A DNA stretch of 64,000 nt from Polytrichum commune (taxonomy: Eukaryota > Streptophyta > Polytrichopsida > Polytrichales > Polytrichaceae), in contig OX485807.1 in assembly GCA_950295325.1 (NCBI GenBank), forward strand, positions 7,442,501 to 7,506,500. Reading direction: 5' to 3'. Of the stretch, positions 1 through 64,000 are shown one piece after another; the stretch's first letter is position 1; each line of letters opens with the position of its first letter. The position numbers and the translations under genes were made by a program. The notes below the pieces were generated by a model. It was not told where the DNA came from and made no database searches. It worked only from the letters and a program-made list of their open reading frames with translations.

Positions 1-415
1 CCATCTTTTATTGCTGGAGGGTGGTTGCGTTCCTGTGGACATGGAACTTTTGATATCATCCTTTGATGTCGAGGGTATTAGTTAGTGACATATTTTCATC
101 ATGAGTTTCGTTTATGTGGAATCGAGTTTATTATGAAGATATGGGTAGACAAATCTCCTCGTTTCAACAGAATTTGAGAATATCTAATGGCTGCAAAGTT
201 TAAGTTCTCAAGTTGGGGTAGTTAGTAAAAATCTTGTTTGAAATGTTTGATGACGGGATGAATAAGGAAGTTTAGTGAAAATAAAATACATGTATATGGG
301 ATTTTTAATTTTTTTTTTTCACGTTTGAACTTCATATTCCTAAGTTTTTTAGAGGTGGTCAAAAGTTCATTGACTTGATGATGAGTGTCTCTCACAGTGA
401 GCTTGAATGCCAATT
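1..415. other. Unassigned AT-rich DNA
   Basis: No gene, terminal repeat or recognisable protein motif was seen. The only open frame (222-413, - strand) is short and lysine/leucine-rich, as expected by chance in AT-rich DNA. Confidence 0.4.
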
Positions 416-745
416 TCGAATATTTCTAATCCAAGGTGTTAGCAAATCTATGATGAACCATCAACCAAACCAGATTGAAAATTGGCCTTCCCCTTATTTA
501 ATTATGATTATAAGAAAAGTGCATGTTTTTTGTATCTTTACCTAAATGCATAGGCCCTCCCAATCATATTCATTTTTTAGTGTGGAGTACTCAAAAAAAA
601 TTCAAAAAAAACACTCCACTTTCTTTTAAACATGTGTATTTATGGTATTTGTTCTTTGATGCTCAACTAAGTGCACAACAATCAAAAGTAGGATTCCATT
701 TAAGAAAAGTTATCAAATATAATCCACATACCTTAAGGTACGTGC
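416..745. repeat. Copy of the 330-bp inverted-repeat family
   Basis: This stretch shares an ordered series of words with copies near 2832, 6536, 9600, 12270 and 38681: 'atctatgatgaaacatcaac', a cttatttagttatg-like word, 'gtcctcccaatt..gttgactat', 'cttttaaacatgtgtctttatg', and a 3' end of the form 'aataacacccacatgcctta'. Here the 3' end reads 'aatccacataccttaagg'. The 5' terminal repeat is eroded. It looks like a short non-autonomous DNA transposon; no superfamily could be assigned. Confidence 0.6.
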
Positions 746-1440
746 ACCTAAGGTGAACGTGTCTTAAATGGTCAGTTTTTGTCATTGAGATTTTAGCAAC
801 AATCTAGTATAGTTTTTTCTTAAATAAAATAAAAATCTACCTTCTTGTTGTATCATTTTTCAAAGTGACAAGTTTTGCAGTTGTAAAATGACCATGGAAC
901 CCCCCCCCCTTTCACAAATCATGTTGACTATTGAGCCTAGAATCGTTCATTTTTTTTGAACACATACTCCAATATTTCTTAATTACGCATGTCTATTTGG
1001 TGACCATTCTTAGATCCACGCATGCCCACACACCATTTAAATGAAAGATAAGTGAATTATTTGATACTTTTGGCCTTATTGTAAACACTCTTAGAATTTC
1101 AACATATGAAGAGGTTTGGTTTTTGTATTTTATTTTTATTCATTAGCAAATCCAAATGGGGAACATGAGAGTTGACCATGTTTGTTTTAAGTCAAGATGA
1201 AACTTGACATATAGTGGTTTTCTTTCAACTAAGGTGAGAATATTCGTATCATTATTGAAGTGAAGATTTGTATGTTTTGGAATGATCGTACAAGTTTGCC
1301 CAATTTTGTTGACTATTCAACCCATAACAATTAACAAATTTTGAGTACATAGTCCATTTTCTTCTACACAATGTCTTTTGGTTGTATGTTTTTAGATTCA
1401 CACTTAACTACACACCAATCAAATATAGGTGTTTGTCTAT
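746..1440. repeat. Fragments of the same 330-bp family
   Basis: Two partial matches to the middle and 3' part of the family lie at about 905-1060 and 1300-1435 ('gttgactattgagcctagaatcg', then 'cacacaccaatcaaatatagg'). The surrounding sequence shows no gene. Confidence 0.45.
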
Positions 1441-2831
1441 GAAAAGTCCGCAATTAGGTTTTCTTGCTTTGTGCACATTTCAAACTTGGATATATACCTA
1501 TACGTCAAAATCCATGATAGGTCATGGTTTATGGTGAGTGCACTCATCTTAACTCATAAAGAATATAGGGTCTCAATATGCAGCCAAATACACAATTTAT
1601 ACATCCCTCATCAAGTTCAAAAACCATATGCTATAAGTATTTGTAACCTTAGTTTATACATTTTCTTATGTAAAGAAGGTAATAAAAATCTATTCGTGCT
1701 TGACATTGGTGACCAAAATACAACTTATGTATTTGCATTTGACAAGGGCACCCAAGCTGTGTATTCCAGCTTACATTTCCAATAACATCAAGATACATGC
1801 CCAACTGATTTGAATAGTATAGTTGACAAATGAGTTAATTTTGGATATTGTCACTTTTCACAGAATAGGATCAAATTAAAGTTGTAGCTCAAATACAATA
1901 TTTTGTGCATGGAGAGGCCCAGTTCAGGACTCCCGAATGCTTAAGGGCTGAGTACCATGTTAGGTTTAACACTTTGCATGCTCTATTGAATTCATTTTTG
2001 TAGTGCATTAACTGTTGTGCGGGTTGGAGTTAATTAGTGTCGAAGCTCTTATATGCTCATTGACAACTTAGACAATTAATCTCCACTATAGTAATGAATA
2101 AGGTTTGCATGCGAGGTTATGAGGGAAATGGCTACAACCTCAATTTGAACCAATCATCTTGTACTAAATTGCGTGTTCCATATTCCAAGCGGCAACACAA
2201 ATGAGTGTGTTTGTTTAGGTCTAGTTACCTTAGTGAACAAAATCGGAAGGGCCTAATTCAAAAATCACATCCAAATTTTGAATCTTGTGATTCACAATTG
2301 CTAACCGTATGAGATTGTTTTTGAGCCATTTCAAAATTCCAAATTGTCCAAGTAGAGTTGTAAGTACCCACAATAGGACCACAAATCTCATCATGTATGT
2401 TATATGCACCAATGTTGGTAAGCTCTCAAGTTTCTATACTAATCACGGTTAATGATACATGATGTTTATGAAGAAGTCTAAAATTTTAGGTTATGAATTT
2501 TCTGAAGCAATCGTAAATCCTTTAACAATTTGCCTTGTTATATCATGCATTTGGCTTGCCAAAAATGTAGATTTTTTTCCCTTGCCAAATCAAAAGTTTC
2601 ATAGGTTCCAACCAACCACTATGTGACATGTGGCACCTCCCTTCAAGCATATAATTATTTTGGGCGGAGGCTGAGAAGGTGCTATGGCAGTTGGTAAGTC
2701 CCCTCTCAGTTGCCAATCTCAAATTATCATTTTCTTGATTATTTTCCTGTACTTTCAGGCATTCAAGTCAAACTTCACCTCTCAAAATGATAGAATGAAG
2801 CTTTGGCCGATATCATAAGCTTAGTAAAACG
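1441..2831. other. Unassigned DNA
   Basis: A 118-codon open frame at 1429-1785 (+) has no recognisable motif and starts inside a repeat fragment, so it is not called as a gene. About 2330-2395 resembles words near 10330-10380 (a tract about a 'thinned' site reading gttggaagtgcccacaatag), which suggests old repeat DNA. Confidence 0.35.
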
Positions 2832-3200
2832 CTAAGGTACGTGGGTGTTAGTCGGTTCGTTTTTCATGTTCTTCAACTTCTACCGATTAAATTTACACAA
2901 CCAAAATGGTGTTGCATTAGTAGAAATTGGATTGAAAATCAGATTTCTCCTTATTTAGTTATGGTTATTGAAAGTGCACATCTTTTGACTCCTTAACTAA
3001 ATACATAGTCTTCCTAGTTGTGCTCAATATTGAGTGTAAGACGGTTAACAATCAAAGTTAATATTCAAAGATCAATGAAAGTCCAACCTCTTTCAAACAT
3101 GTTTCTTTATGGCATTTTCTTTGTGATCCTCATTGAACCACATACAAATCAAATATAGGCATCTGATTAAGAAGAGGACTCAAATACAAAATTCAATTGC
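2832..3200. repeat. Copy of the 330-bp inverted-repeat family
   Basis: Begins 'ctaaggtacgtgggtgtta' (2832-2850), the clearest surviving 5' terminal repeat of the family, and continues with 'ttcatgttcttcaacttcta' as in the copies at 6536 and 12270. The 3' terminal repeat has decayed near 3190. Confidence 0.65.
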
Positions 3201-3360
3201 ATACATTACACTAAATATTGTATTTAGTGGCACATGGCATGTTATGCCATTGTGGTCACTTTTCTAGTGACACTTCTTATGAATGAGTTTACAACTACTA
3301 TCATGCATGATTTAAATTTAGATGAATTCCATCATGCCAATTATTAAAACAAAGTATGTT

Positions 3361-3620
3361 TTAAATTTTAAATTTTAAAAAAATTGTCACAAATTGAAAA
3401 ATCAATTGCAAGAAAGGAACCAAAATACAACCATCTCGGGAGGACCACTGCAAACTGAGGGGACATGAAGAGGTAATCCCCTGCTGGGGCCTAGCCTTCC
3501 AAATGACCAAATTACTCCGGGTTACAATAAGACCTTCGAACCCCCAGGTCGAGTCGGATTCATTAAGAACATCTAGGTAGGCCACATTTGAGGCCTTTTC
3601 CAAATCCAAGAGGGCCCGTT
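3361..3620. repeat. Fragment of a dispersed repeat, second copy near 23.56 kb
   Basis: The words 'ttgaaaaatcaattgcaa', 'ggaaccaaa.tacaacca.ctc' and 'aaactgagggga' recur in the same order at about 23561-23640. An 82-codon open frame on the - strand (3361-3609) crosses it; it shows no known motif. Likely a fragment of a longer element. Confidence 0.45.
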
Positions 3621-6079
3621 TCCACTTGATTTATTAAAACGAAGCATGATATCTCTTGCATTTTTGTAATGAAATATTGTCATGGATGATTGAAATTTGG
3701 ATTGAAAATCCCTTAGTAAGCGACAATTGTCAGTAATTTTTACATTATAAATCTATAATTCCCAAATTCTTTAACAAGGAATAACGAACAATGTTAGGTA
3801 CACCTTTAGGGTTGGTGAGATTACATGTGCGGTTTATAATTAGTATTAAGCAAGACAAATAGAACTGGAAACACTAAACACAATATTTACTGTACTTACT
3901 TATGGAAAAGTGATCTCTAGTTCAACACTTTAGGTGCTAAGTTCCATGTAGGATTCTATGGTCTTGAAATGGAGGATTTTGATAATTGTCAAATTTATTC
4001 CATGATATATTTTTTCAATGTTGAACCACATCACAGCCACGTACACGTAGTCTCTTAAGGTATTTTGGTTCTTGAAATTAGACGTATTCACTATTGATAT
4101 TTGCTTTTCTTTCACTAAAAGGTTCTCAATAACAACATTTTGAAGTTTTGTAGGGTGGTGACATGCAAGTATGGTAAACTAAACCCACAAAGTGGGCGAT
4201 GCTGCATCATGTTGAAATCACAATATTCTTGGTCAAAGGTTTAAAAGAAGTCTCAAATTGCCTTTTATGTTGGTTTTCTTTTCATAGAATGATCACTAAA
4301 AGTATGATCACTAACAAATGACTATATTTGGTTCCATAAGTAAATTCCATGACCTTAAATATTCTAATATTCATTTATGGATTAATATTATTTGAGTTCA
4401 TTGTGAACTTCATGTTTTTATTAGAAATAAGAAGCATGAAATATATCAATATATTTTTAGTCTATTCTGTATAACAACGCAAATATATATATATATATAT
4501 ATATAAAATTCAAATCACTTAGCATCTTAGAAAATATATGCGCATAATTCTTGTATATAAGGTATAACATCATTGAGTTGATGAGCTATGTTTAGTTGCC
4601 CTAACTTCAGATTCAGTATGAAGCAATGGGATTTTAGCATGCCGAGTCTTCATTCTCGAATCTATTGATGGGCCCATGAACATAGCTCATCAGCTTAGTA
4701 TTGTTATGGTTTTCTACCACAAAAATTTAATGTTTGAAAACATTTCTTTGAGGAAAAATCACAAAATTCAAATTTAGTGTGTAGTTTTGAATCTTTTATT
4801 ATAAGGTATACAAGTGGTTTAGTTTACCATGCATGCACTTGTTGGATACCAATACTGGTGAGTTATTTAAATTTTTGACGCATGCAAATAATGTTAGTCG
4901 AAAATTGCAGGATAACCAAGTTGATAACCAACCAACAACGTTATAGAATACCATGTTGTGTTAGTTCTTCATATACATTGTTGAATTCCAAGGCAAGTGA
5001 GAGCACCATGAGGCATCAAAAGCCATGGATGTGCAAGTAGTGGGCTTCTTCACACTGAGGGCATGTTTACACCAAAAGGTATTAGATCATGGCTCTTAAA
5101 TAACCATGGTATCCTCTTTTTTGCATAAAATTCAAAGATTTTCAAGAGCGAGGGCCTAATAGAAATTATAATAATTTAAATTTAAACACGAGTGTACAAT
5201 TTTGGTATTTATGTGGTTGCGTCCAATCGTTGTAGCCAATGCTCCTCTCTTCAAAACTTGAAATGAAAATCATTATTCCCCATGGAAAAGGAGTGGCCCC
5301 ATGGAGTGACAGGTTTAGGTGCCATTAATGGCACCATCTCATACCGGCCTCCACTACCTCCATATAGGGTAGGTAACGGGTTCCATTCTATCTTGGGTCA
5401 ATTCAAAGTGGATTTAATGCAGCTCATCAATGCCTATTCTAGCCATTCTATTCACAAAGCCAAGGAGGTAGGCAAATGAAGCACAAAGGGGGTCGGTTCT
5501 AGGCATAAAGTGGGTATGTACCCGGGATGCAAGGTGACGGTTTTGCAACCAAACCGGATGGGATCAAGGAGGTGGCCATTTGGCTTTGCGCAACATCACT
5601 AGTTGGGCTTTGATCTAGCTTGGGTCTAGTACCCAACTACATTGTGTTGGTTCTAGATAATGAAGGTGGAGGTCCTCATCATATGCAAGGTCGTCATACA
5701 CGAAACCTAGGGATTGGATTAAGGAAGCTAGTGGTTTTGACTTTGAATATTCATCAAACATTCAATTGAGGCTTCTTCTTCTTCTTCTTCTTCTTCTTCT
5801 TCTTCTTCATACCTATGTTTGACCCAAAAGATAAAACAATTTTTGCATTTAATATCAACCACAAAGCCATATGTATGTGCAATAGCTTAAAGTGTTGGTT
5901 TAAGCACCCTCTACGTTAGGTTTGGATGGCCAACCTCCTTCCTTTAACTTACTTTGCGCCAATGCACATGACACCTTAGATAGGGAAGAATTGTATTGTG
6001 TGTAAGTAGCAATTGTGTATATTGGGTGGCCTGAGCCGACCCTAAACTACCGAATGATAATGAAGAGGTACTCAAACTG
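3621..6079. other. Unassigned DNA with two microsatellites
   Basis: Holds an (AT)n run at about 4481-4504 and a (TTC)n run at about 5768-5806. A 65-codon frame at 5282-5479 shows no motif. No gene is supported. Confidence 0.4.
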
Positions 6080-6180
6080 AACGGAGTGGTTGGCGGTTCA
6101 ATTCCCAGCCGTGAAATCATCTCTCTACTTGACAGAAAATTAGCCAGGTGGTCAAGCGCCTCCTGTGTTCCAAAAAAAAA
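6080..6180 (+). repeat. SINE-like fragment with a pol III B-box-like word
   Basis: Contains 'gtggttggcggttcaattcc' followed by 'gaaatcatctctct', a 'ggtcaagc' word and an A-run near 6172-6180. A related copy lies at about 26500-26610 ('ggttcgattcccgac'). The word GGTTCRATTCC matches the B box of tRNA-derived SINEs. I could not place a convincing A box upstream, so the SINE call rests on the B box, the A tail and the second copy. Confidence 0.45.
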
Positions 6181-6535
6181 GACGAAAATTTGTGTAAGTT
6201 ATGTTGGGGGACTCAAGGAATTGGGGAGGAAGGGAGGGGGAAATATTGAGCTCGGCCCGTGTGTGCCAGGCTCTCTGACCAATATATACAAAGGAGATTT
6301 GGTACCTGGGCGGGCTGACTGTGAGTCTGTCACGCTTCTCAATCATACACGCCTCTCCATTGCAGTAGACACCGTTACCTCAATAGGTACCATGTTTTTC
6401 TTATGCACAGTTATGAGCAGCCAACTTACTATATGCACCATATCTTACGAGCCCTCACTCACGTATGCTGCTGCATACTTACTCGTGTGACGCAGGCAGC
6501 GAGAGTGGCAGGGGGGGATGCAGGCAGGCACTCTC
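6181..6535. other. Unassigned DNA
   Basis: Locally richer in G and C than its neighbours. The 134-codon frame starting at 6086 runs through the SINE-like fragment and has no motif; it is treated as chance. Confidence 0.35.
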
Positions 6536-6860
6536 TAAGCTATGTGGGTGTTATTTGGTTTGCTTTTCATGTTCTTCAACTTCTACTGATTAGATTCACA
6601 CAACCAGTCTCGTGTTGCATTAGCAATTCTACGATGAAACATCTGCAAAAAACGGATTGAAAATCGAACCTCCCTTTATTTAGTTATGCTTATCAGAAGC
6701 GCACATCGCTTGTTGATTTCTTAACTAGATACATAGGTCCTCCCAGTTGTGGTCACTATCGCATGTAGAGTAGTTATTACTATTTGAAGATGTGGTCCAA
6801 TTTCTTTTAAACCATGTGTCTTTATGATGTTTTGTAGTTCTGGTTATGTTATCTCTTACA
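6536..6860. repeat. Copy of the 330-bp inverted-repeat family
   Basis: Starts 'ctaagctatgtgggtgtta' and keeps nearly all internal words of the family in order up to 'gtgtctttatgatgttttg'. The 3' terminal repeat is missing. Confidence 0.65.
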
Positions 6861-7322
6861 ACTAACCCAAGGGAAACAAACAAGGTTACTAGGTCTTAGG
6901 GAAGATTGGGCTAGTGTTTATAAGAATTAATGTCATGTTGGGTTGAGGTTTTTGATAGAAATCTATGACTTTTACACCTCTATTTCCTCTCACACTCTTA
7001 TGGTACTTTGGTGATTTCTTAGTCGTGCGCAATCCCGTCCTATGTGTGTGGACTCCTATCACTCTAATCCCATCCACTATGTCCTTCATGATGCTCAAGA
7101 GTTTGGCAAATAATGACAAACTCATAGTCAGGACAAAATCCGGGGTAATATCATTTTAGTAACCATATAGTCTTCAAGTGCCATGAATTATGCTTGCGAT
7201 AATCTTAAGTTATATTCTCTTAATCAAATTACAACCACTATATAAGTCTTCACAAACTGTAGTCACCACCTTTGTCTTCAGGTGGGTCTAGCAACTTGTC
7301 CCAAGAATCATCCACACGGGCT
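6861..7322. other. Unassigned DNA
   Basis: Short overlapping frames on both strands (6889-7159) have no recognisable motif. No repeat ends were found. Confidence 0.35.
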
Positions 7323-7330
7323 AACAAAAC

Positions 7331-7803
7331 CCCGGGTACGCAACTCCCATATTATATGCAGGGGGCATCGTACTTAAAATGGCTTAGAGGACGGCTTTTG
7401 TAAAAATTATATCAAATTATATCAAATTAAAATGATCAAAAAGTTGGGTGAAGACCAAATTAAATAAAATGAGATGAAAAAAAAGTTGGGTTGCATATTT
7501 ATTAAGCCTCCCATTAAAATTATAATTCATTCACAATGTTAAAATTTTATTAAAAAGTCCAAAAAGTTGGGTAGTTTGACCTATGGTACCTGTATTAAAA
7601 AATTCATATAATTAGGTTTTTAATGCAATTATATGTTTCAAAATATATTCATTTCCTATATATAATTACATTTTTGGATTCCTTGTTAGAAGGGCTACAA
7701 GGGTCTCCTACATTAAAACAAATTGTATCACTCAATATTGGACTAAAACGCATTATAAGTGATTATAATCAGGACCATATAATACGGGAGTTGCGTACCC
7801 GGG
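7331..7803. mobile_element. 473-bp MITE with ~27-bp terminal inverted repeats and 8-bp target duplication
   Basis: The left end reads CCCGGGTACGCAACTCCC and the right end is its near-perfect reverse complement; the match continues for about 27 bases with one mismatch. It is flanked by an exact 8-bp direct repeat, AACAAAAC, at 7323-7330 and 7804-7811. The 8-bp duplication fits hAT- or P-type transposition, but the terminus does not match the usual hAT CAGGG-like end, so the superfamily is left open. The interior codes for nothing convincing. Confidence 0.85.
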
Positions 7804-7879
7804 AACAAAACATCCATGCATCAATAAGATAGGCTATATCCTTTATTATATGCTTTAATATACCTTGGATACTCAAATA

Positions 7880-8215
7880 ATTTTCAACGGATACAATCTT
7901 ATTCCAATAGGGTAAAGTCTTTCTTTCAAAGTGATGTCTTTGGCATCCTATAGCATGTCCCAGATATCCTTAGGCTCCATCACTTCTACATGTAATCTCA
8001 TTGCTTATTCTGACAAAGTATAATATATCCACTAGGCTATATAACAATTGTGATCTTACCCTATGATAATGTCTTATGCTCTCTTGGCTATCTCCCAACC
8101 TAAACTTGGTTATGGCCTTTCATATTTCAGTGCTAGTGACTATACCCATCCCATTCTCTCTTGGTTTGCTCACTTTCACTTAGGCTATTTCCCTTCTTCT
8201 CTTCACACTAATTGG
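7880..8215 (-). other. Possible retroelement gag-like fossil
   Basis: On the - strand a stretch resembles the start of copia-type gag (a PKDIWDML-like word followed by DAKDITLKE). It abuts the gypsy fossil but need not belong to it. Broken; weakly supported. Confidence 0.25.
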
Positions 8216-8217
8216 CC

Positions 8218-9590
8218 TTAGTTAGTGTGATAAATATTAATATGGTTCCCATTAATGCAAGCAACTAAGGTTTGTCTTTGGAAGCCCTCTGAGTCACATG
8301 ATCCATTCTCATAGGCTTTAACTACCTTACCTTGCCAACAAGTTAAAAGAATTCTTGGAATATCTTCAAATCGATTGTCATAAAGTAGAACTAAATCATT
8401 CCTCACTTTACTATCATAGTAAGTTTTATGCCAATTTTGAATTGCAATAGTGTAAATATAAGCTCGTGCATATATTTCATTTGTTTTTCTTCTAATATAG
8501 CAATATGATCTTTCAAAGACTTCAATTCATCTAACCGTTCATCAAGGGCTACATTATTCCATTGGTAAAATGGCCTTACTAAGCCCATCTAACGGTTCGT
8601 CAAGGGCCATAAATCAATTGATAGGGGGTAATTTGGTAGTAGCCTTGTAGGCTATACGACATGCCCATAAGGCATCCAATAACTTAGCATCCCAATCAAC
8701 CATAAAGCCTTGAACCGTCTTGGTAATAATTCAACATAAAATGCCATTGGTTTTTTCAGTATGGCCATTTGCTCTTGGGTGGTATGGGATGGTAAGTTGG
8801 TGTTTGATCTTATAACGTTCAGTCAATAACTCAATGACATCATTAACAAAATGGGTGCCTCTATCACTAATTAACTCCCAAATTGTGAAAAGATTTCAGT
8901 TTTGAGGTTATCATATGGTGTAGTGGCCTCAACCTTAGCCCATGTAGTAGCATAATTTGTGGCAACTAAAATGCATCGATGACATCCACGTTTACTAAGA
9001 GGTTTAAAAGGACCCACAATGTCTACACCCCATTTTTCAAGGGTGTTAATGCTAAGATAGGATGTTAAAGCATAGTTGACATGTCAATAAGTTTACCAAC
9101 TCTTTGATGTGCATCACATTGAGTAGCATAGGTGATACAATCTTAAAATAGAGTAGGCCACCAATAATCAGCTTGTAAGATCTTCCTAGCGGTGACATCA
9201 CCCGCAAAATGACCTCTTGCAGGGTCACTATGATATCCTTGTAAAATTAAGGGTATTTTTCAACTCATAATACAACATCTTGGCAGTGTTACATCCTTAT
9301 CTTTATTATATAAGGTATAAGCAATGATAGAATAAGGAGCCACTTTAAATGTTAAACGTTGTTGTTGTTTCTTAGAGAAGTATGAGGGAAATATATTAGT
9401 TTGGAGATATTTTATTATCTCATCATTCTCTGTAAAAAATAAATTAGCATTAAGGAAAGGAATCGTCAATGGGGTTTGTCCCATATGTGTCACTCAATCT
9501 TGACAAATGGTCTGCAATTGGCATGACTATGGCCAGGACATACTTGAATAGTAAAATTAAACTCTTGTAACAACAACACCCATCTAGATA
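8218..9590 (-). mobile_element. Ty3/gypsy LTR-retrotransposon pol fragment (fossil)
   Basis: On the - strand, from 9590 downwards, short frames resemble the end of a gypsy RNase H/connection region, the integrase zinc-binding and core regions, and finally the integrase C-terminal region, whose words LYDNRFED and INGNHINIYH are typical of plant gypsy pol ends. It is clearly broken, with many breaks, and no long terminal repeats were found on either side, so it looks old and truncated. Its upstream edge is replaced by a copy of the 330-bp repeat family at about 9600. Confidence 0.75.
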
Positions 9591-9599
9591 TCCTTGTGT

Positions 9600-9907
9600 T
9601 GAATTCATAAATCTATGATGAAACATCAACAAGAAAAAACTAGATTGCAAATCGGATCTCCCCTTATTTGGTTATGGCTATTTGAAGTGCATGTTGTTGT
9701 TTCTTGATTGAATACATAGATCCTCCCAATTATGTTGACTATTGAATGTAGAATGATTGAAAATTTTTAAAGGCATTGTCCAATTTCTTTTGAACATGTG
9801 TCTCTTTGGTGTTTGTGCTTAGATCCATGTCTACGCACACACTACGCAAATTATATTATATAGGCATTTGATTAAGAAAAGGAACCAAATAACACCCAGA
9901 TGGCTTA
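9600..9907. repeat. Copy of the 330-bp inverted-repeat family
   Basis: Begins inside the family at 'aatctatgatgaaacatcaac' and runs to the 3' terminal word 'aataacacccagatggctta'. It directly abuts the gypsy fossil, so one of the two cut into the other. Confidence 0.65.
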
Positions 9908-10790
9908 GTGTGTAGTCCGGAGGTTAGGTTTTTGGGTTTTTTAATAGGTTGAATTGAGATGTATCCTTGTATGTGACAATTCCCTTTCGGCCAAGTGAGG
10001 TATGTAGGCCTTATGTGGTCGAGTCTTCATAATCAAAGACCTATGTTTGAGTGGTATATGACAAGCATTTCATTTTTAAATGGACACCAAAAAGACACGT
10101 GTTACAATCACTTTCAAATATGTGCTCAAAATATTGACACTATTCTAGCGGCCTCTAGGTTCAATTGTCAATAGAACGTGTGAAAAGACCAATGCGACCA
10201 CTTAAAAGGAAGTGAATGTTGAATTTGGGTTCATATAACTTTTACATCTCAACTATGATTATGTAAATTGAATGGACAATCTACACAAATTGCAATTGCA
10301 AATTGGATGAGACAACTTTCAATCCCATCGAATGGTCAAAATACCATGTGGAGTTGGAAGTGCCCACAATAGGGCCAAAACGCCTAAGGTTGAGGGTGCG
10401 TAAACCAACCTGCTGGATGATTTAGCCTATTTTGAATTCATTTGGATAAGTGGTATGCATGATGGCCTAGACATGGTAGAACCAAAATAAAATAAATTAT
10501 ACATCATGTGAATATACTAAATTGTATGAAGCCACTTGACCCTAGGTTCCTTAACTCCTCCCTAAACCCAAACTTTTCATGTTGCAAACGGTTGCCAAAT
10601 TCATCTCAACACTTGCCCAAAATCGTCCCCAATTTTTGCATAGAAGCACTCCAACTTCCTCCCAAAACCGTCCCCACCTTTTGCCCAAACCACCATTGAA
10701 CTAAAACCAATACTCTACACAAAAGTTTTACTAATAAAAATTGAACTTTTCACCCAAATCCAACCCCGCTTTGCACCGGAGACATTCAAG
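9908..10790. other. Unassigned DNA
   Basis: About 10330-10400 shares words with 2330-2395 and with the flank of the poly-G MITE near 30490, pointing to old repeat DNA. The C-rich frame at 10508-10699 has no motif. Confidence 0.35.
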
Positions 10791-11159
10791 CGTTTTAAGA
10801 TGTGTTTTAGTTACATGATTAGGAGATATGCATAAGGCACACTTTTAAGAGGGGGTTGGCAATGTGTATGTTTGACAAATTTCATTTGACTTTCAACTTC
10901 AAATCCAAAGTGTCACATGACATTTTTAAAAACAAAATGAATGTCCATTGACATGTACATTTTCTTCTAAAATGTGACCTCAATGTCACATGCTTTACTG
11001 GTAAGTGTCATTTCATTTTTTGACGTGTCAATTGACATGTGGTGTTTTCCTTCACAAGTCACACGACATGTCAAATTCTAAATTGTGTGTATCAAATGAC
11101 GTGCATTTTTGTGTGTGCAAGTTTTTGCGTGTCAAATGTCAAAAACTTGCAAAAACTTA
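10791..11159. other. Stretch dense in TGACA/TGTCA words
   Basis: About ten copies of TGACA, TGTCA or TGACGT-like words in both orientations occur between 10880 and 11150, ending in a small hairpin (AAGTTTTTG ... CAAAAACTT). These words resemble bZIP core sites, but the array sits next to a transposon end and no gene follows, so it is more likely subterminal repeat structure. Confidence 0.3.
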
Positions 11160-11892
11160 GGGCCACTTCGCACACGAGATTGAGAGCCCGTGACCAGTAC
11201 ACTTCAAGCACTCTCATTGGTGGAAAAGGTGGAGCCAATCCAAATTTGCTTCACACTACGCTTGAGAGACCAACATAGTATGTGAATGCAAAATGGATGT
11301 AAAGTCTACATGGATTCCTACGTGGCATCAAATGGATTATGTTCCATGGTCACTTGGACTATTTCTAAAAACCACCTCTTGGAGGTAGGCCTAACACAAA
11401 ACTGGGAGACCATGACACTCTGAACACTCACAACCGTTGGTTTATTCTATTTTATCATGTGTGAGGACCCGCATGACTAGAAATTCATTGAAATAGCATT
11501 CAACTGAGGGCCCGGTTATATACAACTTCACACTACGCTTGAGGATCCGTGACCACACTACATGATTTTGAAGGTGAGTTGGGACCAGTGATCGGGGAGA
11601 TTTTTGGGCAGAATCGGTTGAGATCCTAGTGTATGCAAGTCCAACCGGTTACATGTTGACATCCTCCGGTTTTTCTTTATTAAATCGGGGTATATTCTAT
11701 AAATTCTTCTAAAATGATCGGTAATTTTCCTGCAGTCTTGATCTTCAACCGGTTATTTCTCAAACTCAACCGGTTCATTTGTAACTAACTGCCGGTTCTC
11801 CCCGATCATTGGTTGGGACGGCCTTTGGACGCATTCTTTTGGGCTCTCACAATGTCATGGTCCCGGCTCTTGGCTCGCGTGTGAAGTGGCCC
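11160..11892. mobile_element. Harbinger-like non-autonomous element, interrupted by a hAT MITE
   Basis: The left end reads GGGCCACTTCGCACACGAG and the right end is the reverse complement of GGGCCACTTCACACGCGAG; similarity continues inward through a 'gagcccgtgacc' word. Left context is TTA and right context is GTA, close to the TWA duplication of PIF/Harbinger elements, and the GGGCC terminus fits Tourist-like MITEs. A complete hAT MITE with its own target duplication sits inside at 11586-11811. Confidence 0.65.
11586..11811. mobile_element. 226-bp hAT-type MITE
   Basis: Ends CAGTGATCGGGGAGA and the reverse complement of CAATGATCGGGGAGA, flanked by the exact 8-bp direct repeat GTTGGGAC at 11578-11585 and 11812-11819. 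The CAGTG-like terminus and the 8-bp duplication are hallmarks of hAT. Its interior holds repeated 'aaccggtt' words. A longer relative lies at about 32628-33008. Confidence 0.88.
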
Positions 11893-12186
11893 GTACAATA
11901 GCCCACCAGCACACGAACAAGCTCAGCAGGGAGTATTTATAAGGTGACTAAGGATAAGATTTGGTTGTTGGGTTATAAATATTTGTTATCTCAGAATGTT
12001 GCGCGAATAGCTCAGGCAAGTGTGTGTAAGCTCTGTGGCCACTGACCAAAAGGAGAGCACATAGGTATGGACTGCCTTGTGTTGCTATCTTGGCTGACGT
12101 GGCGTCGTCGCATTGGTGGGACAAGCAGAGAATCTCACATGCTCCTTACCCGAAGAACAAGTAAGTGTTCGTTTGGGACCGGTTTC
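11893..12186. other. Unassigned DNA
   Basis: No repeat ends and no coding motif were seen. Confidence 0.35.
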
Positions 12187-12272
12187 CGTATCCGTATCCA
12201 CATCTAAGTTATCCCCTATCCGCTTTCCGGATGCGGATAGGGGATAATTGCTATCCATATACGGATGCGGAC
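12187..12272. repeat. Hairpin-forming inverted repeat
   Basis: A perfect 15-bp stem, TTATCCCCTATCCGC at 12209-12223 and its complement at 12233-12247, with a 9-base loop, is extended on both sides by imperfect arms (ccgtatccgtatcc / ggatgcgg). It lies just before a copy of the 330-bp family and may be a tiny foldback element. Confidence 0.7.
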
Positions 12273-13282
12273 ATGGGTGTTCTTCGGTTTGTTTTTCATG
12301 TTTTCCACCTTTCATCGATCAACATGTGTTGTATTGGCATCGACCAAAATCGGTTTGGAAGTTGGGGTCCATTCTGATTCAGTTATGGTTACCGGAAGCA
12401 GAGTTCGGGAAGTTTTTGAAGCCTTAGTGGCTAATTGCCGGTAGTTGCTACGAAGGGTCGGAATTTTCCCAATTTACATCGGCAAGAGCCGGTCTTTTGT
12501 AAAATCAACCGGCCAATTGCCTAGTATATTTTCATATTTTCATTGGCCAATATCCGATTAAATGGAATTCATATCGGCACTAATTGTTTAAAGAATGTAT
12601 GAAAAGTTATTAGAAATCATTTCTTCGTACACAATCTTGAATAGGTGAAAAGAAAGGCATGTTCAAAACTTTAAATTTGAAGAGTTAATATCCTTGGTAG
12701 GAATTGAACCTAGCAATGCCTTCACCGCTTGAAGGCCAAGGGTCTCCCAATTATTCATAGAAGCAATTGGATTTGGTCATGGAAAGGTTGCATAATTCAA
12801 AAAGTTTAAGGTTTAGGGTACTTCCTCAAGTGCATCAACAGATGCCCCAGACAAATAGCGCTCTGGATGCTTCTGGTTGAAATCCATTAACTCACAAGAA
12901 GAATCAGCTACATTTCCGGGACATATTCTGGTCCATCGGCTAATTGCCGGAGGATTGAAATTACAGTCGGATTGCCATCCGATAGTTGGAAATTTGGACC
13001 GGCCATGAGGGGAAATCCATCGGCTGATAATGAACTAGCCGTCGGTTTTCCCCGAACATAGACCGGAAGTGCCTACTTGTTGATTTCTTCACTGAATACA
13101 TTGGTCCTCCCGATTGACTTCACTATCGAGTGTGGAGTACTTTACAATATCTTGAGGACGCAATCCAGCCTCTTTTAAACATGTGTTATTGCGGTGTTTG
13201 TTCTTTGATCCTTACCAATACAAACCAATCACAACTAGGTGTCCAATTAAGGAAAGTAAGTGAATAACACCCACATGCCTTA
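12273..13282. repeat. Copy of the 330-bp family split by a hAT-type insertion
   Basis: The 5' half (12273-12398) runs 'gggtgttcttcggtttgttt...cagttatggttaccggaag'; the 3' half resumes at 13062 with 'accggaagtgcctacttgttgatttc' and ends with the best 3' terminal repeat in the window, 'gaataacacccacatgcctt'. Joining context across the insertion matches uninterrupted copies, which fixes the insertion point. Confidence 0.75.
12399..13061. mobile_element. 663-bp hAT-type non-autonomous element
   Basis: Flanked by the exact 8-bp repeat ACCGGAAG (12391-12398 and 13062-13069). The left end reads CAGAGTTCGGGAAG and the right end is the reverse complement of CTATGTTCGGGGAAAACC, imperfect but sharing GTTCGGG. 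The interior repeats 'ccggt' and 'gccgatgg' words and codes for nothing clear. Confidence 0.78.
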
Positions 13283-14491
13283 TCTGCATTTGGGGATTTG
13301 TTTGTGGATTCCACTTATGTCTTGCAAAAAGAACAATAAAGAGCACATCAAATTCAAGTATCTCAACTATTTAGAGGCAGATCGATCACTTTTAGGTTAA
13401 AATGTAAGTGGACACAAGCTCATTGATTGCTTGTCTCAATTAGTTTGATGAGAGTTTTGTGGTGGTAAGGAATGGACTACATTTGTCAAAGTGAATGACC
13501 ACATCCACTTTGTGCAGTCACATGTGGTTAAGAGCCATCTCAGCATATTTTGCAACATAATGTCCATGTTCATCCATAAGAAATGTTTGTTGATATGGAT
13601 ATGAGAACTGGTGGGCTTGCTATGAAGAAGTGAGTGACTCGCACAATTCAACTCTTAAAGGTCCAAGAGGTCCATTATGAGACTCGATGTCTCATATAGA
13701 GGGGAGTTTAAGATAAGGTGATCTATCCAAAGACATCATTTAATTCAACATGCATGTTTCTCCAAATCAAGGTACGATATGCCATACACATATGTGAGTT
13801 GATTTGAGGATAAAAGTAAAAGCTCATATAAATCACCTAGACTCAAATACATACCACATATTTTAAATTTTGGATGGCTTTATTTTCATTTCTTTCTCTT
13901 AAATGGGGTTTTCTAGACATTCATTTAATATCACACTATATGAAACTACATTGATTGATGACTGTAGCACTACATTGTACATTCATAGTAATACTCATTC
14001 TGCTACTCTAGGGAATTAGCCGGTTTGAAACCATCATGATGCGCTTTCAGTCCCATCAGCCTTTTGACTTCCTGGACTCTAAAATCAATTTCATTTCATT
14101 GTGAGAAAGTAGGTAATGTCACCATTTTTTATGGTGAAATTCCTCGTTCCCCCCCCCCCCCCCTCCCTTTATAAGTGGGTGGGTGGGTCGGACCGGTCCA
14201 TGTGACTTGACCCTAAGTAATTTAGTGCTAATACTGCACTTAATGGGTCCGTTTGGAGAATGTTTCATGGTATTGTCCTTTAAGCATGTAGGACAGTCAC
14301 ATACTACCTAGTATATGCAGGAAGCTAGTTATTATTATTTTTGTGATGCCTTCTTCGAATTGTGGCCGTTCAAATTAATCTAACAATCTACAACTCTCTC
14401 AACATAACAAAGCATGATTTGTTAGCTAACAACTTACTAACTAACTTGTAGGTGCGGGTGCACTTAGGAGCCTTTGCATTTAAGAAGAGTG
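13283..14491. other. Unassigned DNA with a C15 tract
   Basis: No gene or complete element was found. A run of 15 C lies at 14149-14163. The 71-codon frame at 13436-13651 (-) has no motif. Confidence 0.35.
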
Positions 14492-14526
14492 TTAGTGTAC
14501 TACACTTTCCATGTGTAGTACACTAA
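14492..14526. repeat. Perfect 14-bp palindrome across the LINE 5' junction
   Basis: TTAGTGTACTACAC (14492-14505) and its exact complement GTGTAGTACACTAA (14513-14526) enclose a 7-base loop, TTTCCAT. The left arm is host flank; the right arm consists of the last 4 bases of the target duplication plus 10 bases before the element proper. This looks like fold-back copying at the 5' junction. Confidence 0.8.
14506..14516. repeat. 5' target-site duplication of the LINE
   Basis: TTTCCATGTGT occurs here and again at 23064-23074, directly after the LINE 3' end. The exact 11-bp match fixes the insertion limits. Confidence 0.8.
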
Positions 14527-15165
14527 GCCGGGTGGTGCCACATACAATGCTTGAACGCGGCCGTCTACACCGAATGGCTTCATAAATCTACATACATCCT
14601 CGGGAGGAGGGTGGACTTCGTCCCACACAAGGGAAGCATTGACGGCACCGCGCCCAACCAAACCGCCATTCGCCTTGCGCAAGCTCCGGTGCGGGAAGTC
14701 ATCGCTCAAAAAGCCCAAGCCATGAACAACATAGCCGCATCCTCCCCATTAGTATCGGAGAAAGTCTTCACCAAAGCTATGAAGGAACTCACCGAATCAA
14801 TGGAGGATAAGCTCACCACGATCACCCACACCATCAACCATAATACGGACATGCGCATTGAAGCCTCAACGGACACCCTCAAAACGCATGCCACCAACAT
14901 CCACAACATCATGAGCGCCATGGCGGTAGAGTTCCAACACTCTAATAGTCGCATCCACAACATTATGCAAACCTTGGCCGCCACAACACCGGACCCCCTC
15001 AAAACCAACACCGCACGCCTTCCCCACACCCCATGCACATCTTTGCTCAACACACACGAAGGTGACACCAACCCACCCCAACAAGCACCTCCGGGATTCT
15101 CCAACGCCCTCCTTAGAAACTCCCCATCAAGCCTCCACAAAGGACAATACCACCCGTATGACTAG
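14527..15165 (+). pseudogene. LINE ORF1, 5'-truncated
   Basis: The frame is open from just after the 5' junction to a TAG at 15163-15165, about 212 codons, with no plausible ATG start near its beginning, so the N-terminus is missing. Residues begin mid-protein (LNAAVYTEWLHKSTYILGRR). From about one third in, a long helical stretch with heptad-like hydrophobic spacing (SEKVFTKAMKELTESMEDKL onward to about position 14990) suggests a coiled coil, as in many LINE ORF1 proteins that bind element RNA as oligomers. No RRM or zinc knuckle is visible in what remains; such domains could have been in the lost part. The stop overlaps the ORF2 start in ATGACTAG, which suggests coupled translation. Confidence 0.65.
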
Positions 15166-15958
15166 TTTACTCATAGAATACACATTGGCGTCATTCATAC
15201 ACATACTATGTATTCTCTATTTTTTTATGAATAAAAGTAATATGTTTTGGCACAACATTGGCATAATACCTACCTCATACAACCTCACACACCCCACCTC
15301 TAAACAAACTTCCAAAAGCCGTCATAACAAACACACTCCCCTACACCAAACCTATATAATAATCTTTACACTTCTCCTCTCACTCACATATGTCTACCTC
15401 ACCATCTTAACCCCACATGACACAACACCTAGGACACCATATAGTTGTCATATATACCACCCGCCCCACAAAACCTCTACCACCTCCCCGTACTTCAACC
15501 ACAACCAATACACACATAACACACATAATACCACCCAAAATACACCACTAGAGCAAAATACTCCCCAAATACCTCCAATACATCTTATAACATACATAGG
15601 CAACATCCAATATATAACACACACCCACCTCAATGCAAGACCACACACAAAACACATCCAAAACCACACACATTTAACCCCTCCCCTCAACACCCTAACA
15701 CACCAAGCTCCTATACCACACTTCTCCACCAACCCCCACACCATAAACAAACTATACTCACACACCACAAGTCAAACTAGCCACAAAAGAGGCACCTCAC
15801 ATACATATATCACACATAAACACATCCACAATGCATATACTATCTACCACAATACATCCCCACTAATCGCCCCAATCAACACGTTAACCCACATTGGTAA
15901 CATATATTACATAACACACGCATACCGAAAAACTCCAAAACTCCAAAACATACAATAC
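15158..15958 (+). other. ORF2 N-terminal hydrophobic module upstream of the 2A motif
   Basis: About 267 codons, open throughout. Two strongly hydrophobic segments are visible: near the start (ASFIHILCILYFFM) and around 15344-15410 (TYIIIFTLLLSLTYVYLTIL), either of which could span a membrane or act as a signal anchor. The rest is rich in Thr, His, Pro and Asn. It holds two related words, TYIGNIQYITHTHLN and THIGNIYYITHAYRK, which suggest an internal duplication. I recognise no known domain. If the 2A works, this module would be released as a separate protein. Confidence 0.5.
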
Positions 15959-16021
15959 TACACCTGGAACAACTCCACACTCATCCTTCAACATGGAGAC
16001 ATTGAACTAAACCCAGGCCCG
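15959..16021 (+). other. 2A-like ribosome-skipping motif, DIELNPGP
   Basis: The frame reads LILQHGDIELNPGP, with GAC ATT GAA CTA AAC CCA GGC CCG at 15998-16021. This matches the canonical 2A signature D-(V/I)-E-x-N-P-G-P with the usual hydrophobic, glycine-containing lead-in. In viruses and some animal and trypanosome LINEs this motif makes the ribosome skip the bond between the final Gly and Pro. The predicted break is between codons 16016-16018 and 16019-16021, separating a product of about 287 residues from the rest of ORF2. Function in this plant element is inferred. Confidence 0.75.
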
Positions 16022-16621
16022 CTATCAACCATCCTCAACAATCTCCCCCAAACATACAAACTCAGACAAAAACACTATTTCATACCAAACACAATAACGC
16101 TCAAACCCAAATACACACACTTAGAACAAATATTCGGACCTTACATAAACCCAAGCACACTTAACCCCCCACAACAAAACCTACCACATCTACAACAACA
16201 CCTTTCACTACTTTCACAATATCCCACAGAACATCACATATATGCACTAATCATAGCCTATAGTTCCATACCCCAAATATGCAACCAATAAATGACCCAA
16301 AACTTAGACCCAAGATACCTAACCATACTAAGAAGACTCCATTCCCTCCCAGAAAGCGCACCAACAAACACCATAACACAAGCCTACCCTAATATTAACG
16401 ACAACACAATCACACATGCCTATTCCCACATCAATGACAACATTGCTAGAGGCATAGAAACAAACATACAAGACATAAAAACGAAGCTACCTTACGTACC
16501 CCGGAAAATCCTCGAAGAACTCACCAAATGCACCCAACCAATAAGGGGATACCACCCACACATCCAAACCACCAACACCAACCACACACCACAAAATAAT
16601 ACGACTCCATACGACCAACAA

Positions 16622-17400
16622 ACAACGACACTAAAAGTAATCACATGGAACACATGATGCATAAGCTCCAGCCTACCAGGTATCCAAGAACTTACGCAAA
16701 CCCTACCCACAGACCCACACATTATACTCATACAAGAAACCAAAATTCAAAAACTAAAATCCACAACATACATTGATAGAAAACTACAAAGCTACAAAAT
16801 CATTTACAATAACTCCAACAACCTAATCAACAAACAAAATCGATTTACCGGACCCACCACGACAAGAGGAGGCATACTCGCAATGATACCTAAAATCATA
16901 TACACAAACGAAAACATTACCAAAATACCCACCCCTAGCCCAATATCACACTACTTACAAGATATCCTTATCAACAATAAACCCATCACACCAATACTCC
17001 TCCTAAATATGTATATGCCATCACACCCGCAAGACATACACCTTATACAAGACATTCAAAATGAACTCCGAACTCTAACCCTCCGCCATCACAACCATCA
17101 CATTATCCTAGCATGAGACTTTAACCGAGACATACTACTCAAAGGAAGATCATCCAATGGCCAAATCTCCCCCCCTAACCAAGAAGACTACGAATGGGCC
17201 CAATTCACAAGCACCCTCGGACTCCACCCGATAAACAACCAAACACAATTCACAAGACAAGGGGGCCATAATTACACATCAACTAGCCACATTGATGGCT
17301 TCCACTCAAACCACGACAACACACAATGTCACACCATACTGAACCTTAACCAAAACTCAGACCACTACCCGGTACAACTCCAACTACCCACTAATAGCAT
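16622..17400 (+). other. Apurinic/apyrimidinic-type endonuclease (APE) domain
   Basis: Catalytic words of the exonuclease III/APE fold occur in the right order: VITWNT (Asn), ILIQETK with Glu at 16736-16738, NMYMP, DFNRD at 17117-17131, SHIDGFH, and SDHYPV with Asp-His at 17360-17365. This domain nicks target DNA in L1, I, jockey and related LINEs. Two in-frame stops (16655, 17114) break it. It lies directly upstream of the RT, as usual. Confidence 0.85.
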
Positions 17401-18239
17401 TGCCCTCAAAGAAACAATCATCCCCCCCACCAACCCCCGTATCATATACCCCATACCCCCCACTAACCTCCAAAACCTCCAAACAACCTTCCTAGAAGAA
17501 CAAAACCTAGAAATAGAAAATCTCACTAGACTACTACAACAAGAACGACTCACACACCCAATGGCAATACGCACAAAACAAATTTCAAAACATCATAAAT
17601 TCTCTCAGCCGATGTATCGAAAAAACGCGCATGACAATACCCACACCTCCACTCACCACTAGAGCCAAAATCCAAGGAGGATTCTTACCTTGAAAATAAC
17701 AAAAATTATGGAAACACCACCTTAAAATATATCACGGAGCGCACAAAGTCATTTGAGCTGCCTGCCAACATCCCCATACCCATCTCCAAAACCACCCCCA
17801 CCTTAGATCCCTGACACTAATAAACAACTTAGACATCCCCCCTCTCCCTACAAATCCCACAGAACATACACAATGGATAGAGGAAATAGCTAACATAGGA
17901 AAGAAAACAAAAACTGAAGCACACAAAATAATAGTCAAACAGACCACAATCAACTGCAAAGCCGCAATTACAAAATATAGAGCATTACTCAACATAAAAC
18001 CCAAAACCATACACAAAAAGATATTTCACCCAACAATCAAAAGCTCCCTAGATTACATACAGAACTCCAATGGGGACATCCTCACCAAACCCCCAGATAT
18101 AACCAACAAAATATATTACACACAACAAGCATCTTTCTAGAGGCAAGCACCACTATGCAGTGACATCACAGATCACCCAAGCACTTGTCAATGCGCAATC
18201 CGTAAATATCCTTGGCACACACACAACGGCATAATATTA

Positions 18240-19300
18240 GACAAAAGAGGCCTTCATAACACATCCATAGGCACCCAATTTACAAGGGCAATCTACGACA
18301 ACTGCGTCAAAAGACTAACTAGAGGCAAAGCCCCCGGCCCCGATAACATCCCCAACGACATACTTAAAGCACTACCTTCACAATGCCAAGACCTCATTTT
18401 CCTATTTTTTCAACATTGCTACAAACAAAGGGAAATCCCAACCTATTGGAAACATAGTAAAACCATCCTACTCCATAAGAAAGATAACCCTATACACCTC
18501 GCCAACTATAGACCGATAGCACTAGCTAATACTATATATAAGTTATACACTAGCATCATAACGGCTCTCCTCACAAGCTACGGGGAGCAACACAAAATAA
18601 TACACTTTAGTCAAGAAGGTTTCCGACCACAACGAAACACCTCCAGACAACTACAAACAATAATCGCAGCCCTAAAAGACGCCAGACTCACCAACAAAGA
18701 CATCTACCTTACCTACATTGATTTCCGAAACGCCTTCGGATCCATCGACCACGCAAGACTACTAGCCTTAATGGAGGACCTAGGCTACCCCGCCGACGCC
18801 GTTGAAATAGTCGGCAACATATACAAAGATTCCACCACCTCTTTCACAGGCAACCACTTCGGCACAACACCCCCAGTAACAATTAGCCGGGGCACCATAC
18901 AAGGGGATACACTTAGCCCATACCTATTCATAATATTCCTTGAACCATTGTTAAGGTGGTTAGAAAAAGATGACATGGGTTATCACTTTACTACATCCAC
19001 CTCCACATGCGCCACTACCGCCTACGCCGACGACCTAGCCATCATCACCGACAATATCAAACACATCCAACCACAAATATTTAAACTATAAAAATTCGCC
19101 GAATGATCATATATGGACCTCAATCTCTCCAAATGCGCCATTACGGGATGTCCCAATAAATCAAAACTTAAACCTAACACCTTCAAAGCCTACATACAAT
19201 CACAAAACATCACCTACAAAGAAAAAAATCTCCCCACCCTAACACAAAATGAACCATACGCATACCTAGGCATCCAACTAATACCATCCCTCAAATGGAA
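18240..19300 (+). other. Reverse transcriptase domain
   Basis: LINE RT blocks are all visible: GKAPGPD, ANYRPIAL, EGFRPQRNT, YIDFRNAFGSIDH (first catalytic Asp at 18720-18722), RGTIQGDTLSPYLF, AYADDLAI (catalytic YADD at 19023-19034) and YLGI. Stops at 18138, 19089 and 19104 flank or cut the domain, but no catalytic residue is lost. The domain primes element cDNA from nicked target DNA. Confidence 0.93.
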
Positions 19301-21450
19301 CATCCAAAAAGAAATTACACTCCAAAAGGCCAAACAACAATGCACACTACTAACTCTCTCCCCAGCCAGTCTTAAACAAAAAATTAACATCCTAAATATG
19401 GTTATAAAACCTCGCATAGCCTACGCATACTATGCAGTCCCTTTCTCCAAACCCAATATCATGAAACTAGATAAAGTCATAGGTAGACTAACCAAAGAAA
19501 TCTGCAACATACCCAAAAGTACGGCCAATATCTTAACACACCTCCCCCATGAAAACTTTGGCATAAATGTAACCTCCCTCCTACCAGATTATATACACTG
19601 CATAGGTCAACAACTTATCCAAGCCCTTAACGACCCCGGCCAACTAGGACACATATATCAAGGCCTAACCAAATACATAGTAGCCAAATACAGAGGCTCG
19701 TTACACCTCTCTAAACTCAAACAACAAGCATGCACAAGATCTCCCATCGCAAGAACCCTCTTCCTATTGAACAAAGAATATGAGATCCACGTCACCACAA
19801 CAAATCATGGATTCCCCCTCAAGAAAACCCCCATAGAACAAATGTGGATATCCCAACAAACATACGCCAACCTCACCGACGCGTCCAAAATAAAATCACA
19901 TAAATATCTAGCCAAACTATACACACATGGAATAACAACAATAACACAAATTCAAAATAAAGAAACCACTGCCATCCTAACCTCTGAAGAATTCCGGGCC
20001 ACTTACAACCATACGTCCAAAACCATAAAAGAAGCACTACAACACGCCTCCACAATATTCCCACTAACAATACCACCCACACAACATTCAAATCACACCC
20101 ACCAAACACAACCAACACACACAAGCATAACACACACCCCCAACCCCCCCCCCCCCCCCTCACAACCCACCCTAGGACGAGCAATTCACAACATAACCCA
20201 AGAAAAAACCTCCACTAGAAAAGACAAATAGGGAGCACAAGCCATCACAAAGCAATACTTATGCCAATGGCAAACATCACATGGAACCACACTACAATGG
20301 CGAAAAGAGGAGGACCTCCTACACCCGGACAACATACTACTAGACCACAATCTATTACTCATCACACAATTCCAAAATGCAACAATGGAACTACAAGCCA
20401 CTCAAAAATATGCCACCCACACCACCCACACCCAATCAAGAGACAAAAAATACATACGTCCCCCCATCCACATCACCAACCTACAAACCAACATACATGA
20501 ATGCAACCCGGACAAAGATATTCTTAGTACCAAACCTACCATACAAATACACAATCTAGAATCCAACATACATGACCATCATGGTAAATACATAGCCACA
20601 ATTACCACGGAACGACTACACTGGTTATGGAACCAATTCATCCACAACAACCAACCCCACATAACCAACTTCTTACAACCGCCCCCACAAGACTTCGAAA
20701 CCGAAATAGTATGGCTCATGCAAAGATATATATCCATACTCCCTAAGAAAAAACCAAAAATCATACAACCCAAAAACCAACACCACACACTACACCCGGA
20801 CATCACTAAACTGCTCATAGAGACATTCCACATCACACACTCATATTACTCATCCCCACTCACTTGTCCTATCCAACTCACACAATACAACTCACCACAC
20901 ATCCGAGACATAATATTTGGCTCACTAGGACACGCCCAATCCTCTAAATGGAATGGTATAGGCCTAGCATTCCCCACAGACCATAACACAACGGTCGAAG
21001 CCATACACTGGGTTAGAATGGCGGCCAAAGAAGACACACAAACAAGTACCATATTAATAATTAATCACGACGATTGGACACCAAAGAGAATCACACTTAA
21101 CAAACACCCAGACATACACACAATAGCAACCATCCCACCACATAGCATCCACTATAACCCCACGCCCGAATGGCCCAAATACTACCAATACACAGAACCA
21201 TCCCTCACGTCCATCATATACATACATAGCCAAACAACACTCACAACCACCCCACATATCTCACAAGAACTAACAAACATACTAAAAAGAATAACAACCA
21301 CAAATATTGGCACACATCCTATTAAACCCACCCACGCACAATACAACGTTAAATTCTCAAACAAATGGAAAAACGCCCCCCAAGTAAAAATCCTCCCCTC
21401 CCCTAACACCACCCCCACACCCCTACCTCCCACATACCACCACATTCATC
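19301..21450 (+). other. RT thumb and long linker to RNase H
   Basis: About 715 codons lie between the RT palm and the RNase H, a long interval. The first part (to about 19700) looks like the RT thumb region (KQKINILNMVIKPRIAYAYY). A proline-rich stretch with a C14 run lies near 20130-20165. One stop, TAG at 20229-20231, interrupts; downstream the frame is open. No known domain was recognised in 20232-21450. Confidence 0.5.
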
Positions 21451-21459
21451 CCCTCAAAT

Positions 21460-21905
21460 TTGACCCACTATCATGCATATACACAGATGGCTCATTCATC
21501 CCGCCATCCAAAAACTCCGAGGGACAAATAGTGGGCAATACCGCAGGATCGGGAGTATATAGCCCCAACAACAACACCCAAATCTCAGAAAGACTACCCG
21601 GATATCAAAACATCCTAAGAGCCGAACTAAATGCAATCCTCATAGCTATTAAAACCATCCAAACCACCCAAAGAGACACACACATATTTACAGATAGTCT
21701 TAATAGCATATACTTAATCAATAACCACATACAACACCCAACATCCCAACACCATCACCCCGACAAATTACTCATCGCTGCCATTATCAACCAAATATAT
21801 TGGACCCCACAAATGATCTACATACACAAGGTAAGAGCGCACACATGCATTAGTGGAAATGAAATGGCGGATACACTAGCAAATGCAGGAACACAACAAA
21901 ACAAA
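21460..21905 (+). other. RNase H domain
   Basis: Shows the four acidic residues of RNase HI in order: Asp in YTDGS (21486-21488), Glu in RAELNAIL (21624-21626), Asp in FTDSLNS (21693-21695) and Asp in NEMADTLA (21870-21872), plus the conserved His in KVRAHT (21840-21842). It would remove the RNA strand from the cDNA hybrid. Having the His links it to the cellular/retroviral-type RNase H with a complete active site. Confidence 0.9.
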
Positions 21906-22229
21906 CCCGACATCACACCAAGAATACACATAGCCCGCACTACCCCATATTGGCTAGCAAGCTGCCCAACCGGCACACACGACGGAGCAATCCGTAACCT
22001 CCGTACATTCATAACAAAAACACATGAAAGTCAAGAATCCGCCAACCAAAAATACCTATACGTCAACAAATGGCTATCAAACGAACAAATAAACCAAAAA
22101 CTGTCAAATCACTTCTGGAAAAGCAAGCAGGTCCCGATACACAAATTACCCAAACCCTCAAATTTAGATATGCACAATACATGGGCAACCATAGAAAACA
22201 TATATATTTGGCCTCTCCAATACCCAAAT

Positions 22230-22300
22230 CCTAACTGCACACTATGCCAAAGAAATGACAGAGACACATGGCCCCACCTACTATCAACATGCGAACACCC
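22230..22300 (+). other. Zinc knuckle CX2CX9HX4C
   Basis: Cys at 22236-22238 and 22245-22247, His at 22275-22277, Cys at 22290-22292, followed by RHNKTVHLIAQTL. A CCHC knuckle followed by an RHN word is the usual lead-in to the restriction-like endonuclease of R2-type LINEs. Here it follows RNase H rather than RT directly. Confidence 0.8.
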
Positions 22301-22479
22301 TTACTTAAAAGGACTTAGAATCTCAAGACATAACAAAACCGTCCATCTGATCGCACAAACACTACAAGCCAACAAAAACACCCGATTCTTTACACTGGCC
22401 AATGCTGGTAACCTCAAAAACCAACCGCCAGACAACACAGTACCCGGATGGCTCCTAGCATGCACATGCCCGCAAACGA

Positions 22480-22898
22480 CATGCCACTGCCAAGCCAAAC
22501 TAAGACCTGACATAATGTGCATTATAGGAGCCCACAACCAATCATCAACACCGATACTACCCTACCCTAAACACACAATCCAATTCATCGAATTTACATA
22601 TTGCCATGACAGATTCCCTGAAGAAGCACTCACCCACAAACACACCAAATATGACCCACTCATCAACACCATACAAAACAACGGATGGAAAGTCAACCCC
22701 CTAATCACCATCACAGCCGGAGTAAGAGGTGCTATCCACGAACATTCCATGGAAAAGCTAACCAACCTAAAAATCCCAAAACACAACATTAAAACCCTCA
22801 TGAAGAAAATACATGAAAATGCCATCAAATATCTCACATACCTCGTCCTAAACAAAAGAAAACTTGATAACAAACAAACCCCTGTCCCCCCACCCTAA
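22480..22898 (+). other. Restriction-like endonuclease (RLE, PD-(D/E)XK-type) domain and C-terminus
   Basis: Downstream of the knuckle the frame reads KLRPDIMCI (Asp at 22509-22511), then QFIEFTYC (Glu at 22590-22592), then THKHTKYDPL (Lys-Tyr at 22647-22652) and PLITITAGVRGAI. This is the spacing expected for R2/RLE-type LINE endonucleases: PD, then an acidic residue in a beta strand, then a Lys/Arg-Tyr helix. A second genomic copy near 35.6 kb conserves KY, the VITAGVRGAI word and the C-terminus. Catalytic assignment of the Glu is inferred; the family fit is good but not proven without profile comparison. Confidence 0.7.
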
Positions 22899-23063
22899 CT
22901 AAACTTAACTAAAATAATATGATATAATTTGGTAACAAGAGCCCACCTCCCAAAAGAGGCATAACGCCCTATATTGCATCACGGGACACCGCGATCAATA
23001 TAGGGCTAACGGGCTCGCATTCATGCCGGTATACAATACCGGCGTTCTTTTTTCTTTTTTCTT
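22899..23063 (+). other. LINE 3' UTR with two hairpins
   Basis: Hairpin 1 is a perfect 11-bp stem, GCCCTATATTG (22966-22976) with CAATATAGGGC (22996-23006). Hairpin 2 is a perfect 8-bp stem with a 3-base loop, GCCGGTAT (23025-23032) with ATACCGGC (23036-23043). The element then ends in a T-rich tail. The words 'acaagagcccacc' and 'atagggctaac' are kept in the second copy near 36.0-36.1 kb. 3' hairpins of this sort are often the RT recognition site of stringent LINEs. Confidence 0.75.
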
Positions 23064-23074
23064 TTTCCATGTGT
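23064..23074. repeat. 3' target-site duplication of the LINE
   Basis: TTTCCATGTGT, exact match to 14506-14516. Confidence 0.8.
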
Positions 23075-24429
23075 TCACGGTGGGGGAGGAAGTAAGAGTA
23101 GACAAGCCTATTACGGTTATTTCCAAGAGTTTTGACCTATTTTCATGTGCATTCAATACAGAAGAAAATTACATGTTGATGAGCAAATCCTGTACAAATC
23201 CCATGTCATAAGTATGAGATAAAGGTGTCCATATCTCAATTTGTGATGAGTTTTCAAGTACTTACATATATATATTTTGATGCTTAAATTGGTTAGTGTT
23301 GAGTGGGTGTTGAGCATTGACTTTTATTAGCCCAACCAATGAGAAGTTGTGTCATCCTTAGAATAATATTAAAAGTGTTAATTTTCAAAGGATATTGAAC
23401 CATTTTGCACCCAAAAGTAAGTTTTTGAATAGGATGCATGTGGTCAAATTGTTTCCAAAATCACAGATACTTTCATGATCTTGTAGGATTTCTCACACTT
23501 TAAAGACTCAATTTTATTTATTATATATATATATATGTATAATTTTGTTTGGACCCAAATTGAAAAATCAATTGCAAAAATGGAACCAAATTACAACCAC
23601 CTCATGAGAACTAGCACAAACCGAGGGGAAAACTTTGAAGACTCAATCATAGTAAAAAGAAATATCATTGCAAATCTGTGCATTTGTGATACCATAGTAG
23701 TTGCACAACCTAAGGTGGAACCTGGCCCTATATATGTTGATATTTTTAGAATTTAAGATACATTATATGTGTGGTATGTACAACTGTTCATATTCTTGGT
23801 CATAGATTTGGCAAGATTGGGGAGCATTGATACGATTGTTCAAGAACATGAGCAATGAATGGATAAATTCATGCATTGTTCCAACTTATAAATTTATTTG
23901 TATTCTAATATATCGTCTAATCCAATGAATTAGCACGATGGAAGGAAAAAAAACTTAAACTTGAAGTTAGAACACGCATCATTCCTAAATACCTAGATTG
24001 AAATTAGGGGAACGATATAAACCCAGTAGAAACTTGTCCCCTATAAGTTTGTTGTTGCTTCATACTTATTCAACTTTAATAAACTAACTCAAGGTCTCTA
24101 TCCCCATTTAAGTCTTAATTTTTCTGAACATAAAAAACTAGGCTCTACGTAGTAGTCTTCATTTTCATTCTCCCCTTTGGTAGGTGCTATGAATGATCAC
24201 CCTTGAGACTGCACTTAGTTTTCACTTTTGGAAATATATTGGTTTGAAAATAAGTAAGTCACTCTAAGTTTGTCTAAGTTTATACAGAATGGAGCTAGAT
24301 CATGGGATAAATGTGAGACACATCATACATGTCATGTGATAGCGCCCCCAAATTCCACATGGAAGATTCCTCCCCCAAAACAAACATGTGATTAAACGAA
24401 GCAACAAACAAATGTGGAAAGATAGGGGG
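23075..24429. other. Unassigned DNA
   Basis: About 23561-23640 repeats words of 3389-3470. An (AT)n-like run lies at 23523-23536. Otherwise nothing was recognised. Confidence 0.35.
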
Positions 24430-25065
24430 ACTACAAGTGGGTATGGTGGGGAAACCTGGGCGAGGTGGTAGGCATGGAGCCAAGGTGGTGACATGGGATG
24501 GGTTGGGGGACATGATGGCATGCCATGGGGGACTTATGAGCATGGGTATGGGCATACATACATATGGTGGGTGCACATCAGAGCCCAACATTGGGTACCC
24601 ATACCCATTCAAAACCCATGCGTATGGGTGGGTATGGGTATGGGTACCCAATGTTGGGCAAAGTTCGTCGCGCATGGGTAGGCATGGTTGGGCATTAATT
24701 GTCATGAGGCAACTCTTATAGGATGTAAAAATTATATGACATTGTTATTTTTATTTGTTTTCATTGACTTTCATAGAATTTTTATGTAAAGAAGGTTAGA
24801 TTAATTATAGAGAAGGTTATTCCTATGCTCAAATCGCGACATCTGCAAATAAGCGCGCATCATGCTTTGTATATTGTATTACTTGTGTTACAATCATCGG
24901 AATGAATGGGTATAATCAATTTGGAGTCATGTGTATGGGTGGGGCTGGATCAGCATGCTCCCCCAAGTGCTGGGTGGTATGGGTGGTCGTGACCAAGTGC
25001 AATGTTGGGCTCAGGTGTGCATGAACATCGGGGATATATGAACATGGACATGGGAGACAAAATGA
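24430..25065. repeat. Foldback, TGGG-rich element with a perfect 26-bp palindrome
   Basis: A perfect inverted repeat lies at 24583-24608 and 24634-24659, starting GCCCAACATTGGGTACCC. A second, imperfect pairing joins about 24570-24595 with 24998-25020 through GAGCCCAACATTG and its complement. 'gggtatggg' and 'catggg' words are repeated throughout. Long frames on both strands here are by-products of this simple structure. Probably a foldback transposon or a satellite-like remnant. Confidence 0.55.
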
Positions 25066-25174
25066 ACATAGGCATATGGTTGCATGTGTGTATAGAATTG
25101 GTTTGATCGATGAAATTATTTCATATGCACAGGTGCAACGGGCCGAGACGGTATGGATCAGACTACATTCTTTA

Positions 25175-25373
25175 TGGCATTTAGTGTCACTTACTATTCG
25201 GAGTTATGCATTACTACAATATTTTATTGTTAGTGTAATTTTTTATCAAGTAAAGATATTATTGTAATATAGTGTTCAAACAACCAATTTGACCTTTGTT
25301 GGTAAATATAAGGTCCATAGTAAAAAACTTATAGCACGACGTAACACCATAGAGTAAGTGACACTAAATACCA
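25175..25373. mobile_element. ~200-bp MITE
   Basis: Ends TGGCATTTAGTGTCACTTAC and the reverse complement of TGGTATTTAGTGTCACTTAC, with similarity continuing inward about 15 more bases. No clear target duplication could be read, so the superfamily is open. Confidence 0.7.
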
Positions 25374-25582
25374 GAAATGGTGTAGTAGAGTTATATACAG
25401 AAATTATGTGTCTTTCAAATCCAATGATTTGGTCGAAGGTAATTTTGACAGGAAAATGTATGGATGTGGTTGAAAAGGAGACACGGTGTGGTGAAATTAA
25501 TGAAATGTCTTATTGTTTACTGTGGAACTTCGTAACTACACTAATCAAAGTCCTACACTACTTTCAGTGGTTACACAAGTTG

Positions 25583-25900
25583 AATCGGTTACTAACTGGG
25601 GCTCCCTAAATACCCCCGACGAGCGTTGCAGGTGTCAGGTTCGGAGGCCAGGTTCGGTGGGGTTTATTTTTCTGGCCCTCCCCGTTTTAGCCACTTGGTG
25701 GCTTTTTTTGGCTTTTTTTTGCTAAATTTGGGTCTTGCGGCCCCAAATTACCCTAGGGAGCCCCTTATGAGATCAAATAAGGCCCCACCCAATTAAAAAA
25801 ATAGGGGGCATGTTTTATGCCAACCCTGCCACCCCCTCCCGAACCTAGCCTCCGAGCCACGCTCGTCGGGGGTATTTAGGCAAATCCGTTACTAACTGGG
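25583..25900. mobile_element. 282-bp inverted-repeat element between 18-bp direct repeats
   Basis: The ends share CCTAAATACCCCCGACGAGC in inverted orientation (from 25604 and up to 25880). It is flanked by AATCGGTTACTAACTGGG (25583-25600) and AATCCGTTACTAACTGGG (25883-25900), an 18-bp direct repeat with one mismatch. The interior carries 'ggttcgg' words and a T-rich centre. An 18-bp duplication is longer than usual for cut-and-paste elements. Confidence 0.7.
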
Positions 25901-26430
25901 AACTGAAATAATAGGTGTACTTGATGTGCTACATTGGGAAGCACCACTCTTGAAGGTCAACAATGTTCATTGAAAATCGAGATGAATCAAGATGAAGGCC
26001 TGTCTATGCTCAAATTGTTCTTTAAATTAAGAAAGAAGTTGCTACAAATCACTTCAAAACTACATTCCATATGATCTATTATACCTAAGTTTAACATATT
26101 GCCATGTCATAAAATCATATACAAGAATATGGTTACAAATACTCTCAAACAATGAAAACAATGATTTGTTATTTGATGTTGTGTCTCAAGGTGCAAAAGT
26201 TAGTTTCTTTACAACACAGTTTAAAATTTACACAATACACACAAAACAATCATATGTAGGATTGGTGATCCATAATACAAGACATTTGCTTTAGATTGTA
26301 GGTTGAAGTATATGACATACTTGACCGTATCTATACCTTTATTTCAACTTATTTTTTCAATCAGAGAACCTCATTAGAAAAATAAAGCTATTTCAGAACA
26401 TATTGATTTTTTTACTATAGGTAAATTTAA
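25901..26430. other. Unassigned DNA
   Basis: AT-rich; no motif or repeat ends seen. Confidence 0.35.
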
Positions 26431-26439
26431 CTAGTTGGG

Positions 26440-26625
26440 TTCAACCGCTTAGGAACGTGCACTGTACAATATATATGTGGAAAATTGCATGTGTTGTGGA
26501 ACACACAACATAGTGGTTGGTGGTTCGATTCCCGACTATGAAATCATCTCTCTATTGGACAGAATCTAACCAGTTGGTCAAAAAGCATCTCCCGTGTTTC
26601 AAAAATAAGAAAAGAAAATTGCATG
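26440..26625 (+). repeat. SINE-like fragment, second copy
   Basis: Shares 'gtggttggtggttcgattcc', 'gaaatcatctctctattggaca' and the A-rich end with the copy at 6080-6180, and includes the B-box-like GGTTCGATTCC. Confidence 0.45.
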
Positions 26626-27141
26626 TATAACTTGGAACTGGGTTTGAAAGCTAAAGGATTTTTTTTGTTTTATATTTTGTATATTTTTATATATTTTTAC
26701 TGGTGGTGCAGGGGCAGAGGTTCCCAATGACATGAAACTTTTTGCGTGACTGGGGAAAATTCCGTTAGGTCCTTTTGGTACTTTCAAGGCTCGTAAAATA
26801 AGGCTGTAAGGTAAAATAAACTGAAAGGTTGTAAGCTTAATTGTTGGAAGTTGGATATGTGCAGTGCTTTGAATTGTGGGACCGTCAGTATGGAAGTTTT
26901 TTTTTGGATATCAGCCCAATTTTACTACCATAGAAGATTCTCTGCTTCAACAACAACAAATACTATCTCTCCTCAAATTACACCACGTGTCATTTGTACA
27001 TTGGTAGAGATTCATTTGAATCCCACATGGAAACCACAAATTTCCGGCAATTGTACAGATGAAATTGAGTGATCTGCGGTAAGAATGGAAGGTTTGTCAT
27101 GAATATTGTTGAGTGATATACAGGTGGTAGATTTCAGTGTA
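26626..27141. other. Unassigned DNA
   Basis: The 73-codon frame at 26851-27072 has no recognisable motif. Confidence 0.35.
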
Positions 27142-27800
27142 CTATCGTAGACATGCTACTAACCGTGCAACACCACTTACCGTGCATGTCACGATACTCC
27201 ACCATGCCACTTACCGTGTACTTATAATCTCGGCCGTCAAATTATATCACATGCAATCTCAACCGTCCGATGTCTCTCAAACTCAATCATGACCGCGCCA
27301 ATGACCTAAAACATCACTGTCAACTCACACTCATCATGGAGTTTCCTTCAATCGAATCACATAGCAAGGTGTAGATGTAGCAATTTGATGAAGATGAAAA
27401 GAGCAGACCTTGCCATGGCCAAAAAAGAAGCAAAAATTTCAACAACAACTTGAGAAGAAAATGGCTACACAAGTCAAAAGGACAATATCAAAACCTCATC
27501 AATTTCCTATGCCTACAAAGAAGAGGGCAACATTTGTAGCTCCTTTAGTGAAACCTAACATGCACGGTTAGTGAATGGCACATTGATCACACATTGATGC
27601 ATATAGTTGTGAACTTGATTGTAGAAAGGTTACAACTTTTCAAATACAATTGTCATTTCATTTTACCACAATACTCTCATCTCATTTACTAATTACAAAT
27701 TTTTAAAAAAAATTAAAAAAGGTTTAACCCATCTTGTGGAAAACCATTTGAAACCCAAATATGCACGGTTAGTAGCATGTCTATGATATACCACATATTG
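27142..27800. mobile_element. Foldback element with TAACCGTGCA-type ends
   Basis: ACATGCTACTAACCGTGCA (27151-27169) reappears inverted at about 27761-27780, in a wider, weaker inverted repeat. The words 'cttaccgtgc' and 'gcacggttagtgaatggcac' repeat inside both ends, as in elements with subterminal transposase-binding repeats. Exact limits and target duplication could not be set. Confidence 0.55.
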
Positions 27801-27859
27801 AAAGTTGCAACTATGAAATACTCTTTTTCCGATGTCATACTTTTAAACATGTTATCTTA

Positions 27860-28551
27860 GGGCCAATTCACATGGAGTCCCAAGTCACTTGAGGTCAATC
27901 CGTGCAATCTCAGCCGTTGAGAGCATGAAAGTTGGGACTTACCACTTCACATGGGATCCCAAGTCCAAAGTCCCAAGTATGACATGGATGCTTACATGGC
28001 AACACTTTTTGGAGGTGTGGCTTGGGACTTGTGTTGTGAGATGGGTCGAGCAAAAAGGCTAGACCCAAACGTCAACCCAAGTCCCACAAATATTTTTGCA
28101 TAAAAATTAATGACCAAGATCCGACTTTAATGATAATTCACCATATATTAATGTTTTCTTGAGGCTCACAAGTTGAGAATTTGCCCCCATGTTTGGACTT
28201 GCTAACATGAGTGGGACTTGGGTCCCAAGTCCCAAGCCTCAAGAAACCACTAAAATATGGTGAATGAACATTAAAGTCAGATCTTAGTTATTTTATGCAA
28301 AAATATTTTGCGGGACTTGGGTTGAGGTTTGGGTCTAGCCTTTTTGCTCGACCCAACTCACAACACAAGTCCCAATCCTCACCTCGAAAAAGTGTTGTCA
28401 TGTGAGCATCCATGTCATACTTGGGACTTAGGACTTGGGACCTTGTGTGAAGTGGTAAGTCCCAACTTTCATGCTCTCAATGGTTGAGATTGCACGGATT
28501 GACCTCAAGTGACTTGAGACTTAGGACTTGGGACCCCGTGTGAACGGGCCC
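27860..28551. mobile_element. 692-bp foldback, Harbinger-like element with ~300-bp arms
   Basis: The left arm (27860-28160) and right arm (28242-28551) are inverted copies for nearly their whole length; ends are GGGCCAATTCACATGGAGTC and the complement of GGGCCCGTTCACACGGGGTC. Left context is TTA, right context GTA, the same pattern as the element at 11160-11892. The GGGCC end plus TWA context fit PIF/Harbinger. Confidence 0.8.
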
Positions 28552-29206
28552 GTAGTAGCTCCCTAGTAGTCAAACTAGGAGAGATCATAATTGACATTTA
28601 GGTGTATTTGGACAAACAACTTGTCCAAAAATATCAAGTGATGTGCACTTGTGGGGACAAATCATCAAACAACAACAACAAAAGCAACAACAAAACAATC
28701 ACAACCTCGAATGTTTATATTCCATGTTTGCCAACCATCATATTTGTGTAGTTTTGCGATCTAGTGTATGTTACGTTGGTGGTTGGAATTATCCAATATT
28801 CATGCATAAATCCAATTATACTAAAATCCTAGTTACATGTCCATTTTAACCACTTTGACTTCAAATATGTGGTTGGAAAGCCGTTTTGTGCCCGTTTTTT
28901 GGTTGCTTGCCATTGGCTACTACCTCTTATCCATGTTGGCATAAGAGGTTACATTGGCTACTACCTCTTATCCATTGATATGACAAGTAACCATGTAAGG
29001 TAGACATACCCATTTCTAATATTGGGCAATTTTGCACAAGTGTGGTACTTATGTGATAATGGAGTAATTTTTTATAGGCCTGAAATTTGATATCAAGACG
29101 TTTAACAAAAAGAACATAACTAATCAATTAAGAATTGAAGTAATGACATCTCGAATGTAATTACTTCCATTGGTAAGTAACACTTATCTAATAATAAATA
29201 TTGGGG
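28552..29206. other. Unassigned DNA
   Basis: A (CAACAA)n-like stretch lies at about 28670-28695. A short direct repeat of 'ggctactacctcttatccat' sits at 28915-28976. No gene. Confidence 0.35.
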
Positions 29207-29423
29207 GGGGGTGGACTCTTTATTGGAGACCTGAATGATGTGTGTGGGTCACTATGATATTAAACCCCCTACATTTGAAAATTTCATTGAGAAAAAAAAT
29301 GTATACGTAATACTGGCATGCTAGAAAATAAATTGATGTATTTTTACTAAGGTTTTCAAATGAATGTGATAAATGCCTCCACTATATAAACAAAATATAA
29401 AGTATGACTTAAATAGGCCCTTA

Positions 29424-29852
29424 TTACATATAAAATCCACTTTCACTTTCCAATGAGAAAGCGATTGAACAAATTTTCATCCATAGCATGTAACTCAATA
29501 ATTGCACCAAACGAACAAAGATTAGAGCACAATAACTTAGCCACAATGTAGGGAGGAAAATTCGAAAGAGCCTATGTTGTCTAAGAGCCTCCAATTTGTG
29601 AAAACCTAGAACCCAAATGCAAACCCTAACAACAATGTACATGGTGGTCATGACTATTACCATATGACAACCATGGATGAAAACATGATGGATGAATTGA
29701 ACACATCTCTTGTCAAATTTTCCTCTAAACCTTAAGGTTCCCTTTTGTACATCTACCTTCACTTCAAAATTCTTGATCCCCTTTTTAAATGCACACTCTA
29801 TAACAAAACAATACCTCTTCCTTACATATGCTATGTATACTAATTCCTCCAA
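29424..29852 (-). other. Unrecognised 142-codon frame inside the ~1.2-kb repeat
   Basis: The predicted product starts MEELVYIAYVRKRYCFVIEC, has a basic first third (KGIKNFEVKVDVQKGTLRFR) and two hydrophobic stretches further on. I recognise no family. The corresponding region of the two other repeat copies is also present but eroded. It could be the remnant of an element protein or chance; no evidence of expression is visible. Confidence 0.25.
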
Positions 29853-30505
29853 AAATATCCCTTCTTACACTCACGTTAGTTCGTATGTGGCATGAAGAGG
29901 CCACACCCCGGGGACATTACAGTAAATTTCCAAAGGCAAGAGTCCCTCCCAACCCATATTTACAGTATAGGTTGACCTACTTTTGATGAGAGGTGAAAAC
30001 TTGAGTATAGCCAATGTCCTTTTCAAGGAACCCAATTGCATGCCCCTTTGACTTACTTTTTTCATCATGCTGAATTTCTCAACATTTATAACTCCCCTCT
30101 CACTTGGTCAGTACCTATTTCCAACATTCTAAATTAAAAAATGATAGTTACATGTGTGAAACTTCACGGCTTGAGGGGATTCTATGTAAAAAGATTGGGG
30201 TTGGTGATTGGAAATGGATACGTCTATTATATTTGCAAACTAAATTTACTGATGTGGATTATGTAAAATTGCTTATGTGTTCATCGTTTGTCAAAACATA
30301 AAAATAGTGCTTTATTGTCAACTGTGCATGTGTTTTCATAGTTTTCATGGTCTATGTTTAAATGTGTACACCCTAATTTGACAACTTTCTTCTAGATGAT
30401 TGCTCAATGATCCAACCAAGTTGTATAAGTAGCCTCTTCTGAGATTTGTAAATGGACACTAAGGTCTGTGGTCTTATTGCTCTCTTATTGTGGGCACTTC
30501 CAACC

Positions 30506-30852
30506 TCGGGGGGGGGGGGGGGGGCGGGCAGTGTGTTAAAAAGTTAAGGATATAGGTGCGAACAACCACTATTTTATAGGGGGTATTACTTTCAATTTTT
30601 TTTTTTTTCACATGCTATCATTATGTAAATTTCTACTTTGGGTTAATAGAAAAATGGCTTGCATTACTTATAATTCCAAATTACCTATTATTCCATACCC
30701 TTTATTACTTTAAAGATGTCCAGTGCCATTTTTGATACCCTATATTACTCTTAAGTCCATTTACAATTTTTTGCCCCCATGTTTTTAAAATACCCTATCA
30801 TTTGTTGGCATGTATATTGCTACTCCAACCAATGACTACCCCCCCCCCCGAG
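30506..30852. mobile_element. 347-bp MITE with homopolymer G/C terminal repeats, copy 1
   Basis: Starts CTCGGGGG (a G run of about 16, then CGGGCAGTGTG) and ends in a C run followed by CGAG. It is flanked by the exact 8-bp repeat CTTCCAAC at 30498-30505 and 30853-30860. A near-identical copy sits at 62437-62778. The high similarity of the two copies suggests recent activity of the family. Confidence 0.88.
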
Positions 30853-30900
30853 CTTCCAACTTCACAAATATCTTTGGTCATTGGATCCCATTGAAAATTA

Positions 30901-31199
30901 TCTTATCAAGTTTAGGATTATAAACCACACACATTTTCATTTCAAGTTTCATAATCGGACTTAGCATACACTACAAGGACGCGTGGTCTTTCCATGTCTA
31001 CAAGGACCATGTGGTCATCCCACATGACCATGTCACTAGGTCAATATTTCCACTCAAAAGTGGGAGAAAGTGGTTGAAGCCGTTGTCATGCCACTGTGAT
31101 TTTCAGTACAATTGGGCAACCTCACTATATGTTTCTTAATTAGGGGGCCTCCAATGAGGTGAACCATGTCAATACATGCATAAACTTATTGATAAACTA
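30901..31199. other. Unassigned DNA
   Basis: No motif recognised; a direct repeat of 'ctacaaggac..gtggtc' occurs at 30970-31015. Confidence 0.3.
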
Positions 31200-31530
31200 A
31201 AATTACACTCTCACTTGCATAACATGATTCCAATGTGATAGAAAGGTTTTGAGTCTAAAGAACTCAAGTGAGCTCAAAGATGATTCCCGTGATAGGTAAC
31301 TAGTTTTGAGCTCATTTGGAGAGCTCAAAGATGGTTCCTAGAGTAGGGAACCACTTTTGAGCTCAAATGAGGAGTTCGAGTGAGATCAAAAATGGTTCCT
31401 GAGGTAGGGGACCACTTTTGAGGTCATTTGAGTAGCTCAAGTAAGCTCAAAGATGGTTATAGAGGTAAGGAACCACTTTGGAGCTCATTGAAGAGCTTAA
31501 GTGAGCTCAAAGATGGTGGCTATGGAAGGG
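31200..31530. repeat. Minisatellite, unit ~60-67 bp, about 4-5 copies
   Basis: Repeated units of the form 'gagctcaaagatggttcc.gaggtaggg.accacttttgagctcatttga' run from about 31260 to 31525, diverged by roughly one base in ten from unit to unit. Confidence 0.8.
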
Positions 31531-32627
31531 ATCCTTGTTGTGGCCTAACAAGAGAATTTAGTTTACCTCATTGAGTTCGGCCTCTCATTTTGTGGCCCTT
31601 GATATCTTATTATAAGCTTGGCTACATCAAAGTGATCAACAGATTGGTTAACAACTTCAATGCGTACACATGTCATGAGTGAACATGATGGTTAGGCTCG
31701 CTACATGGGAGTGAGGAGGTTCTAAGTTCAAAATCCTCAGCTAGCCTCCTTAACATAGTTGAGCAAGCCTAGATAGGTTGCACATTGTTCGTTGATAGGC
31801 CATAACATAAACTTATTAATTGGGGGGTGTTTTGATTGGGTAGACCTAATGATTTGAATTATTTTGATTAAATGGAACCTTTCTCAAGTTAGAATTGCAT
31901 TGTGGGTGGGTACTACCACCGATTCGATCTCATTGCACTGTACTACATAATACTACAAACATGGACCAATGATATGCATCATTTTCACTTTTTATAATGC
32001 TTGATTTACCAGTGACTTGACCACGTGATCCTTGTAGTGCACGGCAATTTTAGTCATATGTTTTGTGGCATGTGTGATGGGACCATTTCCATGAACAAAT
32101 ACTTTTGATAACTTCTCTACTTTGTAGTGGGAGTGGGATTTTTGCAAAGTCCTATAGCAGTGACATTCACAAATTGCAATAGAGCACATATAAGCATATC
32201 AAAGAATATTGCCAAAAGAGGTGAGAGACTTTCTAGCATGGGCATCTCACACCACATTACACCCTAAACTCCGTAATATCAAAGTCCATAATGTCACACA
32301 CACTCTACTATCTTGAAACCTAGGGAATGGATGTTCGTAGTTCAAATCTCACTCCTTATTGTCATATTTCTCTCCCTTATATTAGGAAATTTGTCATTAA
32401 TGCAAATCACCAAAGAAATCAACCCACACCCTTGCATTGCGCCATGTGTTAACATGTGGAATGTCATCTTTTAATTCTTATTCTTCTTCTTCTTCTTATA
32501 GCCTTCTCACACTTGCTGGTGATGAGGCCAGTTGGCGACTCCCATTAGCAGGGTCGAACTTTTAAGTGACTTTATAGCAGTGGCAGCGACTGGTTGCATC
32601 GGTCCTGCCACTCGCTCATTTGCTGCT
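31531..32627. other. Unassigned DNA
   Basis: Contains a short (TTC)n run at about 32480-32497. No gene was recognised. Confidence 0.35.
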
Positions 32628-33008
32628 GCGATCGGTAATTTCGCACACTAGATAATATAATTCTATTCTTTCCAAGTCCGATTGGTTACATGTTGCATGA
32701 ACTTTCGGTTTTTTCTTTATTAATTTGAGGTATATTCTCTATATTCCTCTAGAACGCTTGATAAGTTTTGTGAGGTCTTGTTTAACCGGGCTATTTCTCA
32801 AACTCACCGGTTCATCTTGGTAACTTAAGGTACCGAATTATCCTGAAGTCTCAAACTTCAACCAGGTTATTTCTCAAACTCACTGGTTCATCTTTGTAAC
32901 TTTAGGTACCAAATTCTCGTGAAGTCTTGAACTTCAACCGGGTTATTTCTCAAAATCAACCAATTTATATGGAATTAACCGCCGGTTCTCCCCGGTTCTC
33001 GCCCACAC
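32628..33008. mobile_element. hAT-type MITE relative with internal tandem repeats
   Basis: Shares with the MITE at 11586-11811 the words 'ggttacatgttg', 'tttttctttatta', 'ggtatattct', 'ttatttctcaaactcaccggttcat' and the end 'ccgccggttctcccc'. Unlike that copy it carries a ~78-bp unit two and a half times ('aaccgggttatttctcaaactc...gaagtct.aaacttc'). Ends and target duplication are eroded. Confidence 0.65.
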
Positions 33009-33420
33009 TTACTGGTGGCAGTCAACGGAGTTCGTCCGTTCATTGCTGCCCACCACTAGTATGTATGGGCAACCTATTATGGCACTCGTTGAATGTTGGT
33101 GCATGTGTCCACCGCATCGTCCAGGAAGGCCAAGTGGAGTGCACCACACTAGCGTAGGTGACAAGAGAACGAATTGAAATTGTCCTCACGTCTCCTTTGT
33201 GTTAATCCATAATGTCATATGCTACACTAATTCTATCGTATCACACATCCATGTTAACACTACAAAACTCTGTAATATCACGTGCACTTTGGTTGCCACA
33301 GGTGTGATAATACGGAGTTTAAAGTGTACCATTACACCTATTGGAATTAATACAACCTTGATTTTGTATCCTCAAGGATCGAAGCTCTAAACTTGTGGCT
33401 GCAACGCAAGCTCTATAGCC
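33009..33420. other. Unassigned DNA
   Basis: The 76-codon frame at 32927-33157 begins in the MITE and shows no motif. Confidence 0.3.
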
Positions 33421-34560
33421 TAGGGGGTGGACTCTTCATTAAAAACCTAAATGACATATATGGGTGATTATTAATAAAATATCCTATATACGAGAAATTT
33501 ATAGTGGAAAAAGAATGGTATGCATAATAATGATAGGCTAAAAATGAACTCATATATTTATACTTAACTTCTTAAAAAAATGGGATAAATGCATCCACTT
33601 ATACATAAAATTTAAAGTTAGAAATAAATTGGCCTTTCTTACATATACAATCCACTTTCACATTCCATAACATTACTCAATCATATGGTCGAGTTCAATT
33701 GTATATTTAGCATTTGATAAGGACTCCACCATCTTACTTATATGGTATGAAACTTAGATAACATAAAGAATTTGACCATAGTGTGGATAGTGAATAATGT
33801 CGGGATGTATAATTCTTCCTATTAATAGTGCTGGGTATATAACTCCCCCCAAATTTCCAAGTGTCAACATATGTCTATGAACAATAATTGAATATTAGTA
33901 CTTTATTCAAGTAGCCCACATAACATAATTATTATTTTAATTCTAGGGTCCAGTGAATTGATCCAAATGGTTGAGTAATGTTTATGCAATTAGAATGTGA
34001 TGGTACACAATTTTTTCATTTATAGGATGTAACTCTTAATAATTGGACCTTAAAACACACATCATTTGAAAGAAAAAAAATGTTATTTGAACGAAACCAA
34101 CATATTTGTTGTCAATATGTTTCTCTAACCTTAGGACCTCCTTTTGTACATCTACCTTTAGTTGAATATTCTTAACATCCTTTTAAAATGTACACTCTAA
34201 AGTCAAGAATGAATCTCCCTTATGTGTACTATGTATGCTAATGCCTCAAAATAATACCCTTTGTTACACAATCCACATTAGTTCGTACATGGTGTGAAGA
34301 ATGTATGCCCCCATACTCTATAGCCAACATAACCATGTGAACTTCTTTGATTTGAAACCTTAACAATGTACTTAATATCATATTGCCAAGGGTTGTAACC
34401 ATAATGTGCAAGTTTGCACCAAATGTCACCAACTTAGATATGTGGTCTTATTGTGAGCAGTATTTCCAACTTCACAAACATTTTACACTTTGGATTGGAC
34501 ATGCATTTTAGTCATCTGGTAAACAAAATTGACTTCATTAGATATTATCGTTTGAAGTTC
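33421..34560. repeat. Copy 2 of the ~1.2-kb repeat
   Basis: Matches copy 1 in order from 'ggggtggactcttcatt' to 'tattgtgagcagtatttccaacttcacaaac'. The last words give the undisturbed version of the target of the poly-G MITE in copy 1. Confidence 0.7.
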
Positions 34561-34649
34561 AACCTCGGGAGCTGAGATGCAAAATTAAAGAGGTCAAAGT
34601 GACAATTCTTGATATCTTTAAACAATCACATAGACTAATCGCAGACCGC

Positions 34650-34840
34650 GCATAGGCCCTCCCAATCATGTTAATTATTAAATTTATAATGGTGTCTATA
34701 TATTTGAGCACATAAGTCAATCCCATTGAAACACATGTCTTTTTGGTGTTCATTTTAAACTCCATGTCTTGCCATTTCACACAAAAATATAGGTGTGTGA
34801 TTAAATAGAGTGACCACATAAAACCCACAAGCATTATGAG
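34650..34840. repeat. 3' fragment of the 330-bp family
   Basis: Words 'ggccctcccaatcatgttaattatta', 'acacatgtctttttggtgtt' and 'ataaaacccacaagcattatg' follow family order. Confidence 0.5.
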
Positions 34841-35397
34841 GGGAACATGGCTCAATTTGGTTACTCGTCTTAAAAGGGTTCCTATATATGAGTGGTGTGT
34901 GGTTCAATGTGGATTCAAAATGGACACCAAAGACCCATGTATCTAAAATGAAAATTGACTACATGGTCATAAAGTTTTAGCCAATCTAGGTTCAATATTT
35001 ACCATGAAACCATGTTTTAGTCCCAAACCTTGAGTTTATAAGAATTAGCAGAAGGTTACCCAAGTTTTTTTCATACTTAATTAAGCATACACAAAGAGTG
35101 TTGTTGGGCTATAAAAAACTAGCTTCCTAGCTTGTCCTACTAGCATGGGGGCCAAGCTAGCCCTAGATAGGCCGATCTAGGATTTAGGATAATGGCTCCC
35201 ATCCGCATACCCTATTTTAGATCCTAATATTTCCTCAAAATTTGAGAGGTGGAAAAAGGATGTCCCAAAAGTTTTACTCAACTTTCAACATAGGCTCCAA
35301 TACTCCATGAGCTAACAAGCTCCTATTAGAAAAAATTCTTAAAGAAGGATCAAACCCATGGTTTAGTCCCTCTTTGAAGGACATTATAGATAACTCT
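34841..35397. other. Unassigned DNA
   Basis: No motif was recognised. A frame near 35290-35409 reads somewhat like a gag or LINE linker but is too short to assign. Confidence 0.3.
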
Positions 35398-35409
35398 ATT
35401 GATCTCTAA

Positions 35410-35511
35410 GAAGAAGAAGAAGAAGAACTCTGGTCTCCGGAGGTGGCCGGAGTGAATGAAGTGTCTGTTCGTAGAACACAGGCCATGCCTTACGGCAATG
35501 GCGTTAGATGC
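35410..35511 (-). mobile_element. 102-bp retroposon with (TTC)n tail and 12-bp target duplication
   Basis: Flanked by the exact 12-bp repeat ATTGATCTCTAA (35398-35409 and 35512-35523). Read on the - strand it runs from 'gcatctaacgcc' through 'acgaacagacacttcattca' and a small GC-rich hairpin to a (TTC)n tail. A second copy with an 11-bp duplication and a (TATC)n tail is at 58609-58706. The tail type and duplication length point to LINE-driven retroposition. Confidence 0.82.
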
Positions 35512-35544
35512 ATTGATCTCTAATGTTTATTCATTGTTTACAAG

Positions 35545-36115
35545 CATGTATTCATAGTGGTTTGATACCCAAGCCATACAAACAAAAGAAGACAAATACA
35601 ACATGTTAGTAGATGCAATGAGAGCACAAGGCATGAATGTTATACCCCTCATAGTTATCACTGCAGGAGTAAGGGGAGCCATTCAAACAAGAAGCATAGA
35701 TGTCCTTGAGAACCTACATATTCCCACATCACTAATAGAAAACAATGCAAACCATCCACCAAATAGCCATCAAAAATCTCACATACCTAATACTTAATAA
35801 GAAAAAACTTGACAGTATACAAGAATCAATACTCTCCCCCCCACATAGTAAATGGATATAAATATAAATAAAATAAAAATAGTAGTAGTAGTAGATAATA
35901 ATAGATAATAGATAATAGATAATAGATAAATAGATAAAAATAAAAATAAAAATAAAAATAAAAATAAAAAACAAACAAATCTATATATACAAACAAGAGC
36001 CCACCCACCGCAAGGTAGACAGTAAACCCCACATTGTACCAAAGGGGTTCTTCAACATGATAGGGCTAACATGCTCAAATTCATGTTGAATTGCCCGATG
36101 TTGGTTATTCTTTTC
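35545..36115 (+). mobile_element. 3' fragment of a LINE related to the element at 14.5-23.1 kb
   Basis: From about 35553 the reading WFDTQAIQTKEDKYNMLVDA then VIPLIVITAGVRGAI aligns with RFPEEALTHKHTKYDPLINT and NPLITITAGVRGAI of the large LINE, including the conserved Lys-Tyr. After a frameshift near 35735 the C-terminus (LTYLILNKKKLD) matches LTYLVLNKRKLD. The 3' UTR keeps 'acaagagcccaccc' and 'atagggctaac.tgctc..attcatg' and ends in (TTTTC)n. It is a distinct, older subfamily with AT-rich microsatellites inside its 3' UTR (35870-35970). Confidence 0.82.
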
Positions 36116-36950
36116 TTTTCTTTTCATGTTTGATACAACATGTTTATATTGGACATGATAAGCATTACAACTTCTTTTCTTCCACGTTATTTGGCTTAGT
36201 GGAATTGCCTGTTTATTTATTTATTATGTTGTGTTTTTTTGCAGACTTAAATAGAAGCTTGTTGTAAAGTGGCACTAACATATGAATTTTCCCACTACAA
36301 TATTTCATTCACAAATTTCCTGCATGTTTTCACTCTGGAAATACAGGGAGTAAGTGGCTTGCTATACATTGTTTGAAATGTACACTGCCTGACAATTTGT
36401 TTTTTTTAGGGACGCCACCTTATTTGGCAAGGTGAAATTGCCTTTTGGGAAAACCACGGATTCCTTATAGTAATATAAAAGTTAAAAGAGATCAAAGCAA
36501 AGATTCTCTTTCTCTTTGAGTGATACATAGGTTCTTCCAATTGTATTGACCAATAACCCATAATGATATCTATATGCTAAGCATATAAGGTCCATGGACC
36601 TTACAAGAGTGCATTTTGTCTCCATTCTTGCTTGGTATTGAGACTAGACCTCATGTACACTCTCGATTACCATAAGTTGCAAAAGATTTAACACCAACAT
36701 GAATTACGTGGATGTGTCCACTGCATTGATAATCATATTTAGTGAGGGCTGACTAATAGTGTGTGGGAAATTAGTAAAGGGAAAATTAAATTTCTTTACG
36801 GTATGAAATTGGTGCCACCAAAAGATGGGACTTGTTTGCATGAAGCACAAACTTGTATATGCCATTTTTTTTGGCAAGTATTTATGAAAAGCAATGCTAC
36901 CATACTATTTTACAAGGCCTGAAGTTGATGATGATGTTGCTGCATCATTG
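36116..36950. other. Unassigned DNA
   Basis: No repeat ends or coding motif were recognised. Confidence 0.35.
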
Positions 36951-36960
36951 AGAATGATTC

Positions 36961-37628
36961 AGACCTTGGACAACTAACCAACTAATTCAATTATTAGTTA
37001 ACTAGTTGCCTTTCGTAACTATAGTTGTATGTGATTTGACTTGCCCAAAAATGTAGTTAATTATAATTGTTTTAATTTCGGTCCACCAAAAAATATAGTT
37101 AATTATAGTTATATCTAGTGAACAAAAGTTGAGCGCAGCCTATAGTGTAGTATTAGGACATATCAAAGCATCTATATATATATATATATATATATATTTT
37201 GATTCATAACTTTAAATTTGTGACCTAATTCCATTTGTGACTCGGACTCAATCAACACCCAATGAGCACGGCCTCATTATCTATAAGTAACTTAAAGTAT
37301 AATGGGTTTAATTGCTGCAAGGAATGATGAGTTCTATTCCTTCTTGGGATGGGCCAACATGGATGACAAGCATTGATTCTAAGGAAAGGTCTCTTTAAAA
37401 ATTTATTGTGATATATTTCATTTCATTTTTTGAGATAAATGAAAGAACTCGCCAGTTGGCTCCTTATAGATTTTGGGACTCTCAAGTTATAGCTGTATGA
37501 AAATTTTCTAGTTAACGACAGTTGTCCTTCAAATCAATTTGATTTTTTAGTTAAATATAGTTGTTTCCTAAAATGTATTGAAAAAAAATCTAGTTAACTA
37601 AAGTTATTTTGGCAATTGTCCAAGGTCT
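36961..37628. mobile_element. 668-bp Mutator-like MITE
   Basis: Ends AGACCTTGGACAA and its inverted copy; flanked by the exact 10-bp direct repeat AGAATGATTC (36951-36960 and 37629-37638). A 9-11 bp duplication is typical of Mutator-like elements. 'tagttaacta'-type words repeat inside, and an (AT)n run lies at 37170-37197. Confidence 0.8.
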
Positions 37629-37638
37629 AGAATGATTC

Positions 37639-38439
37639 TTAGAGTTGGAATCTCAAGCTTCAAAGCACCTTAGAGCATGCATTAATTTTCTTGAAATGTA
37701 TGGTAAGTGAGCATGTATACTTGAATTTAGTATCACTCAGTATTAATTTCAGCCGTCACTAACTTTGAGCTTTGGCAAAATAATGCGTGGTTTGGGAATT
37801 AATACCACACACACTAAATGGGATAAGTTGTGTATTTAAACTCCTATTATTGAATATTTTTACTTTTAAATGTGTGAGAGATCCATACTAGGCTTCTCCA
37901 TGCACATAAGCATGTATTTGTACTACAAACAACCAAATTTAGTTAATTAAGTCAAAAGTGACCCTCTTTTAAAATTAACTCATTCTCCAAGTGCACTTTT
38001 TGAGTAGATTAAATACCTTGATGTTGTTGAGGACTCAAAGTTCAAGTACTCAAATTGAGTGCCTTTAGATGCAGATACATATGTTGTATGTTTGATCATC
38101 AGTGTCACCTATGAGTATATTCTGATGTCCTCCTCACCTTAAGACAATGTGTAGAATAAGGTCTCAAACCCATGAGTATATAAAATACGATTTCTGAAAG
38201 TGGTGAGGCTCGTATTAATTGAGTATATGGTTGTAACAATACTGAGACCATATATGTGTTCTGTGAGGGTTAATGAATTGATCATTGAAACCTTCCAAAT
38301 TGTGACTGGAGTGTTCTGATAGTTGCTGCCATGCACCAATCACAAAAGGTCATTTGTGCGCATCACTAGAGTGGTTGCCACAGCCCATGACATAATAATT
38401 TCCGTGCACATTACACAACCTGATTCTCTCAACGAGAAA
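37639..38439. other. Unassigned DNA
   Basis: No gene or complete element was seen. Confidence 0.35.
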
Positions 38440-38655
38440 TTCAGAGTACTTGTTGCAATGATTCTCAACCCATGGCACCGCCTGAGTCTCGAGTCTGTCC
38501 TCCTCTGCTCTTCTCAGAAACAAAACACATGATCATGTTGACCATCAGCAACATTTAAAACCATTAAAATCCTTTAAAACTCATATTCATAGGTGAACCC
38601 ATTATTAGCCTGCCGCAGACAAAATGATAAGATGGGATGGATTGAGTGGCTTATA
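38440..38655. repeat. Segment duplicated at 39185-39370
   Basis: The words 'agtacttgttgcaatgattctcaa', 'catggcaccgcctg', 'aacacatgatcatgttgaccatc' and 'agcctgccgcagacaaaatga' recur in order at 39185-39370. The two copies flank a member of the 330-bp family, so the transposon may sit between the halves of an old duplication. On the - strand a few codons look exon-like, but no gene could be named. Confidence 0.55.
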
Positions 38656-38680
38656 TGTTTGTTTGTCCCATATTTGCATA

Positions 38681-39030
38681 CAAGGTACACAGGTGTTATA
38701 TATTTCGTTTTTCTTGCTCTCCATCTCCTATCGATCATATTTGTGTCTTGCAAATTGTTACATTAATAGATCTATGATGCAACCTTGATGAAAATCGGAC
38801 CTACCTTGATTAAGTTATGGTTGTTGGAAGTGCGTGTGTGTTGAATTCTGAAATGAATATGTAGGTCCCCCAATTATGTTGACTATCGAGTGTAGAGTAG
38901 TTAATGCAAATTGATGACGTAGTCCAATCTCTTTTAAACATGTGTCTTAACATCCACACCTAACCACACATTCTTCAATTGTAGGTGTCCAAATAAGAAA
39001 AGTGATCGAATAACGCCCTGCACACCTTGG
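38681..39030. repeat. Copy of the 330-bp family with both ends
   Basis: Left end CAAGGTACACAGGTGTTAT and right end the complement of CAAGGTGTGCAGGGCGTTAT; the internal words are in family order. This is the only copy here with both terminal repeats readable and no insertion. Confidence 0.72.
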
Positions 39031-39184
39031 TAGATGTAGCCAGAAAAGCAGACCTTTTCTGATGATTTCCTGCTAAAATGAGCACGATATTGTTAATTTA
39101 CAAGTCTCTACTACATACTGAATCTAAGTTGATGTCAACTTAGGGAGAATCTTAGTTGATTCAGTTTGATTCGTATACGAGCAA

Positions 39185-39370
39185 TAAGTACTTGTTACAA
39201 TGATTTTCAATCCATGGCAGCACCTGCTTCTGTGAGGCCTCTGCTCTAATTCCCCAACAGAATTACATGACCATGTGGACCATCCAGCCTAACCCTAAAT
39301 TTTTTGTAACTTCATGTTCGGATGAACCTATTAGTAGCTTGCAGCAGACAAACTGAGAAAATGAGTAAGC
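39185..39370. repeat. Second copy of the 38440-38655 segment
   Basis: See the matching words listed for the first copy; the order is the same and the orientation direct. Confidence 0.55.
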
Positions 39371-39384
39371 TGAGAGGTTCATAT

Positions 39385-39741
39385 CAGTGTTGGACCGGTA
39401 TACAGGTGAATGCATGGGTATCATTAATCAACATCAAGAATGGTATAAAAAAATTATCAAAATTGTAATACCAGTCATATATTGATATTTGGTGCGTATC
39501 TCAAGGTGAACGAATCTTCGTCTAATTGAGGTGATATTTGGGTCAATATCATTCTAAACCATATTGATACTACAGCGATTTTACTTAGGTATGAAGGCTC
39601 GTGCATGGACTATAGACCTGAATGGTATTAAGAACAGAATGCCATTGAAGGCCCATACTATCTTACTGGTATAAATAAATGTGAAATCTTCATTATAGAA
39701 CACCCAAATGATATGAGAAAGCTGATACCGGTCCAACACTG
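39385..39741. mobile_element. 357-bp hAT-type MITE
   Basis: Perfect 17-bp terminal repeats, CAGTGTTGGACCGGTAT at 39385-39401 and inverted at the right end. The flanks GTTCATAT and GATCAAAT agree at six of eight positions, compatible with an aged 8-bp duplication. The CAGTG end fits hAT. Confidence 0.78.
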
Positions 39742-41039
39742 GATCAAATGTCCCACCATTTTTTTAATGATGTCAGATGTAGCTAGGAAATTTGAAAGCA
39801 GACCTATAATCTCCCTTGACCTCTTTTTTCAGGTATAGCTATGTGTTTCTATTTAAGGTACAAGGATTTGATTGCACTATCCAGTAGAATGCAATATAAT
39901 TCTCCAAAATCATGAGAAGAATGTTGAAAATTCCATGATTGATTACACCTTCAGCTCTGGACTATTTAAAAAAATAGGATTGGGGGGTCATTTAGAGAAT
40001 CGAAGCGTGGAGGTCGCACTTCTGTTGCATTCGAATTTCATGTAAGTTAGGACCTTTGAAGACTACGACATGTCCTCCTCAATCGGCAACTCAAAATTTG
40101 ATGCAGAATTAAGATACTGTTGAAGCCTAATAGATTGCAAGAAGTGGGTTTGGTTGTTCATGAATGTGAGAATCATGAATAACGGTGGTACTTTGGACTC
40201 TGTAGACAGAGACATATTGTGTCTTGGACAGAAGCTGCACCTGGCAAAATAAATCAAAATGAATAAACCGACACAGGTTATAGGATGACAGGACAACTTG
40301 GGGCAGGAATATAAGTTTTGCACAAAGTCCTCAAAAGAGGCACCTAGTAACTCCTGATACGGATTTTGGTGTTTCTCTGAAAATTTGTTTTTTCTACCAA
40401 GAGCTTGTTGTAGGGTCTTGTGTCAGAGTTCTATTATGAGACTTGCAATTGGGTGACAATCTCTAGAAGTTGGCTCCTACTTAGAGGAGTGACAGAGAGG
40501 GAAATTATTGCATACAACTCTATGAGGTACCTCTCATCCATCCAGCACCGAAAGTTGACGTCCTATAGGTGTGTGTCTGATTCATCTCAGGTGACTTGGA
40601 CTAGACTAATTTGGGGTCCTTGAAACTAATTCCGGTGTTTAAACAACTAGAAATAGTAATTTATGGGATGCATACTATTTCAGGGTTTATCTATTGAATA
40701 AGTGAGAGGTGAGCTCGTATGCAAAAAGACCCCCCTCTCCAGGAGTGACTGTCTGTACTATTTGGTTTTAACGCAATAACCTTACCTCCAATGGCACTTA
40801 GTGGGAAGAAAACCAAGTCCAACAAAACTTTTTGGCAAGGTCTTTCTCCAGTATCCTAGTTGAATTGCTTAGGCTAATTTAGCTGTGAAAGATACGGAGA
40901 AAACTTACTTACTATGACAAGTTTATTGGTAACTTTGATGCGCAGTGGGATGCCAACATTCCAAAATTTCTAAGAGAGTCAAAGCACTGTATGTCGGCTT
41001 AATCAACCATTCCTACTAGGAATTCTTTTTACCCTCTTT
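39742..41039. other. Unassigned DNA, perhaps part of a retroposed sequence
   Basis: No coding motif was recognised; the 67-codon frame at 40420-40623 and the 86-codon frame at 40063-40323 (-) are not called. Confidence 0.3.
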
Positions 41040-41171
41040 AGGGTGGTTTGGTTCCGTCGTATGCATCCCAAAATTGCCACCCTCTCTGCTTCGGGTCACG
41101 GTGGCCTTGTTAGTTCTTTGGCCATGAAATAAAGCCCAAATAAAGGGTTTCATTCTTTTCTTTAAAAAAAA
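41040..41171 (+). repeat. Possible LINE or retrocopy 3' end with A tail
   Basis: A stretch ending 'ccatgaaataaagcccaaataaag...tttaaaaaaaaa' carries two AATAAA-like signals and a short A tail at 41163-41171. The GC-richer text before it ('gcttcgggtcacggtgg') resembles the 3' end of plant L1-type LINEs. No target duplication was found. Confidence 0.35.
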
Positions 41172-43394
41172 ACTTTCAGTGACACTCCTATGAACACTAG
41201 CTCAACAGGTTTAAAAATGGGTTGCATTTGCTGGGTCAACGAGTCCAGACTAGCCCATTGCTTAGGTTAACATGTTTGGTGACATGTTAGATGGTCGTTC
41301 ATTTCAACATATGCCGGCAGAAACTTGGGCCACTTTATGCATAATCTCCGACACTCAGCTTTTACTTTGAATCTCCCACTTGTCTGACCTTGAGAGGTTA
41401 AGAATAATTCTATCATCTGGTAATCAGTCAAGCCTGGCTACATGTTGAAGAGCGATGAATGTTATTGTCCTCCTGTAGCATGCATTATCTGCCCAGGATT
41501 TGGAGGTATTTGAAGCAGTTGTTCAATTTCTGCACGACCAGCATCTGGATATGTCTGTCTACCAGATTTCATGAAGTCATCGGGAACTGCTGATCTACAG
41601 GACTATTTATGTGACGATGGCATACTAGTAGACCACATTTTACAAACCAAGATCGCTTCATGATAACTGTTGTAGTTTGTGAGCCATGCATTGCTCTCTG
41701 CTCACTAAATCGTTGGTTGATTGTTGGGGAGAGAGGTTTGGGTTAGTGGAACCACAGTGCTGGAATTTTTTGTGTGTTGTGGGGCCTAATGTTTACCTCC
41801 GCCGACATCAATGTAAATTGTTTGAGCAGACGGAAACATGACGTTTTCTAAATCACTTTCTAATGTTTCAAATCATTTGATGATGTATTACTTCATATCG
41901 AGGGGAGCAACGTGGTGGGCAAGAAGGCATTGAGACCAGTTGTGTCTGTATTAGGAAACTTGGTTTACACTTCAAATCTTGATGTTTTAACACTTGATTA
42001 GAGGTTCACCATGTAGACCTGTAGGTATTTAGTTTCACTTACGATAAGGAGATATATAAAATTCTTAGAAATTTTAAGTTGGTCTTAAGAATGTTAACAA
42101 TAAAAAACTGGTTCCAAATATCACTTCTTAAACAAATATGTTTAGCAGCTCCAATTTCCAAACTGAGTTCTCAAGATGCTGACCTTGTGAGGGTAATATA
42201 GATAGTGAGAGGGTTGTGCCTTGTTGACCATATCCACATTTTTCGTAAAGCTTCAAAGTCCGCGTCAATGTGGGGTATAAATTTAAAAGATATTCTAGTT
42301 GTGCACAAAAAAAGCACACTCAAAGCTACTCCTGATGCCCACAAGTTTGTAAAAAGACAACTTTTACCCACCTTTGATTCAAATGTAATTGTTGTGATGC
42401 AATCTTTCCTCCTTGGCATCATTGACAAAAATTGAGGCGGGCCCATCAAAATTGGCATCCGTAGTTGCCTAGTAGCTTGCAAGATACGTAGCCGTAAAAT
42501 ATCCTTTTAGCGTATGAACTATGGAAATACTATGGGCCACACTATTCAATTTGTTTCCACACTAAAAAAATTGGGAAAAATATTGTGGGTGCACACTATT
42601 TACCATCCCACAATACTCAATATCGAAGGTCCACGTTGTAGGCTACAATATTTTTAATGGAGTGAAAACAATGTGTATTTGAAAGACTTTCAACCTAGGA
42701 GAATGAAGTGGGTATATCACAAGGACATGATAAGTGAAACCATGGTTGCACTCTATTTTCTGGCAAGATGATATATATTGTGAACCACGCTATACATTTG
42801 TCCAAAATATTTGTCATAATTAGTGTAATATGATGATTTGAGAGAGCATATACCGATTGCCCATCCACAACAAAGAAGAATCACCAAAACTTGTCACAAT
42901 GTTTCATCCATAATTTGCAGATTATGTCCATGAGTTCATCGGTTATGTCCGATAAACAACTTAGTAGTTTCTGACTCCCCGCTCCCACAGCTCATCGTCC
43001 ACTCTCCTCTTAATAAATACATCGTCTAATTTTGATTGAGAAAAGCTTGAAATTTTCACCAAGGAAGGCAGAATGAAGTCAGAACGCGAGGTCCTGGAGG
43101 CTTTTATTTCCATGCGCTGTGTGGGGCTTCATGAGATTGTAATATGTTTACAGGAGTCCTGATAATGATGGACAAGTTGAAGCGCAGCTTGTTATATTCT
43201 ACGCTTAATTTATTCTATTCTCCATGTGCACAGATTGATGAACGTTACATTGTCACCAACTCATTTCCTAGCCGTACAACCATTTGAACTATCATGTACA
43301 GACCTACAAAATGTTGACAGTAAATTCTCAGGAAGGTGGACCGATTAATATGTCCGACTAATCTGTCCAATTGATAGCCAACCAGTCTCAAAAT
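41172..43394. other. Unassigned DNA downstream of the F-box gene
   Basis: Open frames at 42205-42435 (+) and 42171-42482 (-) overlap each other and show no known motif. The first few hundred bases below 43395 would hold the 3' UTR of the F-box gene. Confidence 0.3.
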
Positions 43395-46300
43395 TTAGAT
43401 CAATGTATCCAACCTGAGATCCAGAATGCAACCCTGCAATTTCGGCATGTAATTTACAAATTCAGGCAAACTATTAGCGCGGCCTTGACGCACACACCTC
43501 CACGTCGGTGGGTCATGTGAAAGATCGCAAAGAACAACCGATCCTCTCACCTCACATGGCTGAAAAATGTACACTAAACTCCCGCGCCCCGCGCCTTGAA
43601 TTTCGTATCGCAAATACGACGGTGGCTCGAAGTAAGCCGATGTGCAGACCTTGGGCAGACCCATTTGGGAAAACAAATCCGTTGGCATCACGGTGACGGG
43701 TTTCCACACCTTCATTGCGATTTGGAGCTCCCATATGCCTACCCCGGCGATGGAGGTGTAGTCGTCTATAAATCCGATGAGGAGGAGGCGGCCATTGGAT
43801 TCGACGAGAAACGGAGGGAAGACGTCGGCAAGGTAAGGGCGCCCTCGCCACAGGCGCTTGAGTGACGGGTACTCGGTGAAAACGAGCTCATCAGGTAATG
43901 GGGCTCTCACCGCACGCCACCGGGCGCCCTTGGTTTCGTACGCCATCAATGTGTGGTATTCTACACAAATGGTATCAAGTTCCACAACTCTCAATAACTA
44001 GGAAGGATTTAGTACGCAAATCTACACACTGAGTTTGTCCAAACGTAGGATGAACATGAGTTTAGTATCATTTTGCTTTGTTGTCACATGCACACATGAT
44101 TGCAATTCGGGGAAGAAAACCAGCAGCATCATATGATGGGAACTGTAATTCAGCAAGTACTTTGAAAAGAAATGCGAGCAAAAACTTATTTAATAATCTG
44201 TGTATTTTCACATATTATATTACTGGATACTTGCAACGAAGACATCTTTCTAAGACTAGTTTATGCTATTTATATCATAGGACACATTGATAGAATTACA
44301 TGTACATAGTCTCAATATAATCCAAAATTTATAGCAATCTAGAATTATTTAGTACTTAGTATTACAAAACTCTCAAAGTGTTGGAGTTTGGACACTGTTT
44401 GCACCACCAATTGGAATGATCAAACTGATTTTGCATACGTCATTATCGGTTCATGCAATCAGCATTGGCTCATGCTAATGAACACCAAATTAATTATGCA
44501 TATGTAACTAGTACATAAGTATTTTCAATAGCATACCCTTCTTAACAATAGTCCATAATTATATGTAGATAGAACTTGTTTTAAAGGTCTCAACTCTTGT
44601 CATTTCATTGAACATATGACTACATGTAGGTTAATGAAAACAAGTGAAATCTACACTTCCTCTCTCCCTCCCATTGTTCCTCTCCTCTCCTTGCAATTCT
44701 CTTCTTGTCTCTTCCCCAAGGTATAGGAACTTGGACATTCATTATGCATTTCAGGATAGAGTTGGTCAAACCTTGCCTAAAGAATCAAGTGTATTCACAA
44801 TTCAGTCTAAGTTAGAACTCGATAAGAAACTTAGTAGTCTGGATAATTTCACCAGTAATCTTGGCCTACAGTGCGAAAGGCCCCAGTAAACCGATACGGA
44901 AAAACTCCATAATATATGACAGCCCAGCATGTTGGAAAGGTAATACAATTTAATGCCTAAAATTAACCAAGTCCGTCTGGATACCTTCCTGGTATTGAGG
45001 ATCAATAATGATAAAGACAGACAATTAGTAGTTTGCACCAAGATTCTAGTTCAAATTAACAATCGTTCATGCCTAAGACTTAACCTATCTGTTTGAAGTA
45101 ATCCTTAAGGTTTACTTCCCTAGTAGTGCTACATCGTTTATGGTCTTCAGTGTCAGGTACACTATTTGTGAAGGTCTTAAACTAGATGCTTAGAGGTTTC
45201 AAAGTGTTAAGCCTGCTAATTGCCAACATGATTTCATTCGTCAACATAATTTTTTTGGGTGAAAAGTATCCACATTTTGACATTTAGAGTAACAAATTGG
45301 GATACTTTAGATGATAGTCTTGTATTTTAGTATGCAATGGAAAAATATTTTTGAGCATACCAATGGCAAGTGTCATGTGTATACATTTTAATATGCACGA
45401 GAAAGATATTCTTGAGCATGTTAATGTCAAGTGTCATTTGTGTACACTTTAGTCAACTCGTAGACCATTATAAAAACATAGGCATGCACCTTACAACGCT
45501 ATTGAACATACTCATGTCAAGATTTTAGTAGGCGCACTTCAATGCCAAATGTCATAAAGTGACACTTATGATGAAGTCGTAAATCATCAATGTAACCTAA
45601 CATATGTCTCAAAATAGTGACACTATTACGCATGTGACAAGTCTAAATACCATAAATGGTGTACTTCCAAGTTGTCCGCACAGGAGATGAATTAATTATG
45701 TCTCACCAAACAACAAGCTGGGGAACTAAGTTCTTTTTCCAAAGTGTCCGTCCCACCCGTGAGGTTGATTAAGCCCCTCCAGAGAGTTGAATCTGCCAAC
45801 TGTAGTTGCCCTCAATTGGTGTAAATGAAGGACGCTTCATCTTTGGCATAACTTAGACTGAGCTTGACACGCCTAAACCTTACGTACACAAGTTAAGTGA
45901 GTTGCCAAGTGCGACTATAATATTAACCTGAACCTACTTTAAAACATAATAATTTTGGTCAGACCCAATGATTTCGCTCACATGACAGTCTACTCTTTAT
46001 TGGGTACAAGGAGGCACAACATTGGGTCCATTGATTGATTAAATCTTTCCATGAGTTGACCACCATGTCAGGTATTCGACACCATAAGTTATAACACCAC
46101 TACCGCAACCGAAATTGTGAGTCTCGTTTGAAGCAACTTTTGACATTGTCAACTCATCACCATGATCAAGATATGCTTGACCCAAATAGCAACTCGAAAG
46201 CTCACAAGCAGTAACAACGACGATGCATGATTCAAAGAAGGTTTTTTTTTTTTTTTTTTTTTTGTTTTTTTTTGTTTTTTATCACGCATCGGAGTTGATG

Positions 46301-47301
46301 ATGTTTCATGGGAAAATCCACAAAGAGGTTCAAACTTGAGGAGTCACGTTTGATGGAATGATTTTACCTCGGTTTGGATCGAAGGCCATTATCTGATTGA
46401 AGCGCATGTGATACACGACCCCCTCGCAAAACGCGGTCGACGTTCGCGTCGCCTCACACACGTGGTTCTGTTGATTGATCACCTTCTCACAACTAATCCG
46501 CCAGCACTCGCTCCGGGAATCATAAACCTCGGTACTTGCTACTTGCTGCTCATACTCCATCCCACCAGCCACCACCAGCTTATAGTGGCCACCTTGACCA
46601 TGGTTAGAATTATTTTTCACCTTGCTTGAATACATAAACATGACGACCACAGGGTTTTGTCTGCGGCGGATCAAGGGGGGTAGCTTCTTCCATGAGCCAG
46701 TGATGGGATTAAAAACTCCGAAGCGCGAGAAATGGCTCTTCAAGGCACTGATCTTGTACAACATCAAGCCTGAAGCTGATCCACAGAGAGACAACCCCCC
46801 AATTTTCTGGACAGTTGCAAAGTGGGGGATGGTGGTGAAGATGTTCCATGCGTTTCGCAGCGGGTCGAACGCGTGTAACCTGTGGGCACTGCCGGGCCCT
46901 CCATTCTCAAACAGGAACAGCCAGGAATTGTTGTTGGTGGTGGAGGAAGGCGAAGAAGGATTCAGAGCTCCTGTTGTTGTTGTTGTTGATGGTGGTGGTG
47001 GTGATGGATCTTGATAATGATGTCCCAGAATCTGGCCTGAGAAAACCTCCCTGTCCCATTTTCGGCACACGAGGGTGGTGTGGATGAGGTCTGTGAGAGG
47101 TAAGTTGGACAGGATTCTGGTGACCAGCTCAGGGTGCAAGTTGCCCCAAATTTGGGGGTCCAAAATAGGAGAAAGAGTGGTACAAGGTTTCTCTGAGGAG
47201 GAGCCAGAGGGGATTGCGAAATTGGAAGCTCTCCATGGGTTGAGCTTGTTGGTGGGGTTCAAGCCTGAAATGATTTGCCTGTTTTGCACTAGAGTCCCCA
47301 T
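43395..47301 (-). CDS. F-box/kelch-type protein, two exons
   Basis: Substrate-receptor subunit of an SCF ubiquitin ligase, by family. Exon 1 is 47301-46368, exon 2 is 43987-43395, giving 508 residues. The ATG at 47301 has a good context (AAAATGG) and an in-frame TAA fifteen bases upstream. The F-box lies at residues ~49-90 (DPQIWGNLHPELVTRILSNL onward), binding SKP1 in related proteins. A Pro/Ser/Thr-rich linker (~98-125) follows, then kelch-like repeats with words RLHAFDPLRNAW, GVFNPITGSWKKLPPL, STEVYDSRSECWRI and, in exon 2, GVGIWEL and PPTWRCV. The 2,380-bp intron has donor CGAG/GTAAAA and acceptor GAGAG/TTGTGG, phase 1, joining MAFDPNR to VVELDTICVEY. It most resembles plant UFO / At5g15710-type F-box proteins; the exact orthologue is not determined. 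Both exons are intact, so the gene looks functional. Confidence 0.85.
43988..46367 (-). other. Intron of the F-box gene
   Basis: Read on the - strand it begins GTAAAATC and ends ATTGAGAG. A good branch-point-like TACTAAAT lies about 25 bases before the acceptor. It contains a degenerate ~75-bp direct repeat at about 45310-45560 ('gagcat...aatg.caagtgtcat.tgtgtac') and a long T-run at 46242-46279 (an A-run on the gene strand), perhaps the tail of an inserted retroposon. An 81-codon frame at 44644-44889 (+) shows no motif. Confidence 0.75.
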
Positions 47302-48190
47302 TTTACCAAGTAATTAAACTCAATCTCAGGAAAAAGTAGAGCAGGATTACCACCAGTGCAAGGTGGTGATCGGATCAGAGAGGCATTAGGAGATCATTGA
47401 GAGGACTTGGTGGGATTCAAGCCTGAAATCATTTGCCTGTTTGCACTGAAGCCCCCTCACAGATCAAATTGCAGAGCAGTCCCAACCAAATAAACTGAAC
47501 ACCAGGCAAAGCTAGAGCAGGATGATCTGTAAACAACTTATAGACTCCCAGGGTCAGTCACTGCAGTGAGTTTGAGGAGGAGTCTCAAGTCTAAAGAAGA
47601 TCATTTGAGAACTTGGTCAAGTATATCAGTTGGTGGGATTCAGCCCTGAAATTCATTTGAATGTATTGCAGAATAATAGTAGTCCCCATGTCAAGGCACA
47701 TCAACCTACAAAGCAATCCCAACCCAAGAAACTGAATCCCAGGCAAACTGGTGGGATTCAAGCAGGCTGAAATAAATCTGCCTGTTTTGCACTGGAGTGC
47801 CCTTGCAAATCAACTAGCAAAGATTCAGTCCCGACCCATTAAACTGCAATAATCCCAGGAAAAACTATACGAGGAGGATCACCAGTGCAAGATGAAGATG
47901 GTGATGATAATGATCTAAGCACAACTTGAGGCCCCAGTGAGTTTGAGGAGTCTAAAGCCAACTTAGAGAGGAAAGAGGAGATTCAGAAGTTGATCATCAT
48001 CAATTCAAGCTGGAGATTCTTTGCCTGTTTTGCAGTGAACTCCCCATGTAGGTAGATCAAATCAATTCGAATCAAATAGCTAGTAGTCCCAACCCAAATA
48101 AACTTGAGTTTCAGGAAAAGGAAAAGAAAAAGTAGAGCAAGATGATCATCAGTACTGCAAGGTGAACCTGATGATCTGAGAACAACTTGA
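47230..48190 (-). repeat. Decayed tandem duplications of the F-box gene 5' end
   Basis: A unit with the + strand words 'gggattcaagcctgaaat.atttgcctgttttgcact', 'gagtcccc', 'aactgaa.c.caggaaaa.ctagagcaggatgatc' occurs about five times, starting near 47255, 47410, 47635, 47755 and 47995. The first unit contains the real start codon and the codons for MGTLVQNRQIISGLNP. The others lie in the leader or promoter and have lost the ATG. Confidence 0.7.
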
Positions 48191-48265
48191 CTCCATTAAG
48201 AACTGCTGATGCAGTACTGATGGGTTTGAGAGGAAGGAAATAAATTTACAGGGACTTGGTCATCG

Positions 48266-48330
48266 TTCATGCATGCATGCATGCTTCCATCAAATCTTCT
48301 CTAAGTCCCATAATATATATCAAATCAGTC
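48266..48330 (-). promoter_or_regulatory. Possible promoter of the F-box gene
   Basis: On the - strand a TATA-like ATATATATTA lies at 48320-48311. Just downstream is a CATGCATGCATGCATG run (48269-48284), which contains repeated RY (CATGCA) elements bound by B3 factors in plants but may be a plain tetranucleotide repeat. A pyrimidine-rich CTCTCTCTC stretch lies upstream, near 48350-48365. Transcription from here would give a leader of about 1 kb; this is inference. Confidence 0.3.
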
Positions 48331-51300
48331 TTGGAAGAATGAAACTTTGAATGTGAGAGAGAGGAACAGCTTCCTCTCCTGCTCTGTGGAGAAGAAGGAT
48401 CTGAAGAAGACGAAGTTGAACGTGGGAAGCTCCACCTCAATTGACAAGTCCACCAAAAAATCCACTTTCCGAAACATGAGTCAACTAATTCTCCTATCTC
48501 CTCCCTCCTCCCTCCTCCAACTTCCAACTCCAAACTTCAAACTTGGCGCAGTCCAAAATGGCAGGTCGATCGATTGAAAGTTGAAAATCTGACTAGACTG
48601 GCACTTGGTACACAACCTTTACCCAACGTCCACTCGAATCTTGAAGTCCTACCTACATATCCACATGACCCAAAATAAACCAACTTTACATAAAAATCAC
48701 TCATTTTGACTTATAGTGTCAATCTCCTCTGCTCAATTATCACTCCACAATTCCTGCACAAATCATACACTCGATCCTCCAGCTGCTGCTACCTCTTGCT
48801 TGTTCGAGTTTCTAAACTGTCGGTTACATGTAATAATACTACAAACCAGGCAATCATCACTGTAAGTTCATGCCCAAGGCTATTAATATATCTGCTCAGA
48901 AAGTCTAAGTAGATCATTGTATAATTGGCTGCCTAGTCCAACTTCGAAGAATGGTATCTCATGTCATCACTGAATCTCTCTCCTGCGCGAACAACTTAGT
49001 CCTATGTGGCAAGTGAATGAATCTAACAAAGCCCCACAAATCTGAACTTAGCTTACTAAGCTAATGAGGTAACTATCTATGACAGCCACCAACAAAACAG
49101 ACAAACCAGATTCAAGAATGATTCTGCAATTGAAAGCTTCCGAAGTATACCTTACCTCATCCGACGCTTTCCAGATGATTGGTGAGCATCCTATGCACAA
49201 GCCTGGCCAGGTTGAATGAAAAGGTCAATATCTAGGATTTTGGTAGATGTACCACTGCTGAAAATGAGGTATCTACCACCGTCCTAGACATTGGAACAGA
49301 GGTCTGATGGAATTCAGGGTGCCAGATTCTTCCCCAAATCGTAAAGTATTTCAATTCTCTCTAGTAGTCTTCTTTTGGCAGCTTCCTTGAAAAATAAGGT
49401 GAGAATTCTTTCTAAAAAATTTAGATTTTTGCATCAAGGTGGAAAAGGGGTCACTAGGTGGGTGGCCCAAGAGCGAAACTTTTTGAGTAAGTCCGGGTCA
49501 AGGGGAACGAAGGGCTGTGGAGACACGCCAGATGACACGTCACCGCCAACTCAGCATGGCAGTGCCTTGTCAATTGGGAAAGTGTCAACCTTTAGATGAG
49601 GATCCCCAAGTGTGTGCTGAATATGAGGAAATTTGGGGATGATTACTTTCCTTGGTCTATGAGGGGATAAGGGAGGAAACTATGTAATAAGTTATGTGTT
49701 TTCACTGTGGAAGGGGCTTAAGTGTACTCCTTTTAGTTCAATTATTCACAATTGAGGCGGGAAACAAGGCTTAATAGTAGGCCTCTGGAATATTTTAGAT
49801 CATTATTTCTTGGGTGCTGGAGTGGTGCTCAATTTCCTCTGAATTGGGTACCTCTTTGTGCTAGATTCTAAAAGTTTGTAAGGCGTTTTTTTTTTTTCTT
49901 CTTTTCTGTGGAAGTTAGGAAATAGTGAAACATTGACTTGTTGATTCCGAGTCCAACGGTGAAAGGACACAGGCTTGTTTTTTCCTTTAATGAATATGAC
50001 TTGCTTTTTGCTTTGCAAACATGTGAATAAAGGCAGAGAGACCATTCCGAATGATGAGTATTTAAGGTACAGGCCCTATGGTGAGCATTTCCAGCTTCCC
50101 ATACATTTTGGATTGTTTGAATGCATTGAGAATTGACTCGTCCAGTTAGCATTTAATATAATTTCATGCAAATTGTCATTTCGAGTTCAACATGAAGATT
50201 TGGTGCATTGAGCGACAGGACATATTCAAATCCTAAAAAAACCTTGAATGTTTTTGGGGCCAAACACAACAGTTGTAGGTGGATAAGATCCAATGGCGGA
50301 CCAAGAGGTTGGAAGCAAATTTGGATGCTTTTGAAAAGCATATGAGAACTATGCTTTGGAGATGACATTGACCCAGCATCATCATATTATTTATGAGGAA
50401 GTTTAAGACATTCTAAGAAAACAAAACTAAAATCCATTTTCCAACTTATGAATTGTACGAGAATAGCATCCTAAACCTTCTCCACATCCCAATGATGAAT
50501 GTGAGGACAATGTTTAAAGTAAGGTAGTTGAACCTATCTTGGATACTTTGGCAAGTTTGGGTATTGGAGTGTGATCCAACTAAAATGTTGATTATCTCAT
50601 TGGATTGGCCTTTGGCCCTTTCAAAGTTGATTTAAAAGCCACGTGAAACACATGATATTTGGATCATATCTCGATTTCTTTAAAAAAAATCAAGTTGTTG
50701 GAATATTTCAAAAACCTTTGTGCTTAGGAAAGGTCATCCGTATGTGCTACTATCCATCTAGGTCATGCGCCACCTTTTTGCATGGGATAAAGTGCTTCTT
50801 GAAAGACCCAATATGGTTCCAATTCCTCATTGACCCACCTTGTTTTTTTAATGATTTTTAGGTTGTTCAAATACTCCTCCATCATATAATGAATTTCATT
50901 CATTATGTATTTTGAAGCCGCCTACATCCCTCAAAACACTCCCATAACGGTCAAAACTAGGTTCAATATTGGAATTTGAAGTGGGTTGTCCACCTTACTA
51001 TGCCAAGCCATATTTGCACTGCAAAGGTTGAAAATATTGTTCTCTTACATTGCCATGTTCTTTGCCGCTGCTCAATTAAGTATGATCAACTGACTCCTAA
51101 CATTCCTTTACAACATGCCACATTCACTCAAGAACCACATATATGGGAATGGTCTCAAACAACAAAAAAATTATTACAAAACATTATAGTAAAATATAAG
51201 TGCAATGGGGAGGCCAATCCTAGCATAATGGCGAGAAATGATACATGAACATGACCTCCAACAACTTACGAGGAGTTTCAACTTACAAGGAGTAACTTTC

Positions 51301-53980
51301 AACTTAAAAGGAGTTACTATTTCTTCAAGGGGATGCATTTTGTCCCTTTTAAAAATGTATATGTATTTTTAGGTTGAGTTGCCCAGCCTAAGTTGAAGAC
51401 CCTATCTCCATTATCAATTTTAGCTAAATAATTTACATAAGTAGTTCATGATATTCACTCTTAAAATTGTATGCCTGCTCTATGCCGATCATTCCTCCAA
51501 TCCATGAGAAAAATAACTACATGAATATAATCCAGTGGAATTCAACCCCTTGTCATGAAAATAGCAAGTTTGGATATCAAAACTAGTAAATTAAACAAGA
51601 CACAAAATAACGTGTTATTTGAATATCAAGGAAATATTGTTGAGAAACTAAATTCTGAGTGAAGTTCCCAAGCACTAAGTGTCCCAATTCTTCTCAAGGA
51701 TAATTATGTTTATTTGGACAAACCACTTGTCTAAAACTAATAGGAGATGTTCACAAGTAAGGACAAATTCAACCGACTTTTCCACAAATGGAGGGGAAAA
51801 TATAACCTAAAACAAAAATCTTTGGCATAAATCTTTGGCCCAAAAAAAAAGTGCATTAGGACAATCTTTGGCCTTGAATTGGGATATGCGGTAACCACTT
51901 AGAACCCAACATGACATTCAAACATTCAACAACCTCCAGACACAAACCATGCCACATTAAACAAACTATTTGAAATCAAACATATATACGACCAACAAGC
52001 TGCAAGTTCCCTCTAGTTTGTAGGAATCTCAAAAGGCCATCTTTTTAGTATGAGTAGAATTTTCACCATGCAAGCATTTTGCATAAACAACTAACACAAG
52101 TAACTTCAACTATTGCATGAAGTTATGGCACTCATAATGAGCCAATGTTAAGATTATGGTCACAATTCGTAGATGGAAGCCCCAAGCTCCATGCTCACCA
52201 AACCCACAATGTAGATGCTATCCAAGAGTCTAAACAAGATTTTTCTTGAAAATATATATGCTAGAAAATTCACACTTCATACAATATTATATCTAAAATA
52301 GGGTAGGTGAAATTACAAGTAAATTTTATTTTTCATCAATAAGTAGGGTTTCTTAATACTTGAAGGAACAAAAAATTTATGAGGATTCAACATTGTGGAG
52401 GGTCTCCAAGCAAATAGTAACTACAAATAAAACTTAATGATGATTTGGTCTTATGTGCAAACTTGGGGTGGTCACTGAGAGTTTCAAGATAGTACTACAA
52501 CTAGATATCATTCAATTTTATTTTCATGTACCATAAATGTATTATTGTGGTTTTTTTATGGATTGACATCAATTTATGTCAAAATTCCAAGATTTTGATA
52601 GATGATATAAATTACAACCAAAATAGAGTCTATAGAATAATTTCATAATGTATATTTTTATTTACCTATACAAGGTGTTGAAAAATACCTCAAAGTATCA
52701 TTTTATCTACCTATTGGGCGCCAATTATTCAAAAAGAAGATGATAAATAAGCCATCTCTAATTAACCCTTGAACCCATGTGGTTTACAAAAGTATATAGC
52801 TTGTGATCAACCTGGGCCAACAACCTAGCCAACAAATCATGTAACCAAGTTTCATCTTCATCCAATTGCACTATCCATCTTATGGAGGCCCATGATGTAT
52901 TACATTCTCATGCACAATCCTAGAATCCAATGCTACATTTTTTTGTTTATTTCTTCTTAGAAGAAATCCAATTATTGATCATACATTGCTTCCTACCTTA
53001 CTCATAACCCTCCTTGGACATTGAAGCAAAGCTTTGTCAGTTCGACGAGTTTCACCAACTTGAGCTTTTCAAGGGACCTTGAACTTTGTTTTTGCATTAG
53101 GTTTACCAACACCTCCTCCCCCCAATCACATTCCCTAGGTTTGGGTTTTCAATTGAAAAGATTTCTAGTAAACTAGATTTTTTGATTGAATACGACAAAT
53201 TTATAGTCTAGGGTTTTATGCAAGGCATGAACCTACCCTTCCATGAGCTATCAGAGAATTCAAGCCAAACTCCAACACAAGAAGGTGGAGATCTTAAAAA
53301 CAAATGCACAGAAATAGTATTATTTACATACACGTTTCATTTTCAATGTGTGTTTTAACAACTATAGATTTGGATGTATTGATTTTTTTTAAATAAAAAT
53401 TTGTGTGATCCACTCTGAATTGAAATCAAAATCAAATCCCTAGCTATGATAAATAATGTGCATGGATATCCAACACATCACTTTGGTTTCCAGTCAAAGT
53501 GACATGCATCGTGAAGAAGGACATTTGTTTAACAATATCAACTTTTAAGCACCTACCATCTTCTATTCTTTTTGTGCTCATAGGCTCTAGCATTGGAATT
53601 TGGTGGGTTGTCAAGATGTTAACTTCATCCATGATTTAACTTGAGGGTAATGAGGCTTTGGCACAACTTTGGTGATAAACATGTTTGGTGACAGGTGGTG
53701 GGACTATGTGGTCCATCTCATCTCCAAGCTACTCTCAAATTAATGTGGTTCACTATAAATAATTATCATGAACACTATATAGATAAGGTGAAACAAAAAA
53801 CGTAATTACCAATTTTGGGACTACTTTCTGAACTGAAGTGTCACCACTTTCTCTTTCCATTGACATTATTGGACATATTATTGAATCTTGCATATACGCA
53901 ACATCTTAATGTCAAAAATAAATATTTGTATATCCAATTCTATAATATACAAAAATATTTTTTGATGATATTTCTCCAGG
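48331..53980. other. Unassigned intergenic DNA
   Basis: About 5.6 kb with no gene I can support. The part from 48330 to 48560 is CT/GA-rich and may be upstream promoter. Words near 50080-50130 ('ggtgagcatttccagcttccca') resemble the poly-G MITE target region in the ~1.2-kb repeat. Frames at 49375-49599, 50643-50861 and 50976-51248 show no known motif. Confidence 0.35.
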
Positions 53981-54492
53981 GTTGGACTCTTCATTGGTAA
54001 CCTAAATGATGTGTGTGGGTCGCTATGAAGTTAAACCCCTTATATATGAGAAGTTTATAAAGAAAAACAAATATGTACGTACTAAAGGCAGACTAGAAAA
54101 CGAACTCATGTATTTATACTAAGCTTTTCAATTTCATGTGCTAAAAGCCTTCACGACACATACAAATTATGTATATTAATAATTTTTGGTATGCCTTTAT
54201 TACATGTAAAATCCATGTCCACTTTCTAACGAGAATGTCATTGAACATTTTTTTCATTCATAGCACGTAACTCAATGATTGCATCAAACAAACGAAGACA
54301 AGAGCACAATAACTTAGCCGTTATCCAGCGAGCAAAACTCACAGGAGCCCATGAGCACTCCAAGAGCCTCTAGCTTGTTGTAAACCTGGGGGTGGACTAT
54401 TACCATATGACAATAATGGATGAAAATGTGAATTAAATGAAACTAACACATCTATTGTCAAAAAATTCTATAAACCTCTTTTTGTACATCTA

Positions 54493-56945
54493 TGGTAGAC
54501 GGTCCTAATATTGCGCAGTGTTGACATCGACAAGACATATCAGGCAAAAAAAACTAGAATTTTTTATTTTTTTGGGGGAATATCTAGTGGGATGAAGCGT
54601 GATTTGGATGGAAGAAAAATTATTTCAGAACGGATGAAATCCAAACAAACAATCTTGCCCGATTACCAAGGGGGTGGATATTTTAGAATTTAAAAATGCC
54701 GCCCTAGTACTGCGCAGATAATTGTGCGCGCAATGAACTGCGCAATATTAGGGCACACTTAAATCTCTTTCTGGGCATACAACTTTTTTCATATGAGCTG
54801 ATTTATTGCAATCTCCTACCCTGAAAATGGGTGGACTTATAGATTTGGTGATCCCTCTTTGGACGGATCAGGCAGGCCAAACTATCAGTTCATACAAGTT
54901 AAGACATGTGGATGTAGAGCATTTGATTTCATAACCAAAGAAAATATCAATACCTCCTGTTGACAGGGAAAAACGGCTGATAGTCGAGAAATGATGTCAC
55001 ACTCTTTCATGGCATCCGTATTCTCTTTGAATATGCTTAATTTCTTCAAGAAGGATATTATTCTGTTAATCCCAACAAATTGATCGCATGACCTCTCTTT
55101 GAACTTCAAGATTTACTAGTCATAAGCAGCTCTAATTGTTTCACAAACTTCTTAACAGAAAAATGGGAATTGGTCAAGTACTGTGAAATCAGATCAAAAA
55201 GAGATTTTGACAATATTGAACTATGAGATCAGTTTCAAATCCTGTGTGGACAATCTGTGTACCACTGCAAGCCTTCTTCCAACAAAGTTGGTCATTCTAG
55301 GAAGGTCACTAAATTTGAGATCATTTTTATGTTTTGCAAAGGCCAACAATGGTACCACATAGAGAAGTAGAATCTTCATGAGGTTTAAAAATCAAAGAAG
55401 TTTAGGATTCCAGTCAGCAAATCAGATATGGGACTCACATGGTGAGCAAGGCAACATTTTTCCAGCTCAATAGCTTGCACAATGTGTCCTGTTCCAAATG
55501 CAGACCAGGAATCCTTCTTGTCAGAACAAACGAAATATCTCCAAAAAGTGTCAGTATTATGAAACTGAGCAGCAGAATTATGCATTGATTAAACTCAAAA
55601 CCCTAAACCCTTGCACTTCCAAGATAAGACCTGATGAATGCACCCACAAGAAATGTTATCAATAGTCCTGTGACATCTTCAATCGGCGGGGAACAGGATC
55701 CTGTTTTAATGGACCAGGTAACTTCAAAACGTTCAGACATGAGAATTCTTAATTTCCTTGCTTTGGTCTTTCTCATGACAATGCAGTGTGGAATTATACT
55801 ATATTAAAAAAAACTTGCATGATCTTCAACGTCCAAGACCCCATGCCCTTGCAATCAAAGAAGAACTCTTGCGTATGGCACAACTAGCAACAGAATTCTG
55901 CTGCTCATGCATGTCATGCTTGCTTTGCAGAAGAATCCACGAAGTGCAAAGGCATGAAGAGGACAAGCATATAACCATTCCAAACACAACCTCCTACATA
56001 CAACATCTCATGGAATCGGAGTTTGGGAAATTGCCATACTTCACGTAGCTGCAACTCAACGCATTGGATCTCTAGAGTCAGCAGGTTCAGAGTAGTCTTC
56101 CCAATCTTCTGTTCTAAGAGGAACTGCAGTCATACCAAATTAATCATCAAATGCCCGGGCCTCAGGACTTGGCATCGTGAACAAAGGAGACTGTAATAAG
56201 GTATGAATGACAGTAGACATACCGCATGGAAATTCCGGAACAATGACAACATGTAGAACGTTGAAACGATGTTTAACCGCAAATTGAAGCACTTCCTGCC
56301 TTCCTCGCGCAATACTCTCACCAATGCACCCTACGCCTTGCCCAATGCCCAATGGCTTCTTTCGATGAGCCAGTCCAAAATTTAGCCATCACTTTCGGTG
56401 CTACATCCTTTGTGTCCTCGTAGACATGTCGGTTTCAGGATCAAAATCTTGATGCACATCACGATAGATGACCTTGCCTCGCATGCAACACCGTTCTTGC
56501 AATTCTGGGCTTTCGACTGAAACCCTAATTTTCAGAAATGGCGAGTCACATATAATGGCAACGCCATCAATCGAGATGTTCACAGGATTGGTGATTCTTA
56601 CATTGTTTCTGGGCCAGCCTCCCTGTGTGTGACCTCCTCCGCCTCCCTGCAATACGAAGCCCATACTTCTTGCTCAAAGAAGAAAGAAATACACAAGAAA
56701 TAGATACACCGCCGGAAGCTTCGAATTGAGCTCCTGCTCAGCTCTGCTCTGCGCCGCTCCAACCCCGCTCCCAATTTCTATCCCCAACTTTGCAGCATTG
56801 TGCACCACACAAACAAACCCCACGACATGGAGCTCCTCAAGTCGCCACAGAATGCTCAGAATGCCACAGCAATTGCTAATGAGCAATTGCTGCGCAACAT
56901 AAGGGCAGCATGAACATTGCTGCGCAATATTAGGACCGGTTACCA
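54493..56945. mobile_element. 2,453-bp TA-flanked element with 26-bp terminal repeats
   Basis: The ends share CGGTCCTAATATTGCGCAG inverted, within 26-bp repeats that start TGGTA and differ at two positions. The site in paralogous repeats shows a TA duplication, which fits the Tc1/mariner group, though the terminal sequence is not that of common plant Stowaway/mariner. The TGCGCAATATTAGG word recurs just inside both ends, including 54735-54755. No DDE transposase could be recognised. The interior has exon-like frames with splice-like borders on the - strand. Confidence 0.75.
54885..56664 (-). pseudogene. Exon-like frames inside the TA-flanked element (captured gene?)
   Basis: On the - strand, from 56664 down: a frame starting MGFVLQGGGGGHTQGGWPRN; one at 56352-56140 with GVGCIGESIARGRQEVLQFA; one at 55585-55385 starting MHNSAAQFHNTDTFWRYFVC; and one at 55109-54885 with KECDIISRLSAVFPCQQEV followed by a GT. 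The composition is more protein-like than the surrounding DNA, and several ends look like splice sites. I recognise none of these as a known domain; they may be exons of a host gene carried by the element, or an unfamiliar transposase. Frames are broken between 56400 and 56352. Confidence 0.3.
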
Positions 56946-57110
56946 TACCTTTACGTCAAAAAAAAAATTAAAAAAAAATCTTCTAAAGTGTACACATTAC
57001 AAAAAATTAACACCTCTCCTGTATGCATATTGGGTATGCTAATGCCTCAAATAATGCCACTTCTTACACTCACATTAGTTTGTACGTGATATGAAGAGTC
57101 CATCCCTTGT

Positions 57111-57817
57111 AGATATTTCCCTTGGGTGGTTTATGATCCACCAATCTTGAAGAGTCATGGGCCATCATCACTTCTAACATTATGGTCTTGGGTGGACCCT
57201 TTTGGGAGGGAGCACAAGTTTCAAACCACATTTGCCCCACCCTCTCCCCCCCAAAACTAAAATAACAACAAAATACTTGGGTTAAAGTCCCCAATGTTAG
57301 GCACAAATTGAAGGTTATTATTCATGTTCCTTCACCCAATGATCAGTACATGCTTGTAGCTAGATAATGTAATATATAATTGTCAAGTTTTCTTGATTTT
57401 TCTTACAAGGTCAAGTCAATGTTGGCATCTTCCTCAAAGAAACAAGACTGTAATGTTGAAGGTTTGTAAATCTAAATAAGTTATCATGTGCATTCAAGTT
57501 AATTATCATCGTCGTCATCGTCTCTTGAGCACATGGCCCAACTTTGCTGCCCCACAACTTTTTTTGGTCATTGGGGAGGCAAGGGAGCCATGCGTGCAAC
57601 TATATAACACAACAAAAAATGGATACAACAATAAAGGCAAGCCACCACGCAGTCTGCAAAATGCAGTAAAAATGCAAATTGCATTTTATTCCAACGCAAT
57701 AAACACTGCCTACGTTTTACCCAATGATACATGAAATATTTTTTTGCTGAAACATGTTTATTGTTTTGTTTGAGTTTTTACTTTTGATTTTATATTGTTT
57801 CAGCCCAAGTCCTTCAA

Positions 57818-57859
<42 letters not shown>

Positions 57860-58597
57860 AGTCATGTCAACTGAGTTATTTTCAAGATCCAAGTCGTCTT
57901 CCTATTCATGAATGTGCTCCTTAATTTATTAGACAACTATTTGGTGATTTCATATAATTTGACCACCACCAACAAAAATTTCATGTCAAGGGCATGTCAA
58001 TATGCTAGTGGTGTGCAAATTGTATATGCAAGACTTGTCCTTACAGTGAGAATTATACTCAACAAATGTGTTGCATTTTTAAATGATAAGGTTGTTTTGG
58101 GCTTTCTAAATACTTGTCAAAATTTTGTTATTTTTTTTATTGTTCTCAGGTCAAGTGACTCTGCTTCTTTCAATGATTATCATCTTTTACCACTAGCGAG
58201 TTGTATGGTTGGATATAATGCACAAACAAAAGCAACTTATTGGAGTAAATGCACTTTATAATTGAGAGGTGGAAATATGGTATGACAATTCATTAACACA
58301 ATAGGGATTGGTTGACAAAGCTACAAGTTGGGGGATATAACATGGAGATATTGTATCACCAACACACTTAGCATTGTCCAAAAATTGTGTTATGATATAA
58401 TTCAAGCAAGTGGATTTGGGGGCATATCTTCAACCGTCCCAATTATGTGCCTTTCTTTGGTGTAAACAAGAATGACACATGTAGCATGAATTGTTTGTTT
58501 GTTAATTTAAAAAAAAATTAATGACCAATTCCTCGAAGGTTGGTGTAGGATTAGTAAGGTTTGTGATGTATAATGTACAACATGGAACATAACATGG
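57111..58597. other. Unassigned DNA with a (TC)n run
   Basis: A (TC)n microsatellite lies at 57820-57856. The 117-codon frame at 57908-58261 (+) is hydrophobic in parts and shows no known motif. No gene is called. Confidence 0.35.
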
Positions 58598-58608
58598 CTC
58601 AAGCTTTA

Positions 58609-58706
58609 GATAGATAGATAGATAGATAGAAACTCCGGTCCCTATTTAAAGGGCCCGGCGTGAATGAAGTGTCCGTTCGTATTGTCAAATGACCCAATGC
58701 CTACCA
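58609..58706 (-). mobile_element. 98-bp retroposon with (TATC)n tail and 11-bp target duplication
   Basis: Flanked by the exact 11-bp repeat CTCAAGCTTTA (58598-58608 and 58707-58717). Read on the - strand it carries 'acgaacggacacttcattca', a hairpin GGGCCCTTTAAATAGGGACC and a (TATC)n tail, as in the copy at 35410-35511 whose tail is (TTC)n. Confidence 0.82.
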
Positions 58707-58717
58707 CTCAAGCTTTA

Positions 58718-60289
58718 CTACATATTCTCAATCATAATCCAACAATTTTGACAAGATTTTGTGCATTGTGGCCAAAAGAGAAGCCCCAATTTCAGTCATT
58801 TCTTTAAATCATAATTATTTTTTATATAACCTATAGTTAGGATTTTGGATAGGATACAAAACCATGGAAACATCTCAGAGAAGACTCAAACGGTGATTCT
58901 TATATCATTTAGGTGTCATAGATAAGTTTTATTGAGGCAATCAAATGAGTATTTTAAGTTATTTCGGTTTTGAACTGGCAATTGGATGATGATTTATAAG
59001 ATAAAGTGTTACAAAATTTCACAACAATACATGCAATTGTGGTTGTCTCTCAACTCACATCATTTACTAGGCAATAATCTGGCAGTGAGTTCAATTTAAT
59101 TATACCAAGTGCGGTGTACATGCATAGGCCCAACCATCGTCAATAGTCTTGCATAAAGTCTCCCAATTTGGTCTTCTCTCATGTTGATTAAACCTTTTAA
59201 TTTAACTTGAAAAGGCAATGCATTCCTCCTTCCATGATTATCAGTTTTCCTTTATTAATTATTGTCTAGTTGCATCATCCAATAATGGTCTTTTACCTAG
59301 CCTTGGCCAATGTAATGGAATTCAATTCATCCAATCCTCTCGCCTTCTTGGCCTCTTCACAACCGATGGTCACGGATGTTGTCCATTCGAGTTCTATGTC
59401 CTACCAACAGTCACAAAAAACAACTAGGGTACGTAACAAACACCAAACTATTGTCTCTTTGCCACTAAGGCATTCATCTCCCATTTGGTTTTTGTTGGTT
59501 TTGCACTTAGATTATATCATTGCATATCACAACGACATCCTTCTTAAAGGCAATTGCCCATCTCTCAAATTCTAAAAGACCGTAGTCTTTACTAAGTTAG
59601 TTTCCTCATATTCTCCACTCAATCCTTCTCTAATGAACACTTATGCCTTGGTATTCAAATCCTTCAAGCTTTTCTCAACATTACAAAACAATAAGATCAG
59701 AAAATTGTTTCCAATCAATTCTCCCTAGATCTTAGTAATTAGCAGGGATTCTCATAATGAAAAGGAATCCAACTTAATTTTCCCTCCATAGTTTCTTCCA
59801 TATGATCTGCACTCTATCAAAACATTAGATGATTGCCTTTGAGATATGAGACTATGGCAGTGTCAAAAGGTAATCACCTCCAATAATTCTATCATTTATA
59901 AGTCCTGAAAGTAACTTGTCTCCATAGCATATACGTTGGAATATTATTCTACCAGACTATCAACTAGTAGGTTAAAGCTTGGTGACTAAAATCTCACTTC
60001 ACTCCGCAGCTGCATACAATTTCAAATGTACCGCATACCATCGACTTCATATTACTCCCAACACAAAGTGCATAATAATCACAATGACTGACTCACAACA
60101 TAAGTAAGACAATTGGCTAACAAACACAACCTCTCTTGTTGTCTTTACTTTATTCATTAAAAAAACAACTGATCCAACCTCTATGTGTAGAAATCACACT
60201 CACTTATACTGCAAATCAAAGACCATTGACTTATACATAAAAGTTGTGACACAATTTCAACAAGATTCACTCCAAAACATAAAAGTTCT
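58718..60289. other. Unassigned DNA
   Basis: The overlapping frames at 59218-59575 (+) show no known motif. No repeat ends were found. Confidence 0.35.
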
Positions 60290-61163
60290 TAGTTGTACAA
60301 GTCCTACCTCTTTAATATGACACGTTTGGGAAACGAGAAAAAGGTCGTATTATCGAGGTGTCACATATTCAATAATATGACAAATTGGACCTGGTTGTCA
60401 CAATAACGAGGTACTTCATAAAAACACACTTGAGATATTTTGCCATATATAAAAATGAGTATTCTTTCAAATGTATTACAAATATGCAAATTCTCCTCAC
60501 TAAACCTATGTGGACTTGAAGAAGGGTGTAATCGGATAAGAACTGACCTCACAAATTGCAAAACCAAATCGATCAATTTCTGGAACTAGGCGACCTTCAT
60601 ATGCTCATAACTTTGTCTATACAACTCGGAATCAAGCAAGACTACCACCAAAAGAAGCGAAACTTCAATAGCTTTCCAACAATATGAAAAACACATCAAT
60701 CAGATAAAAATTGATCTAAAAACCTTGAATCCAGATTTGTGGATGTTAGTTTAGGGTTTAGGGTAAGAGCTGTTGCGAAAAAGACACCAACTGATGAGTG
60801 TTGTGAGTGTCAGTAGGGTTTTAGAAAGAGAACCTAGTTCCCATGGTTCTCATGTTTATTTTCTCATGGTTCTCATCATTTTACATTTAAACTTCCTTAA
60901 TCCAAACTTCATATGTATAAGATTTATGAATTTAACATAAATTATGTATTTATGTATATATAAGTGTGTGGGACCCACCATATAAATGCATTTATTACCT
61001 CTATAATATGACATTTGGGGGGTCTAGGAGTGTCGTATTAACATTGTCATAGTCGTAGTATAGAGGTAGATTTGAACTATGAAGTTTGGTTTACGAAATT
61101 TGTGTCATAATATCGAGGTTGTCGTATTATCGAGTGTCGTATTAAAGAGGTAGGATTGTACTG
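60290..61163. mobile_element. Pogo/Tc1-mariner-like non-autonomous element
   Basis: The right end, inverted, reads CAGTACAATCCTACCTC and the left end TAGTTGTACAAGTCCTACCTC-like; both continue with TTTAATAYGACAC and further 'tcgataatacgac' words. The form CAGTA..ACCTC..TAATACGAC is typical of pogo-type terminal repeats. Target TA could not be verified on both sides. The 71-codon frame at 60361-60576 (-) is not recognisable as a transposase. Confidence 0.6.
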
Positions 61164-61873
61164 AAAAACAATCAGACAATGGACTAGAGAATCACTCTCC
61201 GTCCAACAAAACCACTAGCCTTCACAAACTAGGGTGCATTTCATTTACAAATGATCAAAGTTTGATCCTAATATTATCACAATTATTTGCTCTTACAAGT
61301 CAATTTGTCATTTTATTAGAGGTCTGAAGTAGATAAAATTATGGTCTAAGACCTGTTCTTGAGAAATCCACCATCTATATATAGCAACTACAAGGCATGT
61401 ACTGATTTTGCATGGTGTTGACTACTCCTATCAGACATAGCCTTTGACAATCTCTTTTACTTCATATCTCTTAGTCTATGGCCCTCGGGGGGGGGGGGGG
61501 GGGGGAGGCTGACCAACCAAAAAATAAAAACCACGTGAGAACAACTATAGGGTGTTTTTTATTCATTGGCAAGAAAATTATAGAAACTTTGGATCTACCA
61601 TAGCCTACTTATATTATGAAATATGTGATTATATATAATTTAGCATAAGGGGAAAACCCCCACTTTAGGTTTGAGGTAGAAAGAAATTAGTATGACAAAA
61701 ATAATAGAGGGAGTTTAAAAAAAAAAGTATGTTCACATATAATCATTGCAAAATGAAAATTAAATGACTGGGTTATGATGTGTACACTCTTCTTTCATCA
61801 ATATATAGCAACATGAATATACGTCATGCCATATTGGAGTATTAAGTTTGCCTTCGTACATATTAATGAGTAA

Positions 61874-63213
61874 CTCAGGGAGGTCATTTCCCCTTATATT
61901 TTGTAATCACGTGCGTTAATTGGGTATTTGTTTGGGGGCTATTTACCTAGTATTTATGATTTTAAAAGACCTTTTTAGTAGAAAAAAACTACTTGGTCTT
62001 AATTTCCAGCACCTTACATGTAATTCTAAGTCCAAATGTAGCCTAATTCTTGGCACACTATAGTACTTATAAAACTTAAGCATTTGCTCCGATGGACATT
62101 AAAGGTTTTAGGATAAGTGTTTGGCGTGGACATATGCAATGTATATGAGCATATTTGAACCGAACTAGAAATCAACATAAAACAAACAAGCATAGCAATT
62201 GAGTAACCATTCAAATCACAAAAATAAAATAAATTAGATGATGCAGATTCCATGGTATTCCTCAACTCTATCCGATGAAGGTCCGAAGGTGCGAGACGAA
62301 GATGCGCACAATCGATCCCAACTCCGCATCACCAAGTTACAAACCCTAAACACAAGTGTGAGTAGCAAGTGTAGACATGTAGACACAAGCCTTGTAGCGT
62401 ACTTTGAAACTTGCATAGCAAGAAAGTGAAAAATGGCTCGGGGGGGGGCAGTGTGTTAAAAAGTTAAGGATATAGGTGCGAACAACCACTATTTTATAGG
62501 GGGGTATTACTTTCAATTTTTTTTTTTTTTCACATGCTATCATTATGTAAATTTCTACTTTGGGTTAATAGAAAAATGGCTTGCATTACTTATAATTCCA
62601 AATTACCTATTATTCCATACCCTATAGTACTTTAAAGATGTCTAGTGCCATTTTTGATACCCTATATTACTCTTAAGTCCATTTATAATTTTTAGCCCCC
62701 ATGTTTTTAAAATACCCTATCATTTGTTCGCACGTATATTGCTACTCCAACCAATGACTACCCCCCCCCCCCCCCGAGAAAAATGGGAGCAAGCAGCGCG
62801 ACCACTCCTCGGCTCGAAACCGAAACCTAAACCGATTTGAAAATGGACCAATAATTTAAGTCCACATGCAAAATTTTCCCTCCTACACCCGTGATATGCT
62901 TTTAGTGATAATTTCATCACTATATTGTATTGAAAATGTATTATTTTTCATATGTCTACTAAAAGAACTAGGGATTATACTCATCCTAATATTAAAAAAA
63001 AACTTCCATGATTTTTTTCATACTAATTTATATCTAATACTAAAAAAATGAGGGTTTTTCCAATACCCTAATTTACATATAATGACATTTCAAGCATTAA
63101 TTGAAGGCTATGGTAGATCCAAGTCTTATGTAATTTTTTTCTCCAATAAATAAAATGAACCTTATACTTTAACTCACGTGGTTTACTAATTTTCACAGGA
63201 TGACCTCCCTGAG
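61874..63213 (+). mobile_element. Inner element of the same family
   Basis: Starts CTCAGGGAGGTCATTTCCCC and ends with the inverse of CTCAGGGAGGTCATCC. Flanks ATGAGTAA (61866-61873) and ACGAGTAA (63214-63221) agree at seven of eight bases. Internal words shared with the outer copy include 'cacgtgcgt', 'gggggctat.tacct' and 'ggatctaccatagcct'. It carries a poly-G MITE at 62437-62778. The 8-bp duplications and CTC-G-rich ends relate it to that MITE. Confidence 0.7.
62437..62778. mobile_element. 342-bp MITE with homopolymer G/C terminal repeats, copy 2
   Basis: Starts CTCGGGGGGGGG and ends in a C15 run followed by GAG; flanked by the exact 8-bp repeat AAAAATGG (62429-62436 and 62779-62786). Internally nearly identical to copy 1 at 30506-30852. 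Confidence 0.9.
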
Positions 63214-63422
63214 ACGAGTAAATCAATTTACCATCATTTGAAATAATCTAGGTTTTCTTTTATAAGTACCTATATGGTGCTGAATATTTGGTGAAGTTTA
63301 TTTTTTTCTACTTAAAGGGTTCCCTAAAATCCAAATGAGGAGGTACATAGCCCCCATAAAAATATCCTTTGTACGCACGTGGTTACATAACACAAGAGGG
63401 AATGACCCCCCAAGTTATGGCC

Positions 63423-64000
63423 TATATTATTTATCATATGCTAATTAAACGCCTTGCTTTAATTGGCCTTTCTTACACTATCTTTCTAATTGATGCAAAA
63501 ATGAAAGAAAATTTAACTCCACATAGCCCACTATTATTTCCTCTTGTATTGGTGGGTGACACTACTATGCAGCCACCTTCTTCCTTAAGGCTTGAAACTA
63601 TTGAGTTTATGTTGGTGTTGTTATGATTTGATGGGTTTTTGTTGGCATATTGTGCTTTATCACAACATTGATCTATGGACCCCATTTTTATTAGTTTGTG
63701 AAGATTCTATAACAATAAAAGTATTCATTTCTTGCTTATTGTTGCTCCAGAATTAACAAAAGGTTGCTATCATTGAGCTAGCGTGGTTGTTCTCTTTTGG
63801 GTGTTGTGGTTTATGGGCAGGGTCACTTCCAATAAGAAATCTAAGGATTAAATTGGGTCAATTGCCTTGTAACAAATTGTAGTGGGTCCCACATGTAAGT
63901 CGTTGTGCCACTCAGGGTGGTCATGTAGGTGGGTAGCTACATGTGATATCAGCAGGGCTGATTTTTCACAAAAGTTTATGCCCGTCCACGTCCAAAAACC
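63423..64000. other. Unassigned DNA
   Basis: The 85-codon frame at 63369-63626 (+) starts inside the outer transposon end and has no known motif. Confidence 0.35.

Follow-up and report, generated by a model that had tools for sequence, protein, structure and literature searches.

A decayed retrotransposon copy with both APE-type and restriction-like endonucleases and a PCIF1-like domain, of probable Dualen/RandI kinship

The window analyzed here, a stretch of DNA 64 kb in length, holds one whole but decayed retrotransposon copy and part of a second. The features of the two copies are as follows.

14506-14516, no strand: left target-site duplication (TSD), 11 bp, identical to 23064-23074
14517-23063, plus strand: whole, decayed retrotransposon copy, bounded by the TSDs, with strong strand asymmetry
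14527-15165, plus strand: ORF1 remnant, 212 codons, frame 1
15158-15994, plus strand: N-terminal leader of ORF2 in frame 2, with an ATG overlapping the stop codon of ORF1
15995-16021, plus strand: 2A-like peptide GDIELNPGP, aligned with the motifs of relatives P0015 and P0105
16631-17374, plus strand: APE-type endonuclease, frame 2, with two stops; profile E = 3.9e-48
18294-19580, plus strand: reverse transcriptase (RT), frame 3; Pfam RVT_1 6.9e-27, profile 2.5e-166
20496-21287, plus strand: PCIF1/CAPAM-like methyltransferase-fold domain, between RT and RNase H
21480-21881, plus strand: RNase H domain; profile 1.7e-33, Pfam RNase H 5.6e-16
22218-22868, plus strand: restriction-like endonuclease (RLE) with RHN, PD, E and K-Y; profile 3.2e-53
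22236-22292, plus strand: zinc knuckle CX2CX9HX4C
22899-23063, plus strand: 3′ UTR, with a stable fold at about 22936-23045 and then a T/C-repeat tail
23064-23074, no strand: right TSD, an exact repeat of 14506-14516
35569-36127, plus strand: second, 5′-truncated copy, with the RLE end (35570-35840) and 3′ UTR; tblastn 1e-15

Because the 11-bp direct repeat brackets the unit (chance ~0.004 for zones of equal size), we place the element at 14517-23063, and the span of 16622-22898 given by a previous sequence-only reading was too narrow. GC skew was -0.41 to -0.56 in four 2-kb blocks (14001-22000), describing a unit that is C- and A-rich on the plus strand. The same reading had put all domains in one frame, which does not hold here. 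In this copy APE occupies frame 2, whereas RT, RNase H and RLE occupy frame 3; the shift falls near 17560-17760, and both frames are interrupted by stops. A blastp comparison with the 130 other proteins at E = 1e-3 found no relative of the ORF1 remnant, which also matched no Pfam family above the cut-off. The peptide at the end of the ORF2 leader fits the 2A motif D(V/I)ExNPGP, which a portion of PMC4981915 reports in non-LTR elements. P0015 aligns at this site with Q replacing E, P0105 aligns there too, and P0018 and P0070 carry a 2A-like motif upstream of APE, for a total of 4 of 131 proteins among the matches listed. No Pfam protease was detected in 14527-16291 of this copy, which may be truncated at its 5′ end; the relatives vary, with OTU in P0004 (below its cut-off) and Ulp1 in P0005. 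Neither the 2A-like motif nor the PCIF1-like domain had been noticed in the sequence-only reading.

The APE words on which that reading relied (TWN, QET, DFN and SDH) all occur within 16631-17374. The catalytic words align with those of P0015, an uninterrupted relative to which the APE region (16292-17659) is 60% identical over 428 aa. By sequence P0015 (83% over 53% of the query) is nearer than P0012 and P0013, the closest rows of the tree described below, for which it is too short. The active-site set of RNase H retains its H (H537). Domain profiles were built from relatives, with the window's sequence excluded, and searched against its six frames; the relatives' slices had been located earlier by iterated profiles in a search set that included the window, a mild circularity. 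Since these window-free profiles match APE, RT, RNase H and RLE, the named words exceed chance. Pfam searches of stop-bounded pieces matched no family for either endonuclease (E ≤ 1).

At the C terminus, the predicted zinc knuckle was found together with RHN at 22326-22334, PD at 22506-22511, the glutamate (E) in IEFT at 22590-22592 and the lysine (K) in KY at 22647-22649. When 17 RLE elements without detected APE were combined in a profile, it matched 22227-22829 (E = 2.2e-14). By predicted structure, the C-terminal fold matched R2 structures 8gh6, 9nl2, 9nl3 and 9dou, which comprise the CCHC knuckle and RLE; the 888-aa structure model has low overall confidence (pLDDT 61.9; pTM 0.38). The earlier reading had staked its RLE call on such a match, and predicted structure and sequence profile agree in supplying it; an RLE call explained by short words only was considered and rejected. 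Of 57 aligned APE+RLE pieces, 38 have Q-H in place of K-Y, which means that many relatives may carry an RLE unable to cut. This substitution favors an alternative in which the RLE is a non-cutting remnant that binds DNA or RNA while APE does all the nicking. Against it, P (52/57), D (53/57) and E (50/57) are largely kept, and K-Y is retained in the window and six relatives; we give this alternative a substantial but minority chance.

The second copy had been said to keep the C-terminal domain. The copy itself is real, but it retains only residues 795 to 888 of 888 aa, past PD and E. It is flanked by a 9-bp repeat (35560-35568 and 36128-36136; chance ~0.036). Compared with the main copy over 92 codons, dN was 0.48 and dS 2.61, a ratio of ~0.18 that is rough, with dS near saturation. 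Such values would suggest purifying selection on the RLE remnant, compatible with a cutting or a non-cutting role alike. In the main copy the 3′ UTR folds at z = -9.71 (about 22936-23064), and the homologous stretch of the second copy folds alone at z = -1.87. A conserved structure was rejected: of the 37 pairs, 17 persist in the second copy, the same number as in the best slid control. Both copies terminate in T/C repeats, not poly(A). An (ATT)n-like tail was considered and discarded, as the AT-rich repeat at 35867-35970 sits within the second copy's 3′ UTR and not at its end.

Between RT and RNase H, the PCIF1-like profile matched 20496-21182 (E = 1.5e-46), and PF12237 matched at 6.3e-6, under the curated Pfam cut-off. 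The domain has the predicted methyltransferase fold of PCIF1/CAPAM, and the aligned segment of human PCIF1 is 417-668, its methyltransferase domain and not its WW domain. Unlike human and zebrafish PCIF1/CAPAM (6irv, 6irx and others), it lacks the catalytic NPPF. The motif position reads FPTD in the window, and NPPF occurred in 0 of 66 rows covering the motif column (6 more were gapped) and in 0 of 72 slices. Part of PMC6318281 reports that PCIF1 activity is lowered when NPPF is disrupted. The fold could nevertheless belong to a still active adenosine methyltransferase, which these observations make improbable. From its sequence, the domain has most likely lost methylation and would act as an RNA-binding module.

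Homologue searches gave 130 proteins (the last search listing the best 120 of 387), or 131 with the window's read-through. The relatives are predicted proteins, among them possibly spliced gene models. Among the matches listed, 39 of the 131 have both APE and RLE, three of them without a detected PCIF1-like domain, and 36 carry APE, RT, the PCIF1-like domain, RNase H and RLE on a single predicted protein in invariant order. P0114 and P0128 have both endonucleases, with the PCIF1-like domain not detected. For the RT phylogeny, 8 of 135 rows with coverage <70% were dropped (P0002, P0003, P0015, P0097, P0100, P0105, P0107 and P0115), and 40 rows were hand-picked from the remaining 127 for an unrooted tree, whose groups were defined after the architectures and a first tree had been viewed. 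P0109 was grouped as APE-only despite a weak RLE match (E = 0.0007). Human L1 and P0011 have long branches, and several rows, including the window, have an odd letter make-up.

The 40-row tree placed the window's RT inside an APE+RLE clade (support 97/88), with P0012 and P0013 as its nearest rows. Support was 99/94 for this dual clade with P0114 and P0128, 98/97 for RLE-only rows and 95/95 for APE-only rows. Named hosts of dual-clade rows were Cymbomonas, Haematococcus and Parachlorella, all Chlorophyta, as is Pleodorina, whose row was left out for coverage. AU tests rejected grouping of the window with APE-only (p = 0.0002) and with RLE-only rows (p = 0.0016). Grouping with L1, which the sequence-only reading had named, inside plant L1, as evidence against itself, was also rejected (p = 0.0005), in a tree where human L1 is the sole L1 row and which lacks plant L1 and a named Chlamydomonas Dualen. 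In FastTree analyses with R2 rows assumed as root, the dual RT branched after RLE-only, near the APE base (0.96 to 0.99), a placement between RLE-only and APE-only that depends on this root.

The R2-RLE fold, the RLE profile and the position of the RT thus bear out the proposed kinship with Dualen/RandI. The locus shows several features of that group: APE upstream of RT, RLE downstream of RT, RNase H, a simple-repeat tail other than poly(A), and an RT in a clade of dual-endonuclease elements whose named rows are Chlorophyta. We therefore consider it very likely that this dead copy derives from a dual-endonuclease non-LTR retrotransposon of the Dualen/RandI kind, whose live form would have worked through a polyprotein and target-primed reverse transcription. 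Alternatively, the locus might be a LINE of plant L1 type whose C terminus is a zinc-knuckle domain other than an RLE. This alternative would account for APE and RNase H, both of which also occur in plant L1 elements according to a section of PMC4640811. It is very improbable given the R2 fold and RLE-only profile matches, the rejected grouping with human L1, and the tail of T/C repeats where, in the portion of PMC3747384 at hand, 224 of 233 flowering-plant L1 families have poly(A). The retained H of RNase H also speaks against it, plant L1 RNase H being reported in part of PMC4640811 as archaeal-like with R, a cluster without bootstrap support in that paper's own analysis. Chance nesting or fusion of an APE LINE with an unrelated RLE LINE would fit the different frames of APE and RLE in this copy but is scarcely credible, as relatives carry both domains in the same order on single proteins and one TSD-bounded unit with strong skew throughout encloses both.

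Under the dual-endonuclease reading, ORF2 of the live element would have been one polyprotein, its leader possibly released during translation at the 2A-like site, as the motif suggests. The protein would bind its own RNA, perhaps with the PCIF1-like domain as an RNA-binding module, and one endonuclease would nick the target. RT would copy the RNA from the nick, and it is probably by this target-primed reverse transcription that the element moved. RNase H would then remove the RNA, and the second strand would be cut either by a host factor or by the endonuclease that had not made the nick. How the two endonucleases divide this labor is a guess and the weakest step: APE might make the first nick, with the RLE and knuckle binding DNA and cutting second.

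In 2005 Kojima and Fujiwara reportedly described Dualen/RandI, non-LTR retrotransposons found in green algae, and the 2005 Dualen paper is said to report an N-terminal cysteine protease domain. The RT of these elements branches after RLE-only groups, near the base of APE groups. The window element resembles them in combining APE and RLE, the mark of Dualen in the relevant part of PMC4640811, with RNase H. It also resembles them in an RT apart from RLE-only and APE-only groups and in a simple-repeat tail; in the section of PMC3747384 concerned, all 8 tabulated RandI families have non-A repeats, and the listed (ATT)n and (CTATTT)n differ from the window's T/C repeats. Unlike Dualen/RandI as described in the available portions of these sources, it carries an ORF1 remnant that is separate from ORF2 but overlaps it, a 2A-like leader and a PCIF1-like domain. 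With R2, whose structures were solved initiating target-primed reverse transcription, it shares a C-terminal CCHC knuckle and RLE fold. R2, which inserts in 28S rDNA, is not known to have APE or RNase H; the window element differs in having APE, and its RT does not group with RLE-only elements. Odon reportedly described 2A-bearing non-LTR elements in 2013, APE-type by title; D(V/I)ExNPGP is common to these and the window element, which has both endonucleases.

Among the matches listed, literature titles and abstracts showed no PCIF1-like domain in a retrotransposon and no Dualen in land plants, and the portions of the literature retrieved showed no 2A leader or RLE K-Y/Q-H split for Dualen/RandI. 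Dualen is recorded in cryptophytes as a repeat annotation in a passage of PMC12747079, and Dualen/RandI is listed as green-algal only in a passage of PMC4438587, a range that would need widening for a land-plant host. According to part of PMC4640811, Dualen/RandI elements argue for an origin of APE-type LINEs through replacement of RLE by APE. Since dual elements form their own clade, to which P0114 and P0128 attach, intact single-protein relatives offer a test of the sequence in which APE, RNase H and the PCIF1-like domain were gained, and of whether both nucleases still cut. A methyltransferase fold retained in most of the clade despite a changed catalytic motif would be an unexpected component of the retrotransposition machinery. 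A broader and rather doubtful scenario is that dual-endonuclease LINEs captured the cellular cap-adenosine methyltransferase PCIF1/CAPAM before diversifying, lost the motif and kept the fold between RT and RNase H as an RNA-binding module for retrotransposition, and that a line with R2-like K-Y in its RLE and the 2A leader spread in land plants.

Scans for related loci in viral_contigs and genome_contigs found no relative. Regex scans found no LTR elements, and within the 64-kb window neither Rfam at the gathering threshold nor a tRNA scan produced a match. A 327-aa F-box/kelch frame was also observed.

Related predicted proteins P0114, P0128, and P0109 had the domain order APE-RT-RNH-RLE, and no PCIF1-like domain was detected in them. 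In the RT tree, P0114 and P0128 were placed as sisters of the dual clade, the group of APE + RLE elements to which the window's element belongs, while P0109, with only a weak RLE match, was placed among APE-type rows.

Further Pfam accessions were found in relatives P0041, P0077, P0084, P0128, P0044, P0070, P0097, P0005, P0112, P0114, and P0004. Among the best 120 of 387 relatives, these included PF00628 (6/120), PF00145 and PF02099 (3/120 each), PF02902 (2/120; additionally in P0005), and PF00856 (1/120), which correspond to PHD finger, cytosine-5 DNA methylase, Josephin, Ulp1 protease, and SET, respectively. The OTU match in P0004 fell below the Pfam family's own cut-off.

At the element's 5' junction, a perfect 14-nt inverted repeat (14492-14526; arms 14492-14505 and 14513-14526) spans the left target-site duplication, as if it were fold-back filler. 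Elsewhere in the window, a dispersed repeat (30520-30849 and 62440-62771) had 97% identity between copies over 332 columns, a sign that it moved recently. An imperfect long palindrome (27876-28521) had 85% identity over 656 columns, and tandem arrays were located at:

31321-31517, 61-bp unit
32784-32958, 76-bp unit
45324-45451, 61-bp unit

A 327-aa open frame on the minus strand (46333-47313) carries F-box and kelch motifs, a presumably plant-like make-up.
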